Assembly (NCBI GenBank): GCA_030537765.1
Contig: JAUNVH010000003.1
Location: 1-64,000 of the forward strand
Direction of reading: 5' to 3'
Length of the DNA stretch: 64,000 nucleotides
Source: Tissierellia bacterium
GTDB taxonomy: Bacteria; Bacillota; Clostridia; Tissierellales; Peptoniphilaceae
The notes beneath the pieces were generated by a model. It was not told the DNA's origin. It ran no database searches and saw nothing but the letters and a program-made list of their open reading frames with translations. This document shows, piece by piece, positions 1 through 64,000 of the stretch. Position 1 is the first letter of the stretch; each line of letters starts with the position of its first letter. The translations under genes were made by a program, and so were the position numbers.

Positions 1-529
1 TCATATCTAAATTGTTTATTGGTATTGAAAACGAATTTTGTAAATCTCCGTCAATTCTAAATCTAAATCTTATGCTATTATCGAGAGGTTCAATATGTAT
101 ATCTGATGCATTCAATATGATAGCTTTTTCAATAGTATAATTTAATAAATTTACTATTTCTTTTTCTTTTTCGTCATATTTTCCTTCAATATTAAATAGC
201 TCGATAGAGTTATCTAATTTAAGATATCTTATCGAGCTTTTATTTAAATTATTTAAATTGTTTTTAATCGCATTAAAATCAACAATATCGAGAACAATAT
301 TGTTACTTATCAAACCGTTTGAAATTAATCTCAAATCCATTATTGTCTTTGGGTCTAATGGTGTGTGAGAAATAGAATAAATTGTATTTTCATTAGTATG
401 AATTATTAATATGTCTTTCTTTTTTATAAATTCATTATTATTTAAGCCAATAACAGTATCATTTTGTGCATAAAATATAAGATCGTCCATTGTTTTTATT
501 ATCAAATCAGAGTAAACTAAATTTAGCAA
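1..529 (-). CDS. GspE/PilB-family type II secretion / type IV pilus assembly ATPase (5' part, runs off the window)
   Basis: Only the N-terminal 176 residues are present; the gene continues past the left edge. The diagnostic block of the T2SSE family is clear near residues 141-161: ASDIHIEP followed by a RFRFRIDG segment, the region just before the ATPase core. The Walker motifs would lie outside the window. These hexameric ATPases power pilus or pseudopilus assembly at the inner face of the membrane. I chose a TTG start because GAGGTG lies 6 bases before it. Two upstream in-frame ATG codons directly follow the -10 box and would fall upstream of or at the transcript start. A ComEA-like protein elsewhere in the window makes a competence or pilus role plausible (inference). 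Confidence 0.82.
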   Translation of the reverse strand, partial: MLNLVYSDLIIKTMDDLIFYAQNDTVIGLNNNEFIKKKDILIIHTNENTIYSISHTPLDPKTIMDLRLISNGLISNNIVLDIVDFNAIKNNLNNLNKSSIRYLKLDNSIELFNIEGKYDEKEKEIVNLLNYTIEKAIILNASDIHIEPLDNSIRFRFRIDGDLQNSFSIPINNLDM

Positions 530-562
530 TGAATTCACCTCATCTAATATTTTATACATCAT

Positions 563-571
563 ATTATATCA
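563..571 (-). promoter_or_regulatory. Extended -10 promoter of the GspE/PilB-like gene
   Basis: Reads TGATATAAT on the minus strand. No good -35 is seen 16-18 bases upstream, as expected for an extended -10 promoter. Transcription would begin near 556, downstream of or within the two in-frame ATG codons, which supports the TTG start at 529. Confidence 0.6.
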
Positions 572-598
572 TATAAATCGTAAAATACTAGAGTTATT

Positions 599-1468
599 TT
601 ATCTATTTATAAGTTTAGAGAGACTGTCTGCATTAAAGTTATATTTTTTATTGCAAAAATGACATATTACTTCGGCCCCATCATCTTCATCTATCATAGA
701 CTGAATTTCTTCTTTACCTAATGAAAGTAAAACACTTTCAATTCTTTCGCGATTGCAATCACAGTTGTATTTTATTTTTCGCTCTTCTACTATCTGAATT
801 TCAAACTCAGAAAATAGTTGATTTAATACTTTTTCAAGACTTTTTTCCTTTAAAATAACTTCTGAAATTGATCCGATATTTTTTAAAGCTTCTTCTAATT
901 TAACAATAGTTTCTTCAGATGCATTCGGCATTAGTTGTATTATAAAACCGCCAGCAGATTTTATATTTAGATCAGTATCGACTAAAACGCCCAAAGCAAT
1001 AGCAGTTCTAATTTGTTCTGATGTAAAATAATAATGAGCTAAGTCTTCAGCAATTTCTCCACTCACAATTGCAGATTGTCCATTGTAGTTTTCCCGCATA
1101 CCTAAATCATAGCTTACTTCAATAGTTCCATTATGGCCTATAATCCCAGATACGTCCAATTTAGAATTCTTTACAGGTAAATCTGCTAATGGGTTGTTCA
1201 TATACGCTTTAACATCGCCTTTTGAATTTGAGACAGCTATTATTCTACCTGCTATGCCATCACCATTTATACTAATTGTCAATGAATCATTTTCATTTTT
1301 TAGCCAAGCTCCCATTAAGGCGACTGCAGTCAATGTTCTACCTAATGCAGCAGATGCAGTTGCCGAAGTATTATGAATATTATGTGCAGTTTGGACTATT
1401 TGTGTCGTATCTGTTATCGCTATTCTCAATTCATTATTACTGTCTACTGCTTTTATTAAATTAATCAT
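599..1468 (-). CDS. hslO: Hsp33 redox-regulated chaperonin
   Basis: Cytoplasmic holdase chaperone that is switched on by oxidation. At 289 residues it is of normal family length. The C-terminal zinc redox switch is visible: CDC at residues 236-238 and CHFC at 269-272, the four zinc-binding cysteines of the CxC...CxxC pattern. The N-terminal two thirds match the Hsp33 core. It is the last gene of the hpt-sirtuin-methyltransferase-hslO run and overlaps the methyltransferase gene by 8 bases, so the two are probably translationally coupled. No terminator was recognised before the next gene. Confidence 0.95.
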   Translation of the reverse strand: MINLIKAVDSNNELRIAITDTTQIVQTAHNIHNTSATASAALGRTLTAVALMGAWLKNENDSLTISINGDGIAGRIIAVSNSKGDVKAYMNNPLADLPVKNSKLDVSGIIGHNGTIEVSYDLGMRENYNGQSAIVSGEIAEDLAHYYFTSEQIRTAIALGVLVDTDLNIKSAGGFIIQLMPNASEETIVKLEEALKNIGSISEVILKEKSLEKVLNQLFSEFEIQIVEERKIKYNCDCNRERIESVLLSLGKEEIQSMIDEDDGAEVICHFCNKKYNFNADSLSKLINR

Positions 1469-2198
1469 ATTTTTTCCTCTCTGCTATAAAAGTTATTCGT
1501 TCTGAATCTTTCTTATAGTCTACATTTTTATAATCTGATTTAATTTCAATATTATGAAAATTATTTAATTCCAATGCTCTCACAATAGAATTTACTGAAT
1601 GAATATACTGAATATGCTCTTCTGAAAATCTAAAATATTTATCATCTTCAGTTTTTTTAAAAAAGTCTATATGAAATATCACTCTAGATTTATCTAATTG
1701 CAATTCATTTTGCCAAAAATAGACAGCATATTCGTTTTCATCACTAAAAAAATTATTGCCGCATATATTTATTAATTTATATTCTGAATTAATATCAAAA
1801 ATAAATTTAGCGCCTTCTTTCAGATGATTTGATACATTTTTGAAAACAGTATCTACATTAATGGGTTCTATATAATTTAGGCTATCGCAGGCACAAATTG
1901 CTGCATCAAACTTTCTTGCAAATTCAAAACTTTTCATATCGCCTTTTATTGTTTTTATATTCTTCTTCGTAAAAAATTTTGAATATGCAATGTTTAACAT
2001 TTCTTGAGAATTATCCATCGCCAAGATATTGTACTTATCTGAAAGATGTTGTGTCAAATTTCCTGTGCCACATGCTAATTCTAAAATATTAGACCATGGC
2101 TTTAAACCCATCTTTTTATCTATAAATTCAGCCCAAAGCTTATAGTCTATATCGTCCATGAATGAATCGTAAAGATTTGCAAAATTTTTATAATTCAT
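1461..2198 (-). CDS. Class I SAM-dependent methyltransferase
   Basis: A 245-residue methyltransferase of the Rossmann-like class I fold. Motif I (LELACGTGN) lies at residues 39-47, an acidic residue closing the second strand follows (AMDN near 80), and CDSLNYI sits in the position common to this branch. The substrate cannot be told from sequence. Family relatives are usually annotated only as small-molecule methyltransferases. It sits 4 bases after the sirtuin gene and overlaps hslO by 8 bases, so it is part of the same transcript, but this context does not define its job. Confidence 0.85.
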   Translation of the reverse strand: MNYKNFANLYDSFMDDIDYKLWAEFIDKKMGLKPWSNILELACGTGNLTQHLSDKYNILAMDNSQEMLNIAYSKFFTKKNIKTIKGDMKSFEFARKFDAAICACDSLNYIEPINVDTVFKNVSNHLKEGAKFIFDINSEYKLINICGNNFFSDENEYAVYFWQNELQLDKSRVIFHIDFFKKTEDDKYFRFSEEHIQYIHSVNSIVRALELNNFHNIEIKSDYKNVDYKKDSERITFIAERKKYD

Positions 2199-2202
2199 TT
2201 AT

Positions 2203-2934
2203 TTAAAATTGCTCCATTATCTTTTCTAATGCAGTTATTCCATCTTCATTTATTAAAACTTCGGTTCTATAGTCAAATGGAGTCGGCGTCTTATTAATTA
2301 TAATTAATTTTTTAGCCATGGCAGCCATATAATTTACTGGACTTACAGTCAAGCTGGTGCCGATAACTATTAGTAAATCAGCTTTTGAAACTAAATTTTG
2401 AGCTTCTGTAAATGAATCCGGCAACATATCTCCAAACATAATTACAGAAGGTCTTACGACGCAGCCACATTTTTTACATTTTGGTGGAATGTTTTTTGCT
2501 TCGACCTCTGTTTCCAAATATTCAAAATCATATACTTCTTTGCATTTTTCGCAATAACAAGTTCTCGTTTCTCCATGTACTTCGAATACATTTTTACTGC
2601 CAGCAACTGTATGCAAATTGTCAATATTTTGTGTTATTATGCCATCTATTAATCCCTTTGACTCAAGCGTTGCTAAAATCTCATGGATTCTATTAGGTTT
2701 TTTATTACGCATACTTTTAAGCAATTCAAAACCTATTTCATAAAATTTTTCTGGCTTATTGTTCAAAACATTTGTAGATAGAGCCTCCATTGGATCGATT
2801 TTTGTCCAAATTCCCGTATCTGCACTTCTAAAATCTGGAATGCCTGAATATGTTGAAACTCCTGCACCAGTTAAAACATATGTAGATTTGGATTTTAATA
2901 ACAAATCTTTTACTGCTTCATATTTAGATACCAT
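2203..2934 (-). CDS. cobB: NAD-dependent protein deacylase (sirtuin, SIR2 family)
   Basis: Removes acyl groups from lysines using NAD+. Visible motifs (243-residue numbering): GAGVSTYSGIPDFRS at about 23-37 for NAD binding, TQNIDNLH near 101-108, catalytic His 120 in EVHGE, and two cysteine pairs (128/131 and 153/156) for the structural zinc. A longer reading begins with a GTG that is part of the ribosome-binding site AGAGGTG. I use the ATG 6 bases after it. The gene lies 5 bases downstream of hpt in the same operon. Whether it prefers acetyl or succinyl lysine is not resolved. Confidence 0.93.
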   Translation of the reverse strand: MVSKYEAVKDLLLKSKSTYVLTGAGVSTYSGIPDFRSADTGIWTKIDPMEALSTNVLNNKPEKFYEIGFELLKSMRNKKPNRIHEILATLESKGLIDGIITQNIDNLHTVAGSKNVFEVHGETRTCYCEKCKEVYDFEYLETEVEAKNIPPKCKKCGCVVRPSVIMFGDMLPDSFTEAQNLVSKADLLIVIGTSLTVSPVNYMAAMAKKLIIINKTPTPFDYRTEVLINEDGITALEKIMEQF

Positions 2935-2939
2935 TATTT

Positions 2940-3461
2940 TCACCTCTCAAATGTAAATATTTCTGCTTCATTCCTATGATGTTCTCCGTAATTTAAACCA
3001 TATCCAACCACAAACAAATCAGGTATTGAAAAGCCCACGTAATCGGCTTCAATATCTACTTCACGCCTAGAAGGTTTATCTAGCATAACACAAATTTTAA
3101 CGCTCTTTGGCGCTTTTGCAACAAGATGCTCATATACTCTGAGCATAGTATTTCCAGAATCAATAATATCATCAACTATTAATACATTTCTGTTTTTGAT
3201 ATTTATTCTATGGTCCATTAAAATATCTACATTCCCTGAAGATATTTCATTATTCTCATAGCTAGAAGTAACCATAAAATCGACTGCCAAAAGAGAGTCT
3301 ATTTCTCTTACTAAATCGGCTGTAAATATAAAACTGCCTCTCAATAAACTGATAACTATAATTTCTTCGTCTTTATAATTATTATTTATTTCGACACCTA
3401 ATTCTTTTATACGTCTTGCAATTTGATCTTTTGTGTATAGCACTTTTCTTTTTATATTCAT
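2940..3461 (-). CDS. hpt: Hypoxanthine phosphoribosyltransferase
   Basis: Purine salvage enzyme that joins hypoxanthine or guanine to PRPP to give IMP or GMP in the cytoplasm. At 173 residues it has the expected size. The PRPP-binding signature VLIVDDIIDSGNTM is at residues 93-106, and the N-terminal LLRGSF loop (39-44) is present. It is first in a four-gene run ending with hslO, preceded by a good ribosome-binding site (GGAGG) and its own sigma-A promoter. The link of hpt with stress and repair functions in one operon is common in this group of bacteria, although FtsH is not adjacent here. Confidence 0.96.
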   Translation of the reverse strand: MNIKRKVLYTKDQIARRIKELGVEINNNYKDEEIIVISLLRGSFIFTADLVREIDSLLAVDFMVTSSYENNEISSGNVDILMDHRINIKNRNVLIVDDIIDSGNTMLRVYEHLVAKAPKSVKICVMLDKPSRREVDIEADYVGFSIPDLFVVGYGLNYGEHHRNEAEIFTFER

Positions 3462-3481
3462 GTTAAACCTCCGTTAGTAAT

Positions 3482-3509
3482 ATTATAACAAATATTTATT
3501 ATGTTTCAA
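3482..3509 (-). promoter_or_regulatory. Sigma-A promoter of the hpt operon
   Basis: On the minus strand: -35 TTGAAA, 16-base spacer, -10 TATAAT, with TG one base before the -10. It is divergent from the DUF4364 promoter only about 14 bases away, so the two may compete or share control. Confidence 0.7.
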
Positions 3510-3522
3510 ACTTGAATCGATG

Positions 3523-3531
3523 TGATATAAT
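3523..3531 (+). promoter_or_regulatory. Extended -10 promoter of the DUF4364 gene
   Basis: TGATATAAT lies 17 bases upstream of the ATG at 3549. No convincing -35 is present. The leader would be very short but includes the ribosome-binding site GAGGTGATAAA. Confidence 0.55.
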
Positions 3532-3548
3532 CATATTGAGGTGATAAA

Positions 3549-4049
3549 ATGGAAAATTCACTACAGAGTTTAGCGCGTAATAAATTGATAATATTATATA
3601 TAATAAAAAATTCAAATACTGGTATATTGGAAGAAAAACTAAGCGACTTGATATTGCACCACGACATAATGAATTATTTTCTATTAAAACAATATGTGCA
3701 TGAATTAGAAGAGTCTGAAATGATAAAAAGAGAAGGAGAAAGCTTAAAAATTAATCAAAAAGGTGAAATGACATTAAATTTACTAATCGACAATATAGAT
3801 GATGATACTTTAGTAGTGCTAGATGAAATTTTACTAAATATGACAAAACCAGATTCAGATGAAAGAGTACTGTTTCATTACATTTCAGATTCGGGCTTAA
3901 ATAAACTCTATTTTAAATATGATGAACAAATAGAATTAAAGCTATATTCTAAGCAAGATTTTGATTATGTAGAAATTTCAGAAAACTGGAAAAAAGAATA
4001 TAAAAATATAATTGAATCTATTTATAGATTATTAAAATTGAAATCTTAA
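3549..4049 (+). CDS. DUF4364 family protein
   Basis: A 166-residue soluble protein that I recognise as the DUF4364 family of Clostridia-type Firmicutes; its function is not established. The N-terminal half (residues about 10-75) is helical with a winged-helix look (LARNKLIILYII ... LEESEMIKREG ... INQKGEMTL), suggesting a PadR/MarR-like DNA-binding fold. The C-terminal half is acidic, with no membrane segment. It is one of only three plus-strand genes in the window and stands alone, divergent from hpt and convergent with folC. A regulator role is inference from fold appearance and divergent placement. Confidence 0.75.
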   Translation: MENSLQSLARNKLIILYIIKNSNTGILEEKLSDLILHHDIMNYFLLKQYVHELEESEMIKREGESLKINQKGEMTLNLLIDNIDDDTLVVLDEILLNMTKPDSDERVLFHYISDSGLNKLYFKYDEQIELKLYSKQDFDYVEISENWKKEYKNIIESIYRLLKLKS

Positions 4050-4050
4050 T

Positions 4051-4089
4051 TTTAAAAGCATTGCATATTTAAATTGCAATGCTTTTAAA
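4051..4089. terminator. Bidirectional intrinsic terminator between the DUF4364 gene and folC
   Basis: A perfect 15-bp inverted repeat (4051-4065 and 4075-4089) with a 9-base loop. Its outer pairs are AAA/TTT, so a U-tract follows the hairpin in both directions. It overlaps the last codons of folC. Confidence 0.85.
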
Positions 4090-5377
4090 AACTTTTCTCA
4101 AAATAGTCCTTTGCTGCCCCGACAAAGTATAAAGAACCACATAATAAGACTAAATCATCATTACAGGCTAAATTAATTGCTGTTTCAATTGCTTTATCAG
4201 AATTTTTTATTTCTATAATATTATTTTTTGTTCCGATAATTTTAGACATTTCTTCTGTCGGCGTGGCTCTATAATAATCAATTTCTGTCAATATTAAAGT
4301 GTCACAAATATCATAAGCTGTCTTTACAATATTAGAATAATCTTTATCTTTCATAGTTGCAATCAATATAATCAGTTTATTATAATCAAATAGCTTTATA
4401 GTTTCTTTTAGGGAATTTATTCCTTCACTATTGTGCGCACCGTCAATAATTATATATGGCTTCTCTTTAATCAATTCTATTCTGCCGGGCCAAAAAGCTT
4501 TTGAAACGCCTTGTTTTATTTCTAAATCAGTAATTCTTATATAATCATTCTCTCTAAGGAGAATTATCGTTTTAATTGCTAAAGCACAATTGATGATCTG
4601 ATGTTTACCAATCATATTTAAATGAATATCATTTAAGCTAAAGCATTCTTCACGATAATTGAATATTGACCCATTATAATTTAATTTTATTACATCTATA
4701 TCTGCATCGCTTACGAAATAGACTTTAGTATTTTTCTCCAATGCTTCTTTATTTATTATATTATCTATAGCTTGATTATGCTTCAAGGTTATACATAAGG
4801 AATTAGATTTGATAATACCAGCTTTTTGATAAGCAATTTCTTCTAAAGTATTACCTAAAATCGATTCGTGATCATATGAAATCGTAGTAATTATTGATGC
4901 CAAAGAATTCTTTATGATATTTGTAGCATCTAATCTGCCCCCAATCCCTGCTTCTAATATCACTAGATCACAATTTTCATCAAGAAAATAGATCATGCCA
5001 ATTGCCAAGACAATTTCGAAAGAAGTGGGATAGAATCCTTCTATTTCATATAAATCATCGCAAGCATCTTTAACTCTATTTGTGATTTTTGTGAAATTAT
5101 AATCGTCTATAGGAACACTGTTAATCTGGAATCTTTCATTAATCTTTTGAAGATATGGAGATATAAATTCCCCTACTTTGTAATTGGCACTAGATAATAT
5201 AGATGATAAATAGGAACAAACGGAGCCTTTACCGTTTGTTCCAGCAATATGAATAAATTTTAATTTATCTTGAGGGTTTCCAAGCTTTTCAAGAAGTAAT
5301 TTAATTGAATATAAGCCTTTTTTGGAACCAAATTTATGACTATCATTTATAAAATTGACACAATCATTATAATTCAT
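4085..5377 (-). CDS. folC: Bifunctional folylpolyglutamate synthase / dihydrofolate synthase
   Basis: Mur-ligase-like enzyme that adds glutamate to dihydropteroate and to folates using ATP. At 430 residues it has typical length. The ATP-binding P-loop HIAGTNGKGSV is at residues 43-53, and the folate/Mg region LEAGIGGRLDATN follows in the middle of the protein, then IIDGAHN in the C-terminal domain. It begins directly after the valS stop codon (ribosome-binding site AGAGGT inside valS), so it shares the T-box-controlled valS transcript. The valS-folC order is common in Firmicutes. Confidence 0.95.
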   Translation of the reverse strand: MNYNDCVNFINDSHKFGSKKGLYSIKLLLEKLGNPQDKLKFIHIAGTNGKGSVCSYLSSILSSANYKVGEFISPYLQKINERFQINSVPIDDYNFTKITNRVKDACDDLYEIEGFYPTSFEIVLAIGMIYFLDENCDLVILEAGIGGRLDATNIIKNSLASIITTISYDHESILGNTLEEIAYQKAGIIKSNSLCITLKHNQAIDNIINKEALEKNTKVYFVSDADIDVIKLNYNGSIFNYREECFSLNDIHLNMIGKHQIINCALAIKTIILLRENDYIRITDLEIKQGVSKAFWPGRIELIKEKPYIIIDGAHNSEGINSLKETIKLFDYNKLIILIATMKDKDYSNIVKTAYDICDTLILTEIDYYRATPTEEMSKIIGTKNNIIEIKNSDKAIETAINLACNDDLVLLCGSLYFVGAAKDYFEKSF

Positions 5378-8029
5378 CTATTTACCTCTTAAAAATTCTA
5401 ATCTCTCCTTAGTATTTTTTAACATCTCTTCATAACTCTTTTTCTTTTCTCGTTCCATATCTACGACTTTTTCAGGAGCTTTTTCTACAAATCCTTTATT
5501 GTTTAATTTGCTCTCTGCTCTTTTAATTTCAGACAATAGTCGTTTTTCTTCTTTTTCTAAGCGAGCTATTTCGTCTGAAATATTAATAAGTTCAGCCAAT
5601 GGCAAATAGATTTCGCATTTTTCGACAACTTCTGTTATATAGTCTTCATTAAGATTAGATTTTTCTTTAGCAATATTTACAGAGTCTGAATAAGCTAAGT
5701 TCTTTATATGTTGCAAATTGTTTTCTACTGCTGATTTAGAAAATTGATCATGAGTGTATATAATCGTATTTGTTCTGCGATTATTAGCAATATTCATCTC
5801 TGAACGTTTTGTTCTTATTGCCTTAATCAATTGCATTACTAATTGTACTTCTTTAGCTGTTTTTTCATTTCCTAATTCATCATTTACTTTTGGCCAAGCT
5901 GAAACTATTAATGCTTCATCATTTCCTGGGATGTGCTGATATATTTCTTCAGTTATAAATGGCATAAATGGATGCAATAATTTTAAAATCTTTTTTAAGC
6001 AGTAGATCAAAACTGATAGAGCTTCATTATTCTCATCAATATTTGATGAATATAATCTAGGTTTAACCATTTCAATATACCAATCACAAAAATAATCCCA
6101 TATGAATGAATAGATATCATCGGCAGCAAGGCCTATATCAAATTGCTCCATTTTATAATCTATATCTTTTATAGTCTTATTCAATCTGTATAAAATCCAT
6201 TCGTCTTCTGGCTTTAATGAAATATCTGAAATATCTTTAATTTTAGAGTTTTCATTATAATTCATAAAAATAAATCTAGATGCATTCCATAATTTATTTG
6301 CAAAGTTTCTGCTGTTTTCAACTCTATCTGTATAAAATCTCATATCATTGCCTGGGGAATTGCCAGTTACTAGAGTAAATCTTAGTGCATCTGCTCCGTA
6401 TTTATCAATTATTTCTAAAGGATCTATTCCATTACCTAAGCTCTTGCTCATTTTACGACCCAATTCATCTCTGACTAATCCATTTATCAAGACATGTTTA
6501 AACGGCATTTTTCCGGTCTGTTTTAAGCCTGAAAACACCATGCGCACAACCCAGAACATTATAATGTCGTAAGAGGTAACTAAGACATCAGTAGGATAAA
6601 AATAATTATAATCTTCAGTTTCATTGGGCCAGCCTAAAGTTGAAAAAGGCCATAATGCAGATGAAAACCATGTATCTAATGTATCTTCATCTTGAATCCA
6701 TTTATGCGATTTATATTCAGATAAATCATTTGGGTTTTCTCTTCCAACATAAATTTCATCACAATCTTCACAATAATAAACAGGCAATCTATGACCCCAC
6801 CATAGTTGTCTGGAAATACACCAATCTCTCAAATTCTCTAGCCAATTTTTATAAAGCTTTCCAAATCTTTTTGGAACAAAATTTGGAGAATCATCTTCTT
6901 CAAAATATTTTAAGCTAAGTTTAGCCATTTCTTTCATCTTTACAAACCATTGTTTTGAAATTATTGGTTCGATTACAGTTCCACATCGCTCGCAATGTCC
7001 AATTACATTATGATGATCTTCTATTTTTTCAAGTAATCCTAAATTTTCAAATTCTGCAATAATGGCTTTTCTAGCTTCATATCGATCTAATCCTTCAAAT
7101 TTTTTGCCATTGGAATTTATTTTTGCATTTTCATCAAAGATAATACATTGCCCTAAATTATGCCTTTCACCTACTTCGAAGTCATTAGCATCATGTGAAG
7201 GAGTTATTTTTACGACACCACTTCCAAAATCACTTTCTACGTATTCATCGGCTATAATTGGTATTTCACGATTTACAATAGGTAAAATAGCTTTCTTTCC
7301 AACATAATCTTTATAGCGTTCATCTTCCGGATTTACAGCCAATGCCAAGTCTCCTAAAATTGTTTCCGGTCTAGTAGTCGCGACTATCATAAATTTATTT
7401 TCTTCGCCTACAATCGGATATTTTAAATACCAAATTTTACCATCCGACTCAATATGTTCAACTTCCGCATCTGATATTGCCGTCTCGCAACTTGGACACC
7501 AATTTATAATTCTATCGCCTCTATATATATAACCTTCATTGTAAAGCCGTATAAATACTTCCTCTACGGCATGACTCATATCATCGTCTAGAGTAAATCT
7601 ATCTCTAGACCAATCGCAACTGACGCCCAATTGTTTAAATTGCTCTTTTATATTGCCGCCATATTTCTTAGTCCATTTCCAAGTTTCTTCTAAAAAACCT
7701 TCTCGCCCAACATCATCTTTACTTTTGCCTTCGTTTCTAAGTTTCTCAACAACTCTCGACTCGGTCGATATACTCGCATGATCTGTTCCTGGTAAATAAA
7801 GAGCACTATAGCCCATCATTCTCTTTCTGCGTATAATTATATCTTGCAAAGTATTGTTTAATGCATGTCCGATATGAAGATTGCCCGTTACATTTGGCGG
7901 GGGCATAATTATAGTGAAAGGCTTTTTGTTTTTATCTACCACAGCTTTGAAATAATCATTTTCCATCCAATAGTCATAAAGTTTCTTTTCAAACTCTTTT
8001 GGATTATAATTCTTAGCAATATTATCCAT
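5378..8029 (-). CDS. valS: Valine--tRNA ligase
   Basis: Class I aminoacyl-tRNA synthetase of 883 residues, charging tRNA-Val with editing. HIGH is at residues 52-55 (PPPNVTGNLHIGHAL) and KMSKS at 526-530. The editing-domain motif TTRPETILGD is near 218, and the C-terminal coiled-coil arm rich in Glu and Lys (last ~65 residues) is intact. A longer reading adds 12 residues, but GGAGG 6 bases before the ATG at 8029 fixes the start. A T-box leader with its own terminator lies immediately upstream, so expression should rise when tRNA-Val is uncharged. Confidence 0.97.
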   Translation of the reverse strand: MDNIAKNYNPKEFEKKLYDYWMENDYFKAVVDKNKKPFTIIMPPPNVTGNLHIGHALNNTLQDIIIRRKRMMGYSALYLPGTDHASISTESRVVEKLRNEGKSKDDVGREGFLEETWKWTKKYGGNIKEQFKQLGVSCDWSRDRFTLDDDMSHAVEEVFIRLYNEGYIYRGDRIINWCPSCETAISDAEVEHIESDGKIWYLKYPIVGEENKFMIVATTRPETILGDLALAVNPEDERYKDYVGKKAILPIVNREIPIIADEYVESDFGSGVVKITPSHDANDFEVGERHNLGQCIIFDENAKINSNGKKFEGLDRYEARKAIIAEFENLGLLEKIEDHHNVIGHCERCGTVIEPIISKQWFVKMKEMAKLSLKYFEEDDSPNFVPKRFGKLYKNWLENLRDWCISRQLWWGHRLPVYYCEDCDEIYVGRENPNDLSEYKSHKWIQDEDTLDTWFSSALWPFSTLGWPNETEDYNYFYPTDVLVTSYDIIMFWVVRMVFSGLKQTGKMPFKHVLINGLVRDELGRKMSKSLGNGIDPLEIIDKYGADALRFTLVTGNSPGNDMRFYTDRVENSRNFANKLWNASRFIFMNYNENSKIKDISDISLKPEDEWILYRLNKTIKDIDYKMEQFDIGLAADDIYSFIWDYFCDWYIEMVKPRLYSSNIDENNEALSVLIYCLKKILKLLHPFMPFITEEIYQHIPGNDEALIVSAWPKVNDELGNEKTAKEVQLVMQLIKAIRTKRSEMNIANNRRTNTIIYTHDQFSKSAVENNLQHIKNLAYSDSVNIAKEKSNLNEDYITEVVEKCEIYLPLAELINISDEIARLEKEEKRLLSEIKRAESKLNNKGFVEKAPEKVVDMEREKKKSYEEMLKNTKERLEFLRGK

Positions 8030-8050
8030 TTTTACCTCCAGTAATATAAT

Positions 8051-8083
8051 AAAAAGATCCTTCACCCATAAGGACGAAGGATC
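8051..8083 (-). terminator. T-box regulatory terminator before valS
   Basis: A 12-bp stem (GATCCTTC with GAAGGATC plus wobble and GC pairs) and a 4-base loop, followed by TTTTT. Its 5' arm overlaps the 3' end of the T-box antiterminator, as the mechanism requires. Confidence 0.85.
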
Positions 8084-8248
8084 GTGGTACCACCTTAATT
8101 TAGCTTACGCTCTCTTAGCTTTTAACGCAGCTTTGCGCATATAGTAAATTTGTCACAACCTTCAAAATTTCTGCTAAAGGCCTTTCACCAACCGGACTCT
8201 CTCTGTATAGCATCTAAAATCTACTCCTTGACAATCTATATGAATATA
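8051..8248 (-). promoter_or_regulatory. T-box leader (valine) controlling valS-folC
   Basis: The T-box core GGTGGTACCACG is present at about 8084-8095 (minus strand), followed by the terminator. Upstream is a Stem I region: AGTAGATTT pairs with AAATTTACT (one wobble) and an inner TGCTA/TAGCA helix caps a loop holding GGTGAAA after an AGAGAG element. The specifier is not settled: GTT at 8159-8157 and GTG at 8156-8154 are both valine codons in the expected strand of the internal loop. Uncharged tRNA-Val would pair with the T-box core and block the terminator, allowing valS transcription. The 5' limit is set from the promoter. Confidence 0.88.
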
Positions 8249-8254
8249 TTTTTA

Positions 8255-8283
8255 ATTATAAATTTATTAATGTTTTTTGTCAA
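8255..8283 (-). promoter_or_regulatory. Consensus sigma-A promoter for the valS T-box transcript
   Basis: TTGACA, 17-base spacer, TATAAT: a perfect match at both boxes. The -35 overlaps the TGA stop codon of pgsA, so valS is uncoupled from the upstream operon while sitting tight against it. Confidence 0.85.
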
Positions 8284-8801
8284 TCTCTTGCTCTATATAG
8301 TTTTAAAAAAATTCGACCATAATTTAAAAAAGCAATTATATTGAATACTAATGCCATTATCAACAAATAATAGCTAAAATCATTTTTGAATATTAACCAA
8401 GATACTGCATAAATATACAAACTAGCTGTAGCTATTTTACCAAATATATTAGATGGAATAATCCAATCAATTTTGAATAAATATATATAAATACCGAGAC
8501 CTATCATTAAGATTTCTTTTAATAAAATAATGATAAATATCCATTGAGGAATTATATTCTTTATTGAAAGCATTAAGAGTAATGACAGGTTCATCAATTT
8601 GTCTGCAAGTGGATCAAGCATAGTACCTAGTTTAGTAATTTGATCTAATTTTCTGGCCAAATATCCATCTAATACATCACTTACTCCAGCCACCATAAAG
8701 ACAATAATGCATAGATCTATTCTATCGAACAGCTTAAAAAGTATCCAAAATACCGGCACTAGTATTAATCTAAATATTGTGATCATATTTGGTAATGTCA
8801 T
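8280..8801 (-). CDS. pgsA: CDP-diacylglycerol--glycerol-3-phosphate 3-phosphatidyltransferase
   Basis: Makes phosphatidylglycerol phosphate, the committed step to anionic membrane lipids. The 173-residue integral membrane protein carries the CDP-alcohol phosphotransferase signature as D42..D45-G46..A49-R50........G59...D63...D67. About five hydrophobic segments are visible. It is last in the ComEA-like/glgP/deaminase/trpS/pgsA run, starting 14 bases after trpS, with ribosome-binding site GGAG before the ATG. The family has close paralogues (cardiolipin and phosphatidylserine synthases); size and motif context favour PgsA. Confidence 0.9.
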   Translation of the reverse strand: MTLPNMITIFRLILVPVFWILFKLFDRIDLCIIVFMVAGVSDVLDGYLARKLDQITKLGTMLDPLADKLMNLSLLLMLSIKNIIPQWIFIIILLKEILMIGLGIYIYLFKIDWIIPSNIFGKIATASLYIYAVSWLIFKNDFSYYLLIMALVFNIIAFLNYGRIFLKLYRARD

Positions 8802-8814
8802 TTATATAGTTCTC

Positions 8815-9804
8815 CTATCTGGGTATTAATCCCACCTTCTTATATGCTTTTCTCAAAGTCTTATAGGCAATTTTTCTGGCTTTATCTGCTCCCATTCTGT
8901 ATATATTTTCAAGTTCAGATCTATCGGCAATATATTCTTCGTATCTATTTTTAATAGGTTTTAAACCTTCGATTATTATCTCAGCCAAATCTTCTTTAAA
9001 TTTTCCATAGCCCAAAGATTCATAACGACTAACAATTTCACTATGATTAATCTCTTCAAAAGCGCAATAAATATCGATCAGATTCCTTAAGCCAATTTGA
9101 TCTTCATTATAACTAAAATTATTTAATGAATCAGTTACTGCTCTTTTCACTTTTCTGAGAATTGTCTTTTCATCATCTAGGATTAATATATAAGAATTAG
9201 GATCAGAATCAGACTTACTCATTTTGCTAGTGGGATCTTGCAAGCTCATAACTTTTGCACCAACCTTTGGCGTCATAATCTCAGGCATTACAAAAGTATC
9301 ACTATATCTACTATTAAAGCGCATCGCCAAGTCTCTAGTAAGCTCAATATGTTGTCTTTGATCTTCGCCCACCGGCACATATTTTGTTTGATATAATAAA
9401 ATGTCAGATGCCATCAGCACAGGATAATTCAACAAACCGGCTTGTATATTTTCCTCTTGTAGCTTTGATTTAGATTTATATTGAGTCATTCTTTGCAATT
9501 GACCTAATGGCGTTATTGTGTTTAATAGCCATTGTAATTCACTATGTTCTGGAACGTGTGATTGAATGAATACAATTGATTTATAAGGATCCAAACCCGC
9601 GGCTAAATATAGTGCCAGTAATTGCAAAGTGTTTTTTCTCAAAAACTTTGGATCTTGTTCAACAGTTAATGCATGTAAATCTACCAGACAATATATGCAC
9701 TGGTATTCTTCTTGTAATGGTTTAAAATTTTTTAATGCCCCTAAATAATTTCCGATTGTAAGAGAACCAGAAGGTTGAATTCCACTAAAAACTACTTCTT
9801 TCAT
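8815..9804 (-). CDS. trpS: Tryptophan--tRNA ligase
   Basis: Class I aminoacyl-tRNA synthetase of 329 residues, charging tRNA-Trp. The HIGH-equivalent TIGN is at residues 16-19 within PSGSLTIGNYLG, and KMSKS at 194-198. GEDQRQHIEL near 147-156 is the usual TrpRS segment. No T-box is seen in front of it: it starts 15 bases after the deaminase gene and must be transcribed from upstream. Many Firmicutes regulate trpS by its own T-box, so its placement inside a mixed operon is slightly unusual. Confidence 0.96.
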   Translation of the reverse strand: MKEVVFSGIQPSGSLTIGNYLGALKNFKPLQEEYQCIYCLVDLHALTVEQDPKFLRKNTLQLLALYLAAGLDPYKSIVFIQSHVPEHSELQWLLNTITPLGQLQRMTQYKSKSKLQEENIQAGLLNYPVLMASDILLYQTKYVPVGEDQRQHIELTRDLAMRFNSRYSDTFVMPEIMTPKVGAKVMSLQDPTSKMSKSDSDPNSYILILDDEKTILRKVKRAVTDSLNNFSYNEDQIGLRNLIDIYCAFEEINHSEIVSRYESLGYGKFKEDLAEIIIEGLKPIKNRYEEYIADRSELENIYRMGADKARKIAYKTLRKAYKKVGLIPR

Positions 9805-9818
9805 ATTTACTCCTTTGA

Positions 9819-11102
9819 TTAAAATTTATTAATAATTTTGTTTACTTCGAATTTAGCTTTTTCATAATCTATTGTTAAAAGCTCTCGATTTTTTAATACC
9901 ATCTCACCTTTGATACATAAAGAGTCTACATCTGCCCCTTGCATTGAATATACAATAGATGCAATATCATTATTTCGAGGCATGAGATGAGCTTTATCTA
10001 AATCGATCAATATAAAATCGGCATCATATCCTTCTTCTATTTTACCAAGATTATCAAAGCCTAAGGCTTTTGCCCCATTAATAGTTGCCATTTTTATAAT
10101 TTCAGAAGCTTTAGTTGCAGTAGGATCTGAGTTTAAAGCTTTATTCACCAATGATCCTAAATGCATTTCTTCAAACATATTTTGATTATTATTACTTGAA
10201 CTGCTGTCTGTTCCCATAGCTATTTGTATATTATTGGATTGCATTTTTTTTATGGGCGTAAAGCCACTAGCTAATTTTAAATTTGAGCTTACATTATAGA
10301 CTGGATAGAAGTCTTTATCTCTAATTTTTAATATTTCTTCATCAGTCAAATGTGTACAATGAGCAGCCACTACGTGTAAATCTAGCATCCCTAGACTTTC
10401 GATATAATTAAGTGGCGTCATATTGTGCTCTTTGAGACAGTCATTTACCTCTTTTTCTGTTTCAGATAAATGAATATGGATTGGAATATCCTCTTTTTTA
10501 CAATAATCAATTACTAATTTTAGATATTCCTTCGTACATGTGTATATTGCATGTGGCGCCATAAAAAACTTAATCAATTCATTATTTTCTTTTTGAACAA
10601 ATTTATAAAAGTCTATAGCTTCTTCAAATCTTAAGTCTCCTTCGCCACCCACATCTAATACGGCTCTAGTAATAACACCTCTTATTTTTGACTCATCTAC
10701 TGCTTTATAAATATGTTTTGGGAAATAATACATATCATTAAAACATGTAGTGCCTGACAAAAACATCTCTGCAATATTTAATTTTGTAGACCAATAAATA
10801 TCTTCATCCGTTAATTTAGCTTCAGCTGGCCAAATATGATTTGAAAGCCAGTCAAAAAGCGAAGTATCATCTGCATAGTTTCTCAAAGAACACATGCCCA
10901 TATGGGTATGTGCATTGATTAAACCAGGCATCATCAGCATATTTTTACCATCGATAATATCTAAATTCTCATTATCTAAATCTTTGATTTCTCCTTTAGA
11001 TATTTTACTAAATATTCCGTCTTTTACCAATATATTCGAATTTTTTATAGTTTTTTCCGAATCTATATCTATATAATCAATATTCTTTATTAAAATAGTC
11101 AT
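9819..11102 (-). CDS. mtaD: Amidohydrolase, probable 5-methylthioadenosine/S-adenosylhomocysteine deaminase
   Basis: Metal-dependent hydrolase of the TRZ/ATZ branch, 427 residues. The metal-binding motif NAHTHMGM is at residues 63-70 (H65, H67), with HIHLSETE (third ligand) near 210-217, AAHCTHL (fourth) and GTDSSSSNNNQNM (catalytic Asp) following in order. This set fits deaminases of S-adenosylhomocysteine and methylthioadenosine, which clear by-products of SAM use. A guanine deaminase or other TRZ/ATZ activity cannot be excluded from sequence. The gene lies between glgP and trpS with short gaps, so it is in one transcript with unrelated functions. Confidence 0.85.
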   Translation of the reverse strand: MTILIKNIDYIDIDSEKTIKNSNILVKDGIFSKISKGEIKDLDNENLDIIDGKNMLMMPGLINAHTHMGMCSLRNYADDTSLFDWLSNHIWPAEAKLTDEDIYWSTKLNIAEMFLSGTTCFNDMYYFPKHIYKAVDESKIRGVITRAVLDVGGEGDLRFEEAIDFYKFVQKENNELIKFFMAPHAIYTCTKEYLKLVIDYCKKEDIPIHIHLSETEKEVNDCLKEHNMTPLNYIESLGMLDLHVVAAHCTHLTDEEILKIRDKDFYPVYNVSSNLKLASGFTPIKKMQSNNIQIAMGTDSSSSNNNQNMFEEMHLGSLVNKALNSDPTATKASEIIKMATINGAKALGFDNLGKIEEGYDADFILIDLDKAHLMPRNNDIASIVYSMQGADVDSLCIKGEMVLKNRELLTIDYEKAKFEVNKIINKF

Positions 11103-11110
11103 ATCTTTTC

Positions 11111-13486
11111 CTATATTTTATAACTTTCTATGCCCCAAATATCTTCAGCATATTCTTTGATAGTCCTATCGGATGAAAATGCTCCAGCATTTGCCAGATT
11201 CATCAAGCATTTTTTTGCCCATTCAGTTCTATTTCTAAAAGCTGCATCTACAGTTTTTTGGGCTTCTACATAGCTTTTAAAGTCTTTCAATACAAAGTAA
11301 TTGTCGCCTTCATTATATTGATCTGTCTTCAATAGGCTATTATATATTCCGAGCAACATAAATGTGTCATTGTCTTTAAACAATCCACTCATCAAAGAGT
11401 CTACAACTTGTCGTAGTTCAGGATCGCTTAAATAAAATTCTACTGGCTGATACGTGTTTTTTATAGCTCTAAGTTCTTCAACAGTGGCGCCAAAAATAAA
11501 ATTATTTTCTATTCCAGCTTCTTTAACAATTTCTATATTTGCACCATCGAAAGTTCCGATTGTAGGTGTTGCGTTCAACATAAACTTCATATTACCTGTG
11601 CCTGAAGCTTCTTTTCCTGCTGTTGAGATTTGTTCAGATATATCTGCGGCTGGAAATATTTTTTCGCCATACGATACTCTATAGTTTTCAACAAATATAA
11701 CTTTTAGCTTTCCTTTGATGCTTAAATCGTTATTTACCACACGAGCAATCTCATTAATATATTTTATTATTGCTTTTGCCCTAAAATATCCCGGAGCCGC
11801 TTTTCCACCAAATATGAAAGTTCGTGGTAATATATCTAAATTTGGATTTTCCTTCAATTTAAAGTATAGATATACTATGTGAAAAGCATTTAATAATTGT
11901 CTTTTGTACTCATGAATTCTCTTTACTTGAACATCAAATATGGATTCCGGATTAACAATTATATCCTCATGCTTTCTCAAATACTCAGCCAATTGTATTT
12001 TCTTTTGAAGCTTTATATCATTGAGCTTTTCTAATACTTGTTTATCATCTTTATATTGTTCTAATTTTTTTAATTGCGTAAGATCTTTTAACCATTCATC
12101 ATTGCCGTTTAATTCAGTGATAAAGTCAGATAGTTCAGGATTCGATAGTTTCAGCCATCTTCTCGGGGTAATTCCATTAGTCTTATTTTGGAATTTTTCT
12201 GGAAAATAATCATTCCAAGTTGCTAAAACTTCATTTTTCAAAATTTCAGTATGCAATTTGGCTACACCATTTATCGTATGAGACATATATATGCCCAAAT
12301 TTGCCATTTTTACAATATTTCCGTCGATTATCTTCATTTGATCAATTTTTGTTTCATTTATACCACGCCATCTAAATTCAGCTATTAATGCATCGTTTAT
12401 AAGTCTGATAATTTCGAGATTTCTCGGATTCACTTCGTCTACAATATCAATACTCCAACATTCTAAAGCTTCTTGTAAAATAGTATGATTTGTATATGAA
12501 AATATCTTTCGCGTTATTGCTAAAGCTTTGTTGAAATCACATTCCTCTTTATCGACCAAAATTCTGATGAATTCTGATATAGCAATGACTGGATGAGTAT
12601 CATTTAACTGAATCCTGACATAGTCTTCAATTCCTTCAATATTGTCGTTATTCTGTATCTTATATCTCACAATAATATCTTTTATTGAAGCTGAACTGAA
12701 AAAGTATTGTTGTTTAAGCCTTAATACTTTTCCCACTCTCTGTTCATCATTGGGATATAATACTCTTGTCAAATCTTCAGCGCGATTTTTAGATTCTAAA
12801 GATTTATCATATTCAAAATTATTAAATCTTTGAAAATCAAAATCACAAATAGCTTCCGCTTGCCATAATCTTAAAGTATTTATGTTTAAAGTGTCATAGC
12901 CCATCATTGGCATATCGTATGGAACAGCTTTAACAGTCATATCTCTAAACTCTACTAATTGTGCTTCAGATTCTTTTCTTAATGACCAAGGGTCTCCATT
13001 TTTTAGCCAATTATCGCCTTCTTCAAATTGAAATCCATCTATAAATCTCTGTTTAAGGATTCCTTCGCTATATCTGGCACCATAACCCATAACAGGTAAA
13101 TTCAAAGTCGCTGCTGATTCCATAAAGCAAGCAGCAAGTCTGCCAAGACCTCCATTGCCTAAAGCTGCGTCTTCTTCAATCTCTTCTAAGCAATTAATAT
13201 CTATATCTAATTCATCAAGTATTTCTTTAACAAAATCATACATTGCCAGATTGATCAAATTGTTGCCAAGCGATCTACCAATTAGAAACTCAGCGCTAAT
13301 ATAGTATGCCATTTTTTTACCCTTATATTCATCTGATGTCTTTTTCCAATCATGAGATAATAAACTCATAATTGTATATGCCAGTGCATAATATTTTTCA
13401 TAATCACTGGCCTCTGATAATTCTTTTCCAAATTTTATTCTCAAAGAAATTTTGAATGTGTCTAGGAATAATTTTTTGTCAAACAT
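11111..13486 (-). CDS. glgP: Glycogen/alpha-glucan phosphorylase
   Basis: Releases glucose-1-phosphate from alpha-1,4-glucans using pyridoxal phosphate. At 791 residues it is full length. Family landmarks: EEDAALGNGGLGRLAACF at about residues 104-121, NDTHP at 295-299, the sugar-binding NGITPRRW at 437-444, and the PLP lysine K634 in EASGTGNMKF. No glycogen synthase, branching or debranching gene is in the window, so the enzyme may act on imported maltodextrin or on glycogen made by genes elsewhere. It follows the ComEA-like gene by 8 bases. Confidence 0.95.
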   Translation of the reverse strand: MFDKKLFLDTFKISLRIKFGKELSEASDYEKYYALAYTIMSLLSHDWKKTSDEYKGKKMAYYISAEFLIGRSLGNNLINLAMYDFVKEILDELDIDINCLEEIEEDAALGNGGLGRLAACFMESAATLNLPVMGYGARYSEGILKQRFIDGFQFEEGDNWLKNGDPWSLRKESEAQLVEFRDMTVKAVPYDMPMMGYDTLNINTLRLWQAEAICDFDFQRFNNFEYDKSLESKNRAEDLTRVLYPNDEQRVGKVLRLKQQYFFSSASIKDIIVRYKIQNNDNIEGIEDYVRIQLNDTHPVIAISEFIRILVDKEECDFNKALAITRKIFSYTNHTILQEALECWSIDIVDEVNPRNLEIIRLINDALIAEFRWRGINETKIDQMKIIDGNIVKMANLGIYMSHTINGVAKLHTEILKNEVLATWNDYFPEKFQNKTNGITPRRWLKLSNPELSDFITELNGNDEWLKDLTQLKKLEQYKDDKQVLEKLNDIKLQKKIQLAEYLRKHEDIIVNPESIFDVQVKRIHEYKRQLLNAFHIVYLYFKLKENPNLDILPRTFIFGGKAAPGYFRAKAIIKYINEIARVVNNDLSIKGKLKVIFVENYRVSYGEKIFPAADISEQISTAGKEASGTGNMKFMLNATPTIGTFDGANIEIVKEAGIENNFIFGATVEELRAIKNTYQPVEFYLSDPELRQVVDSLMSGLFKDNDTFMLLGIYNSLLKTDQYNEGDNYFVLKDFKSYVEAQKTVDAAFRNRTEWAKKCLMNLANAGAFSSDRTIKEYAEDIWGIESYKI

Positions 13487-13494
13487 TTTTCACC

Positions 13495-14085
13495 TCATAC
13501 TGTTATTTGTTCTTTCAATTCTTCATATTTTTTATTGCCAATACCTGGCACGTTTTTTAAATCTTCTATTGTCTTAAATTTTTGTTTTTCTCTATATTCA
13601 ATTATTTTATCGGCAGTTTTTTCTCCCACTCCTGGCAAAGTCATTAAAAGACTTTTATCAGCTGTGTTTATATTTATAAGCGACGGTTTATCAGTATCTA
13701 ATATTAATAGTTTTTCATCGGTGACTTCTTCACCAACTTTGGGAATATAAATTTTTTGTTCGTCAGATAATTTAATTGACAGATTAATTCTATCCATATC
13801 TGCTTCATCAGTTAGTCCGCCAGCTTTGTTTACGGCTTCAAATAGTCTCTTACCCTCTTCAATTTCTATTAAGCCGGGAAATTTAACTTGACCGCTCAAA
13901 TGAATGTATATATTGCCCGACTCTGGTTTGATTTCTTCCGTTTCTGAAACAAATTGATTTATACTTTCATTAGACTCTTTAATGAGCAAAAGTTCATTAT
14001 CTTTTTTATTTTTAATAATTAAGGAGATGCAAAGCAATGATATTATTATAATTGCCAAATAAAATTTACTTTTATTCTCTTTCAT
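13495..14085 (-). CDS. comEA: ComEA-like helix-hairpin-helix DNA-binding protein with SLBB domain
   Basis: A 196-residue protein with one N-terminal membrane segment (about residues 8-25), an SLBB-type beta domain (about 57-117), and a C-terminal pair of helix-hairpin-helix units (about 134-196: ININTADKSLLMTLPGVG, then NVPGIGNKKY). This is the architecture of ComEA, the membrane-anchored double-stranded DNA receptor of natural transformation. No comEC or comEB follows; glgP does. It begins 21 bases after the ridA terminator, with ribosome-binding site GAGGG, and I see no convincing promoter of its own. Confidence 0.85.
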   Translation of the reverse strand: MKENKSKFYLAIIIISLLCISLIIKNKKDNELLLIKESNESINQFVSETEEIKPESGNIYIHLSGQVKFPGLIEIEEGKRLFEAVNKAGGLTDEADMDRINLSIKLSDEQKIYIPKVGEEVTDEKLLILDTDKPSLININTADKSLLMTLPGVGEKTADKIIEYREKQKFKTIEDLKNVPGIGNKKYEELKEQITV

Positions 14086-14100
14086 ATCTACCCTCGATAT

Positions 14101-14132
14101 AAAATTAACCTAATCTCAAGGGAGATTAGGTT
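14101..14132 (-). terminator. Intrinsic terminator after ridA
   Basis: A perfect 11-bp stem (14107-14117 with 14122-14132), 4-base loop, followed on the minus strand by AATTTTAT. The U-run is modest, so some read-through into the ComEA-like gene is plausible. Confidence 0.75.
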
Positions 14133-14140
14133 ATTCGATT

Positions 14141-14512
14141 CTACGCTTTTGCGATTGCTTCTATTTCAATTAAGCCATTCATAGGTAAGCAAGCAACTTC
14201 AACGCAGCTTCTCGCTGGTTTATGTTCTCCAAAGAATTCGGTATATACTTCGTTAACAGCTGCAAAATCGTTAATATCAGCTAAAAATATATTTACTTTT
14301 ACGATTTTAGTTCTGTCAGAGCCTGCTTCTTTTAGAATTTCTTCTACATTTGTTAAACTTCTTAAAGTTGCCGCCTTAATTTCGTCAACTAATTTACCAG
14401 TTTCAGGATCTAGTGACAATTGACCTGATGTGAAGACAAAATCTCCTACCTTGATTCCTTGGCTATAAGGCCCCACTGCTGCAGGTGCTTTTTTTGTTGA
14501 AATAATTTTCAT
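14141..14512 (-). CDS. ridA: RidA family 2-iminobutanoate/2-iminopropanoate deaminase
   Basis: Hydrolyses reactive enamine and imine intermediates made by PLP enzymes such as threonine dehydratase. At 123 residues it is full length. Family motifs are present: KAPAAVGPYSQG near the N-terminus, FTSGQL near 28-33, and the C-terminal PARSCVEVACLP with the substrate-binding arginine, then EIEAIA. I prefer the second in-frame ATG, which stands 9 bases after GGAG; the first is only 3 bases away. It closes the obgE-to-ridA operon just before a terminator. Confidence 0.95.
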   Translation of the reverse strand: MKIISTKKAPAAVGPYSQGIKVGDFVFTSGQLSLDPETGKLVDEIKAATLRSLTNVEEILKEAGSDRTKIVKVNIFLADINDFAAVNEVYTEFFGEHKPARSCVEVACLPMNGLIEIEAIAKA

Positions 14513-14532
14513 TTGCATCTTCTCCTTTTTTA

Positions 14533-14871
14533 TTAATTATTCATATTCTCCCAAAGTCTTTCTAAATCGTAATATTCTCTTTCATCCTTTAAGAAAATAT
14601 GGACAATGCAATCATTATAGTCGAGCAGCATCCAGCCCGACGATTTTTGCCCTTCTCTATATAATTGTTCGTAACCGTGATTACTCATTTGTTCATCTAC
14701 TGAATCAGATATTGCATTCATTTGTAATGGCGAATTTGCGCTCACAATAATAAAACATTCTGCTATAGTGGTTTGTTTACTAACATCAAGAATAACAATA
14801 TCTTCACCGTTTTTATCTTCGCAAGCTTTTTTAATTATCTCTATTTTTTTATTAAGATCTCCCAATCTCAT
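14533..14871 (-). CDS. rsfS: Ribosomal silencing factor RsfS
   Basis: A 112-residue protein that binds ribosomal protein L14 and blocks joining of the 30S and 50S subunits, lowering translation in starved cells. The family core is clear: VSKQTTIAECFIIVSANSPLQM at about 30-51, then SSGWMLLDYNDCIVHIF around 81-97. It follows nadD and yqeK in the order nadD-yqeK-LCP-rsfS, which is a widely kept arrangement in Firmicutes. The start has a clear ribosome-binding site (AGGAGG) overlapping the end of the LCP gene. Confidence 0.95.
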   Translation of the reverse strand: MRLGDLNKKIEIIKKACEDKNGEDIVILDVSKQTTIAECFIIVSANSPLQMNAISDSVDEQMSNHGYEQLYREGQKSSGWMLLDYNDCIVHIFLKDEREYYDLERLWENMNN

Positions 14872-14875
14872 CCTC

Positions 14876-15748
14876 CTAATTGTTCACATCATAGAATAAT
14901 TGTCTGGTTGCATTTTCATCATGAATATAATAAGAAATATTATTGATATATTTAGGACTTCCTGGAATTGTCTGCATATTTATAGATTTATTTAAACATT
15001 TAGCTCCAGAGATAGAAATATCAAAAATATTTTCCATACTTAAATTGCTCTTCGTCTTATTACCATATAATTTAATTATAAATGGTATTTTAGCTATTGT
15101 CAAAGGCGATTTAAATGTCTTAGCAAACTGAGATAAAAACATTTGTTGAGCTTCAATTCGCCCTTGATCTCCTGATGAATATCCTTTTCTATATCTTAAA
15201 AACCCAATACCCTTTTCACCGTCAAGGATTTGACTTCCTTTCTTGATATTAATTTCTAATGGAGGGTTAGCTGTAGGATCGCTATATACCATATCCATAG
15301 GGACATCTACTTTGACTCCACCCATTAAATCGATAAGCTCTTTAACGAAATCATAACCTAAGACTACGAAATGTTTAATATCTGTTCCAAAGAGATTGTT
15401 AACAGTCTGCAAACTAAGTTCTGGTCCGCCATAAGCATATGCATGATTTATTTTTTCTTCGTATTTTCTCCCTTTAATAGCAGTCTTGGTATCTCTTGGA
15501 ATAGAAATTATAGAAATCTGATTCTTAGATCTATTTATATTTAATAAGATCATGACATCCGATCTGGTATTTTCGTTTAAATTTGGATCTACTGAATCTA
15601 TACCAATTACTAAAATATTTATATTATCAGAAAACTCAATATTCTCTTTTTGATCTTTAGTTGCTTTATAAACAAAATAAATGCTTGTTAGACCCCATAT
15701 CAAGATTAATGCAAGCACAATTAGAAATGTGCGTTTAAATGCTTTCAT
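14876..15748 (-). CDS. LytR-CpsA-Psr (LCP) family cell-wall ligase
   Basis: A membrane-anchored extracellular enzyme (290 residues) that moves lipid-linked anionic glycopolymers onto peptidoglycan. One N-terminal membrane segment spans about residues 8-27. The LCP domain follows with LVIGIDSVDPNLNENTRSDV (about 46-65), the conserved arginine and Asp set in IPRDTKTAI, and FLRYRKG with the catalytic-pocket arginines. It starts inside the end of yqeK (14-base overlap), with GAGGT as ribosome-binding site. In many Firmicutes an LCP gene sits exactly here between yqeK and rsfS. Confidence 0.93.
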   Translation of the reverse strand: MKAFKRTFLIVLALILIWGLTSIYFVYKATKDQKENIEFSDNINILVIGIDSVDPNLNENTRSDVMILLNINRSKNQISIISIPRDTKTAIKGRKYEEKINHAYAYGGPELSLQTVNNLFGTDIKHFVVLGYDFVKELIDLMGGVKVDVPMDMVYSDPTANPPLEINIKKGSQILDGEKGIGFLRYRKGYSSGDQGRIEAQQMFLSQFAKTFKSPLTIAKIPFIIKLYGNKTKSNLSMENIFDISISGAKCLNKSINMQTIPGSPKYINNISYYIHDENATRQLFYDVNN

Positions 15749-16316
15749 AGTTTTTTGACCTCAGATGATTATAAATTTTTATTGCCGGTTCATATATATA
15801 ATAATCGGAGTTTACGATAAAAATTATATTCTGCTTAACTCCCTCGTAAACAGTTTTATCCAGATTTTCAAATGCAAGATTACGTAATTTTTCAACGCCT
15901 TCAAAGCTTCTATTAGGTTCAATAAAATCTGCAACAAAAATAATCTTTTCTAGCATTGTCATATTTTCTCTGCCAATAGTGTGATATTTAATAGCATTTA
16001 AAATCTCAGTATCTATGATTCCATACTCATTTTTTGCAATATAAGCACCTAAATATGCATGCACAATAGGCTTTGCATCGAGTATTTCTTGATCTAAAGA
16101 AATATTATATTCTTTAAGCTTGTCGATTTGCCTTTGAAATGGAATTAACTTTCCACAATCGTGATATAATGCTGCAATCTCACACTTTTTTAAATCACAA
16201 TTATATCTTTTTCCAAGCTCTTTTGCTACTTTTACTACATTCAAGCTGTGTAAATATCTCTCTTTTCCAATATCTTTTTTCAATTTTTTTAATTTATTGT
16301 CATCTATATAATCCAT
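15735..16316 (-). CDS. yqeK: HD-domain bis(5'-nucleosyl)-tetraphosphatase (symmetrical) YqeK
   Basis: Metal-dependent HD phosphohydrolase of 193 residues; characterised YqeK proteins split diadenosine tetraphosphate to ADP. The metal ligands are in place: H23 (RYLHSLNV), H52-D53 (ALYHDCGK), then the HAYLGA and IKYHTIG histidines, and a late Asp in VADFIEPNR. It overlaps nadD at its 5' end by 17 bases and the LCP gene at its 3' end, showing tight coupling. The nadD-yqeK pairing is standard. Confidence 0.92.
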   Translation of the reverse strand: MDYIDDNKLKKLKKDIGKERYLHSLNVVKVAKELGKRYNCDLKKCEIAALYHDCGKLIPFQRQIDKLKEYNISLDQEILDAKPIVHAYLGAYIAKNEYGIIDTEILNAIKYHTIGRENMTMLEKIIFVADFIEPNRSFEGVEKLRNLAFENLDKTVYEGVKQNIIFIVNSDYYIYEPAIKIYNHLRSKNYESI

Positions 16317-16902
16317 TTTTTAAAATATAGCTCCTTACATTTTCGGGCACCATATATCTTATGCTCTGATCATCTTTTGTTCTCTTTCTGATTTCTGTAG
16401 ATGAAAACTCATAGATATTCGTATCGAAAACTTTAAATTTGGCATTATATTTTTGTTGCAATTCTTTAATGCGAACATTTAAACGTTCGGATGAATGTTT
16501 ATTATTATATACTCTATTGGCTACAGCAAAATCGGTCGTTTCCAATAATTTTTCATAATTATGCCAAGTCTCAATTTGGAATAGAGAATCGGCACCAATG
16601 ATAAAATATATTTTTGAACAAGAAAATCTATCTTTTAATTCATTAATTGTATCTACTGTATAACTATATCCAGTTTTTAAAATTTCAATATCGGATATAA
16701 AAAACGATTCATTATCACTTATGGCTAATTTTGTCATCTCATACCGAATTTTTGGATCTAGTTCTAAGCTTTTATGCGGCGCCTTGCCAGTTGGCAAAAA
16801 TAAAACTTTGTCTAGTTTTAAATTCTCAAATGCGCTTTGGGCTATCAATAGATGTCCATAATGAATTGGATTGAATGATCCGCCTAAAACTCCAAGCTTC
16901 AT
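16300..16902 (-). CDS. nadD: Nicotinate-nucleotide adenylyltransferase
   Basis: Joins nicotinate mononucleotide to AMP in NAD synthesis. The 200-residue protein opens with the nucleotidyltransferase motif GGSFNPIHYGHLLIA at residues 6-20, and the C-terminal FSSTEIRKR (around 168-176) is the second active-site signature. Start and stop overlap neighbouring genes (4 bases with yhbY, 17 with yqeK), as usual for this operon. Confidence 0.95.
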   Translation of the reverse strand: MKLGVLGGSFNPIHYGHLLIAQSAFENLKLDKVLFLPTGKAPHKSLELDPKIRYEMTKLAISDNESFFISDIEILKTGYSYTVDTINELKDRFSCSKIYFIIGADSLFQIETWHNYEKLLETTDFAVANRVYNNKHSSERLNVRIKELQQKYNAKFKVFDTNIYEFSSTEIRKRTKDDQSIRYMVPENVRSYILKNGLYR

Positions 16903-17195
16903 ATCTTATCCAAATCTATTTTTTTATTTTTAATAGAAGGTCTATAGATTACTAGTTTCCCACCGATAAATTGAACAAATACACTTCCAGTTTTATCTAG
17001 AATTTCTTCTATTAATTTATCAGCTTCGTCGCTATTATTTTTTAAAATATTTATTTTTACCAATTCTCTAGCCTCTAAGAGTTCATCTATGGCATCTATT
17101 AGCGAATCAGATATACCATTTTTCCCAATATTTAATTTTGGACTCATATTATGAGCCAATTTTTTCAAATAACTTCTCTGTTTTCCGCTTATCAT
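16899..17195 (-). CDS. yhbY: YhbY-family RNA-binding protein (CRS1/YhbY domain)
   Basis: A 98-residue KH-like RNA-binding protein associated with the 50S subunit in characterised relatives. The opening ISGKQRSYLKKLAHNMSP and the GxxG-type loop NIGKNGISDS are typical. A longer reading starts 7 codons earlier inside obgE but has no ribosome-binding site; the ATG used here stands 7 bases after GAGGT and leaves a 10-base gap to obgE. Position between obgE and nadD is conserved in Firmicutes and suits a ribosome-assembly role. Confidence 0.92.
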   Translation of the reverse strand: MISGKQRSYLKKLAHNMSPKLNIGKNGISDSLIDAIDELLEARELVKINILKNNSDEADKLIEEILDKTGSVFVQFIGGKLVIYRPSIKNKKIDLDKI

Positions 17196-17205
17196 TTTAT
17201 TACCT

Positions 17206-18474
17206 CTATTCATCAAATGAAAACTCCATATCGCATATAAAGACCGTATCGCCTTCTATTGCTCCTAGCTCTCTTAGCTTTTCAACTATACCCATTCGTT
17301 CTAATGTGTTTTGAAAATATTTTATAGACTCATTTTCATTAAAATTAATGGATGACATCAGATACTCTATTTCTTCACCTTCTACTATGAAGCCTTTGTC
17401 AGTTTTCTCTATTGTAAAAGCTGGAGTTTCTTTTATAATCTCTACATACTCTTCATCAAATGTCATAAATTCTTTAGGATATTTTTGTAATTCTTGCCAT
17501 AAATAATAGACTAGTTTCTCAAGATTTTCAGTAGTTGCAACTGAACCTGAAAAAACCTTATAACCTTTTGGCTCAAATTCCATTTTTATTTTTTCTAAGC
17601 CTTCTTTTGCCGAAGTAAGATCCATTTTATTAGCAAAGATAATTTGCTGTCTTTTGGCCAGTTGTGGATTATATTTTTCCAACTCTTCATTTATTTGATA
17701 AAAATCTTTAACAGGATCTCTCCCCTCTGATCCTGATGCATCTAAGACATGTACTAATAGCTTTGATCTTTCTACATGTCTTAAAAAGTCATGACCTAAA
17801 CCAGCCCCATCAGCTGCTCCTTCAATCAGCCCCGGAATATCGGCTACTACAAAGCTTTCTTCTGGGCCAATTCTTACAACTCCCAAATTAGGTTGTAATG
17901 TTGTAAAATGATAATTTGCAATCTTTGGTTTAGCAGCAGAGATTATTGATAATAATGATGATTTCCCGACATTTGGAAAACCTATTAAGCCTACATCGGC
18001 CAATATCTTTAATTCTAAAATTATTTCTTTTGACTCTCCTTTTCTTCCTGGCTGGGCAAATTTAGGCGCTTGTCTTGTAGATGATGTGAATCTCGCATTC
18101 CCTTTGCCACCTTTGCCACCTTTGGCTATTATATATTCTTGATCTTTTTCTTTTAAATCGACTATGACAGTATTAGTCTTGGAGTCCTTTACCAAAGTGC
18201 CAATCGGTACTTTTAATATAATATCTTCGCCGTCTTTGCCAAATTGTTTTTTATTTCTTCCATCTTCTCCATTTTGGCCTTTATAGACTCTCTTATATCG
18301 AAAATCCATCAATGTGTGAATATTTTCATCTGCGCGCAAGATAATTGAGCCTCCATCGCCCCCGTCTCCTCCGGCTGGGCCTCCTGCAGGCACGTATTTT
18401 TCACGTCTCCATGCAACTGCTCCATTGCCTCCTTTTCCAGCTGTGACAGTAATACCAGCTTTATCAATAAACAT
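17206..18474 (-). CDS. obgE: GTPase ObgE/CgtA
   Basis: Essential GTPase in late 50S assembly and stress signalling. The 422-residue protein shows all three parts: a glycine-rich Obg domain (residues 1 to ~158, with GGPAGGDGGDGG), the G domain with P-loop GFPNVGKSS at 165-173, switch DIPGLIEGA, and NKMD, and a C-terminal OCT domain (about the last 75 residues). It is the first gene after a terminator that follows rpmA, with its ribosome-binding site AGGTGA close by. Confidence 0.97.
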   Translation of the reverse strand: MFIDKAGITVTAGKGGNGAVAWRREKYVPAGGPAGGDGGDGGSIILRADENIHTLMDFRYKRVYKGQNGEDGRNKKQFGKDGEDIILKVPIGTLVKDSKTNTVIVDLKEKDQEYIIAKGGKGGKGNARFTSSTRQAPKFAQPGRKGESKEIILELKILADVGLIGFPNVGKSSLLSIISAAKPKIANYHFTTLQPNLGVVRIGPEESFVVADIPGLIEGAADGAGLGHDFLRHVERSKLLVHVLDASGSEGRDPVKDFYQINEELEKYNPQLAKRQQIIFANKMDLTSAKEGLEKIKMEFEPKGYKVFSGSVATTENLEKLVYYLWQELQKYPKEFMTFDEEYVEIIKETPAFTIEKTDKGFIVEGEEIEYLMSSINFNENESIKYFQNTLERMGIVEKLRELGAIEGDTVFICDMEFSFDE

Positions 18475-18497
18475 ATTTCACCTGACTTTCATTTTAT

Positions 18498-18525
18498 AAA
18501 AAAAAGATGCAGTCAAACTGCATCT
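18498..18525 (-). terminator. Intrinsic terminator between rpmA and obgE
   Basis: AGATGCAG / CTGCATCT, a perfect 8-bp stem with a 5-base loop, followed by an uninterrupted run of eight T on the minus strand. It ends the rplU-prp-rpmA ribosomal unit. obgE begins only 24 bases later with no clear promoter, so obgE may rely on partial read-through. Confidence 0.88.
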
Positions 18526-18531
18526 ATAAGT

Positions 18532-18825
18532 TTACGCTGTAACTTCGTCTTCTGCGTAAACAGAAGCAAGTTTTTTTCCTCGCGATTTAGTTTCATATTT
18601 TACTCTTCCGTCAATAAGTGCAAACAATGTATTGTCTTTACCGATTCCAACATTATTTCCCGGATGAATTTTAGTACCTCTTTGTCTTACTAATATATTT
18701 CCGGCAAGTACTTTTTGTCCGTCGCCTTTTTTCAAACCCAAACGTTTGGATTCACTGTCACGACCGTTTTTGGAACTACCTACACCTTTTTTGGAAGCAA
18801 ACATTTGAAGATTAAATTTTATCAT
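18532..18825 (-). CDS. rpmA: 50S ribosomal protein L27 with cleavable N-terminal extension
   Basis: A 97-residue L27. It begins MIKFNLQMF followed by ASKKG; mature L27 starts at ASKKG or similar. This N-terminal extension is the Firmicutes type removed by the cysteine protease Prp between F9 and A10, exposing the tail that reaches the peptidyl-transferase centre. The conserved [15 protein letters not shown] segment follows. Its start lies 14 bases inside the end of prp, and a strong terminator follows the stop. Confidence 0.97.
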
Positions 18826-19180
18826 TTTGTTCCTCCTGAATTTCTAAGTTCACATAATCACTATACGAATCGCTAATATCTTTAATACCAGTTAAGAAAA
18901 ATTTAATGCCTGCATCTGCTTTTAAATCTTTAAAAAAGCTTTGATTAAATCTGAATTCTATATCAAAGTTCTCATCTATTCCATCATAATTTGAATCGGT
19001 TTTTACTTCATAAATTGATTTAGCTAGATTTAAATTTGATAAATAGCTATCTAATGTGCAAACTAATGTTGAAACTGCTGCACATACGATATCTTTTCCA
19101 AATTCATTATAATTTGCGTGGCCGTTTACTCTTATACTGGAAATTAAATTATCTTTTTTTAATACTAAAACTTTTATCAT
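18812..19180 (-). CDS. prp: Ribosomal-processing cysteine protease Prp
   Basis: Removes the N-terminal extension of L27. The 122-residue protein (formerly DUF464/YsxB) keeps the catalytic pair: H21 in [12 protein letters not shown] and C33 in DIVCAAVS. Its gene stands between rplU and rpmA, overlapping both, which is the conserved Firmicutes arrangement and places the protease beside its substrate gene. The presence of the cleavable extension on L27 in this window fits an active Prp. Confidence 0.94.
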
Positions 19181-19488
19181 TATGCTATTTCAGTAATTTC
19201 AAGTTCAGTATATGGTTGTCTATGACCTTTTTTCTTGCGATAATTCTTTTTAGCTTTATATTTAAATACAATGATTTTTCTAGCTTTGTTTTGATCTTTG
19301 ACAACAGCCTTGACACTGACTCCATCGACAAATGGACTGCCTAATTTCAAATCATCTTCATTCGATACGCAAAGAACTTTGTCTAAATTGACAGTATCTC
19401 CTACTTCTGCGTCTAGTTTTTCAACTCTAATTATATCGCCTTCGGAAACTTTATATTGTTTTCCACCAGTTTCAATTATTGCATACAT
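19180..19488 (-). CDS. rplU: 50S ribosomal protein L21
   Basis: A 102-residue ribosomal protein that begins [14 protein letters not shown], the standard L21 N-terminus, and ends with [18 protein letters not shown] four codons earlier is part of the ribosome-binding site GGAGGTG, so the ATG at 19488 is the start. It heads the rplU-prp-rpmA unit and is preceded by an L21 leader RNA and a sigma-A promoter. Confidence 0.97.
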
Positions 19489-19500
19489 CGTGATTTGCAC

Positions 19501-19570
19501 CTCCTCTTATAGGAACTCGCCATATCGGGTGCCTATTCGGTCTTTAACCCTTAATGAGCGGCTTACAGAA
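19501..19570 (-). ncRNA. Ribosomal protein L21 leader RNA
   Basis: The untranslated leader between the promoter and rplU carries the recognisable L21 leader pattern: CCGCTCATTAAGGG, then GGCACCCGATATGGCGAGTT, which pair to form the conserved structure (CCGCTC with the GGCGAGT side). In Firmicutes this motif is thought to let L21 or its neighbours control their own synthesis. Limits are approximate. Confidence 0.8.
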
Positions 19571-19574
19571 CCTT

Positions 19575-19603
19575 ATATTATCATAGTTTTTTAGCTCAGT
19601 CAA
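19575..19603 (-). promoter_or_regulatory. Sigma-A promoter of rplU-prp-rpmA
   Basis: TTGACT, 17-base spacer, TAATAT, with TG one base upstream of the -10. The -35 includes the TGA stop codon of the RNase E/G gene, so the promoter abuts that gene. Confidence 0.78.
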
Positions 19604-20742
19604 CACCAAATATCAGATATTTTGAGATTTTCGAAATGGTCTTTCGTAATTGTCCTCATTCTAGTACATTCTAATAAACCCAGTCGAGTAAATCCTAAAA
19701 TATTTACAGGTCTTTTGTATTTCATCGACTCTTTATTCATAAAGTTTATAAAATCATTTTTGATGCTTTCTTTCGAAAAATCTATAAAGTCTATAATTAT
19801 TATGCCTGCAATATCCCTCAAATTTATCTGTTTCAAAATTTCAATAGCAGCAGTTTTATTTACTTCCCATATTGTATCGTCAAAGTTATCTGAATCGCTA
19901 TAATGTTTAGAATTGACATCTATAACAGTCATCGCCTCGGTGATTTCAATTACTATATCGCTGCCATTATTTAAAACAACTCTTTCACTAAAGATATTTA
20001 CTACCTCTTTATATAATTTCGGATCATATTTTAGACTAAATTGATCTGATACTATAATATTTTCTGTAACAAAATCCATTTCTTTCAATTCCTTATATAC
20101 ATCTTGGTCATTCGTTATAACTTTCGAACAATTTGTAAGTATATCTACTATTGTATCGTTAGATGTATTGTAAAGTTTTTTAGGCGTTGGCAAAAAGTTT
20201 ATCTCTTTTTTAAGTCTTTCATAATCTGATAACAGTTCCTTATATTCAGAGTCTAATACAGATTCTTCTTGTCCTTGTGCAGCAGTTCTAATAATTAAAC
20301 CGGTGCAGTCTTCTTTTATCTTATTTCCAAGTTCGGTTAATCTTTTACGTTCTTTTTTGCTCCTAATTTTTCGAGAGATCTTAACTTCTGTTTCGTTTGG
20401 CAATAGTACCATATACTGACCTCTTAATTTATAATTGTCAGTAACCCTAGCGCCTTTTTCTCTGAAAGCATCGTTTAAAACTTGCACTATTATAGGATCG
20501 CCTTTCTTATAATTGAAATCATCTCGATTGCCCAAGAACATATATGCATTTTTCTCTTCACCAATGTCGATAAATGCAGCTTTTAAACCAGGTACTATAT
20601 TTTCTATCTGACCTCTATATATATCTCCTACCAAAGTTTTGAATTCTGATCCCCAAACTTTAAATTCTGTAATAGTATCATTTTCAATTTTTCCTATTAA
20701 TATAAGCTCTTTATCAGTTCTTTCTATGAAGCATGTGCTCAT
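19600..20742 (-). CDS. rng: Ribonuclease E/G family protein, lacking the C-terminal zinc link
   Basis: Endoribonuclease of the RNase E/G family, acting in RNA decay and rRNA processing. The N-terminal part shows the S1 domain (residues about 35-110, with GDIYRGQIENIVPGLKAAFIDIG), and the catalytic DNase-I-like region contains TVIDVNSKHY and GIIIIDFIDF with the metal-binding aspartates. At 380 residues it stops in FENLKISDIWC, where relatives continue into the CPxC zinc link and small domain that make the tetramer interface. Either a natural short form or a recent truncation. It closes the 10.6-kb envelope/radical-SAM unit. Confidence 0.88.
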   Translation of the reverse strand: MSTCFIERTDKELILIGKIENDTITEFKVWGSEFKTLVGDIYRGQIENIVPGLKAAFIDIGEEKNAYMFLGNRDDFNYKKGDPIIVQVLNDAFREKGARVTDNYKLRGQYMVLLPNETEVKISRKIRSKKERKRLTELGNKIKEDCTGLIIRTAAQGQEESVLDSEYKELLSDYERLKKEINFLPTPKKLYNTSNDTIVDILTNCSKVITNDQDVYKELKEMDFVTENIIVSDQFSLKYDPKLYKEVVNIFSERVVLNNGSDIVIEITEAMTVIDVNSKHYSDSDNFDDTIWEVNKTAAIEILKQINLRDIAGIIIIDFIDFSKESIKNDFINFMNKESMKYKRPVNILGFTRLGLLECTRMRTITKDHFENLKISDIWC

Positions 20743-21434
20743 TATATTAGCCCCTTACTTTCATCTATTTTATATACGCAATCTTTTACTATTTCCAATG
20801 AATTTCTATCGTATTCTATTTCTGAAAACTTCATCAGTGCATCGAAAAATAATTCAGGCTTTAAATGTGCATCTAATGCGCTAGAAAGATTGACTTTTAA
20901 ATTCAAAAAACCTTCTTCATAGTCTATACTCTTTACAGCATTAATCAAGGGTTTGATATTTTCTTCTATTTCAATCTTTTTGCCTCTTCGTTTTCTCTTT
21001 CTTTTAATCATTATATGCTCTTCATTTAAAAATAGATCTAAACTTTTTTTCAAGTTTATAAAATCATCATATTTTAAATCTAAAATAAAAATATAATCGC
21101 AAGAATTTATTAAACTTTGAATGCTTTTATCTAAGTTTTCATAAGTATAATCCAAAATTCTTATATCTTTGGGCAATTGGGCATTTAGCCGCTTGCACAA
21201 TGTATCTCCGTCCAAGGGAGAAGATAGCTTAATGTCCATATATTCTTCTTTAGATTCTATGCCTAATGATACTGGATCGCCCATTGAAATTCTAGGATGC
21301 GGATTAAAGCCTTCAGAATACGCAACGGGAATATCGGCCCTTATGAAGGCTCTTTGGAACAATCGTAAGGTATCTAGATGCGATATAAAGCGCAAAAGAT
21401 TGATTCTTTGATAACATATTCTTATTTCTTCCAT
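20742..21434 (-). CDS. TIGR03936 family radical-SAM-associated protein (DUF2344)
   Basis: A 230-residue protein of the DUF2344/TIGR03936 family, found next to or fused with the TIGR03960 radical SAM protein. The conserved N-terminus is clear: FISHLDTLRLFQRAFIRADI, then YSEGFNPHPRISMGDPVSLGI. The function is unknown; the resemblance of this block to tRNA-modifying enzymes and the fixed pairing with a radical SAM partner suggest RNA modification (inference). The ATG 7 bases after GGAGAG is preferred to an upstream GTG. It overlaps its partner gene by 13 bases. Confidence 0.88.
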   Translation of the reverse strand: MEEIRICYQRINLLRFISHLDTLRLFQRAFIRADIPVAYSEGFNPHPRISMGDPVSLGIESKEEYMDIKLSSPLDGDTLCKRLNAQLPKDIRILDYTYENLDKSIQSLINSCDYIFILDLKYDDFINLKKSLDLFLNEEHIMIKRKRKRRGKKIEIEENIKPLINAVKSIDYEEGFLNLKVNLSSALDAHLKPELFFDALMKFSEIEYDRNSLEIVKDCVYKIDESKGLI

Positions 21435-23269
21435 GGATGCACTCTCCACATTTCACAATTTTCTATTCCGCATTGATGACATTTAAATCTACAGTCTTTA
21501 GTATTTTCTGCCATAATGGATTTTTTATATTCTTCAATTAGATATGATTTTTTTACTCCTATATCTATAAAATCCCAGGGTAAAATTTCATCAAATTCCA
21601 TTTGTCTATTCAAGTTTTCTATTTTGAATCCCTCTATTTCAATGGCCTCTTTCCATATATCATAATCAAAAAAATCTGACCAGCCATCAAAAATCGCACC
21701 ATTTTTCCAAGCTCTATATATAATTTTGGAAACTTTTCTATTACCTCGTCCAATAATTCCTTCCATAAAGCTCAATTCTGGATCATGATATTGATATTTA
21801 ATTTTGGGATCTTTTATTATATTTTTCAATGCATATATTTTTTCATAAAATTCCTCTATAGAGTTTTGTTTATACCATTGATACGGAGTAAAAGGCTTTG
21901 GCACGAAACAAGATGTTGATACTGTAAGAGTAAAATTGCCTTTAATCATATCTTTAGGTCTGTCAAAAAATATACGTTTTACTTCATATGCTAAGTCCTT
22001 AATGCCATAAACATCATCTATTGTCTCTGTGGGCAATCCCACCATAAAATATAGTTTTAATCTGGACCATCCTCTATCAAAAGCGTTTTTTGCAGTTTGA
22101 AATAGATTGTCTTGTGTAATATTTTTATTAATGACATTTCTCATTCTCTGTGTTCCCGCTTCAGGGGCAAAGGTCAATCCACTTTTTCTTACTTTCTCAA
22201 TCTTCTTTAAAAGATCTAAAGAAAATGTATCTAATCTCAATGAAGGTAGCGATACACCAATTTTACTATCATCGTATTTATCTATTAAGGATTCAGCTAA
22301 AGAACCTATGCTAGAATAATCGCATGAACTTAAACTCGAAAGAGATATATCTTGATATCCAGTCGAATCAATGAGTTTTTCGCTTTGAGATATCAATAAA
22401 TTTACACTCTTTTCTCTTATTGGTCGGTAAATCATTCCAGCTTGACAAAATCTGCAACCTTGGGTGCAGCCTCTAAAAATCTCAAGCACTGCTCTATCGT
22501 GAACAGTCTCAATAAATGGTACGATCATTTTGTCTGGATAATAGAGTTTATCTAAATCTTTTATATATCTTTTCTTTATAGTCCTTGGCGCAAAACTATA
22601 TTTTGGCTGAAATGATTTTATTCTGTCTAATTCGTCATATTCGACTTCATAAAACTGAGGAATATAAATACCTTCTATCTGTGATGCCGCTTTTAAAAAT
22701 TCAAATTTATTATATCCCCTAGATTTATGTTGTCTATATAGCTTCATCAATTCTAAATTGACTTCTTCTCCTTCTCCAAGTATGAATATATCGATAAAAT
22801 CAGCAATTACTTCTGGATTATACGCACAAGGGCCACCAGCGATAATAAGTGGATTGTTTTCATTTCTATTTTTAGAAAACAACTCGATTCCAGCTAGATC
22901 TAGCATGTTTAGAATATTTGTATAACTCATTTCATATTGCAATGTAAAGCCTAATATGTCGAACTTGTTTAATTCGATTTTGTTTTCTAAGCTGTATAGC
23001 TTTATATCAGCTTTTCTCATCTCTTTTTCCATATCTGGCCAAGGCGCAAAAGCTCTTTCACATATAAAGCCGTCTACAGAATTTATAAGTTGATATAGAA
23101 TATGCATGCCAAGATGACTCATTCCCACTTCATATAGATCTGGAAATGCAAAACAGAATGTAACATCTTGTGCATGAAAATCTTTTTCAGTGCTATTTAG
23201 TTCGCCGCCGATATATCTGCCTGGTTTTTCTACATTTTTTAAAATTTTTTCAAATTCATATTTCCTCAC
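21422..23269 (-). CDS. TIGR03960 family B12-binding-domain radical SAM protein
   Basis: A 615-residue radical SAM protein. The cluster-binding cysteines are C268, C272 and C275 (FRGCTQGCRFCQAG). The preceding ~200 residues form a B12-binding-like domain (FPDLYEVGMSHLGMHILY, GGPCAYNPEVIADFID). A cysteine-rich tail (CRFKCHQCGIENC) at the end may bind metal. Its reaction is not known; the next gene is its constant partner. It starts with GTG, shown by GGAG 7 bases before; the nearby ATG is out of frame. Genomic linkage to rng, L21 and L27 is conserved in Clostridia. Confidence 0.9.
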   Translation of the reverse strand: MRKYEFEKILKNVEKPGRYIGGELNSTEKDFHAQDVTFCFAFPDLYEVGMSHLGMHILYQLINSVDGFICERAFAPWPDMEKEMRKADIKLYSLENKIELNKFDILGFTLQYEMSYTNILNMLDLAGIELFSKNRNENNPLIIAGGPCAYNPEVIADFIDIFILGEGEEVNLELMKLYRQHKSRGYNKFEFLKAASQIEGIYIPQFYEVEYDELDRIKSFQPKYSFAPRTIKKRYIKDLDKLYYPDKMIVPFIETVHDRAVLEIFRGCTQGCRFCQAGMIYRPIREKSVNLLISQSEKLIDSTGYQDISLSSLSSCDYSSIGSLAESLIDKYDDSKIGVSLPSLRLDTFSLDLLKKIEKVRKSGLTFAPEAGTQRMRNVINKNITQDNLFQTAKNAFDRGWSRLKLYFMVGLPTETIDDVYGIKDLAYEVKRIFFDRPKDMIKGNFTLTVSTSCFVPKPFTPYQWYKQNSIEEFYEKIYALKNIIKDPKIKYQYHDPELSFMEGIIGRGNRKVSKIIYRAWKNGAIFDGWSDFFDYDIWKEAIEIEGFKIENLNRQMEFDEILPWDFIDIGVKKSYLIEEYKKSIMAENTKDCRFKCHQCGIENCEMWRVHPWKK

Positions 23270-23281
23270 ATAACCACTCCA

Positions 23282-26200
23282 TTACGGGAGAAAATCTTTT
23301 TCTAAAGGAATCGGATCCTTCTCCTCTATTCTATTAAGTCCCATATACTGACCGATAATATCACGCATAAGCGGCGTGCAGTTTGAACCGGCCCCACCTT
23401 GGAATATTAGTATTGAGACAGCAATTTTAGGCTTATCATAAGGTGCAAAACCAACTTCATAAGCAAAGCTATCGTAAGTATCTCCTGTTACTGGATTTAT
23501 TCCGCTCTTTTCAGCCGTACCCGTTTTTATTCCAACTTCTATTGGAAAGTCTTTAAATGCAAGTTGATTTGCTGATGTTTTGCTAGCCATATTCATGCCT
23601 TTCATTATATATTTTAAATGTTCATAATTTTTCATATCAATACGTTCTGCATTAGGAACGTGTTTAAATGTCTCTTTCGAATTATTAAAATTTTTAATAC
23701 TATCTATTAAGCTCAATTTGTGTATATAGCCTCCATTTGAAATTGTGGAAACGTAATTTGACATTTGTGCCAATGTGTATGCATTATAGCCTTGACCTAT
23801 AGTGATATTTAAAGTATCGGCCATAGTCCAGCGAGCTTCTTTTAGATAAGTATAAGTTATAATGTCTGCGAGACTATTCCTGCTATTAGGCAATTTCTTT
23901 TCAGGGTTTAGATTTAAATAACTAAGTCTAGTTACAACTTCCCTTCTAGTTATAGGCGTTTCTAAATCTGCCCAAGAGACAATCTCTTCTACAATATTAT
24001 TTTTAATCTCAGAATTATAATCTTCTTCCCCGACATAAAAATCATCGATATTGTTTATTACCCATTGCTTTAATAATGCCTTTTGAGTTGCAATCTTTTT
24101 ATCTGGATCGGGTACGCCATTAGAAACCTCGGCAGGAATATTGATTTCTAGGCCAGTTTTTCTGTCCAAACCAAGTTTTGCCGCCATACTAGTTATATCA
24201 TCTATATTCAATTTCACGCTCAATCTTTCACCAGTATGTTGATTTTCGCCTAGAGCCAATGTATAAAAAAAGAAATTACAAGAATCTCTAATGGCTTCAG
24301 CTAAATTAAGTCTACCATGTGTCTTTGAATGTTCTGATTGAGTATATAATAGGCAATTAAAAGTATGATCTCCTATTTCGACATAGCCCATATCATCAAT
24401 AGTTTCATTCATACCGAATCCTTTTTCTAATGCCGCAAGTCCAGTAACCATTTTAAAAGTAGAACCTGTTTGTATAGAAGTTTGCGTTGCGACATTTCGC
24501 AAAGGTCTCGGCGCTAGATGATCTTTTTCATCCTTCGGTATTAGACTCTCCCAGTCTGCATTAGATATACCAGTAGCAAAGAGATTGGGATCATATGAGG
24601 GGAAACTGCTCATTGCTAGAACTTGCCCCGTCTCCACATCAGTGACCATAACGGCGCCCGAAGTCGCATTTACATACGGCCTACCTTTATCTTTACTAAC
24701 GGCCATTTGATAATCTCCCCATTTAGAATGATATATACCGCCCTCTCTAATAGTTCTCAATGTTTTATCTAATAATTTATCAACTTCTTTTTGGAGCTGC
24801 AAATCGATAGATAAAAATACAGCATCGCCAGGTATTGGTTCTTCTTCTTCAATTAATTCAGTAGTATTGCCTGCGGCATCGACTTCTATTTTTTTTCTGC
24901 CATTGACCCCGCAAAGCTCGTCTTCAAAACTCTGTTCAAGTCCCGTCTTTCCAATAAGCGCATTTACACCATAATTGCCCTCTGTGATATACTTATCGAT
25001 TTCATTTTGTTGTGAGATTTTTCCCATATACCCCAGCAAGTGAGCCGCAGTTTTACCATTTGGATAATATCTTACAGGCTCTACAGATATTTGAAAACCT
25101 TGAAAAATAGATAATTGTTCTTCAATTTTTGCAACTGTGCTATCTTTTAATCCATATGCAAAGTTTATAGGCGCATATGCTCTGTCGCCTTGCTTAGATA
25201 TTTCATTTCTGATTGAAGCAATTCCAATAATTTCATATTTTGATAATGATTTTGGCAAATCATAAGTTTCACGAATCTTTTCCAAAGCCTCATTTGCAGT
25301 TGCTTTTTCTTCTAGTTTGAAAGATTTCAACCAATTATTTAAATTTCTTATGCTTGTATATTCATAACCGTTGCTCACTGATATCTTAGTGTTTATACCG
25401 TCTTCAATCATCTGAATTTGAGCAAGTCTTCCAATACCATCGAGATTAATAAATTTATTTAATCTCTTATCTTTACTTGCATAATTAATTAAACTATTTA
25501 CAAGCTCTTCTTGAGGTAAATTACTTTCTTCAGCGACAATTATTGGCTTGTTTTCTTCAATTTTGATTTTATAATCTAATAAATCTCCTTCCGATTGCAC
25601 AATTTCCAATAATTCTTTTATCGGAATTATTTCTTGTTCTTCTTCAATAGTCCTTATTAACAGATTATAAAGAGAATTCTCTTTCAAGATAATTAAAAAA
25701 TCTTGTTCAGCAGAAGTATCCATATTTATTTCTGGATAGAGATTCATATATGCTCTTTTTTGTTCTAAAAAGTCTTTTTCATATTTAAAATTAATCGCCT
25801 CTAAACGAATATTTTCAATTTTGCCTAATTGAGAAATATAAGTATATATTAAACCGCGACTAATTGGGTTTTCTAAAACTTTTTTTACAATAATTTCATT
25901 ATTATCTATCATATTTAAGACTAATTCTTTAGCTTGTATATCTACTGAATAGCCATGCTCTTTTAACCAAGATTCTATGTTGACATTATCTTTATAGTCA
26001 AATTTGATCTCATCGCCAATTATATTAGCCTCTAGTGGCAGATTTTCGGACTGAAATTCCAATGCATTTATAGCTGCCCTTGCAGGTAGATATGTGAATT
26101 TTCCCCATTCATTTTCAGTTTGATATTTCAATTGTAAAATTGGCTCGATTAAATTATTATTGATTATTATTTCAACAATTCTGTCAAAAGGACTCAATTC

Positions 26201-26608
26201 AGTTTTTAAATAGTCGCTCGTATTTTCATAGATAAATTGATTTGTAACTAGCGGGAAATCACTCGAATAATTTATTGCATCTTCTTCTAAAATGCTAATC
26301 AGATTTCTCATATATTTATTATTTTCTAAATTATCTGATTTTCTATTGCTTATTTCGTCTTTTAAAATTTGCACGCTAAACATAGGCTTATTGCCTGCTA
26401 GCAATCTTCCGTTTCTATCTCTTATTTCTCCTCTAGGAGCAGTTACAAATATTTCTCTGACTCTTTTATTTTCTGAAATATTTCTATAATAATCTCCATG
26501 GGCAATAGTTAACGACGCTAATTTTATAAGCAATATAGTCATGGAGATTACAATTATTATATTGAACAATCTATATCTTTTGTATTGTGTAATTCTACGC
26601 TGTTTCAT
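23282..26608 (-). CDS. mrdA: Penicillin-binding protein 2 (class B transpeptidase, elongasome)
   Basis: Cross-links peptidoglycan during cell elongation. A single membrane anchor lies near residues 15-35. The catalytic triad motifs are intact: STFK (S716), SCN (776-778) and KTG (1028-1030). GEIRDRNGRLLA near 55-66 opens the pedestal domain. At 1108 residues it is long for a PBP2: the region between the first pedestal block and the GYMGKISQQNEID segment is expanded by a few hundred residues of mostly acidic, helical sequence. It follows mreD directly. The start is uncertain: a TTG four codons upstream is the alternative. Confidence 0.9.
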   Translation of the reverse strand: MKQRRITQYKRYRLFNIIIVISMTILLIKLASLTIAHGDYYRNISENKRVREIFVTAPRGEIRDRNGRLLAGNKPMFSVQILKDEISNRKSDNLENNKYMRNLISILEEDAINYSSDFPLVTNQFIYENTSDYLKTELSPFDRIVEIIINNNLIEPILQLKYQTENEWGKFTYLPARAAINALEFQSENLPLEANIIGDEIKFDYKDNVNIESWLKEHGYSVDIQAKELVLNMIDNNEIIVKKVLENPISRGLIYTYISQLGKIENIRLEAINFKYEKDFLEQKRAYMNLYPEINMDTSAEQDFLIILKENSLYNLLIRTIEEEQEIIPIKELLEIVQSEGDLLDYKIKIEENKPIIVAEESNLPQEELVNSLINYASKDKRLNKFINLDGIGRLAQIQMIEDGINTKISVSNGYEYTSIRNLNNWLKSFKLEEKATANEALEKIRETYDLPKSLSKYEIIGIASIRNEISKQGDRAYAPINFAYGLKDSTVAKIEEQLSIFQGFQISVEPVRYYPNGKTAAHLLGYMGKISQQNEIDKYITEGNYGVNALIGKTGLEQSFEDELCGVNGRKKIEVDAAGNTTELIEEEEPIPGDAVFLSIDLQLQKEVDKLLDKTLRTIREGGIYHSKWGDYQMAVSKDKGRPYVNATSGAVMVTDVETGQVLAMSSFPSYDPNLFATGISNADWESLIPKDEKDHLAPRPLRNVATQTSIQTGSTFKMVTGLAALEKGFGMNETIDDMGYVEIGDHTFNCLLYTQSEHSKTHGRLNLAEAIRDSCNFFFYTLALGENQHTGERLSVKLNIDDITSMAAKLGLDRKTGLEINIPAEVSNGVPDPDKKIATQKALLKQWVINNIDDFYVGEEDYNSEIKNNIVEEIVSWADLETPITRREVVTRLSYLNLNPEKKLPNSRNSLADIITYTYLKEARWTMADTLNITIGQGYNAYTLAQMSNYVSTISNGGYIHKLSLIDSIKNFNNSKETFKHVPNAERIDMKNYEHLKYIMKGMNMASKTSANQLAFKDFPIEVGIKTGTAEKSGINPVTGDTYDSFAYEVGFAPYDKPKIAVSILIFQGGAGSNCTPLMRDIIGQYMGLNRIEEKDPIPLEKDFLP

Positions 26609-27122
26609 CTGCTTTACCAATCCTCAAATTAGTTATTAAAAGTCTTCTAGGTTTCAATTTTGGCTCTAATATATAAATGATTATTGCTAAAATTATATTA
26701 AATATTATTTCTGAAGAGAATACTCTATTTATTAATAATAAGAAATTAATATTATATGATAAAAAATATAGCATAATCGCAAACAATAAATTGTAGATAA
26801 TTGTAGCCAAAGCAGTAAATATTATAGATGATAATAGATTTCCAGTATTAAAATATTCGCGTGTGAAACTTAAGCTTATAGCTAGTAAAAAGTATATTAA
26901 GGTATAAATTCCAAAAGAGAATGAAAATAAAACATCTGTAAATATGCCAAAGATTAAAGCATATAATGTTGCAGTATATCGTCCAAATCTCAAAGCAATA
27001 AAGGTTAATAATACGATAAATATATTGATTTTAATTCCCGTCATCTTGATTATAGGCACAAAGCTATATTGAAAAATTAAAATCAACATGAGAAATAATA
27101 TCTTTTTAATTTGCTTCATCAT
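26595..27122 (-). CDS. mreD: Rod shape-determining protein MreD
   Basis: A 175-residue integral membrane protein with about five or six hydrophobic segments (for example ILFLMLILIFQYSFVPII at 8-25, then FIVLLTFIALRFG). It belongs to the elongasome with MreC and PBP2. Sequence conservation in MreD is low, so the call leans on hydrophobic profile, length and its place between mreC (17-base overlap) and the PBP2 gene (14-base overlap). No mreB is in this cluster; in many Clostridia it is encoded elsewhere. Confidence 0.85.
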   Translation of the reverse strand: MMKQIKKILFLMLILIFQYSFVPIIKMTGIKINIFIVLLTFIALRFGRYTATLYALIFGIFTDVLFSFSFGIYTLIYFLLAISLSFTREYFNTGNLLSSIIFTALATIIYNLLFAIMLYFLSYNINFLLLINRVFSSEIIFNIILAIIIYILEPKLKPRRLLITNLRIGKADETA

Positions 27123-27966
27123 ATTTCACATCACTTTTAATTATAAATACTCTATATAGTTTTTTGAAATCTACTGCAGGAGTTACTTGTATTTTCTTTT
27201 TCATATCCTGTTCATCGCTTATTACATTGCTAACTCTTCCAATATATACATCACCTTTATACATATCACCAATTCCAGATGTATATAGTCTATCGTCTGC
27301 CACTATGTCTGATTGATTATAAAATAAATAGCCTTCCATTAAGCCTTCCGTGAAGCCTTTTAATACACCACCGTCTTGTGTTCTTATATTTTTAAATGCT
27401 ACAGAATTAGATTCCTCCATAATAGTAACAATTTTAGACCAATTGTCGCCTATATCATATACTCTTCCAACTAGTCCTTGAACTATTACATTTTCAGAAG
27501 ATTTAATACCCACAACTACAGTATCATTTATTCCGATTCCGTCATTTTTGCCTTTGTTTACTATTATTCTATCAAACCATTCGCCCGGCTCTTTGCCTAT
27601 TACTTCAGCTTTTATAAGCTCATCTTCACTATTTTTTACAAGATCATATTCACTCTTTAAATATTCTGTTCTAGAGACAATATCATTTAGCCTTTGATTT
27701 TCTTCTTGTAAACGTGCATTTTCTTTTTGTAAATATTCATTTTCATATTTCAAGTCTGGCAAAGTTCTTAAAGTATTTACGCCTTCTGCAACAGTATTAC
27801 CTATATATGAAGTTGTGGAGAGTACGGGCGATAACAAATCGCCTGTTATTCTCTCAAAAAAACTCATAGTTTTACGCCCAGTATTTGTAAATCCAATTAC
27901 AAATAGTAGAACTATAATTATAATTGTCGCTATTATTCTGTCTCTATAATTTTTTAAATTATCCAT
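27106..27966 (-). CDS. mreC: Rod shape-determining protein MreC
   Basis: A 286-residue single-pass protein: N-terminal membrane segment at about 12-26, a coiled coil at about 75-105 (YENEYLQKENARLQEENQRL), then the beta-rich MreC domain with AEVIGKEPGEWFDRIIVNKG and GLVGRVYDIG. It scaffolds the cell-wall elongation machinery. The gene is preceded by GGAG six to seven bases before the ATG and followed by mreD in the normal order. Confidence 0.94.
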   Translation of the reverse strand: MDNLKNYRDRIIATIIIIVLLFVIGFTNTGRKTMSFFERITGDLLSPVLSTTSYIGNTVAEGVNTLRTLPDLKYENEYLQKENARLQEENQRLNDIVSRTEYLKSEYDLVKNSEDELIKAEVIGKEPGEWFDRIIVNKGKNDGIGINDTVVVGIKSSENVIVQGLVGRVYDIGDNWSKIVTIMEESNSVAFKNIRTQDGGVLKGFTEGLMEGYLFYNQSDIVADDRLYTSGIGDMYKGDVYIGRVSNVISDEQDMKKKIQVTPAVDFKKLYRVFIIKSDVKYDEAN

Positions 27967-27978
27967 AAAATTACTCCA

Positions 27979-28716
27979 CTAAATTAAGCCTTCCTCTTTA
28001 AAGCTGCAATATTCGCCATCACCAATTATTATATGATCTATGACTTCAATGCCTAATATATTGCCGCTTTCTCTTAATCTCTTCGTCAAATTTATATCTT
28101 CGACTGAAGGTTTCGGATCACCGCTTGGATGATTATGTATTAAGATAATAGAATGTGCGTTTTTCTTGATTGCAGTTCTAAAAACTTCTCTGGGAAATGC
28201 TATAGTCATATTTAAGCTGCCGATTGAAATTCTTTGCAAATGTAGCATTTCTTTTTTAGTATTTAATATTGCAACCCTAAACTCTTCTTGTTTCAAAGCA
28301 CGCATTTCTTCCATCAAAATTTTTGGAAGAATACCCGTTTTATTCAAAACGATTCTATTAAATGTAGAAGCGCTAGCAAGTCGTTTTGCTAGTTCTACTA
28401 CTGCTATTATTTGTGATGCTTTAGCCTGTCCAATGCCTTTAATCTGCACAAGATCGTCAAGTTCAACTGTGCGTAGAAATTCAAGACCGACAGCTTTTTT
28501 TCTCTCGGTATCAATATCTAAATTGCCCATATTTAAAATCCTTTGAGATAATTGAATAGCATTTTCAGATTTAATTCCCGTCTTAATAATCAAAGCCAAA
28601 AGTTCTGCATTACTAAGATAATCTACACCAAGCTTTGCTAGTTTTTCGCGCGGTTTATCTTCATCGGGCATGTCCATTATTTTATAGCTTGTACTTTCTA
28701 TCTTATTCTTAGTCAT
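27979..28716 (-). CDS. radC: RadC/YicR family JAMM-domain protein
   Basis: A 245-residue protein with an N-terminal UPF0758 helix-hairpin-helix region (LVQIKGIGQAKASQIIAVVELAKR) and a C-terminal JAB/MPN metalloprotease-like domain with HNHPSGDPKPSVED at 194-207, the zinc-binding HxHPSGD motif. The historic DNA-repair role is doubtful; the biochemical function is unknown. It stands at its usual site between maf and mreC. Confidence 0.93.
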   Translation of the reverse strand: MTKNKIESTSYKIMDMPDEDKPREKLAKLGVDYLSNAELLALIIKTGIKSENAIQLSQRILNMGNLDIDTERKKAVGLEFLRTVELDDLVQIKGIGQAKASQIIAVVELAKRLASASTFNRIVLNKTGILPKILMEEMRALKQEEFRVAILNTKKEMLHLQRISIGSLNMTIAFPREVFRTAIKKNAHSIILIHNHPSGDPKPSVEDINLTKRLRESGNILGIEVIDHIIIGDGEYCSFKEEGLI

Positions 28717-28725
28717 TTTGCCTCC

Positions 28726-29286
28726 TTAAATGCACAGTTTTTCATAATACATCATAAATTTTTCGACTGGAAAGCCTATTATATTTTTATAACTTCCTTC
28801 TATATTTGCAACAAATTTAGAGGCTTCACCTTGAATTGCATATGAGCCAGCTTTGTCATATGGTTCATTGGTCTTTAAATATCTCTCCAAATCTTTTTTA
28901 TCTATTTTTTTAAATCTAACTTTCGATACATCGTAATCTATAATTTTAATATTCTTTTCTAAATTGACAATTGCAAAAGCAGTTATGACCTTATGTTTAT
29001 TATCACTTAAACTAGTTAGCATATTATAGGCATCGTCGTAATCTTTTGGTTTACCCAATATCTTGCCTTTATTTATCACTATTGTATCTGCTCCAATCGT
29101 ATAATGCATTGGATAGTTAATAGCTACTGCAATTGCCTTTTCAAAAGCCAAACTCATACAGTTGACAATAGGTGATTTTTCTAAATCAATAGTCTCTTTC
29201 GTTTTCTCTGTTATAATTTTATAATCAGTAATAAATTCATCTAAAATTTCTTTTCTCCTAGGAGATTTTGAAGCAAGTATTATCAT
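28726..29286 (-). CDS. maf: Maf-type nucleoside triphosphate pyrophosphatase
   Basis: Hydrolyses non-canonical or specific pyrimidine nucleoside triphosphates (dTTP/UTP type) and is linked to septum control. The 186-residue protein starts MIILASKSPRRKEIL, the family N-terminus with the SxRR substrate loop, and contains IGADTIV and YDKAGSYAIQG, the two other signatures. The Gx-transporter gene ends 1 base into its start codon. Confidence 0.94.
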   Translation of the reverse strand: MIILASKSPRRKEILDEFITDYKIITEKTKETIDLEKSPIVNCMSLAFEKAIAVAINYPMHYTIGADTIVINKGKILGKPKDYDDAYNMLTSLSDNKHKVITAFAIVNLEKNIKIIDYDVSKVRFKKIDKKDLERYLKTNEPYDKAGSYAIQGEASKFVANIEGSYKNIIGFPVEKFMMYYEKLCI

Positions 29287-29807
29287 TAAACACCTCTAAA
29301 ATTATTTGTAAGCTTTAATTTTTGAATCACTAATTCAGAAGTCTTTCCAACAAAAATTCCAGTAATTATACCTATAAGTACCAAAAATGGTAAATAAATG
29401 AACATTTTTATATTATTAATTATAATAGCTGATACGCCAATTTGTGCGATATTGTGAAAAGTTGAACCTATTATGCTGATTCCAATTAAAGAAAATATTT
29501 GATTAAAATATTTTAAAGCCAAAGCCATAGCCAAAGAGCTGAATAATGCTCCGCTAAAGCTGTATATAAATCCTGATACATTTCCACTCATCAGCATAAG
29601 TATTAAGCTTTTTAATAAAGACACAATTATCCCTTCTTTTAGACCAAATAGTACCAATGTAACTAAAACTACCATATTTGATAGCCCCAGTCTGGCCCCA
29701 GGGACAGGAATTGGAATTGGTATACTATTTTCTAAAAGTCCAACAGTTGCACCTATTGTAGAAAGTAGCGCTAATAAGACTAATCTTTTATTATCGTTTA
29801 TTTGCAT
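29286..29807 (-). CDS. Gx transporter family protein (heptaprenyl diphosphate synthase component I-like)
   Basis: A 173-residue polytopic membrane protein (about five hydrophobic segments). The conserved PIPIPVPGARLGLSNMV near 31-47 matches the Gx transporter family, whose members are annotated as HepS component I but look like ECF-type substrate-binding (S) components. The likely role is membrane transport of a small molecule, possibly an isoprenoid or vitamin precursor; this is not settled. In Clostridia it regularly sits next to the NusG-II protein and often beside rnf genes, as here. Confidence 0.82.
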   Translation of the reverse strand: MQINDNKRLVLLALLSTIGATVGLLENSIPIPIPVPGARLGLSNMVVLVTLVLFGLKEGIIVSLLKSLILMLMSGNVSGFIYSFSGALFSSLAMALALKYFNQIFSLIGISIIGSTFHNIAQIGVSAIIINNIKMFIYLPFLVLIGIITGIFVGKTSELVIQKLKLTNNFRGV

Positions 29808-29808
29808 A

Positions 29809-30198
29809 TCAATTCACCGCATCTATTTCTGTATAACCAGAATCTGTTTTTATCTCGATTATAAATCTATTTGGAAGACAAACAATCATTTCTCCAGGCT
29901 TGTCAATATAGCCCATCTTTACATCCGTTTTATCTGGGCAGCTGGCCTTTATCGTCCTTATTCCTTTATCTTCAATCAAAACTATATTATAGCCATATTG
30001 AGAATCAAATCTTATTTCTTTTCCAATATATTCTTTATCTTTAAAATTAAGTTTTTTTACTTCTTTGCCATCAATTTGTATGCTTGCATATACTTCACCA
30101 TTATTGTTTAAGCTAGGCAATAAAAATTTTATATAATATATTGAAGCTAAACAGATTGCAATTATTGAAATTATTAAAATGATATCGCCCTTTTTCAT
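29809..30198 (-). CDS. NusG domain II-containing membrane-anchored protein
   Basis: A 129-residue protein with one N-terminal membrane segment (about 6-26) and an extracytoplasmic beta domain of the NusG-II type (YIGKEIRFDSQYGYNIVLI, IRTIKASCPDKTDVKMGYI, ending in ICLPNRFIIEI-like sequence). The CP-D motif is the family hallmark. Function is unknown; it is strongly associated with Rnf and the Gx transporter. GGAGG 5 bases before the ATG at 30198 sets the start; an ATG four codons earlier overlaps this site. First gene of the long envelope operon. Confidence 0.82.
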   Translation of the reverse strand: MKKGDIILIISIIAICLASIYYIKFLLPSLNNNGEVYASIQIDGKEVKKLNFKDKEYIGKEIRFDSQYGYNIVLIEDKGIRTIKASCPDKTDVKMGYIDKPGEMIVCLPNRFIIEIKTDSGYTEIDAVN

Positions 30199-30220
30199 TT
30201 TATCCTCCATTAACTAATTA

Positions 30221-30229
30221 ATTATATCA
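30221..30229 (-). promoter_or_regulatory. Extended -10 promoter of the NusG-II/Gx/maf/radC/mre operon
   Basis: TGATATAAT on the minus strand, between the Rnf operon terminator and the first gene. No good -35 is visible. About 23 bases separate it from the start codon. Confidence 0.6.
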
Positions 30230-30270
30230 TATATCGCAATCTATTAACTACCATAAAAGAAGAATTATGA

Positions 30271-30303
30271 AAAAGAAAAGGTCGGCTATAATAAGGCCGA
30301 CCT
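30271..30303 (-). terminator. Intrinsic terminator of the rnf operon
   Basis: AGGTCGGC / GCCGACCT, perfect 8-bp GC-rich stem with a 9-base loop, followed by TTTCTTTTTC on the minus strand. Confidence 0.88.
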
Positions 30304-30308
30304 AAATT

Positions 30309-31328
30309 CTAATTAACTTTTTCTTTTTCAGGTGCTTTAGTTTCAGTACGCTCTGTCTTTACTTCTTTTGCTTTGACATCTTTAACGTCTTTAGATTGAG
30401 TATCTTTTGATTTTTCAGCATCTTCTTTAACTGCCGCTTTTTCTGCCGCTGCTTTTTCAGCTTCAGCTTTTAACTTGGCTTCTTCTTTCTTTTTCTTCTC
30501 GCGTTCTTTACGCTTTCTTTCTCTTTCTTCAGCCTTTTCACGATACTCTGCAAAGATTGCTTTTGTAGGACAAGCTACTACACATTGTCCACAATTAATA
30601 CATTTTTCATAGTCGATCTTTGCCAAATTATTTTTGACATGGATAGCGTCAAATTTACATGCTCTTTCGCAAAGTTTGCATGCTATACAAGAAATAGTAC
30701 AGACTTTTCTAGAAACTTTACCTGGATCTTTCGATTTACATGCTACGGCTGTTCGTGCTTTATATGGCACTAAATCAATAATTCTTTTAGGGCATATATC
30801 TATGCATTTCATACAAGCTACGCATTTTTCTTTATCTACTATTGCAACTCCATCTATAACATGTATTGCATCGTAATCACAAACTTTAACGCAACTTGCT
30901 CCGCCCAAACATCCATAGCTACAAGCTTTTTGACCATCAGATACTAAGGCCATAGCTCGACAATCTTGAATTCCTTCGTATTTAAATTTATCTTTAGCTT
31001 TTGAACAACTGCCTTGGCACATTACCATTGCGACATTTCTAGTCATTTCTCCGGCATCTACACCCATTATTTGAGCTATTGCATCTGCACATTCTTGTCC
31101 GCCTATTGGACAAGCATTTACAGCTGCTTCGCCCTTTGCAATCGCATTAGCAAGACCTTCACATCCTGGGAAACCACAGGCTCCGCAGTTAGCACCAGGT
31201 AGTGCATCTAATACTTCTACGACTTTTTTATCTAAAGCAACTGCAAATTTTCTAGATGCAAAATCGAGTAATAGTCCGAAAGCAAGTCCTAATGCGCCAA
31301 GCACTACAATTGGTATAATATATTGCAT
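30309..31328 (-). CDS. rnfB: Rnf complex subunit B (electron-carrying iron-sulfur protein)
   Basis: Takes electrons from reduced ferredoxin in the ion-pumping ferredoxin:NAD+ oxidoreductase. Residues 1-25 form a membrane anchor; the N-terminal [4Fe-4S] cluster uses C48, C51, C56 and C73 (GANCGACGFPGC). Further cysteine sets, including ferredoxin repeats, follow (KCVACMKCIDICP, CTISCIACKLCERAC, KCINCGQCVVACP). After about residue 262 comes an unusual ~78-residue tail made mainly of Lys, Glu, Ala and Arg. It is the last gene of rnfCDGEAB, ending at a terminator. Confidence 0.96.
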   Translation of the reverse strand: MQYIIPIVVLGALGLAFGLLLDFASRKFAVALDKKVVEVLDALPGANCGACGFPGCEGLANAIAKGEAAVNACPIGGQECADAIAQIMGVDAGEMTRNVAMVMCQGSCSKAKDKFKYEGIQDCRAMALVSDGQKACSYGCLGGASCVKVCDYDAIHVIDGVAIVDKEKCVACMKCIDICPKRIIDLVPYKARTAVACKSKDPGKVSRKVCTISCIACKLCERACKFDAIHVKNNLAKIDYEKCINCGQCVVACPTKAIFAEYREKAEERERKRKEREKKKKEEAKLKAEAEKAAAEKAAVKEDAEKSKDTQSKDVKDVKAKEVKTERTETKAPEKEKVN

Positions 31329-31339
31329 ATTCTAACCTC

Positions 31340-31915
31340 CTATGCCATTCCAGCAAAGCCTGAAAAAGCTATTGCCATCAAACCGGCGCTTATAAGTGCT
31401 ATTGGAATGCCTTCTAACGCTTTTGGTACATCTGCCAATTCTAATCGCTCTCTAAGTGCTGCTAATAAGTATAGAGCAATAAAGAAGCCTATAGCCGCGC
31501 CCAAGCCACTGAATATAGTTTCTATGGGGCCATAACCTTCCTCAACGTTTAAAACTGCCACACCTAATACGGCACAGTTTGTAGTTATAAGTGGTAGAAA
31601 CACTCCCATTGCGCTATAAAGTGCAGGCGCCATTTTTTTAATCGCCATCTCAACTAATTGAACTAGTGATGCTATTACTAATATAAATACTATTGTTCTC
31701 AAATATTCAATATCAAAATATACCAATACATATTTGTTTAATGCCCAAGTTATTATTGACGAAAGCACCATAACAAAAGTAACGGCAAGACCCATTCCTG
31801 TAGCGGTTTCAGTTTTGCTTGAAACGCCAAAGAAAGGACAAATACCTAAGAATTTTGAGAGTACATAGTTGTTGACAAAAATTGTCGAAACTAAAATTTT
31901 AAATATTGTGCTCAT
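31340..31915 (-). CDS. rnfA: Rnf complex subunit A
   Basis: A 191-residue integral membrane subunit with about six membrane helices. NNYVLSKFLGICPFFGVS near 16-33 and LITTNCAVLGVAV near 109-121 are the paired half-repeat motifs with cysteines that hold an intramembrane iron-sulfur centre between RnfA and RnfE. It couples electron flow to sodium or proton transport. The gene stands between rnfE and rnfB with gaps of 11 bases each. Confidence 0.96.
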   Translation of the reverse strand: MSTIFKILVSTIFVNNYVLSKFLGICPFFGVSSKTETATGMGLAVTFVMVLSSIITWALNKYVLVYFDIEYLRTIVFILVIASLVQLVEMAIKKMAPALYSAMGVFLPLITTNCAVLGVAVLNVEEGYGPIETIFSGLGAAIGFFIALYLLAALRERLELADVPKALEGIPIALISAGLMAIAFSGFAGMA

Positions 31916-31926
31916 TATATCCCCCT

Positions 31927-32529
31927 TTATGCGTTCGCTGCTTTTTTGGCATTAATACTTTTAAATAGAGCAATAAAGAATCCTAGTAAAATAAATGCTC
32001 CAGGAGGTGCCTGCATCAATCCGATAGTTGGAATTGATTCTGGCAATATTTGAATGTCAAATATTGTTCCTGAACCCAAAAATTCTCTAACAATTCCCAT
32101 AAGCCCCATTGCAAAAGTTGCACCAACGCCATTTCCTAATCCGTCTACAATAGCCGGAACGATTTTATTTTTATATGCAAAGCTCTCAGCTCTTCCCAAG
32201 ATTGTACAGTTTACAACAATCAATGGCAAGAAAATTCCCAATGCATTATATATACTAATTGCATATGCTTCTAGTACCATTTGAACAATAGTTACGAAAG
32301 AAGCAATTATTACTATAAATATTGGTATTCTTATTTTTTCAGGTATTATATTCCTTAAAATAGAAACGACCAAATTACTCATAACCAAAACGAATATTAC
32401 TGCCATACCCATTGATAAAGCATTTTTAGTACTAGTTGTTACAGCTAAAACAGGACATAAACCTATAAGCTGTATAAATGCAGGGTTATTTTTAATAATA
32501 CCGTCGGTAAATATCTTAGATAATTTCAT
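31927..32529 (-). CDS. rnfE: Rnf complex subunit E
   Basis: A 200-residue homologue of RnfA in the opposite membrane orientation. KNNPAFIQLIGLCPVLAVT (14-32) and LIVVNCTILGRAES (103-116) carry the two conserved cysteines for the shared iron-sulfur centre. About six hydrophobic helices are visible. It is encoded between rnfG and rnfA, the usual order in Clostridia. Confidence 0.95.
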   Translation of the reverse strand: MKLSKIFTDGIIKNNPAFIQLIGLCPVLAVTTSTKNALSMGMAVIFVLVMSNLVVSILRNIIPEKIRIPIFIVIIASFVTIVQMVLEAYAISIYNALGIFLPLIVVNCTILGRAESFAYKNKIVPAIVDGLGNGVGATFAMGLMGIVREFLGSGTIFDIQILPESIPTIGLMQAPPGAFILLGFFIALFKSINAKKAANA

Positions 32530-32543
32530 TTTATACCCCCCTA

Positions 32544-33122
32544 CTAATTCGCAAAGAATTCATTGTAAGCAGAAATTACTTCATTTACTCCTCTTAGCAC
32601 AGCATTAGTAGATATTGTTGCTCCTGATATTGCCATAAATTCATCGTCTCCCGCGCCATCTGCAGTCGCCTTTAGCTCTGTGTTAGCGGATTTTCCTTGG
32701 AAGACTTCATAAAATTCAGGCGTAGTAATCCTATCTCCAAATCCTGGAGTCTCTGTATGTGCTAAGTTTCTAAATCCTACAATTTCTCCTTCGGTATTAA
32801 TTATTAATGCATTATCCATCTTTCCATCGTATCCAGATGATAAAACATTAAATACATAACCGACGATTTCTCCATTTTTTGTAGCTGTCATGACTTTATG
32901 AACATTAGGATACTTTTCTGAAATACTGTTCATAGTTTCTGCATCTAAATCTTCAAAATTATCAGCACCATCACCATATATTTCAGTATATTTTGCTAAG
33001 CTCGCGATTCTAGCGTTTTCATCTATAATAGGTTTCGTGACTGAATGAATTGCACTTAGCAATCCTCCGGCGATCGCAGCAATAACTAACAAAGTGACAG
33101 CAGTTTTTATTGTCTCTTTCAT
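32544..33122 (-). CDS. rnfG: Rnf complex subunit G (covalent FMN protein)
   Basis: A 192-residue protein anchored by one N-terminal helix (about 8-24), with an extracytoplasmic FMN-binding domain. The flavinylation motif SGATIS is at 166-171, where FMN is attached through a phosphoester bond to the threonine (T169 most likely). The attachment needs an ApbE enzyme, and one is encoded elsewhere in this window. It overlaps rnfD by 4 bases. Confidence 0.95.
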   Translation of the reverse strand: MKETIKTAVTLLVIAAIAGGLLSAIHSVTKPIIDENARIASLAKYTEIYGDGADNFEDLDAETMNSISEKYPNVHKVMTATKNGEIVGYVFNVLSSGYDGKMDNALIINTEGEIVGFRNLAHTETPGFGDRITTPEFYEVFQGKSANTELKATADGAGDDEFMAISGATISTNAVLRGVNEVISAYNEFFAN

Positions 33123-34090
33123 TTCTTTACCTTGACCTCCCCGAATACCCTAGATTTCATAAATTTATCAATAGTTGGTGTAAATACATTCATAAGTAGA
33201 ATTGCATAAGATACACCTTCTGGCATTTGACCTTTTGTTCTAATTAAAGCTGTCAAAATTCCACAGCCCAAAGCAAATACTATTTTGCCTTGTTTCGTCA
33301 TTGGACTTGTAGCATAGTCTGTAGCCATAAAAATAGCTCCTAAGAAAAGTCCACCACCGAGTATTTCATATGGCATTAATGAAATATCAACACCTAATAG
33401 AGGCAATAGTATTGCGGTCGTAGCTATATAGATTACTGGAGTCTCCCAATCTATAACTTTTCGTATTATTAAGTACAACCCCCCGATTGCCAATAATATC
33501 GCTGATGTCTCTCCTATGACACCGCCAATATTTCCCATCGCCATATCAAAGATAGGCGGTAATTTCGCTTCAGTACCAGCTTTAATTAACTGCAAAGGTG
33601 TTGGTCCTGATAGTCCATCAGGACTGACATATGTACCCATAATTCTGGGCCATGATGCCATTAGCATTGCTCTTGCTCCTAAAGCAGGATTTATAAAATT
33701 AAAGCCAATGCCTCCAAAACATTCTTTTATCAAAATAATTGCACAGGCTGAACCAAAAACTGCCATCCATACAGGCGCATCTGCTGGCAAGTTGAATGCA
33801 AGCAAAATACCTGTAACAACTGCTGACAGATCCTTAATTCTAATTGGTTTTTTAAGAACTTTTTGAGTGAGTCCTTCAAATACTACACATGATAGTACGC
33901 ATGTCAATAATAATATAACTGCTTTTAATTTGAAAAAATATACACTGCCTATTATTGCAGGAATCAAAGCAATTATGACATCTAACATTAATTTTGTCGT
34001 AGTATTTGTATCTTTGATATGTGGACCCATGGAAATTCTTAAATCAGAACCCAGAATTTGGTTTTCTGTGTTTAATACTTTTTTCTCCAT
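33119..34090 (-). CDS. rnfD: Rnf complex subunit D (membrane FMN protein)
   Basis: A 323-residue membrane subunit with about ten hydrophobic segments. The covalent flavin site is SGPTPL at 161-166; T164 corresponds to the FMN-bearing threonine of the SGATPL motif in relatives, so this copy has Pro where Ala is more usual. NFINPALGARAML near 131-143 is another family block. It follows rnfC by 19 bases. Confidence 0.94.
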   Translation of the reverse strand: MEKKVLNTENQILGSDLRISMGPHIKDTNTTTKLMLDVIIALIPAIIGSVYFFKLKAVILLLTCVLSCVVFEGLTQKVLKKPIRIKDLSAVVTGILLAFNLPADAPVWMAVFGSACAIILIKECFGGIGFNFINPALGARAMLMASWPRIMGTYVSPDGLSGPTPLQLIKAGTEAKLPPIFDMAMGNIGGVIGETSAILLAIGGLYLIIRKVIDWETPVIYIATTAILLPLLGVDISLMPYEILGGGLFLGAIFMATDYATSPMTKQGKIVFALGCGILTALIRTKGQMPEGVSYAILLMNVFTPTIDKFMKSRVFGEVKVKK

Positions 34091-34109
34091 AGATTATATC
34101 CCCCCGAAC

Positions 34110-35432
34110 CTATTTATATCTCAATTTGATTTCTCTTATTGCTAATTTAATCGACTCAGTAAGCTTTCTCTTTGCCGGACATATAAAACTACATGATCCG
34201 CATAAGATACATTCGCTGGCATTTAATTCTTTTGCAATGTCGAATCTCTCTTTGCAAACTGCGGCATTTAAATCTGAAGGATTTAAATATGAAGGACAAA
34301 CTTCCAAGCATTTACAGCATTTAATACATGGACTTTCTTCGCCATCATCTAAATAGTCATCAGTTAAAACAGTAATGCCAGTTGTAGTTTTTAATATAGG
34401 CGCATCTAGATCAAAGACAGTATTTCCCGTCATCGGTCCGCCACATATAACTTTAGTAACATTTCCAACAAATCCACCGCACTCTTCAATTAGTGCACTG
34501 ATTGGAGTCCCTACTCTGGTCAATAGGTTCTTTGGAGTTTTCACTCCAGGACCTGATACAGTAACAATTCTCTGATAAAGTGGAACGCCTTTTGTCAAAG
34601 CTTCATATAATGCATATGCAGTACCTACATTAGTATTAAATACTGATACATCTGTAGTTCTTCCACCTACAGGAACTTTTCTTCCCGTTACTGAATCTAA
34701 GATTCTTGTTGAGTCTCCTTGCGGAAACTTTGTTTTCAAAGATGCAACACCGACATTATTAAGGCTTTCACATTCTTTTACAAGTTCGTCTATGGCCAAA
34801 GGTTTATTGTCCTCAACGCCAATATAGCCCACATTGCAATTTAGAATGTCTTTAATCAGTTCACAAGCCTTGCTAACACCTTCGGCTTGCTCAAGCATCA
34901 ATCTGTAGTCACATGTCAAAAATGGTTCACATTCTGCTCCATTTAAAATTACTGTGTCTACTTCGGCATTTTTCGCACTTCTAAGTTTTGCGTGTAGCGG
35001 GAAGCCCGCTCCGCCCATGCCAACAATTCCAGCTCTTTTCGCAACTTCAACTATCTCATCAAAACTGAGATCTTTGTAATTTGGAACCGGTACGATAGAT
35101 TCGTCAATCTCATCTAAACCATCAGATTCAATAGCAATGTTCATGGATTTCCATCCGTCTGCCGAATAACGTTCAGTTATCTCCTTGACTGTACCAGATA
35201 CGCTTGAATGAATGTCAGCGCTAAGCCCTGCTTCATTATGGCCTATCAATTGCCCGACTTTAACGTAATCTCCCTTTTTAACAATCGGTTCACACGGTGC
35301 CCCGACGTGTTGACTCATAGGGATGTATACGATCGAAGGAATCTGAGCATTAGTCACTGCAGCGCCCTCACTGAATTCTTTATATTCAGGAATATGAACT
35401 CCGCCTTTGAAAGTGAGATTGCTCATTTTCAT
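34110..35432 (-). CDS. rnfC: Rnf complex subunit C (NADH-binding)
   Basis: Peripheral subunit of 440 residues that passes electrons to NAD+. KAGD-like biotinyl-type beta region near the N-terminus, then the nucleotide/FMN-binding stretch with GIVGMGGAGFPLHAKL at about 132-147, an SLBB domain, and two [4Fe-4S] sets near the C-terminus (CIKCCKCLEVCP, then CILCGSCSFICP). First gene of rnfCDGEAB, with AGAGGTGGAG as a strong ribosome-binding site and an extended -10 promoter upstream. Confidence 0.96.
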   Translation of the reverse strand: MKMSNLTFKGGVHIPEYKEFSEGAAVTNAQIPSIVYIPMSQHVGAPCEPIVKKGDYVKVGQLIGHNEAGLSADIHSSVSGTVKEITERYSADGWKSMNIAIESDGLDEIDESIVPVPNYKDLSFDEIVEVAKRAGIVGMGGAGFPLHAKLRSAKNAEVDTVILNGAECEPFLTCDYRLMLEQAEGVSKACELIKDILNCNVGYIGVEDNKPLAIDELVKECESLNNVGVASLKTKFPQGDSTRILDSVTGRKVPVGGRTTDVSVFNTNVGTAYALYEALTKGVPLYQRIVTVSGPGVKTPKNLLTRVGTPISALIEECGGFVGNVTKVICGGPMTGNTVFDLDAPILKTTTGITVLTDDYLDDGEESPCIKCCKCLEVCPSYLNPSDLNAAVCKERFDIAKELNASECILCGSCSFICPAKRKLTESIKLAIREIKLRYK

Positions 35433-35477
35433 TAAACTCCACCTCTTTTATTGATTATATTTTTTACTCACTAATAT

Positions 35478-35486
35478 ATAATATCA
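35478..35486 (-). promoter_or_regulatory. Extended -10 promoter of the rnf operon
   Basis: TGATATTAT on the minus strand about 46 bases before the rnfC ATG. The sequence at the -35 position (TTTATT) is weak. Nothing else is seen in this short AT-rich gap (35433-35555). Confidence 0.5.
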
Positions 35487-35555
35487 TTAATTTGAGATTT
35501 AATAAAGTTTTAAAAGTAAATATTTTAACAATTGAGTATAAACTTAAAATATCAG

Positions 35556-37250
35556 CTATTGAAACTGTTTTAAAATGAATATATTTTTAAATCCTCTGAA
35601 ATTATCAAATTCGTTTGGATTCAATTCTCCCTGAATTCTAGAATCGATTAAAATCGCTTCTTGCCTAAACATTATAGGAATATAAGGCATATCGATATTT
35701 ATAATTTTATTAATCATATTATAAAGTTCTTCTGTTGAAATATCTTCTTCATCAATTTTAACTCTTTGCAATAAATTATCCATTTCATAATTTGAATATG
35801 CCGAAACATTCATATTGCCGATTGCAGAACTGTGTAAAAGCGAAGATAAATCTGTTACCATACCCATATTGATGCCATAAAAAGCAATATCATAATTTCT
35901 TTGCGTAATATCATTAATGAAATTATTATAATCTTCGTTTTGCATCTCTTCCGATATATTTGCTGCAGGCAGATCTTTGTAATCGGCGTAAGCATTGATA
36001 CCAACTGCTCTTAAATCTTGAATAATAAACTCTGCAGCCAATTTTCTAGAACTATTTAAGGCATTGGTCTTTACTCCAATGTCAATAGTATTGCCCAATT
36101 CATCTTCAAGCAAACCATCATTATTCATATCTCTAAATCCAGCTTTTTTTAATAATGCCTTACTCTCATCTTCATTATAGTAAAATTCTGATATAGCCTG
36201 TGTACCATATCTATGATTGGGATTAATTAATGATGTAGCCTCAATGCCTTTACCTAGATATACTCTATCTATTATTCTCCTTTTATTAATAGCTAAGGCT
36301 ACAGCTTTTCTTAAAAGTTGTCCTCTTTCGCCCGAAAACTTTTGTCTTTGCGTATTTATTGCAATCAATTCTAATTTATTAGTTGAAAATTCTTCATATC
36401 TAATGCGCGTATTGTTTTCATATTTATTCCAATCGTAATTTCTTGCTGTTGTAAGATCTATTTGACCAGATTCAAAGGCGACTAAAGCCAGTTCATTAGA
36501 GTTGACTAGTTTTCCTCCTATATTTAAAATATTTGGCAGTGCAGAATAATACATATCGTTTCTCACTAACATCAGTTTTCCTTCACTATCTGATTCAGTT
36601 ATACTGAATGGACCTGTGCCTATCATTTTAAAATTTTCTTTTTCAAGCATCTCTTCAGCATTATAAATATGAGAAGGCAGTATTGGAAAAATCATCATAT
36701 CTAAATAGTCTCTATACGGCTTTTCAAAATGAAAATCTATATTGCGACTATCAAATACTTCCACATTAGCAAATGTACTAATATCAAAGTCTTCATGTGC
36801 TCCTACGCAATTTTTTATATGTTCGTAATAAATAGAATCTGATTCCAGTTTTTTTATTGCATTAAATGTTGTTTCAACATCTTTAGTTGTGAGCTTTTTT
36901 CCATCGTGCCAAAATACATCGTCTCTCAATGTTATGGAAAGCGATGTTTTATCTGGAGATAATACATAATACTCAACTATTTGTTGAGTTGGTACTCCTT
37001 TTTCATCGTAATTGAATAGACCTTCAAATATTAATTTTGAAAAGTAATAATATGTGCTGTTTGAAGCATATAACGGATTAAATGTATCTGTATTTACTAT
37101 GGGAATAGTAATTTCACCACCCGGTGTGGCACTGATTTCAGATAATTTTTCACGTTCTAATTCAGTATATTCAATATCCTTTTCTTTTCTGCCACATGCA
37201 GTAAAAAGAATTAGTATAAATATTATTGTAATATATTTAAATCTTTTCAT
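35556..37250 (-). CDS. ABC transporter substrate-binding lipoprotein, peptide/nickel (family 5) type
   Basis: A 564-residue secreted lipoprotein: hydrophobic signal and lipobox LFTAC with the lipidated Cys at 19. The body matches the SBP_bac_5 family (NPLYASNSTYYYFSKLIFEGL, then LSPDKTSLSITLRDDVFWHDG, and GTGPFSI), which binds peptides, nickel or similar. No permease or ATPase genes are beside it; it is the last gene of the SRAP-polA-coaE-SLT run, so it is an orphan binding protein that must use a transporter encoded elsewhere. Overlaps the transglycosylase gene by 14 bases. Confidence 0.9.
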   Translation of the reverse strand: MKRFKYITIIFILILFTACGRKEKDIEYTELEREKLSEISATPGGEITIPIVNTDTFNPLYASNSTYYYFSKLIFEGLFNYDEKGVPTQQIVEYYVLSPDKTSLSITLRDDVFWHDGKKLTTKDVETTFNAIKKLESDSIYYEHIKNCVGAHEDFDISTFANVEVFDSRNIDFHFEKPYRDYLDMMIFPILPSHIYNAEEMLEKENFKMIGTGPFSITESDSEGKLMLVRNDMYYSALPNILNIGGKLVNSNELALVAFESGQIDLTTARNYDWNKYENNTRIRYEEFSTNKLELIAINTQRQKFSGERGQLLRKAVALAINKRRIIDRVYLGKGIEATSLINPNHRYGTQAISEFYYNEDESKALLKKAGFRDMNNDGLLEDELGNTIDIGVKTNALNSSRKLAAEFIIQDLRAVGINAYADYKDLPAANISEEMQNEDYNNFINDITQRNYDIAFYGINMGMVTDLSSLLHSSAIGNMNVSAYSNYEMDNLLQRVKIDEEDISTEELYNMINKIINIDMPYIPIMFRQEAILIDSRIQGELNPNEFDNFRGFKNIFILKQFQ

Positions 37251-37881
37251 AGAGCGTTTTCACTTTCTTTCTAAGTCCTTTAAAAAAGTCTTTAGTCACA
37301 TGAAATAAATCTATATGTTCATCTTTTATATCTATAGGCGGTATTCTGTATTTATCATAGATTAAATGATACATCTTATAATTTTTTAGCACATCTTTAA
37401 CATACGCTTTCGTTTCATTTACAGGTATGCTTTCTATATCTTCAAAATTTTCTAAATCTGTAATCCAATTTGCAACATTTCCCATGCCGGCATTATAGGC
37501 CGCCAAACTGATGATTAGATTGCCATCATATTTATTAATCAACTTTTTTATATAATAGCTTCCTATTCTAATATTATCATCTGGATTTGTTAAATCGTAG
37601 TTTAATAGATCTAATTCATTTGCCAATTCTTCGGCAGTGTCTGGCATTATCTGCATAAGTCCTATTGCTCCTTTGTCAGATACTGCCGCTTTATGAAATT
37701 TACTTTCTTTGTCGATTATTGAATAGATAATATTTTTATCAATATTATATTCTTGTGCATATTTTAAAACTATATCTGAATACGTTTTGGGATACTTTAT
37801 ATTTATAGCGAGATATATACCTAAGATAATTATCGCTATAAAGAGTATCATTTTAATCAGCTTCTTTGTGCCTTTGAACAA
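37237..37881 (-). CDS. Lytic transglycosylase (SLT domain)
   Basis: A 214-residue membrane-anchored muramidase-like enzyme that cuts glycan strands with 1,6-anhydro formation. One N-terminal membrane helix (about 9-27) precedes the SLT domain: IDKESKFHKAAVSDKGAIG with catalytic E59, GLMQIMP, and later AYNAGMGNV. The ~85-residue C-terminus is typical for the short clostridial form. It overlaps coaE by 29 bases and the binding-protein gene by 14, so the genes are translationally coupled. Confidence 0.93.
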   Translation of the reverse strand: MFKGTKKLIKMILFIAIIILGIYLAINIKYPKTYSDIVLKYAQEYNIDKNIIYSIIDKESKFHKAAVSDKGAIGLMQIMPDTAEELANELDLLNYDLTNPDDNIRIGSYYIKKLINKYDGNLIISLAAYNAGMGNVANWITDLENFEDIESIPVNETKAYVKDVLKNYKMYHLIYDKYRIPPIDIKDEHIDLFHVTKDFFKGLRKKVKTLYEKI

Positions 37882-38503
37882 AATATGAATACCTCTTTTC
37901 TAATCTATTTAATTCATATATTATTGATTTTTTTAATTCCTCAATCGTCTTATCATTGATGATATAGATATCAGAATTTCGCTTAATATAATCGTCGGAA
38001 AAGTTTGATTCTATTCTGAGGATAGCCTCATTTTTAGAAATATTATCTCTTTTCATAAGTCTTTCAATTCTATTTTCCTTATTAGATGAGATTGCCCATA
38101 TTTCATTAAATCTAATATTGAGACTTTCGTGTAGTCTTAATGTCTGAAATAATAATGGTATTTCTAAAAATATTGGTCTATCTGTGTCAGTTTCTTTTAT
38201 GATTTTATAAGCTTCTTTAATTATCTTAGGATGCATTATATCTGTCAATATATTTCTTTTTGTTTTATCAGAAAATATTGTTTTTGCTAAAAGTTTTTTA
38301 TTTATTTTTGATCCTTCTATAATTTCATCTCCAAGTTTTTGAACTATTTCTTCTATTATTTGTTTTTGTTTCAAAAGCTCTCTATTGATTTCATCATAGT
38401 ATATAACTTTATAGGAATTTTCTTCTATAAATTTTGCGCATATGCTCTTTCCTGATGAAATAACTCCAGTTAAGGCGATCAGATATTTGCTACTTTGTTT
38501 CAT
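37853..38503 (-). CDS. coaE: Dephospho-CoA kinase
   Basis: Last step of CoA synthesis: phosphorylates the 3'-hydroxyl of dephospho-CoA. 216 residues. P-loop GVISSGKS at about 12-19, then YYDEINRELL and IFLEIPLLFQ, the usual substrate-site regions. I take the second in-frame ATG (MKQSSKYLIALTG), since the first adds six residues not seen in the family. It overlaps polA by 14 bases; polA-coaE-SLT is a common Firmicutes order. Confidence 0.93.
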   Translation of the reverse strand: MKQSSKYLIALTGVISSGKSICAKFIEENSYKVIYYDEINRELLKQKQIIEEIVQKLGDEIIEGSKINKKLLAKTIFSDKTKRNILTDIMHPKIIKEAYKIIKETDTDRPIFLEIPLLFQTLRLHESLNIRFNEIWAISSNKENRIERLMKRDNISKNEAILRIESNFSDDYIKRNSDIYIINDKTIEELKKSIIYELNRLEKRYSYFVQRHKEAD

Positions 38504-41141
38504 ACCAGTTTTTTCCAACATTTATATCTACTATCAATTTTACTTTGAGATTTAGTGCGTTTTGCATCTCTTCAATCATTATATTCTTTACTTTTTCGAC
38601 TTCTTCATCGGCACATTCTACAATCAATTCGTCATGGACTTGTAAAATTAGATTAGCAGTTTCAGTATCTTTTTTTAATCTCCTATATACATTTATCATT
38701 GCTATTTTTATAATATCGGCAGCAGTGCCTTGGATTGGCGTATTTAAGGCTATTCTTTCGCCAAACTGTCTGATATTATAATTTTTGGCATTGAGCTCAG
38801 GTATATATCTCTTTCTGTGCAAAAGAGTTTCTACATAGCCTTTTTCTTTTCCCAATTCAACAATATCGTGCATATATTTCTTTATTGAACTGAAATGATT
38901 TAAATATCTTTCGATATATTCTTTTGCTTCTTGTCTAGGTATATTAAGATTTCTAGATAATCCAAAATCGCTGATGCCATAAATTATACCAAAGTTAACG
39001 GCCTTTGCTCGCGAACGTAATAGTGGCGTTACTTCATCTTTAGGTACATGAAATACATTAGCTGCCGTGTCCTTGTGTATATCTGTTCCAGTTTTAAAAG
39101 CCTCGATCATATTTTCGTCTTTGGCGATTGATGCCAATACTCTTAGCTCAATTTGAGAATAGTCTGCATCTATTAATTTATATTCTTCTTTGCAAGGAAC
39201 GAATGCTTTTCTTATAAGTCTGCCTTCTTCAGATTTAATTGGGATATTTTGTAGATTTGGATCTGTCGAAGATATTCTACCAGTGGCCGTTATCGTTTGA
39301 TTAAAAGATGAATGAATCTTTTTATCATCTGCAATCAGATTGCGCAGTCCATCAATATATGTGGATTTTAATTTTGACATCTGCCTATAATCGATAATCT
39401 TATTTGCAATATCGTGATCTGCAGCTAGCTTTTCTAAGACTTCCATATCTGTTGAATAACCTGTTTTAGTCTTTTTTATAACGGGCAATTTCATCTCATC
39501 GAATAAGACTTCGCCCAATTGCTTAGGTGAATTTATATTAAATTCTTTGCCCGATTCTTTATAAATTGCCTCTGTCAGTTCCGTAAGCTTTGAATCAAAT
39601 TCCTCTCCCAGTTCATCTAAAACTTTTGTATCGACTTTAAAGCCTATAAATTCCATATCGGCAAGTATCTCGGTAAGTGGCAATTCAATGTCGTGGTAGA
39701 GATTTTTCATATCAGATTTTTCAATCTCTTCCATCTGAATATCATAAATTTGACTTACAGTATAGAGTGCATTTTCTAAAAATTTTGATATATTTTTAGG
39801 ATCAGCCTTTGCTATTTCATTGTTCTTTTTATATTTCTTAGATATTTCATTAGGTATATCAAATTCTGAAATATCATACTTTGCACTTAATTTAGCAATA
39901 TCGTAATTAGTTGTTGGATCTAATAGATATTCTGAAACTAATGGATCAAAATCTATATTATTATATGAAATTGCCTTAGATTTTAAAAATAAAATATCGT
40001 CCTTTATATTAAAACTTCTTTTTGCAATATTTTTATTTTCGAAAATTTCAGCAAATTCTTCTATATTATAATTATCTAATTTATTTACGAAGGTTTTTTC
40101 GTCTATTAGGAATCCAATATATAATGGCTCATAACCAAAATATGGTTTCCCGTCTGCTAAAATTTTAAATTCTACTACATCTGCTTTTTTTGCTAAATCA
40201 ATTATTTCTTTGCTGTCGGCATTATACTTAGTATTGTGAACTATTTCTTTTAAATTAGATTTTTCATTTGAATCATCTAATTCAAATCTCTTTAAAAGTG
40301 AATTAAATTCATATTTTTTAAATAGCTCAATCAATTTATCTTCATCAAATTTTGCAAGTTCAAAATCTGATAAATTAAACTCAATTGGTACATCTGTCCT
40401 TATAGTACCTAGTCTTTTACTCATGAAGGCTTGAGCTTTATTCTCAATTAGATTCTCTTTCATCTTGCTCTTTTTCATAGAATCTACATTTTCATAGAGA
40501 TTTTCAATACTCTCATATTCTTTCATAAGTTTTAATCCAGTTTTTATTCCAATACCAGGCACTCCAGGAATATTATCGGAACTATCACCCATAAGCCCTT
40601 TTAAATCGATTAGTTGCTTAGGTGTGAGACCATATTCTTTATCAATTGCCTCTATATCATAAATATCCGTAACAGAACTGCCTTTCTTTGTAAATAAAAC
40701 TTTTGAATTTTCATTTACTAATTGTAAATAGTCTCTATCGCCTGTTAGGAATAAATTTACAATATTCTTGCCATCAGTTTTATCTGCAATTGTCCCAGCC
40801 AAATCATCGGCTTCAAATCTTTGCTTTTCTAAAATTTTAATATTCATTGCATCTAAAATTTCATATATGATTGGCAATTGTTGCAACAATTCAGACGGAG
40901 CTTTCTGTCTGGTGCCTTTATATTCTGCATATTCTTCTGTTCTAAAGGTAGGCCCTTTCATATCGAAACATATGGCAATATATCTGGGCTCATATTCTTT
41001 TATCGTATTGTGAACCATATTTATAAACCCGTACACAGCATTTGTGTAAAAACCTTCTTTTGTCGTGAGTAATGGCAGAGCGTAAAATGCTCTAAAAAAT
41101 ATTGAACTACCATCTACTATTAAAAATTTATCTTTTTTCAT
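38490..41141 (-). CDS. polA: DNA polymerase I
   Basis: An 883-residue repair and Okazaki-processing polymerase. Order of domains: 5'-3' exonuclease (residues 1 to ~290, beginning FLIVDGSSIFFRAFYALP, with GLMGDSSDNIPGVPGIGIKT), a middle 3'-5' exonuclease-like domain, and the polymerase (DADYSQIELRVLASIAKDE, RRKAKAVNFGIIYG-like segment, QVHDELIVE). The middle domain has no DxE exonuclease I motif, so proofreading is probably lost, as in other Gram-positive Pol I. A longer reading adds 14 residues; GGAG 6 bases before the ATG at 41141 fixes the start. It begins one base after the SRAP stop. Confidence 0.96.
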   Translation of the reverse strand: MKKDKFLIVDGSSIFFRAFYALPLLTTKEGFYTNAVYGFINMVHNTIKEYEPRYIAICFDMKGPTFRTEEYAEYKGTRQKAPSELLQQLPIIYEILDAMNIKILEKQRFEADDLAGTIADKTDGKNIVNLFLTGDRDYLQLVNENSKVLFTKKGSSVTDIYDIEAIDKEYGLTPKQLIDLKGLMGDSSDNIPGVPGIGIKTGLKLMKEYESIENLYENVDSMKKSKMKENLIENKAQAFMSKRLGTIRTDVPIEFNLSDFELAKFDEDKLIELFKKYEFNSLLKRFELDDSNEKSNLKEIVHNTKYNADSKEIIDLAKKADVVEFKILADGKPYFGYEPLYIGFLIDEKTFVNKLDNYNIEEFAEIFENKNIAKRSFNIKDDILFLKSKAISYNNIDFDPLVSEYLLDPTTNYDIAKLSAKYDISEFDIPNEISKKYKKNNEIAKADPKNISKFLENALYTVSQIYDIQMEEIEKSDMKNLYHDIELPLTEILADMEFIGFKVDTKVLDELGEEFDSKLTELTEAIYKESGKEFNINSPKQLGEVLFDEMKLPVIKKTKTGYSTDMEVLEKLAADHDIANKIIDYRQMSKLKSTYIDGLRNLIADDKKIHSSFNQTITATGRISSTDPNLQNIPIKSEEGRLIRKAFVPCKEEYKLIDADYSQIELRVLASIAKDENMIEAFKTGTDIHKDTAANVFHVPKDEVTPLLRSRAKAVNFGIIYGISDFGLSRNLNIPRQEAKEYIERYLNHFSSIKKYMHDIVELGKEKGYVETLLHRKRYIPELNAKNYNIRQFGERIALNTPIQGTAADIIKIAMINVYRRLKKDTETANLILQVHDELIVECADEEVEKVKNIMIEEMQNALNLKVKLIVDINVGKNWYETK

Positions 41142-41142
41142 T

Positions 41143-41733
41143 TCAATCTCCAATCTGTCTTGTTTTGAGCTTCTTATTTTCAATTTCCATAATCTGTTTC
41201 AATTCTTTTATATCTGTATCCATATTTAGCCAAAGATCTTCACAATCCTTAGGAATGATGACTGGAAGTCTATTATGGATATATTTGGGTACTCCGTATG
41301 AATCGGTTGTCAATATGCTAAAGCCTTCAAATGTCTTATTGTCTTTATCTTTAAATCGATTGAATATAATTCCAATTGAAATTAATTCACCATCGAAGAT
41401 TTCAAATTTATGACTCGGCTGTTTTGACCATTCGTAAAAACTACTGACTGGCAGTATACCGCGCCTAAGTTTAAATGAATTAGCAAAAAACGATTTAGTA
41501 TTTACAGTTTCTTGTCTAGCATTAAAGATATTTTTTCCTGTATCATACAAAGGAAAATTCCAATCTAAAACAGAAAGCATTCTATAGTTTTCGTTCTGTC
41601 TTATAATTGGAGCGCGCATTCCTGGAAAGTAATCTCCATTGAAGCTTTTGTCAGATAGATCTGCTTTATGTTCTATACGATACCTTTTCATTAATGCTAT
41701 AACATCATAGTCTAATCTAAAAGATCCACACAT
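41143..41733 (-). CDS. SOS response-associated peptidase / abasic-site shield (SRAP, YedK/HMCES family)
   Basis: Forms a covalent thiazolidine link with abasic sites in single-stranded DNA and so protects them. After removal of the initiator Met, Cys 2 (MCGSF) is the reactive residue, which fixes the start at the ATG of MCGSF and not the ATG four codons earlier (that one overlaps the ribosome-binding site GATGGTGAT). Other family motifs: NARQETV, RGILPVSSFYEW with the active-site glutamate, and NRLPVII with the histidine region just before (IHNRLPVI). 196 residues. It leads a transcript with polA. Confidence 0.93.
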   Translation of the reverse strand: MCGSFRLDYDVIALMKRYRIEHKADLSDKSFNGDYFPGMRAPIIRQNENYRMLSVLDWNFPLYDTGKNIFNARQETVNTKSFFANSFKLRRGILPVSSFYEWSKQPSHKFEIFDGELISIGIIFNRFKDKDNKTFEGFSILTTDSYGVPKYIHNRLPVIIPKDCEDLWLNMDTDIKELKQIMEIENKKLKTRQIGD

Positions 41734-41807
41734 ATTTATCACCATCTTTATTATAGCTTAAATCGCCTTCAATTATAATAGATATTTAGAATTTAAATTC
41801 ATTGCAT

Positions 41808-41832
41808 AAAAAAACTCGGAATTAAATCCGAG
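41808..41832 (-). terminator. Intrinsic terminator of the L,D-transpeptidase gene
   Basis: CTCGGA / TCCGAG, 6-bp stem, 6-base loop, followed by seven T on the minus strand. Confidence 0.85.
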
Positions 41833-41846
41833 AATTTTTATAAATC

Positions 41847-42662
41847 TTAATCATTACCTACCAAGGTATTAAAGTTTACTACTTCGACTTTTTCTTTTTC
41901 CTCCGGCAATAATTCTATTACAGGATCTGGAGTAGATTCTTGAATTATAGCTCCACCTTTTTGTTTGTCGACAATTTGTCTAACTCCCCAAGAGGCAAGT
42001 TCTTCGTTAGTTCCTATCCATACTGGTGTGCCTTTCCCAACTTTTGGAAAAACTTCTGTTTCTATATCATAGTTGAACATTCTAATGCAACCATTAGATA
42101 CATAAGAACCAATTTGCCCTGGTAAGATTGTGCCATGAATGCCATAGCCTCTTAGCTTTGGACCCAAGTTTAAACCTAGCCATCTTTCGCCAAGTGGATT
42201 TAATGGATCATCTGCTGCTCTAGGCTCGTATTTGCCATTCATGCCACCCCATGCTGGATTTACAACTTTAGAATTGATCTTTCCCTTTGCTGAAGGAGTT
42301 GGAGTATCTTTTGCTCCTAATGCAACTGCATATTTATTTACCGTGATATTTCCATGATAGAGAGTTAAGGTTCTTCTAGATTTATTAACTGCAATCCAAT
42401 AACCTTTTGTAGGTGGTTTCTCGATTAAATCATAGACGATTAAATCGGGATTGTATAATAAATCCTTAGTTCTTTTTCCCAAAACTCCATCTACTTCTAG
42501 ATTTGCAATTGCTTGAAATTTTTTAATCTGAGCTACTCTTTCAAATCTATTTTTTTCATTTAAAAAGTTATTCTGTCTTACGAACTTTTCAGCATAGGCA
42601 GTAGTATTTAAAAGTATAAATGCTAATAAAAATGTAAATATTGTTTTAACTCGTAATTTCAA
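41847..42662 (-). CDS. L,D-transpeptidase (YkuD) with peptidoglycan-binding region
   Basis: Makes 3-3 cross-links in peptidoglycan or attaches proteins, outside the membrane. Signal peptide at about residues 1-24 (TIFTFLLAFILLNTTAYA, cleavage after AYA). A short peptidoglycan-binding-1-like stretch follows (FQAIANLEVDGVLGKRTKDLL), then the YkuD domain with H176 and C192 in GYGIHGTILPG...SNGCIRM, the catalytic pair. I choose a TTG start: GGAGG lies 8 bases before it, and the next upstream TTG is part of that site. Stands alone between promoter and terminator. Confidence 0.9.
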   Translation of the reverse strand: MKLRVKTIFTFLLAFILLNTTAYAEKFVRQNNFLNEKNRFERVAQIKKFQAIANLEVDGVLGKRTKDLLYNPDLIVYDLIEKPPTKGYWIAVNKSRRTLTLYHGNITVNKYAVALGAKDTPTPSAKGKINSKVVNPAWGGMNGKYEPRAADDPLNPLGERWLGLNLGPKLRGYGIHGTILPGQIGSYVSNGCIRMFNYDIETEVFPKVGKGTPVWIGTNEELASWGVRQIVDKQKGGAIIQESTPDPVIELLPEEKEKVEVVNFNTLVGND

Positions 42663-42685
42663 TAGTCTGACCTCCAATAGACATT

Positions 42686-42691
42686 ATTATA
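42686..42691 (-). promoter_or_regulatory. Putative -10 of the L,D-transpeptidase gene
   Basis: TATAAT, 23 bases before the TTG start. No good -35 at normal spacing; TTGTAA lies about 23 bases upstream, too far. Confidence 0.4.
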
Positions 42692-42731
42692 TACTAATCG
42701 GATTGAAAATTTGTTACAATACGATTAATTT

Positions 42732-45545
42732 TTATAGCATTTTCTTTAAATATTCTCCAGTATAAGAATTTTTATTTTTTGATATTTCTTCAGGTGTTCC
42801 TGTGGCTATTACCGTGCCTCCACCATCTCCACCTTCAGGTCCTAAATCGATAATATAGTCAGCAGATTTAATTACGTCTAAATTATGTTCTATCACGACT
42901 ACTGTATTACCTTTATCGGTAATTTTATTTAATACATCAATCAATTTGTGAATATCTGCAGAGTGAAGACCTGTTGTGGGCTCGTCTAATATATACATAG
43001 TCTTACCTGTCGATTTTTTACTAAGTTCTGTCGCAAGCTTCACTCTTTGAGCTTCGCCGCCTGATAATTGCGTAGACGGTTGCCCCAATTTTATATAGCC
43101 TAAACCGACATCAAAAAGAGTTTGTAGCTTTCTAACTAGCCTTGGATGGTTTTTGAAAAATTCTAATGCTTCTTCAACTGTCATATCTAAAATGTCTGCA
43201 ATATTTTTGCCCTTATATTTTACTTGCAATGTCTCTCTATTATAGCGTTTCCCCTTACATATATCGCAAGGCACATACACATCCGGTAAAAAGTGCATCT
43301 CAACTTTAATAATTCCATCTCCATTACAAGCTTCACATCTACCGCCCTTTACATTGAAGCTAAATCGGCCTTTTTTATAACCTCTGATTTTAGATTCATT
43401 TGTCGATGCATAAATTTCTCTTATTATATCGAACGATCCTGTATAAGTTGCAGGATTTGATCTTGGAGTTCTGCCAATAGGACTTTGGTCGATTACGACG
43501 ACTTTGTCTAAGTTTTCAAGTCCTTCTATATCTTTATATTCACCAGGCACTATTCTGTCATTATTAAGTCTTTGGGCTAAAGATTTATAGAGTATCTCAT
43601 TTACTAGAGAGCTCTTACCAGAACCTGATACTCCTGTTACTGCGACCATAATGCCTAAAGGAAATTTTACATCTATATTTTTTAAATTGTTCTGTTTTGC
43701 TCCAATTACTTTCACATAATTGCCGTTGAATTCTCTTCTCTCTTTGGGAACTTCGATTTTCTTTTTTCCGCTCAGATAAGCGCCTGTAATAGAATCTGGA
43801 ACCTGCATAATTTCATCTGCCGTCCCTTGTGCTACTATATGGCCACCATGTCGCCCTGCGCCCGGCCCAATATCTATAATCATATCTGAAGATCTCATTG
43901 TATCTTCGTCGTGCTCGACTACTATTAGAGTGTTTCCAATATCGGTTAAATCTCGCAAAGATTTTAAAAGTTTTTCATTGTCTCTTTGATGTAGTCCAAT
44001 ACTTGGCTCGTCTAATACATAAATAACTCCGACAAGACTTGAGCCGATTTGGGTTGCAAGCCTTATTCTTTGTGCTTCTCCGCCCGAAAGAGTTCCCGAA
44101 GCTCTCGAAAGGTTTAGATAATTGAGGCCCACATTTTTTAAAAAATAGAGTCTATCTTTAATTTCTTTTAAAATTTGTCTGGCAATAAAATTTTCTTTTT
44201 CCGTAAGTTTTAAATCTTCAAAAAATTCTATCGCCTTGTCTACAGATAGATCTGTGAGTTCAATTATATCTAGACCGCCAACTTTAATTGCCAATACTTC
44301 TTTTTTCAATCGCTTGCCGTGACAGTTTGGACATGGTATTTCAGTCATAAAATTACCAAGTTTATCCATCATAAAATCACTATTAGTTTCGTGGAATCTT
44401 CTATTTATATTGTTTACAACGCCTTCGAATCTACCAGTATATACTTTTTGGCCCGAAAAGTAACTATCAAATTCAAATTTCACATTTATATCTGAACCAT
44501 AAAGGATTGCATCTAATAATTCTTTAGGTGCATCTTTAATCGGTGCATCAGTCGGAAATTTAAATTTCTTCGCTAATTCTTTGAGCATTGTATAATAGTA
44601 AGTGCCTTCAGACGTTGAATAAGGTGCTATTGCACCTTCTTCGATTGAAAGTTCTGGATTTGGAATTATCAAAGAAGGATCAGGCTCTTTTGAAAAACCA
44701 ATTCCATTACATTTTGGACAAGCGCCTAATGGATTATTAAATGAAAAAAGTCTTGGAGAAATCTCTTCAATCGTAATATTGCAATCGGGGCAAGCAAGCT
44801 TTGAGCTATACAATATGCGTTCGCCATCTACAATATGCGCAACTACTAATCCATCGGAATGCTTTAATGCCAATTCTACTGAATCTGACAATCTGGCATT
44901 TATCCCTTCTCTAATTATGATTCTATCTACGACAATATCTATATCGTGTTTTTTGTTTTTTTCTAATTCTATATTTTCAGATAGATCTCTAATCTCGCCA
45001 TCTACCATAACTCTTACGAAGCCTTCTTTTGCTATTCGTTCGAGCAATTTTTTATGTTCTCCTTTTTTACTCTTTACGACGGGAGAAAGTATTTGAATTC
45101 GAGTACCTTCTTCTAATTCACAAATAGAATCTACAATTTGATCTACCGTTTGAGATCTAATTTTTTTACCACATATTGGACAATATGGTATGCCTATTCT
45201 AGCGTATAGCAATCTCAGATAATCATAGATCTCAGTCACTGTTCCTACTGTCGACCTCGGATTTTTAACAGTAGTCTTTTGATCTATAGAAATCGAAGGT
45301 GAAAGTCCAGAAATAAATTCCACATCTGGTTTATCCATTTGTCCTAAAAACTGTCTTGCATAACTCGATAAACTCTCCACATATCTTCTCTGGCCTTCTG
45401 CATAAATAGTATCAAAAGCTAGTGAAGATTTACCAGAGCCTGATAAGCCAGTAATTACAATAAATTTATTTCTGGGCAAATCTAAATCTATATCTTTTAA
45501 ATTATGTTGTTTAGCTCCTCTTATAATAATTTTATCCGTATCCAT
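42732..45545 (-). CDS. uvrA: Excinuclease ABC subunit A
   Basis: DNA-damage recognition ATPase of nucleotide excision repair. 937 residues. Two ABC ATPase modules: Walker [11 protein letters not shown] near 33-42 and [10 protein letters not shown] near 640; signature [12 protein letters not shown] and [12 protein letters not shown]. Zinc-binding pairs: CPICGKK and the CPDC...CPKC and CEAC...CDIC sets are intact. It follows uvrB by 9 bases, so both share the LexA-controlled promoter. Confidence 0.97.
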
Positions 45546-45554
45546 ATCTACCTC

Positions 45555-47528
45555 TTACTTAATCATTTTTCTCAGCTGTTTTATTTTATCTCTCAACTCA
45601 GCTGCCTTTTCGAAATCTAGTTCTTCTGCTGCTTTGCGCATTTCAAACTCTAATGCTTCTATCATGACAATAATGTCTTCATTTTCGTATTTATCTGTTT
45701 CTAATTCATAAGGTTTTGCATCATCGGCTGCAATTGTTGCCGAGATTACATCTCTAATTTCTTTCTTTATTGATTTTGGTACAATTCCATGCTCTTTATT
45801 ATATTCAGATTGTAATTCTCTACGTCTTTTAGTCTCGTCGATAGCTCTTTTCATCGAATCAGTTATTTTGTCTGCATACATTATAACGCGCCCTTCAGCA
45901 TTCCTTGCAGCTCTGCCGATAGTCTGAATCAATGAAGTTTCACTACGCAAAAAGCCTTCTTTATCAGCGTCTAAAATTGCAATTAAAGAGACCTCAGGCA
46001 AATCTAGTCCCTCTCTCAATAGATTTATTCCGACTAATACATCGAATTCTCCAAGTCTAAGCGATCTTATAATCTCCATTCTTTTAATAGTATCTATATC
46101 TGAATGCATATATGTTACTTTAACATTGGCTTCTTTTAAATAAGTTGTTAAATCCTCTGCCATCTTCTTGGTCAATGTTGTAATTAAAACTCTTTCGCCT
46201 TTTTTAACAGTCTTTGCAATTTCATCTAGGAGATCATCAATTTGAAATTCTGTAGGCTTAACTTCAATTTTTGGATCTAATAGACCTGTTGGCCTTATAA
46301 TCTGTTCTGCTGTTTGAACACTATGTTCTGATTCGTATTTAGATGGCGTTGCCGAAACGTAAATAGATTGATTCATCAGATTTTCAAATTCATTAAATTT
46401 TAAAGGCCTATTATCTAAAGCCGATGGCAATCTAAAGCCATATTCTACCAATGTAGTTTTACGAGATCTATCTCCTTCATACATTCCTCTGATTTGTGGA
46501 ATTGTAACATGAGATTCATCTATAAATGTTATGAAATCTTTTGGAAAATAATCTATTAAGGTATATGGTCTACTTCCAGGCGGTCTTTGACTCAAATGCC
46601 TTGAGTAGTTCTCAATACCCGAGCAAAAGCCCATTTCGGATAACATTTCTAAATCGTAATTTGTTCTTTGCTCCAATCTTTGAGCTTCTAATAGCTTTTC
46701 TCTATCTCTCAAATACTTTAATCGCTCGTGCAATTCCTCTTCTATTGTAACAATTGCTTTTTCAACTTTTTCTTTACTTGTGGCATAATGAGAGGCAGGA
46801 AAAACTGAAATGTGATTTCTATATCCCACAATCTCACCAGTCAGATAGTTTACTTCTGTAATCCTATCGATTTCATCTCCAAAAAATTCCACTCTATAAA
46901 TATTATCTGACGATGCAGCGGGAAATATCTCTAATGTATCTCCTCTAGCTCTAAATGTAGTTCTTACAAAATTTATATCATTTCTTTCATATTGAATATC
47001 GACTAATTCGCGCATGACATCGTCTCTATCTTTGATCATGCCAGGTCTTAAAGAGACTACTAGACCAGAATAATCTATTGGGTCTCCAAGGCCATATATA
47101 CACGAGACTGATGCCACAATAATTACATCTCTGCGCTCAAATAAAGACATCGTTGCAGAGTGGCGCAATTTGTCAATCTCTTCGTTAATTTGAGAATCTT
47201 TTTCAATAAATGTATCAGTCTGAGGGACATATGCTTCAGGTTGATAATAATCGTAATAACTTACAAAGTATTCGACAATATTTTCAGGAAAAAACTCTTT
47301 AAATTCACCTGCCAATTGATATGCAAGCGTCTTATTATGGGCAATTACTAATGCAGGTCTTTGTACTCTTTCAATTACATTTGCCATTGTAAAAGTTTTT
47401 CCTGAACCAGTAACTCCCAATAATGTTTGATGATTATATCCTTTGTTTAATCCGTCTACTAATTTATCTATGGCCTGTGGCTGGTCGCCAGTAGGCTTGA
47501 ATTCTGAATTTAGAATAAATTTATTCAT
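45555..47528 (-). CDS. uvrB: Excinuclease ABC subunit B
   Basis: Helicase-like damage-verification subunit, 657 residues. Walker [16 protein letters not shown] near 32-46; the beta-hairpin region [12 protein letters not shown] at about 86-97; helicase motifs DESHV, SATP and [10 protein letters not shown]-terminal UVR motif (residues about 618-657) for UvrA/UvrC contact. The first in-frame ATG (7 codons earlier) lies in the LexA box; the ATG used here follows GGGGTGAG by normal distance. Confidence 0.97.
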
Positions 47529-47542
47529 AATCTCACCCCTCG

Positions 47543-47556
47543 AAAACATCTGTTCT
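47543..47556 (-). promoter_or_regulatory. LexA (SOS) box in front of uvrB
   Basis: Minus strand AGAACAGATGTTTT, matching 12 of 14 positions of the Gram-positive LexA site CGAACRNRYGTTYC. It lies between the -10 box and the start codon, where bound LexA would block the start of transcription. Confidence 0.72.
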
Positions 47557-47557
47557 A

Positions 47558-47586
47558 ATGATACACCCTGAACGCTACTTTGTCAA
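47558..47586 (-). promoter_or_regulatory. Sigma-A promoter of uvrB-uvrA
   Basis: TTGACA, 17-base spacer, TATCAT on the minus strand, one base upstream of the LexA box. The -35 is perfect and the -10 has one mismatch. Confidence 0.82.
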
Positions 47587-47587
47587 A

Positions 47588-47624
47588 ACAAAAATAGGGC
47601 ATGAGTTAATTTATACCCACGCCC
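47588..47624 (-). terminator. Intrinsic terminator after ctp
   Basis: A 10-bp stem with two G-U pairs (47597-47606 with 47615-47624), 8-base loop, followed on the minus strand by TATTTTTGTTTT. It ends the ftsE-ftsX-envC-ctp transcript right before the uvrB promoter. Confidence 0.8.
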
Positions 47625-47631
47625 GCTAAAT

Positions 47632-48819
47632 TTATTTAATTTTTTGACGAATAATTTTCAATGCCTCTTGTAATTGATTGTCTTCTTTAAGATTTTCAAA
47701 GCCTATCTTCTTAACATCTTCATTGAGCTTGACTTCCACATCTGGCTCAATGCCAAGTCCATCGATATTTTCACCATTAGGCGTGAAATATTCTGATATG
47801 GTCAGTTTAATTCCTGAGCCGTCTGGCAATGTCTTGATAGTTTGCACAACACCTTTTCCAAATGTCTTTTCTCCTATTAATAAACCCCTATTGTGATCTC
47901 TTATAGCTCCTGCCAGAATTTCAGAAGCACTTGCAGAGCCTCCGTTTATTAAAACTACCATAGGAATATCGATCATTTCTTCGTCTGAATAATATTTATC
48001 ATCGGCTACACCGCCTTTGCGCTCTGTGTAGACAATCATGCCTTTACCTAATAATTCATCAGCTACAGCAGTACATTCAGACAATAATCCACCAGGATTT
48101 GAACGTAAATCTAATACCATTCCTTTATATTTATCTTTTTTAATCTTTTCGATAATCTCTTTGAATTCATTATATGTTACTTCATTAAATTGAGATATAC
48201 TTACATAGGCAATGTCTTTATCGAGTTTTTCAAGTTCAACTGTTATAACTTCGATTTCATCTCTAGTGATTGTCAAGTCAAATTCTTTTTGCTTCTCACC
48301 TTCACCTCTCCTGATGGTCAACACTACATCTGTATTTTTTGGACCTTTTATCTTTGAGGTGGCTTCAGTGAGTTGATCGGAGGTATAGACTTCGCCATCT
48401 ACTTTTATTATTTTATCTCCAGTTAAAATACCAGCCTCATAAGCTGGAGTATTTTTTATTGGCGATACTACTGTAATAAAACCATCCTCGGCTGCATGGA
48501 CATATACGCCTATTCCAAAGAATTTTCCCGAAGTATCTTGCATAAATTCATCAAATTCTTCAACAGTCATATATTCAGAATATGGATCGTTTAATGCAGA
48601 TACTACTCCTTTATATATGCCTTCTGTCAATTCTTCATCAGTTATATCTCTCAAATAATTAGTCTTAATGAACTCTTCTATATACTTTATCTTCTTGACG
48701 ATATTTTCATCATCATTTGCATTATATGCCATTGATTTATTTTGTCCCATCTTGAATGAGATAATAGAAGATAGGATGACTGCAGCTATTAATAATATTA
48801 TAAATTTTTTGTTTTTCAT
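47632..48819 (-). CDS. ctpA: S41 family C-terminal processing peptidase
   Basis: An extracytoplasmic protease, 395 residues: membrane anchor at about 5-20, N-terminal helices with YIEEFIKTNYLRDITDEEL, a PDZ domain (about 95-180, FGIGVYVHAAEDG ... GDKIIKVDGEVY), and the tail-specific protease domain with the catalytic Ser/Lys set in LINGGSASASEILAGAI and LIGEKTFGKG. Last gene of the FtsEX-EnvC run; Ctp proteases in Bacillota often trim cell-wall enzymes or regulators, so its target may be the neighbouring M23 protein (inference). Confidence 0.93.
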   Translation of the reverse strand: MKNKKFIILLIAAVILSSIISFKMGQNKSMAYNANDDENIVKKIKYIEEFIKTNYLRDITDEELTEGIYKGVVSALNDPYSEYMTVEEFDEFMQDTSGKFFGIGVYVHAAEDGFITVVSPIKNTPAYEAGILTGDKIIKVDGEVYTSDQLTEATSKIKGPKNTDVVLTIRRGEGEKQKEFDLTITRDEIEVITVELEKLDKDIAYVSISQFNEVTYNEFKEIIEKIKKDKYKGMVLDLRSNPGGLLSECTAVADELLGKGMIVYTERKGGVADDKYYSDEEMIDIPMVVLINGGSASASEILAGAIRDHNRGLLIGEKTFGKGVVQTIKTLPDGSGIKLTISEYFTPNGENIDGLGIEPDVEVKLNEDVKKIGFENLKEDNQLQEALKIIRQKIK

Positions 48820-48829
48820 ATTGTCTCCT

Positions 48830-50032
48830 TTATAGCCAACCCAAAGGATCAGTCGTATTTCCGTTTATTCTGACTTCAAAATGTAGATGTGGTCCAGTGG
48901 AATATCCAGAATTTCCCACATAAGCAATAGTTTGACCTCTATTTACGTATTGACCTACCGAAGCATTAAAACCAGAACAGTGGGCATAGAGCGTAACTAC
49001 TCCATCTCCGTGAGAAACCATTATGCAATAGCCATATCCGCCTTTTCTAGATGCAGATATAACAATGCCTTCTTCAGCTGCCACTATTGGCGTTCCGCTG
49101 GGTGCTCCAATATCAATACCTGAATGAAACTTTGGAACTTTGAATATTGGATGATTTCTAAGTCCGTAATAAGAAGTTATGCGATTATATCCAGGCAGAG
49201 GCCACAGCAATTCTCCATTGCCAAGTTTACCCTGATATTGCTGATTTTTTGCCTCTTGTGCTCTTTTGCGTCTTTCTTCTTCGGCCTTTCTTTTGGCTTC
49301 TAATTCTGCTTCTAATTTTGTAATTTGAGCATTGATCGATTTAGTCTGCTCCACAAATTTATCATATTCTGCCTCAGCCAATTTTAAATCTGTGACCAGA
49401 TTATCCATATAGCTTTTCTTTTCTGCAGTAGCTGCTTCTAATTGACTTTTTCTTTCTTCAAGTTCAGCTTTCTTTTGCTTCTGTTCTATTAGCTGTTGTG
49501 CCAAGAGTTTTTCTGTTTCATCTATGACTTTGATCTGTCGATTAGTAAAATCTATTAAGTTTTTGTCTTGATTTGCCACTCTTTCTAAAATATCATAGCG
49601 CATTAGTAAATCTTCGACACTATTAGAACCTAAGATTACTTCTAAGTTTGAAACATTTCCCCTCATATAAGAAACTCTAAGTCTCTTTGTGAGCATTTCT
49701 TGTTTTTCGTCTAAATTGTTTCGTGCTTCATGTAATTTTTTATTATTGATCTCGATAGCTTCAGCCAATTCTTGTAATTCTTTTTCCACTTTTAATAGAG
49801 CTTCTGTGGAGCTTTGAATTTGATTGTCGAGTTTGTCTATATCATTAGAGACTTTATTTACTTCACTTTTAATATTTCCAACTTCTTCTGCTTTTTCTTG
49901 TTCCAGTTTTTCACTCTCTTTAACCTTGTCTTTCAAATCTTCCAATTGTTTGTTGGCATAGACGATTGAAAAAGTTGATATTAGCATCATAAAAGCAAGT
50001 AAAAATGTTAAAAAACGTCTTTTAAATTTCAA
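48830..50032 (-). CDS. Murein hydrolase activator/peptidase, EnvC-like with M23 domain
   Basis: A 400-residue secreted protein: signal peptide at about 1-26, long coiled coil (about 27-255, heptad-rich Leu, Glu and Lys), then an M23/LytM domain with HSGIDIGAPSGTPI near 306-319 and GPHLHFEVR at the end. H306, D310 and HLH keep the zinc ligands, so the domain may be active and not only an activator. The order ftsE-ftsX-this gene fits control by the FtsEX ABC complex at division or elongation sites. Confidence 0.92.
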   Translation of the reverse strand: MKFKRRFLTFLLAFMMLISTFSIVYANKQLEDLKDKVKESEKLEQEKAEEVGNIKSEVNKVSNDIDKLDNQIQSSTEALLKVEKELQELAEAIEINNKKLHEARNNLDEKQEMLTKRLRVSYMRGNVSNLEVILGSNSVEDLLMRYDILERVANQDKNLIDFTNRQIKVIDETEKLLAQQLIEQKQKKAELEERKSQLEAATAEKKSYMDNLVTDLKLAEAEYDKFVEQTKSINAQITKLEAELEAKRKAEEERRKRAQEAKNQQYQGKLGNGELLWPLPGYNRITSYYGLRNHPIFKVPKFHSGIDIGAPSGTPIVAAEEGIVISASRKGGYGYCIMVSHGDGVVTLYAHCSGFNASVGQYVNRGQTIAYVGNSGYSTGPHLHFEVRINGNTTDPLGWL

Positions 50033-50040
50033 AAAATCAC

Positions 50041-50940
50041 CTAAGCTTTCAAATATTTTCTTAAAGACCAGATGCTGCCGATAGAACCTACGCCAAAACC
50101 AATGGCCAAGAATATTATAGATATATCCATATATAATTGTTGTGGCTTTATCATATAGGTCTTTATTGATTCATATAATCTGGGATTCATGCTTTCAAAT
50201 ATTGCATTATATATCACAAATAAGAGTACACAAGCAAGTATTGCTCCAACTAGAGCAAAGAATAGTCCTTCAAAAATAAACGGTCCTTTTATAAATCCAT
50301 TCGTGGCTCCGATATAACGCATAATTTCAACTTCATTTCTTCTAGCAGCCAAGACAGTCTTTACAGTATTTGAGATTATAAATGTAGAAACTCCAATCAG
50401 GCCTAGCATGAGGATTGCTCCTCCTACTTTTATAAATTTATTAGCCCCCACCATCTTTTCAATTGCATCTTTATGATATCTTATTTCTTCAATCCCTTTA
50501 AAATCTTTTATACTATCTACAACTTCTTGAGCTTTATCGATATTGTCTAATGTAATATTGAACGAAGCCGGATAAGGATTTGAAGGTAGTGCATCTAATA
50601 TATCTGAATAGTCTCCTAGCATTTCTTTGCCTTTTTCTAAAGCTTCTGCTCTGCTTACATATATAATCGATTTAATTTCGTCAAAATTGTTTACAGCATT
50701 TATAATTTTTTCAACTTCTTCTGTTTTGATATCATCATCTAAAAATACAATGAGCTTATCTATTTTTGCAGTACTTTGTTCTACTATGAACGAAATATTT
50801 AATACTAGCAAAAATATTAAGCCAAGCAATAAAAGCACTGCAGATATAGAGGCCGTCGTTGCAAGGCCTGTTCTTAGATTTCTCATAATGCCTTGCAATC
50901 CATTTTTTATAATGGATTTAAATAGTCTCAATTTTCTCAT
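50041..50940 (-). CDS. ftsX: Cell division permease-like protein FtsX
   Basis: A 299-residue membrane protein with four membrane helices and a large extracellular loop. N-terminal amphipathic start, first helix at about 28-50 (LATTASISAVLLLLGLIFLL), the loop, then three helices. FtsX passes ATP-driven signals of FtsE to a peptidoglycan hydrolase outside. GGAGG 8 bases before the ATG at 50940 defines the start; a longer reading adds 13 residues inside ftsE. Overlap with ftsE is 23 bases. Confidence 0.94.
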   Translation of the reverse strand: MRKLRLFKSIIKNGLQGIMRNLRTGLATTASISAVLLLLGLIFLLVLNISFIVEQSTAKIDKLIVFLDDDIKTEEVEKIINAVNNFDEIKSIIYVSRAEALEKGKEMLGDYSDILDALPSNPYPASFNITLDNIDKAQEVVDSIKDFKGIEEIRYHKDAIEKMVGANKFIKVGGAILMLGLIGVSTFIISNTVKTVLAARRNEVEIMRYIGATNGFIKGPFIFEGLFFALVGAILACVLLFVIYNAIFESMNPRLYESIKTYMIKPQQLYMDISIIFLAIGFGVGSIGSIWSLRKYLKA

Positions 50941-51613
50941 GATAATTTCCTCCGGCTTCATCTCTGATGATTCTTCCATCGTCTAATTCTACAACTCTTT
51001 TATTAAGTGTATCTACAATATTCATTGCATGTGTGGCCATTATTATTGTGGTGCCTCTCTTATTGAAGTCTTCCAAAGTTTTCATAATGTCCATAGCAGT
51101 ATCATTATCTAGATTTCCTGTAGGCTCATCAGCTATTAACAATGCTGGATTGTTGACCATTGCCCTTGCAATTGCAACTCGCTGCGCCTCTCCTCCTGAA
51201 AGCTCTCTAGGATAAGATTTGCTCTTATTGCTTAAGTTCACTAATCCGAGCATCATAGGAACATTTCTTCTTATTTCCTTGTTAGATGCGCCTATAATTT
51301 CCATTGCATACGCGATATTTTCATATACTGTTTTATTTGGCAATAATCTAAAGTCTTGAAAGACAGTTCCAATTTGTCTTCTGTAAAATGGAACTCGTCT
51401 AAGTCCTAGGCTGCCGGCATTTTCATCTTTGAAAAATACTTTTCCTCTAGTCGCTTTTTCTTCGCAGAGAAGCAATTTGATTAGAGTAGATTTTCCAGCG
51501 CCAGATTTACCAACTAGAAAAACGAATTCTTTTGGATCGACTTTTAGATTAATATTTTGAAGTGCCAATACTCCATTATTATATTCTTTATAAACATTTT
51601 CAAATCTAATCAT
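50918..51613 (-). CDS. ftsE: Cell division ATP-binding protein FtsE
   Basis: ABC ATPase of 231 residues. Walker A GKSGAGKST at about 35-43, signature [14 protein letters not shown] near 137, Walker B LLIADEPTGNLD. MIRFENVYKEYNNGVLAL is the typical FtsE start. Its promoter region is shared divergently with the CofE-like gene; a TATAAT for it lies at 51643-51648 on the minus strand, without a clear -35. Confidence 0.96.
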   Translation of the reverse strand: MIRFENVYKEYNNGVLALQNINLKVDPKEFVFLVGKSGAGKSTLIKLLLCEEKATRGKVFFKDENAGSLGLRRVPFYRRQIGTVFQDFRLLPNKTVYENIAYAMEIIGASNKEIRRNVPMMLGLVNLSNKSKSYPRELSGGEAQRVAIARAMVNNPALLIADEPTGNLDNDTAMDIMKTLEDFNKRGTTIIMATHAMNIVDTLNKRVVELDDGRIIRDEAGGNYHEKIETI

Positions 51614-51693
51614 TTTTTCACCCTTGTCTTAATCAATATATTATTATAATATAAACTTGGTAAATATAAAAGCTTTTAGGCTTATTTAATTAT

Positions 51694-51723
51694 TTGCATA
51701 TTCAATAACGACTGTATTATAAT
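51694..51723 (+). promoter_or_regulatory. Sigma-A promoter of the CofE-like gene
   Basis: TTGCAT, 18-base spacer, TATAAT, followed by TTAGGAGGAAG as a strong ribosome-binding site before the ATG at 51745. Confidence 0.7.
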
Positions 51724-51744
51724 AAATTCGTTAGGAGGAAGAAA

Positions 51745-52929
51745 ATGTCAAAAACTATAGGAACCAGATCAATAGGTATAATTACGCCGATAATAAAACA
51801 AGGTGACGATTTAATTGAAATTTTAAAGAATTCTCTAATCGAAGCAGTTAACGAAAACAATATTGTCTTAAAAGACAAAGATATAATTGCGGTTACAGAA
51901 TCGCTTGTGGCAAGAGCTCAAGGCAATTATGCTACAATAGAACAAGTTGCAAAAGATATAAGAGAAAAGTTTCCAAATGATATTGGAATAGTATTCCCCA
52001 TACTTAGTAGGAATAGATTTTCAGTAGTATTAAGAGCTTTAGAATTAAGTGGAAGAAAGCTCAATATATTGCTAAGCTATCCCTCAGACGAAGTTGGAAA
52101 TGAATTGCTCGATATTGATAGATTATATGAATTAAAAATTAATCCATATTCAGATGTTTTATCTCTTGAGCAATATAGAGAATATTTCAAAGATTCTGCA
52201 GTCCATAAGTTCACTGGCGTCAATTATGTAGAACTATATAAAGATATAGTTGGAGATGATGGAAATATCATATTTGCAAATGATCCTAAAGAGATTTTAA
52301 AATATACTAAAGATATTTTAGTTTGCAATGTACACGAACGCGATAGAACATCTAAAATTTTAAAAGATAATGGTGCCAATATAGTATATAATTTGGGAGA
52401 TATACTTGCAGAAAGCGTAGATGGCAGCGGATATAATCCAGAATATGGGATAATGGGTTCAAATCTCAGCTCCGAAACTTCTATAAAGCTATTTCCAAGA
52501 GATGGACAAAAATTTGTTGAAGATTTACAAAAGACATTAAACGATCATTTCAATGTCCATTTAGAAGTTATGATATATGGCGATGGAGCATTTAAAGATC
52601 CAATTGGTCATATTTGGGAATTAGCAGATCCAGTCGTATCACCTGCTTATACTTCAGGACTTGAAGGCACACCTAATGAAATCAAGATAAAATATGTTGC
52701 AGATACAAGTCTCGCCAATTTAGATGCACAAGCCGCAACAAAGGCGATAAAAGAAAAAATCTTGAATAAAGAAATTCAATCTGCTGAAGAAAATGAACGT
52801 TTGGGAACTACGCCAAGAAGAATAACTGATTTACTTGGAAGCCTATGCGATTTGACTTCAGGCAGCGGCGATAAAGGAACACCTATGGTTCTAGTCCAAG
52901 GTTATTTTGATAATTTTGCAAGTGAATAA
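51745..52929 (+). CDS. Coenzyme F420-0:L-glutamate ligase family (CofE-like) protein
   Basis: A 394-residue soluble protein. The N-terminus (RSIGIITPIIKQGDDL ... LKDKDIIAVTESLVARAQGN) and the middle (LFPRDGQKFVEDLQKTL near 245-261, GDGAFKDPIGHIWELADP near 275-292) match the F420 ligase family, which adds glutamate to an acceptor using GTP in archaea and actinobacteria. The archaeal enzyme is about 250 residues; this one has about 100 extra, mainly in the stretch around 90-200. F420 is not expected in this kind of organism, so the real acceptor is unknown. It stands alone with its own promoter and terminator. Confidence 0.75.
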   Translation: MSKTIGTRSIGIITPIIKQGDDLIEILKNSLIEAVNENNIVLKDKDIIAVTESLVARAQGNYATIEQVAKDIREKFPNDIGIVFPILSRNRFSVVLRALELSGRKLNILLSYPSDEVGNELLDIDRLYELKINPYSDVLSLEQYREYFKDSAVHKFTGVNYVELYKDIVGDDGNIIFANDPKEILKYTKDILVCNVHERDRTSKILKDNGANIVYNLGDILAESVDGSGYNPEYGIMGSNLSSETSIKLFPRDGQKFVEDLQKTLNDHFNVHLEVMIYGDGAFKDPIGHIWELADPVVSPAYTSGLEGTPNEIKIKYVADTSLANLDAQAATKAIKEKILNKEIQSAEENERLGTTPRRITDLLGSLCDLTSGSGDKGTPMVLVQGYFDNFASE

Positions 52930-52935
52930 TATATT

Positions 52936-52970
52936 AGATGCCCGAAGATTTAATCTTCGGGCATCTTTTC
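52936..52970 (+). terminator. Intrinsic terminator of the CofE-like gene
   Basis: A perfect 13-bp stem (52936-52948 with 52954-52966), 5-base loop, then TTTTC. The convergent ABC permease gene ends inside it. On the minus strand the following sequence is less T-rich, so it works best for the plus strand. Confidence 0.85.
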
Positions 52971-54554
52971 TATTTCTTTTTTAAATCCAAATTTTAAACA
53001 TAATAAGAATATTACTAAATTTATAAAAACTGCTAAAGATTTTAAATAAAAAATCTCTGTCGTCAATACACGATAATTTATAACAGATAAAATTATTAAT
53101 GATATAATTAAGAATCCATATATTCCAAAAAATCCAGATCTCCTAGTCTGATTCCCCTGCAATCTTATATTAAAAGGCTGAGATTTAAAAGCAATTCTCA
53201 TGCTCAAGATCATTAATATTCCCATTTGAAAAATTGAGATAATAAATAAAGCTATATCAATTTTTTGTCCTAAAAAATAGATTATTATATTTAAAAGTAA
53301 AAATGCGGGCATTGCTATTAAAATAAAATAGGCTTTGAAAGTCCCCTTTAAAATTTTACTATCTTCATCATTCTTTCCAATATAATAGAGCCATTTCGGA
53401 AAACCTTGTGTAGAATATCTCAAAGTTAATATTGCCAAGCTAGACATCATTATGAAAACTGGATAAAACATCATTTTGCTCATCATAGGATTCAATTGCA
53501 TATTATCTTTGTTTTTTAACAAATTTATTATTGGAAAAATCAAACCTAATGTAATTTGTGTCAAAAGATTAGATAATATTAGTCTATCTTTTAAGATATA
53601 AGACCATGCCACATGAAAAAAAGCTCTTTCTTTTCCTTTTTTCGTAAATAATTTTGCAAATAAATATTTAAAACCTATAATTTTTCTCTTTTTAATAGAA
53701 GATCTATCTAATAAAATTTTTGATTCAATCGAATTTTTAGACTTGATATAATAATATACTAAAAATATTGGGGCGATTATAGAAATAATTATCAGGATAA
53801 TATTTAATAATGAATAATTGTTCTCTAAGATTAGTTCATAAATTCCAGAAAACCAAGCATTAGGAAATAGGCACAAAAAATAATTCCAATCCATTATATT
53901 TATATTATTACCAATCGATCCAAGTATTTGATAGACTACAATAAAGCCTATAGTTAATACGGATTGTATAAATGTCAAAATATCTTTTGCATATTCTTTA
54001 TTAAATTTTTTAAACGCATAATTATATATTGCTGAAATTAGTCCGAGCCAAAGCATAATTATTAATACGAGATTTACTATTGCAATAAGCCCAAAGATTA
54101 TTCCAAATTTTTTTATTCCAATCAATAATAAAGGAATTATCGCAACAATGCAATGTGTTATTATCGAATGCAAAATCGTATATATATTATATGCTTTATA
54201 AGTCATAGGGCTTACAGCTTTTGACATTATAATATTCTTATCACTCGAATCTAATACTTGTAGCTGATAAAATTGGGCCACCAAATTCATTGTATAAATA
54301 ATAATAAAGAAATTAGAAACAAACATTATTTGCATAAGACTTGTCCCTAAAAATAGTGGCACCATCATAAATAGTCCAAATATTATATCAGGCAAATAGT
54401 TTAAAAATTTAATATATGCATATTTTACAAGACCTGCTTTAAAGTATTTTTCATTATTCAAATATAATTTTATTAATGCACTTAGTTTGTTCTGTTGTAA
54501 ACCACTCTTTACTAATGGATTTGTCAGATAATAAAATATTCTATTCATATTCAT
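52950..54554 (-). CDS. ABC exporter permease (12-helix type)
   Basis: A 534-residue membrane protein with roughly 12 hydrophobic segments, no soluble domain of size. The arrangement NNLVAQFYQL-type loops and the late RYSTQGFPKWLYYIGKN segment resemble the large permeases found beside single ATPases in Firmicutes. It overlaps the ATPase gene by 14 bases, so the two form one transporter; substrate unknown (lipid, antibiotic or peptide export are options). It is the last gene of the apbE operon. Confidence 0.8.
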   Translation of the reverse strand: MNMNRIFYYLTNPLVKSGLQQNKLSALIKLYLNNEKYFKAGLVKYAYIKFLNYLPDIIFGLFMMVPLFLGTSLMQIMFVSNFFIIIYTMNLVAQFYQLQVLDSSDKNIIMSKAVSPMTYKAYNIYTILHSIITHCIVAIIPLLLIGIKKFGIIFGLIAIVNLVLIIMLWLGLISAIYNYAFKKFNKEYAKDILTFIQSVLTIGFIVVYQILGSIGNNINIMDWNYFLCLFPNAWFSGIYELILENNYSLLNIILIIISIIAPIFLVYYYIKSKNSIESKILLDRSSIKKRKIIGFKYLFAKLFTKKGKERAFFHVAWSYILKDRLILSNLLTQITLGLIFPIINLLKNKDNMQLNPMMSKMMFYPVFIMMSSLAILTLRYSTQGFPKWLYYIGKNDEDSKILKGTFKAYFILIAMPAFLLLNIIIYFLGQKIDIALFIISIFQMGILMILSMRIAFKSQPFNIRLQGNQTRRSGFFGIYGFLIISLIILSVINYRVLTTEIFYLKSLAVFINLVIFLLCLKFGFKKEIEKMPED

Positions 54555-55338
54555 TAGTCACATCGCCTTTAATTAATTGCACAAATTTAACAGCGTCTCC
54601 CATCTTATTGCTTTGACCCGTCTTTTCGATATAAAAATTTTCAAGCGATATATTTTCATCTGCTCTCAATTCTTCAATAGGCGCATCTGCAACTAATCTG
54701 CCTTTGTCTAAAATTATAATTCGAGAACTTAGCTTTTCTACAATTTCCATAATATGTGATGAATAAAATATTGTCATGCCAGAGTCTTTTAAAAGTTTTA
54801 GTACATCTCTCATTAGCATTACAGAATTAGTATCCATTCCATTAAAAGGTTCGTCCATAAATAAAATCTGAGGATCGTTTATTAAAGCAGCAATGATAGC
54901 AACTTTTTGTTTCATTCCCTTAGAATAAGTTGAGAGTCTATCATCAAATTTATTTATATCTAATTCTAAAAGTTCGGCTAATTTATGAATTTTTACTTCA
55001 TTGCTTTCATAATCCATTTCATTCATTTCGAGTACGAATGTTAAGTATTCAATTGCAGTCAATTGTTCGATTAGAATTTCAGTTTCAGGAATATATCCAA
55101 TTTTTGATTTATATTGATAATTATCTTTAATATCTTCTCCAAAAATTTTAACTGTGCCTGAATAATCATCAATTAAATTTAATAAAATTTTAGTTGTGGT
55201 TGATTTTCCTGCTCCATTTGGTCCTATATATCCAATTAATTCTCCTCGATATACATCAAAACTAATATCTTTAAGTACTTCACTTTCTCCAAAGGATTTA
55301 CTCAAATTAGATATTTCTATAATTTTTTCTTTGGTCAT
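54541..55338 (-). CDS. ABC transporter ATP-binding protein
   Basis: A 265-residue ATPase of the ABC-2/drug-export type. Walker A GPNGAGKST at about 38-46, the Q-loop in IGYIPETEILIEQLTAIEYL, the LSTYSKGMKQKVAII signature near 138-152, Walker B ILFMDEPFNGMD, then H-loop SSH. A ~45-residue acidic tail is typical of this exporter class. The start is set by AGGAG before the ATG and lies inside the preceding membrane-protein gene. Confidence 0.92.
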   Translation of the reverse strand: MTKEKIIEISNLSKSFGESEVLKDISFDVYRGELIGYIGPNGAGKSTTTKILLNLIDDYSGTVKIFGEDIKDNYQYKSKIGYIPETEILIEQLTAIEYLTFVLEMNEMDYESNEVKIHKLAELLELDINKFDDRLSTYSKGMKQKVAIIAALINDPQILFMDEPFNGMDTNSVMLMRDVLKLLKDSGMTIFYSSHIMEIVEKLSSRIIILDKGRLVADAPIEELRADENISLENFYIEKTGQSNKMGDAVKFVQLIKGDVTNEYE

Positions 55339-55864
55339 TTAATTCTCCTTTAGATCTCATCTGCTCATAAATTCTTCGTTGTCTGATCTTTCTCTTTTTA
55401 ATAATATTTCGTCTTTTTGTCATTGCACCAATTCCGATTAGAATTCCAGGTAACAATATTGATATTATAAAAAATGGCAAATTTAATTTAATATTGAAAA
55501 TACTTAATACTAAAAATATGGGCGCCAGATAAAGATCTAATAGAAATTTTGAAATTTCTGAGCCGATAGCGACTTCAAAAATTTTTGATCCAGTTCCAAT
55601 CTTTGCAATCATAAAAAAGAGTACGCCAAATATTGCTATTATAAATCCATATAAAAAATCTGTTATCGGTTTTTTTCTTATCCTCATTGTCTTTCCGACT
55701 AAAAAATATAATACAAAAATTATAAGGCAGACTATTAATTTAAATAATATATTATCTAGTGTAATATTGTTTTCATAAAAATAGCTGAATACTTTTAATA
55801 ATAATACTGTGATTGCAATATTTATAATATGGCCCATTAAGGCTTTTAAATTATTTAAAATCAT
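55307..55864 (-). CDS. Membrane protein of unknown function in the apbE/ABC operon
   Basis: A 185-residue protein that I do not recognise. About five hydrophobic segments are visible (about 8-28, 37-57, 69-88, 103-125, 128-146), followed by a very basic cytoplasmic tail (MTKRRNIIKKRKIRQRRIY near 148-166). It lies between apbE (start codon abuts it) and the ABC ATPase gene (32-base overlap), so translation is likely coupled to both. It could be a third component or regulator of the exporter, or an acceptor-handling partner for ApbE. No motif supports a choice. Confidence 0.7.
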   Translation of the reverse strand: MILNNLKALMGHIINIAITVLLLKVFSYFYENNITLDNILFKLIVCLIIFVLYFLVGKTMRIRKKPITDFLYGFIIAIFGVLFFMIAKIGTGSKIFEVAIGSEISKFLLDLYLAPIFLVLSIFNIKLNLPFFIISILLPGILIGIGAMTKRRNIIKKRKIRQRRIYEQMRSKGELNDQRKNYRNI

Positions 55865-56961
55865 TATTTTCCCCCTGAAGCACCTTGAGATTTTAATAAA
55901 GTTTTCAAACCATCAGTAAATTCTATATTATCGTCCTCAAATACCCAAAGCGCCTCCAAATCATCATAACTTTCAACTAATTTCCTGCCTTCTTCATAGG
56001 GCATTAAGAATATAGCAGTAGACATAAAATCAGCAAATCCAGAATCAGGATGAATTATAGAAACTGAACTGAAATAATCGCCCGGCCAAAGTGTATCTTT
56101 ATCAATCAAATGATGAAATCTTCTTCCATCAATATCAATATATCTTTGATAGTCCCCACTTGTAACTACGCATGTATCATTTGCAAAGACTATATCCACA
56201 AAATCTGGAATATCAGGATTTTCATCATAATTTGCTTTTTTGGGATTTCTGATTGCAACGCCCCATTTTTGTCTCATATTATCTAAGGGCTTTCCTATAA
56301 TTTTTACATTACCTCCAGCACTTATAATGCCCGATTCTAATCCCATATCGACTAACTCATTTGCAATTATTTCTGTGGCATAGCCTTTTGCAATTGCACC
56401 CAAATCGATCTGCGTATCATTATTATTAATAAAAATTGTTGAATCTTTTTTATTCAGTACTAAATTTTTAATGCCTGTAAATCTATCTGCCTCTTTTAGA
56501 ATCTCTTTTGTGGGTAAATGCTTTGAATCTGCAGGAATCTCTCCATCTTCAACCTCATCTCTCCAATCCGACCAGATATTTAATACTTTACCCATCGAAA
56601 TATCTGTTTCATCTGAATAATCATTATAGTACTTAATTGATAGTTCAATCAGATCAAATAAATCTTTTTCCACTTTAACTGGTTTTATTCCAGCATTTTT
56701 ATTGATTGTTTTTACATTATTTATATTCTCATATTCATTATATTTGTCATAATACTTGTGTAATTCATGAAATCTCTTCTCTGCGTATTCAAAATATTTA
56801 TCTGCATCTTTTTCAGAAGCTGTATAAACTGTTATATCTATAATTGTATCGAAGGTATTAAAAAATGAATATTTAAATTTATGATATACTGTGCTATCTG
56901 AGCAAGCTGATAGAAATATCGCTATTAATATAATTGTGATTACTAATTTATTTTTCTTCAT
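55864..56961 (-). CDS. apbE: FAD:protein FMN transferase (ApbE), lipoprotein
   Basis: Attaches FMN to threonine of target proteins outside the cell membrane. 365 residues with a lipoprotein signal: lipobox LSAC, Cys 20. FNTFDTIIDITVYT near 33-46, then NKNAGIKPVKV, IDLGAIAKGYATE near 187-199, SGIISAGGNVKIIGKPL and the metal/FAD-binding TSGDYQRY and HHLIDKDTLWPG are the family landmarks in order. RnfD and RnfG in this window have the flavin-acceptor motifs, so this enzyme is a likely modifier of the Rnf complex, though the operon joins it to an ABC exporter. Confidence 0.95.
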   Translation of the reverse strand: MKKNKLVITIILIAIFLSACSDSTVYHKFKYSFFNTFDTIIDITVYTASEKDADKYFEYAEKRFHELHKYYDKYNEYENINNVKTINKNAGIKPVKVEKDLFDLIELSIKYYNDYSDETDISMGKVLNIWSDWRDEVEDGEIPADSKHLPTKEILKEADRFTGIKNLVLNKKDSTIFINNNDTQIDLGAIAKGYATEIIANELVDMGLESGIISAGGNVKIIGKPLDNMRQKWGVAIRNPKKANYDENPDIPDFVDIVFANDTCVVTSGDYQRYIDIDGRRFHHLIDKDTLWPGDYFSSVSIIHPDSGFADFMSTAIFLMPYEEGRKLVESYDDLEALWVFEDDNIEFTDGLKTLLKSQGASGGK

Positions 56962-57009
56962 TATTTCCTCTCTTTGTTAATAAATAATCTTTATCATTTC
57001 AATAAGCTA

Positions 57010-57018
57010 TGTTATAAT
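57010..57018 (+). promoter_or_regulatory. Extended -10 promoter of degV
   Basis: TGTTATAAT, 57 bases upstream of the degV ATG. The opposite strand of the same gap carries a weak apbE candidate: TTGAAT at 57047-57052, 17-base spacer, TAGTAT at 57024-57029. Confidence 0.5.
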
Positions 57019-57074
57019 AATAAATACTACTATAAGCTTATGAAGAATTCAAGATAATAATAGAGAGGTTAAAG

Positions 57075-57959
57075 ATGCAAAATTACGAATATAAAATATT
57101 CACAGATGAAGGCGGAGATTTTGTCAACGAAATGTGCGATCCTAAAAAATTTATAAGATTGCCTATGCAAATTGAAATAGATGGAGATATTTTAACCGTT
57201 GACGAAAATATTAGCCAAAAGGATATCGATTCATTTTACGATAGTATAAGATCAGGCGTTTTGCCAAAGACATCGCAGATTAATCAATATACATTTGAAC
57301 AATATTTTGAAAAAGAATTAAACTCAGGTAAAGATGTGCTTTACTTAGCTTTATCAAGCGGTGTCAGTAATCAATTTGAAACTGCTAATAAAACAGCAAT
57401 GCAATTAAACAATAATTATGACAATAAAGTTTACTGCGTAGATACTATGAGTGCCACAATGGGAAGTTCATTAATTACTAAAAGGGCAATAGAAAATCGT
57501 GACTCGGGAATGAGTATAGAAGATAATTTCAAAGATCTTAATATATTTAAAGGCAAAATCAATCATTGGTTTACGGTGAATGATTTATTCCATTTAAAAA
57601 GTGGTGGCAGAATTTCAACTACAAAAGCTATTATTGGATCTGCCCTTTCTGTAAAGCCTATATTGATTATTAACGACTTAGGAAAATTAGAGCTTTTCCA
57701 AAGTGTACGAGGAAAAAAACAAGCTTTGAGAGTATTGGCAGAAAAGTTTAATAATAATGTTGAGAATGAAGTTGATGATGTGGTTATTACATACGTCGAG
57801 GACTTAGATTCAGCAAATTATGTAAAAGACTTAATAAATCAAACAGGCAAAGCTAAAAACATTCACACTTTGCCTATGTCGCCTATCATTGCAACCCATA
57901 CTGGAATAGGCGCAATTACTTTGGGCTTCATTGGAAAAAATCGTAAAGAGATGAAATAG
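57075..57959 (+). CDS. degV: DegV family fatty-acid-binding protein
   Basis: A 294-residue two-domain protein that binds a fatty acid. Relatives (FakB) present fatty acids to the kinase FakA. The conserved start KIFTDEGGDF, YLALSSGVSNQFETA near 97-111, and the C-terminal GPVIATHTGIGAI-type segment (here SPIIATHTGIGAI) are typical. The N-terminal DSG/SCDL loop is modified to TDEGGD. Ribosome-binding site GAGAGGTT precedes the ATG. It is a single-gene unit with a terminator; no FakA/Dak kinase is in this window. Confidence 0.9.
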   Translation: MQNYEYKIFTDEGGDFVNEMCDPKKFIRLPMQIEIDGDILTVDENISQKDIDSFYDSIRSGVLPKTSQINQYTFEQYFEKELNSGKDVLYLALSSGVSNQFETANKTAMQLNNNYDNKVYCVDTMSATMGSSLITKRAIENRDSGMSIEDNFKDLNIFKGKINHWFTVNDLFHLKSGGRISTTKAIIGSALSVKPILIINDLGKLELFQSVRGKKQALRVLAEKFNNNVENEVDDVVITYVEDLDSANYVKDLINQTGKAKNIHTLPMSPIIATHTGIGAITLGFIGKNRKEMK

Positions 57960-57965
57960 AATTTT

Positions 57966-58000
57966 AAAAATGAGTAGATAAATTTATCTACTCATTTTTT
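57966..58000. terminator. Bidirectional terminator between degV and the HTH gene
   Basis: A perfect inverted repeat (TGAGTAGATA / TATCTACTCA with 4-base loop) flanked by A and T runs on both sides. It serves degV on the plus strand and the HTH/DUF2975 pair on the minus strand. Confidence 0.85.
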
Positions 58001-58007
58001 GCTATTA

Positions 58008-58217
58008 TTATTCTTCTTCAGGTATATATTCTAATATATCTCCTGGTTGACATTCTAATACTTTGCATATTTCTGACAATGTACTAAATCTTATTGCTCT
58101 AGCTTTATTATTTTTTAAAATTGAGATATTCGCCATCGTTATACCAACTCTTTCCGAAAGTTCGGTAACGGTCATTTTCCTTTTTGCAAGCATTATATCT
58201 AAATTGACTACTATCAT
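58008..58217 (-). CDS. Small XRE-like helix-turn-helix regulator (YozG type)
   Basis: A 69-residue DNA-binding protein nearly all of which is the helix-turn-helix domain: LAKRKMTVTELSERVGITMANISILKNNKARAIRFSTL, with the C-terminal CQPGDILEYIP typical of this compact branch. The partner is the DUF2975 membrane protein just upstream (9-base gap), a conserved pair in Firmicutes. It probably regulates its own operon. Confidence 0.9.
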   Translation of the reverse strand: MIVVNLDIMLAKRKMTVTELSERVGITMANISILKNNKARAIRFSTLSEICKVLECQPGDILEYIPEEE

Positions 58218-58226
58218 TTTTTTACC

Positions 58227-58706
58227 TCAAATTGTCAAATCATGTTCTTTTTGCAGATAGCATGCTTTTACAATAAGAATATACATAATCTTAGCAAAAA
58301 GCGCCACGGAAAGTGCTGCAAAAATTATTAATCCCAAAATTAAAAGTAATAATGGCTCACTAAATTTGTTATAATAAAAAAATAGTAATAAGAGTATATA
58401 CATAATCGAAATTATAAATGCATAAAAAGATATTTTCTTTAAGCAAATTGAAGGCTCTTGAGAGAATATCTTATCTCTATAAATAGAGTCGCATATTTTA
58501 AAGGTATTAAATAGTATCAGATAGAAAGGAATAGCAGTCAGTAACACATAGTATCTGACGGGCGTTGCTAAATGTGCAACTCTCTTATAAGTAGATGCAC
58601 TAAATTCTGCTAGCTTAGGCAATGCCGTAAATGCCAATATAGTAAGAATTATAGCTGTTAAAATTATTACTAGCATAAATATTTTTACTACTGTTTTTGT
58701 TTTCAT
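58227..58706 (-). CDS. DUF2975 domain membrane protein
   Basis: A 159-residue protein with four membrane helices (about 5-25, 43-65, 87-108, 115-140) and no catalytic motif. The DUF2975 family is of unknown function and almost always paired with a YozG-type regulator, as here; the partner gene follows. AAGGTGAT before the ATG at 58706 supports this start over one 10 codons earlier, which lies in a near-duplicate of the same sequence (ATGAAAACG.. and ATGAAAACA..). Confidence 0.85.
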   Translation of the reverse strand: MKTKTVVKIFMLVIILTAIILTILAFTALPKLAEFSASTYKRVAHLATPVRYYVLLTAIPFYLILFNTFKICDSIYRDKIFSQEPSICLKKISFYAFIISIMYILLLLFFYYNKFSEPLLLLILGLIIFAALSVALFAKIMYILIVKACYLQKEHDLTI

Positions 58707-58744
58707 AAAATCACCTTCATCCGCCTTCGTTTTCATCTAATAAA

Positions 58745-58753
58745 ATTATATCA
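58745..58753 (-). promoter_or_regulatory. Extended -10 promoter of the DUF2975/HTH pair
   Basis: TGATATAAT on the minus strand, about 39 bases before the ATG at 58706 and directly after the bofA stop codon. Confidence 0.55.
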
Positions 58754-58761
58754 ATTATGGA

Positions 58762-59007
58762 TCATAATAAATAAAAGTAAATTAAAATAACAATAATCCC
58801 AGGAATTCCAAAGATTCCTGTAATCAGCGAAGTTATCCAATTAATTGGAATTGTTAGACCAAAAATTTTGCCTAATAGATTAAATAGTATTAATACTATT
58901 CCTCCAATGAGCGCATTTATCAATAATTTTAATATTGCTTTAAAGCTTAAGCCTAATATATATGCGCCGATTACTAAAATCAGAACTCCTAATATATAAA
59001 TTGGCAT
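58762..59007 (-). CDS. bofA: BofA-like (pro-sigma-K processing inhibitor) membrane protein
   Basis: An 81-residue hydrophobic protein that matches the BofA family: three hydrophobic segments and the conserved NALIGGIVLILFNLLGKIFGLTIPIN with GIFGIPGIIVILIY at the C-terminus. In Bacillus BofA holds the SpoIVFB protease inactive in the forespore membrane. BofA-like genes are also kept in Clostridia that do not sporulate; none of the sporulation genes is visible here. In many Clostridia it lies close to recR/dnaX, as it does in this window. Confidence 0.85.
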   Translation of the reverse strand: MPIYILGVLILVIGAYILGLSFKAILKLLINALIGGIVLILFNLLGKIFGLTIPINWITSLITGIFGIPGIIVILIYFYLL

Positions 59008-59030
59008 TGAAATCCCTTCTTTCCTTAAAA

Positions 59031-59039
59031 ATTATATCA
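59031..59039 (-). promoter_or_regulatory. Extended -10 promoter of the bofA-like gene
   Basis: TGATATAAT on the minus strand, 23 bases before the ATG. The rest of this 160-base AT-rich gap (59008-59168) holds only the cobO terminator. Confidence 0.55.
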
Positions 59040-59141
59040 TAGTTTCAGATTAATTTTTCTAGGTTTATACATAATATTTTTAAGATTTTATTAAATTATG
59101 ATACAAAAGATTTTAATTAAATTTTTAAAATACTATATTAT

Positions 59142-59166
59142 AAAAAAGAGGCCGTTAAGCCTCTTT
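59142..59166 (-). terminator. Intrinsic terminator after cobO
   Basis: AAAGAGGC / GCCTCTTT, 8-bp stem, 6-base loop, followed by a T-run on the minus strand. Two bases after the cobO stop. Confidence 0.85.
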
Positions 59167-59168
59167 AA

Positions 59169-59684
59169 TCATTTTTCTATACCAACTCTAGCTTTTACCC
59201 CATTACGGTAATAATGTTTTATTTCTTTCATCTCCGTAACTAAATCGGCAAAATCTATGATTTTTTCGTCTGCGTATCTACCAGTAATTACAACTTCCAC
59301 ATGTGGAGCACGCTTTTTTAAAACTTCGATTACTTCATCTACGTCAACTAATTCATAAAAGGTTGCAACATTTAATTCGTCTAATATCACCAAATCATAT
59401 TCGCCATTTTTTAAAATGTCTTTTATCTTGTCAAAACCTTCTAATGCACATTTGAAATCTTCAGATTCTGGATCTTTATTGATAAAACAATCTCTTCCAA
59501 ATTGTTCAATTTTCAAACCCGGTAAATACTCAACTGCTTTTAATTCGCTATATTCCATGCCTTTTATAAATTGACCAATATAGACCTTCTTATTAGCACA
59601 TATGGCTCTTAAAGCTAAGCCAAAGGCTGCTGTAGTCTTTCCTTTACCATTTCCTGTATAGACTTGAACATAGGCTTTTTCCAT
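59169..59684 (-). CDS. cobO: Cob(I)yrinic acid a,c-diamide adenosyltransferase
   Basis: Adds the adenosyl group to corrinoids, giving adenosylcobalamin. 171 residues of the CobA/BtuR type. P-loop with the inverted nucleotide orientation: VYTGNGKGKTTAAFGLALR near 8-26; LDELNVA and VVITGRYAD are later family motifs. No other B12 synthesis gene is in the window, so it probably serves salvage. It follows ftsH by 4 bases. Confidence 0.93.
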   Translation of the reverse strand: MEKAYVQVYTGNGKGKTTAAFGLALRAICANKKVYIGQFIKGMEYSELKAVEYLPGLKIEQFGRDCFINKDPESEDFKCALEGFDKIKDILKNGEYDLVILDELNVATFYELVDVDEVIEVLKKRAPHVEVVITGRYADEKIIDFADLVTEMKEIKHYYRNGVKARVGIEK

Positions 59685-59688
59685 TAAA

Positions 59689-61509
59689 TCATCTCCTAAA
59701 AATTTCCATAAATTCTTCGCCTGTTATAGTCTCTTTTTGTAGTAGAAAGGCTGCTATCTCATGGAGTTTATCAATATTTTCTTTTAATATATTGATGGCA
59801 TTTTCATGAGCAGATTCTATAAGCGTACGCACTTCTTCGTCTACTAATGATGCAGTTTCATCAGAACACATCAGTTGTGAATCTCCTCCTAGATATGGAT
59901 TTCTGACCGATTCAACTGCCACAAAACCAATTTTTTCGTTCATTCCAAATCGTGTTATCATAGCTCTTGCAAGCTTAGTAGCCTTTTCAATATCGTTTGA
60001 GGCTCCACTCGTTTGAGAATTAAAAATTAATTCTTCAGCTGCTCGGCCGCCAGTCAATATTGCTATTTTTGAAAAAGCGTCTTCTTTGCTATAGAGATAT
60101 TTTTCTTCTTCATCGACTTGCATTGTAAAGCCCAATGCTCCCGAAGTTCTTGGAACTATTGTAATTTTGTGAACTGGAGCAGTATTCGTTTGGGCTGCTG
60201 CAACAATTGCGTGGCCAACTTCATGATATGCAATGATTTTTTTCTCATCTTGATTTATCACAGCGTTTTTCTTTTCATAACCAGCCAATACAATATCTAC
60301 GCTTTCGAGTATATCTTCGTCTATTACTTTATCTCTTCCGCATCTAACAGCTCTTAAAGCGGCCTCATTGACCATATTAGCAAGATCGGCGCCTGAAGCT
60401 CCCGCTGTAGCTCTTGCAATCATATTTAGATCTATTGCAGGGTCATGTCTGACTTTTCTAATATGGACTAATAAAATAGCTTCTCTTCCTGCTAAATCAG
60501 GAAGTTCCACAGGTATTCTCCTATCGAATCTGCCTGGTCTTAATAGTGCAGGGTCTAATGATTCAGGCCTATTAGTTGCGCCTAAAATTACGACTCCTTT
60601 ATTAGATTCAAAGCCGTCCATTTCGCTAAGTAATTGATTAAGAGTTTGCTCTCTTTCATCATTTGAACTAAATCCAGCCGAATCTCTTTTTTTACCAATA
60701 GTGTCGATTTCATCAATAAATACGATACATGGAGCTTTTTCATTAGCTTGTTTGAATAGATCTCTAACTTTTGAAGCTCCTAGGCCCACAAACATTTCAA
60801 CAAATTCTGAACCTGAAATTGAAAAGAATGGTACATTTGCCTCACCAGCTATGGCCTGAGCAAGCAATGTCTTACCGGTACCTGGGGGCCCTACAAGTAA
60901 TGCCCCTTTTGGTAGTCTTGCTCCAATTTCAGCATATTTAGCAGGTTGATGCAAGAAATCTACAATTTCTTTTAACATATCTTTTGCTTCTTCTTGCCCT
61001 GCAACATCTGCAAAAGTAATTCCATCTGTCGGCTTTACATAAATTTTGGCATTGTTCTTTCCAAAACTCATGGGGCCGACATCGCCCATACTCTTTTTTA
61101 TAACTCGCCCAAGTATTTGCCAAAGTATTATAAAAAATATAACAGAAACTAGAGTATTTAAAACTAACATTAAAATTGGATTTAACTGTTGAGAAACTCT
61201 TTTAAACTGTACCTTGTTTTCGAATAGTCTAGTAATTAAATCTCTATCTACTCCAAGTTCGAAGTTTTTAACTTTATAAATGGTTTCGTCGTCGCCTCGT
61301 AGTTTATATTTAGTTTCTCCGTCTAATATCTCTGCTTCTTTTATCTTATTCTCTTGAGTATGTTCAATAAATTGGTCATAAGTTACCTCAACTATCTTAT
61401 CCTGCCTAAAGCCAGGAAAAATGAACATATTTAATATAAACAGCCCTATAATAACTGCTATATAAAACAGTATGGTCGGCTTTTTATTATTTTTAAAGTC
61501 TTTTATCAT
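59689..61509 (-). CDS. ftsH: ATP-dependent zinc metalloprotease FtsH
   Basis: Membrane AAA+ protease of 606 residues. Two membrane helices (about 12-30 and 113-133), the AAA domain with Walker A GPPGTGKT at 207-214 and the second-region-of-homology ATNRPESLDPALLRPGRFDR near 311-330, and the zinc site HEVGH at 429-433. It degrades unassembled membrane proteins and some regulators. GGGAGG stands before the ATG; the neighbour upstream is hutI with 41 bases between. Confidence 0.97.
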   Translation of the reverse strand: MIKDFKNNKKPTILFYIAVIIGLFILNMFIFPGFRQDKIVEVTYDQFIEHTQENKIKEAEILDGETKYKLRGDDETIYKVKNFELGVDRDLITRLFENKVQFKRVSQQLNPILMLVLNTLVSVIFFIILWQILGRVIKKSMGDVGPMSFGKNNAKIYVKPTDGITFADVAGQEEAKDMLKEIVDFLHQPAKYAEIGARLPKGALLVGPPGTGKTLLAQAIAGEANVPFFSISGSEFVEMFVGLGASKVRDLFKQANEKAPCIVFIDEIDTIGKKRDSAGFSSNDEREQTLNQLLSEMDGFESNKGVVILGATNRPESLDPALLRPGRFDRRIPVELPDLAGREAILLVHIRKVRHDPAIDLNMIARATAGASGADLANMVNEAALRAVRCGRDKVIDEDILESVDIVLAGYEKKNAVINQDEKKIIAYHEVGHAIVAAAQTNTAPVHKITIVPRTSGALGFTMQVDEEEKYLYSKEDAFSKIAILTGGRAAEELIFNSQTSGASNDIEKATKLARAMITRFGMNEKIGFVAVESVRNPYLGGDSQLMCSDETASLVDEEVRTLIESAHENAINILKENIDKLHEIAAFLLQKETITGEEFMEIFRR

Positions 61510-61550
61510 CTGCTACCTCCCGTCATATAAAGATACCCAATTATATCTAA

Positions 61551-62810
61551 TTATACTCTAAGATTTCTTTGATAGACAGTTTTTCCAGATTTTATAACTC
61601 TTTGTACCAAATTAACTCCAAAATTATAATTTAAGAATTTATAATCTGGTGCATCTAAAAATATAATATCGGCTTTTTTCCCCGCTTCTAATGTGCCAAT
61701 CTCTTTAGCTTTGTCGATTGCTGCAGCGCCATTTATTGTTAATGCACAAATAGATTCTTCTACTGACATACCCATATAAATTCCAGCAAGAGCAAATAAT
61801 AAGGGTATTGAATTTGAAAAACAGCTTCCAGGATTGAAATCACTCGCTAGTGCTACTGAAGCATTTTGATCTATCATAAATCTAGCATTGGCATAATCTT
61901 CTTTCAGGCTAAATGCAGTCATAGGAAGCAATGTGCAAATTACACCGTGCTTAGCCATTTTTCTTATGCCATCTTCTGATGCATTTAACAAATGATCTGC
62001 TGAGATTGCTCCTACTTTTGCCGCAAGTTCAGCTCCTCCCAATTGCACAATTTCATCTGCATGAATTTTTAATTTAAAACCTTGCTCTTTCGCGGCATTT
62101 AATAGCTTTTCTGACTCTTTAATTTCAAATACATTCTTTTCTGTGAATATATCTACAAATTCTGCATATGAATTTGATTTTACCATCGGCAATCCTTTTT
62201 CGATAATATAGTCGATAAATTCTTCAGGATTGTCTTTATACTCATTGGGAACTGCGTGAGCAGCCATATAAGTCGAAATAATGTCGATGGGATGTTCGTT
62301 ATTAAGTCTTTTAACGGCCTTGAGCTGTTTTTCTTCAACATCGTTAAATAGTCCATAGCCTGATTTAGCTTCAACTGTCGTTACACCGAAAGCAAGCATC
62401 TGGTCTAAAACTTTTTTTGCTTTATTCACAAGTTCGTCTTCGGTAGCTTCTTTTGTGGCCTTTACAGTCGAAGCTATACCACCTCCAGCCTCCATAATTT
62501 CCATATAACTAGCACCAGCAAGCCGCATATTAAATTCTTCTTGTCTATAACCACCAAAGACTAGATGTGTGTGTGAATCTACAAATCCAGGCATTATAAC
62601 TTTGTCTTTGGCGTCAATAATTTCGTATTCATCGAGATTAAATTTTCTTTTTGCTTCATCTTTAGGACCAATATATTTAATCAAATCATCTTCAATTAAT
62701 ATTATACTATCAAAAAAAATTTTTAAATCGTTCATTTCTGAACCTTTTTTTGCTTCATCGCCTTTAAAAGTGATTATTTGATTTGCATTCTTTATTATAT
62801 ATTTATTCAT
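61551..62810 (-). CDS. hutI: Imidazolonepropionase
   Basis: Third step of histidine breakdown: opens imidazolonepropionate to formiminoglutamate. 419 residues, amidohydrolase family, with the metal-binding DSHTHLVFGGYRQEEF at about 78-93, ATKEATEDEL, KIHADEIVQLGG and AVALASDFNPGS-like (here ASVALASDFNPGSC) sites in order. The other hut genes are not in this window. A terminator stands directly upstream of its ribosome-binding site. Confidence 0.94.
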   Translation of the reverse strand: MNKYIIKNANQIITFKGDEAKKGSEMNDLKIFFDSIILIEDDLIKYIGPKDEAKRKFNLDEYEIIDAKDKVIMPGFVDSHTHLVFGGYRQEEFNMRLAGASYMEIMEAGGGIASTVKATKEATEDELVNKAKKVLDQMLAFGVTTVEAKSGYGLFNDVEEKQLKAVKRLNNEHPIDIISTYMAAHAVPNEYKDNPEEFIDYIIEKGLPMVKSNSYAEFVDIFTEKNVFEIKESEKLLNAAKEQGFKLKIHADEIVQLGGAELAAKVGAISADHLLNASEDGIRKMAKHGVICTLLPMTAFSLKEDYANARFMIDQNASVALASDFNPGSCFSNSIPLLFALAGIYMGMSVEESICALTINGAAAIDKAKEIGTLEAGKKADIIFLDAPDYKFLNYNFGVNLVQRVIKSGKTVYQRNLRV

Positions 62811-62820
62811 ATTACCTCCG

Positions 62821-62854
62821 AAAAAAGGATTTACCGAACGATTCGATAAATCCT
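62821..62854 (-). terminator. Intrinsic terminator between recR and hutI
   Basis: A 13-bp stem with one G-U pair, 3-base loop, then TTTTTT on the minus strand. The hutI ribosome-binding site CGGAGG follows the T-run directly, and hutI's ATG is 11 bases from the terminator end, so no promoter fits between. Confidence 0.88.
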
Positions 62855-62860
62855 ATTGTG

Positions 62861-63454
62861 CTATATTTCACGCCTATTATTAAGCGCCATATTTATTGTA
62901 TCTTTGTCGAAATAATCCATATCTCCACCAAAGGGCAAACCATATGCTATTTTTGTTACTTTTACATCATAAGGTTTTAGCATAAGTGCAATATAAGTTG
63001 AAGTCATTTCGCCTTCGGCACTAGGATTTATTGCTAAGATAATTTCTTTAACTTGTTCATTTTCAACTCTTTTTAGCAATTCATTCAATTTAATATTTGG
63101 ATTTTCCTTTTTAGGATCGACTAATCCATTTAGAACATGATAAAGACCTCTGTAATCATCTGCATTTTCTAAAGCCATAACATCTTTCGCTTCTTCCACA
63201 ACGCAAATCACAGACGAGTCTCTGGCTGGATCTTCACAAATATAACATGGATCTTTATCAGTCAAATTGAAACATCTATGACAAATTTTTGCATTTGCTC
63301 GTGTATTTACTATTGAATCTGCTAAAGCCTTTGAAAAACTTTGATCTCTGTTTATAAGATCATATGCAATACGCTCCGCAGACTTTTTGCCAATACCTGG
63401 CAATTTAGATAGATTGTTGATCAATTCTGCAAATGGAAATCTTTTATTATCCAT
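62861..63454 (-). CDS. recR: Recombination mediator RecR
   Basis: A 197-residue DNA-binding protein of the RecFOR pathway. Helix-hairpin-helix LPGIGKKSAERIAYDLI near 18-34, C4 zinc finger CHRCFNLTDKDPCYICED at about 57-74, then the Toprim domain (ICVVEEAKDVMALE, LAINPSAEGEMTSTY). Directly follows ybaB (1-base gap), the standard dnaX-ybaB-recR order. Confidence 0.97.
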   Translation of the reverse strand: MDNKRFPFAELINNLSKLPGIGKKSAERIAYDLINRDQSFSKALADSIVNTRANAKICHRCFNLTDKDPCYICEDPARDSSVICVVEEAKDVMALENADDYRGLYHVLNGLVDPKKENPNIKLNELLKRVENEQVKEIILAINPSAEGEMTSTYIALMLKPYDVKVTKIAYGLPFGGDMDYFDKDTINMALNNRREI

Positions 63455-63455
63455 A

Positions 63456-63797
63456 TTACAGTCCAGGTATATTTAAGCCTCCGGTCAATTTTGACATGCC
63501 TTCGTTCTGTTTTTTGTCAGCTTCTTGCATAGCTTGATTAATGCAAACGACAATTAAATCTTCAAGCATCTCAATATCTTCCGGATCTACAATAGATTCA
63601 TCAAGTTCTATTTTAAGTAATTCTTTTTTCCCGTTGACTACGGCCTTAATAGCTCCACCACCAGCCGTGGCTTCAATTTCTTGACTATCAAGTTCTTCTT
63701 GCATTTGCTCCATTTGCCTTTGTAATTTTTGCATTTGTTTCATCATATTGTTCATATTTTTTCCGCCCGGTCCGCCGGGAAATCTTCCTCTACCCAT
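63456..63797 (-). CDS. ybaB: YbaB/EbfC family nucleoid-associated protein
   Basis: A 113-residue DNA-binding protein. N-terminal Gly/Pro-rich stretch (MGRGRFPGGPGGKN), a Met/Gln-rich helix (NNMMKQMQKLQRQMEQMQEEL at 15-35), then the core with IEATAGGGAIKAVVNGKKELL. Conserved between dnaX and recR in most bacteria. AGGAGG overlaps the dnaX stop codon and stands 6-7 bases before the ATG. Confidence 0.95.
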   Translation of the reverse strand: MGRGRFPGGPGGKNMNNMMKQMQKLQRQMEQMQEELDSQEIEATAGGGAIKAVVNGKKELLKIELDESIVDPEDIEMLEDLIVVCINQAMQEADKKQNEGMSKLTGGLNIPGL

Positions 63798-63807
63798 TTT
63801 ATTCCTC

Positions 63808-64000
63808 CTAAATTATTTCAATATTATCTGCATTATCTTTACCAAATACGTTTAATACATTGTCGATAGCATCATCTATATTAATTTCGTCAATAATTAT
63901 GACTCTAATATCAATATCTCTTTTATACATATCCTTTAAAGCTGTTTTTAAACCATTTATATTATTCGCGCTTTCAATTGCAGTCTTATGAAATTTATAT
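63808..64000 (-). CDS. dnaX: DNA polymerase III subunits gamma/tau (3' end, runs off the window)
   Basis: Only the last 64 codons are present, ending with a TAG that overlaps the ybaB ribosome-binding site. The tail reads KFHKTAIESANNINGLKTAL, then a beta-strand stretch (IDIRVIIID) and an acidic end (VLNVFGKDNADNIEII). This matches the small C-terminal domain of Clostridial DnaX by pattern and by position ahead of ybaB-recR. The ATPase part is outside the window, so the call relies on context. Confidence 0.82.
   Translation of the reverse strand, partial: YKFHKTAIESANNINGLKTALKDMYKRDIDIRVIIIDEINIDDAIDNVLNVFGKDNADNIEII

Follow-up and report, generated by a model that had tools for sequence, protein, structure and literature searches.

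A Small Membrane Protein Paired with apbE in Peptoniphilaceae and an ABC Transporter Pair Found beside It in Few Genomes

Four head-to-tail overlapping genes on the minus strand (56961-52950) of a 64,000-nucleotide stretch of Tissierellia bacterium DNA, called the window here, encode ApbE, a membrane protein of 185 residues (P185), the ATPase of an ABC transporter, and a large permease. Do all four serve flavinylation, and what does the membrane protein contribute? A 2025 review calls the route of FAD to extracytosolic ApbE obscure (PMC12052999). P185, encoded next to apbE across many genera of a single family, offers a direct, testable lead on FAD delivery or ApbE anchoring; the locus also carries a caution, namely, that the ABC transporter in this operon is not to be read as a flavin exporter. 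It appears moderately probable that the locus combines a flavinylation pair, apbE-P185, in which P185 is an accessory membrane partner of ApbE, with an optional and functionally independent ABC cassette.

The Operon

The four genes overlap as an earlier note on this DNA had claimed, by 1 nt (apbE/P185), 32 nt (P185/ATPase), and 14 nt (ATPase/permease). Because of these overlaps, the genes are probably co-transcribed and may be co-translated. A perfect 14-bp inverted repeat (52936..52966, assigned to neither strand) overlaps the end of the permease gene and forms a terminator-like hairpin between this gene and a convergent F420-ligase-like gene. The inverted-repeat scan returned two sites compared with 1.2 expected in shuffles, both being this same repeat, one per strand. 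A promoter scan was uninformative (39 sites found versus 33.3 expected).

ApbE, Its Probable Targets, and Its Probable FAD Supply

On sequence grounds the identity of ApbE as a FAD:protein FMN transferase, already asserted in the earlier note, is certain. The product of apbE (55864..56961, minus strand) matches PF02424 at 5.4e-63 (213.4 bits against a cut-off of 25.6 bits) and solved ApbE structures at 3.6e-32 at best, and its conserved stretches align with ApbE structures 7esa and 1vrm. Inspection of the sequence for a signal peptide predicts a lipoprotein with the lipobox LSAC, and all 12 rows of an alignment share the lipobox Cys20. This ApbE is the single match in its own genome assembly and the sole ApbE found there.

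As a lipoprotein outside the membrane, ApbE would take FMN from FAD and attach it to RnfG and further proteins that bind FMN. The window holds rnfB, A, E, G, D, and C (30309..35432, minus strand), recognized from their translations, from PF04205 in RnfG, and from ferredoxin domains in RnfB; the remaining gene names presumably hold by sequence recognition. RnfG is a likely ApbE substrate, as its FMN-binding domain (PF04205) is accompanied by an SGAT motif at residue 166. The genome has four FMN_bind loci, three of them with SGAT motifs. ApbE probably also modifies RnfD and Nqr subunits.

Two more genes lie beside the rnf genes on the minus strand. One encodes a NusG_II domain protein (29809..30210; PF07009, 2.9e-28), labeled EetA-like, as EetA also has this domain. 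The other is the last gene of the Rnf operon, about 26 kb from the apbE operon, and encodes an EetB-family ECF substrate component (29286..29807; PF07456, 2.2e-40). EetB has been shown to be the FAD-export component in Listeria (PMC9973259), and by homology the window's gene is a candidate FAD exporter subunit. FAD would most likely reach ApbE by way of this component. The EetB family is present in 125 of 130 genomes of the family Peptoniphilaceae, including 47 of 48 with a strong P185 match and 78 of the 82 others; the one P185-positive genome lacking it, G150, is 64% complete.

The ABC Cassette

The ATPase (54541..55338, minus strand) is of the ABC-2/ABCA/DrrA/NosF-like type, as judged by ABCA and NosF structures and by a PF00005 match of 5.7e-29, which bears out the earlier identification as certain. 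Its NCBIfam matches, to GldA/DrrA-like models, fall below their cut-offs, and its PADLOC matches were taken as generic ABC similarity. The permease (52950..54554, minus strand) is less easily placed. Hydropathy shows 11 peaks, and 12 helices are plausible. A family of 14 members searched against Pfam and NCBIfam fits no family and yields only two single weak matches, its profile finds no solved structure at E ≤ 1, and a structure model built from a two-sequence alignment has a pLDDT of 34. Plasmids give one weak partial match. The ATPase partner is conserved, with a homologous ATPase adjoining the permease in all 20 of the other permease-matching genomes. Neither member of the pair exceeds the cut-off of any ECF family in Pfam or NCBIfam. 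The pair is probably an exporter.

It had been proposed that flavinylation and ABC export form a single unit, with the pair exporting FAD or a flavinylated product. Such joint action would agree with the gene overlaps and with the same four-gene order in G035, a member of another genus. The permeases of G035 and of this genome (G000) are sisters in the tree (94/90, to be read with caution on account of long branches). The two permeases are only 28% identical; retention of the pair beside apbE-P185 in both genera, although it diverges fast, may reflect some functional tie. However, the four genes are for the most part not kept together in close relatives. The permease is present in 8 of 130 family genomes and adjoins apbE-P185 in two, this genome and G035, whereas G037 and G150 have the same surrounding gene order and retain apbE-P185 but lack the ABC pair at that site. 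ABC-2-like ATPase/permease pairs in other genomes of the order are homologous to the window's pair but differ in having neither apbE nor P185 within 1.5-kb flanks, with the exception of G035, where P185 falls inside these flanks and apbE just beyond. For FAD supply across the membrane, which the earlier note had offered as a possible role of the gene combination, the EetB-family gene is the better candidate. Joint action of all four genes is thus very unlikely, the ABC pair was rejected as part of a flavinylation unit on its rarity beside apbE-P185 and its absence from the G037 and G150 sites, and dedicated export of flavin is probably not its function. The cassette would instead share an operon with apbE-P185 in this lineage, can be absent, and probably exports an unrelated cargo.

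P185 and Its Pairing with apbE

The membrane protein, P185 (55307..55864, minus strand), belongs to an unnamed family. It was initially described as unrecognised, and this description stands, as no Pfam or NCBIfam family fits. Weak matches, judged to be chance, were 0.00065 at best in Pfam and 0.00054 at best in NCBIfam (one member each), and 0.0033 in PHROG; no match was found in plasmids. Homologues were nevertheless found in relatives, with a strong match in 48 of the 130 family genomes searched. In 47 of these 48, the gene comes immediately downstream (3') of apbE and shares its strand, and the remaining match starts at a contig edge. P185 pairs likewise with apbE in two genomes of another family, whose proteins branch elsewhere in the P185 tree; in both, an FMN_bind gene is found no more than about 6 kb away. 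Among 80 named ApbE loci, P185 occurs in 8, always as the next gene, although most of these are the same assemblies as the G-numbered genomes. This pairing suggests that P185 serves ApbE. Eighty-one family genomes have apbE and no strong P185 match, and therefore flavinylation does not generally require P185.

Five hydrophobic segments are seen by hydropathy, in line with the five helices first ascribed to P185, but the AlphaFold (AF2) model (pLDDT 86.4) has four long helices, and a broken hairpin (residues 104-122) replaces the fifth span. The strongly basic tail is real, with a net charge of +12 over residues 150-185; the tails of apbE-linked family members average +8 over 41 rows, with one acidic exception, L015, an incomplete row. 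In the likely topology the hairpin is outside, facing ApbE, and the basic tail is cytosolic. The most likely role of P185 is to hold ApbE in position at the surface of the membrane or to serve it there.

Foldseek returns no matches to the P185 model at E ≤ 0.001. VIA gives a best Z of 6.5, to a human BOS-complex chain, and 4.3-4.7 for HrtB/LolCDE/FtsX-type chains, values in the range that the tool calls a common arrangement. Among solved structures the P185 profile matches only a subunit of a potassium-transporting ATPase, at E 0.2. Membrane cytochromes linked to apbE use histidine pairs. Heme-ligand pairs of this kind were not found in P185, where a single histidine column exceeds 30% in the 41 linked rows (present in 31), and the flavinylation motif [ST]GA[ST] occurs in 0 of 61 family members. 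Lacking both, P185 was rejected as an electron carrier of either the heme or the flavinylated type.

Could P185 itself move FAD or aid its delivery, either in parallel with EetB or as an EetB helper? The tight pairing with apbE would fit, and Listeria EetB too was singled out when it was a membrane protein without assignment in a locus of the apbE type (PMC9973259). However, the near-equal occurrence of EetB in P185-positive and P185-negative family genomes argues against replacement, which would predict EetB loss. P185 and EetB have no profile relation (hhalign probability 0.3%; PF07456 absent from the P185 Pfam matches), and its four long helices have no significant match of any kind in Foldseek or VIA, a result that speaks neither for nor against an ECF-S fold and is compatible with a transporter. 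A FAD-moving P185 is unlikely. Speculatively, and with low probability, P185 could be an undescribed flavin-channelling subunit, dedicated to ApbE in Peptoniphilaceae and some relatives, that docks the enzyme to the membrane and passes on EetB-delivered FAD.

Another explanation places P185 in lipid or envelope metabolism with PgpA, its position beside apbE being operon history only. Of 20 family loci sampled, 18 have pgpA no more than 1.5 kb from P185, so P185 may have a function connected with lipids. Moreover, P185-like proteins outside the family are mostly away from apbE (beside it in 2 of 18 loci read), and therefore the family may have a role broader than its apbE partnership. On the other hand, P185 keeps its place beside apbE in loci that lack pgpA: tblastn (E ≤ 1e-3) finds no pgpA in the whole window or in the 5.5-17 kb around P185 in G035, G037, G150, G015, G142, G248, and G245. 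A purely lipid-related role is quite unlikely, and a membrane partner of ApbE is preferred.

Comparison with Known Systems

Within the portions of the open-access literature covered, from PMC9973259, PMC12052999, PMC8238504, and PMC11334425, no P185-like protein or apbE/ABC operon of this kind was found named. The apbE-linked membrane cytochromes of the DUF4405-like type (PMC11334425) resemble P185 in being membrane proteins found through apbE linkage. P185 differs in its one conserved histidine column, and its Pfam matches do not include DUF4405. Another close parallel is the Listeria EET locus, which joins the ApbE homologue FmnB to the ECF FAD exporter EetB/FmnA (PMC9973259). In contrast to that locus, P185 is unrelated to EetB by profile, the window's ABC pair exceeds no ECF cut-off, and the EetB-family gene is distant from the apbE operon. 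Common to both are an ApbE with a small, uncharacterised protein of the membrane at its side, an EetB-family gene, and the delivery of flavin to ApbE as the matter at issue.

Operon Organization

Four minus-strand genes form an overlapping series in the window. The gene calls place apbE at 55864-56961 and P185, a 185-aa membrane protein, at 55307-55864 (1-nt overlap), followed by an ABC ATPase at 54541-55338 (32-nt overlap with P185) and an ABC permease at 52950-54554 (14-nt overlap with the ATPase), confirming the overlapping arrangement described in the earlier note. A 14-bp perfect hairpin lies between the permease gene and a convergent plus-strand F420-0:gamma-glutamyl ligase-like gene (PF01996; 51745-52929), which occupies the same site in the relatives G035, G037, and G150.

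P185 Is Tied to ApbE

The main interest of the locus lies in P185, whose unnamed family of membrane proteins is tied to ApbE. Scans of 26 members placed it in no Pfam or NCBIfam family, yielding isolated weak matches only. As far as named records indicate, the family is Peptoniphilaceae; one grouped row carries that label. Of its 130 genomes examined, 129 contain ApbE and 48 have a P185 match at E ≤ 1e-5. The latter figure is a minimum, since the search missed a divergent P185 next to apbE in G142 that surfaced only on reading the locus. In 47 of these 48 genomes P185 is directly 3' of apbE; the remaining match is at a contig edge. Five further family matches at E 0.001-0.01, none beside apbE, were treated as chance.

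Matches occur in 71 of 249 genomes of the order, including the 48 family members, and in 7 of 299 of a phylum sample, two of them from the family. Outside the family, 18 loci from 17 genomes were read, some cut by contig ends, and apbE is directly 5' of P185 in two, G245 and G248, each with an FMN_bind gene within ~6 kb of the pair. In the P185 tree, all outside-family proteins except two, whose matches were judged to be chance, form one group, which also holds G015, a divergent member of the family with a long branch. Both apbE-linked outside-family proteins fall within it, so the pairing is present in two parts of the tree.

At these two loci (L120 and L119, from another family) apbE-P185 is flanked by a sugar-type ABC importer with Peripla_BP_4 and a lipoprotein-like gene, one copy of which was scanned and gave no Pfam match. 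P185-like proteins of the order at L020, L023, L025-L027, L029, and L114-L118 mostly have shorter basic tails, and the stretches read there contain neither apbE nor a steady neighbor.

Alternatively, P185 may act in lipid or envelope metabolism with PgpA and adjoin apbE through operon history. Of 20 family loci sampled among L007-L033, 18 have pgpA 3' of apbE-P185 and no more than 1.5 kb from P185, often together with a nuclease-like, QueT-like, thioredoxin-like 2Fe-2S ferredoxin or hydrogenase-like gene. However, no pgpA match was found across the window or in the sequence examined around P185 in G035, G037, G150, G015, G142, G245, and G248, yet all seven, and the window's own genome, retain apbE beside P185. 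The link to apbE thus outlasts that to pgpA, making the lipid role slightly less probable.

An AlphaFold model of P185 (nine-sequence input; pLDDT 86.4) has helices at 2-31, 39-58, 66-94, and 129-171 and a broken hairpin at 104-122. Since loop 57-68 (net +5) and the tail (net +12) are positive and the remaining two loops carry -1 each, the positive-inside rule would place both ends in the cytosol and the hairpin outside. Among 41 apbE-linked family sequences, the most conserved positions are N4, N5, Y53, K58, P115, and P139 (weighted 0.83-0.96). A relative in G033 (L015, 1498-3030) continues past its final membrane helix into a highly charged C-terminal extension of ~340 residues.

ApbE and Its Likely Substrates

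Profile matches and homologues of solved structure identify the window's ApbE as a standard flavin transferase, found as a single copy in its assembly (completeness 97.6%). A second apbE in G035 (L075) has no P185 and is nearest in the tree to that genome's P185-linked apbE (92/94). The likely substrates are four FMN_bind proteins of the window's genome: RnfG and two small proteins, each with the strict [ST]GA[ST] motif, and an NqrC-like protein with AGAT in its place. RnfD did not match a loose form of the flavinylation motif. The Nqr names and most Rnf names are our presumed assignments, made by recognizing the sequences.

The ABC Pair and the Route of FAD

The ABC ATPase is similar to ATPases of the ABCA/NosF/DrrA type; the 14 members of the permease family that were scanned matched no Pfam or NCBIfam family beyond isolated weak hits. 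The permease is present in 21 of 101 relatives, own genome counted, always adjoined by a homologous ATPase. No apbE was found in its 1.5-kb flanks in the other 20 genomes, although in G035 the flank stops inside P185 with apbE just beyond, and the neighbors read at 14 of these loci include no steady partner. Within the family it occurs in 8 of 130 genomes, beside apbE-P185 only in the window's genome and G035, whose permeases are sisters (94/90, with a long-branch warning). These two genomes, G037, and G150 share apbE-P185 followed by the convergent F420-ligase-like gene, with ftsE nearby; G037 and G150 lack any ORF of at least 60 aa between P185 and that gene. The four group in the ApbE tree (98/98), together with the second ApbE of G035, a grouping that fits either gain or loss of the ABC pair. 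The idea of a joint function of flavinylation and an ABC exporter, suggested by the earlier note, is weak.

The Rnf operon (29286-35432, minus strand) closes with two genes immediately 3' of rnfB, one NusG_II and one EetB-like (PF07456). It probably encodes a complex that ApbE flavinylates, along with a candidate component of its own for FAD export. PF07456 occurs in 125 of the 130 family genomes: 47 of the 48 that carry P185 and 78 of the other 82. In Listeria, EetB (PF07456) is an ECF component that binds FAD and is required for flavinylation when external FAD is absent (PMC9973259). Because a PF07456 gene is present in the window and in nearly all family genomes, there is no need to assign flavin export to the ABC pair beside this EetB-like candidate, although the pair may still have that role.
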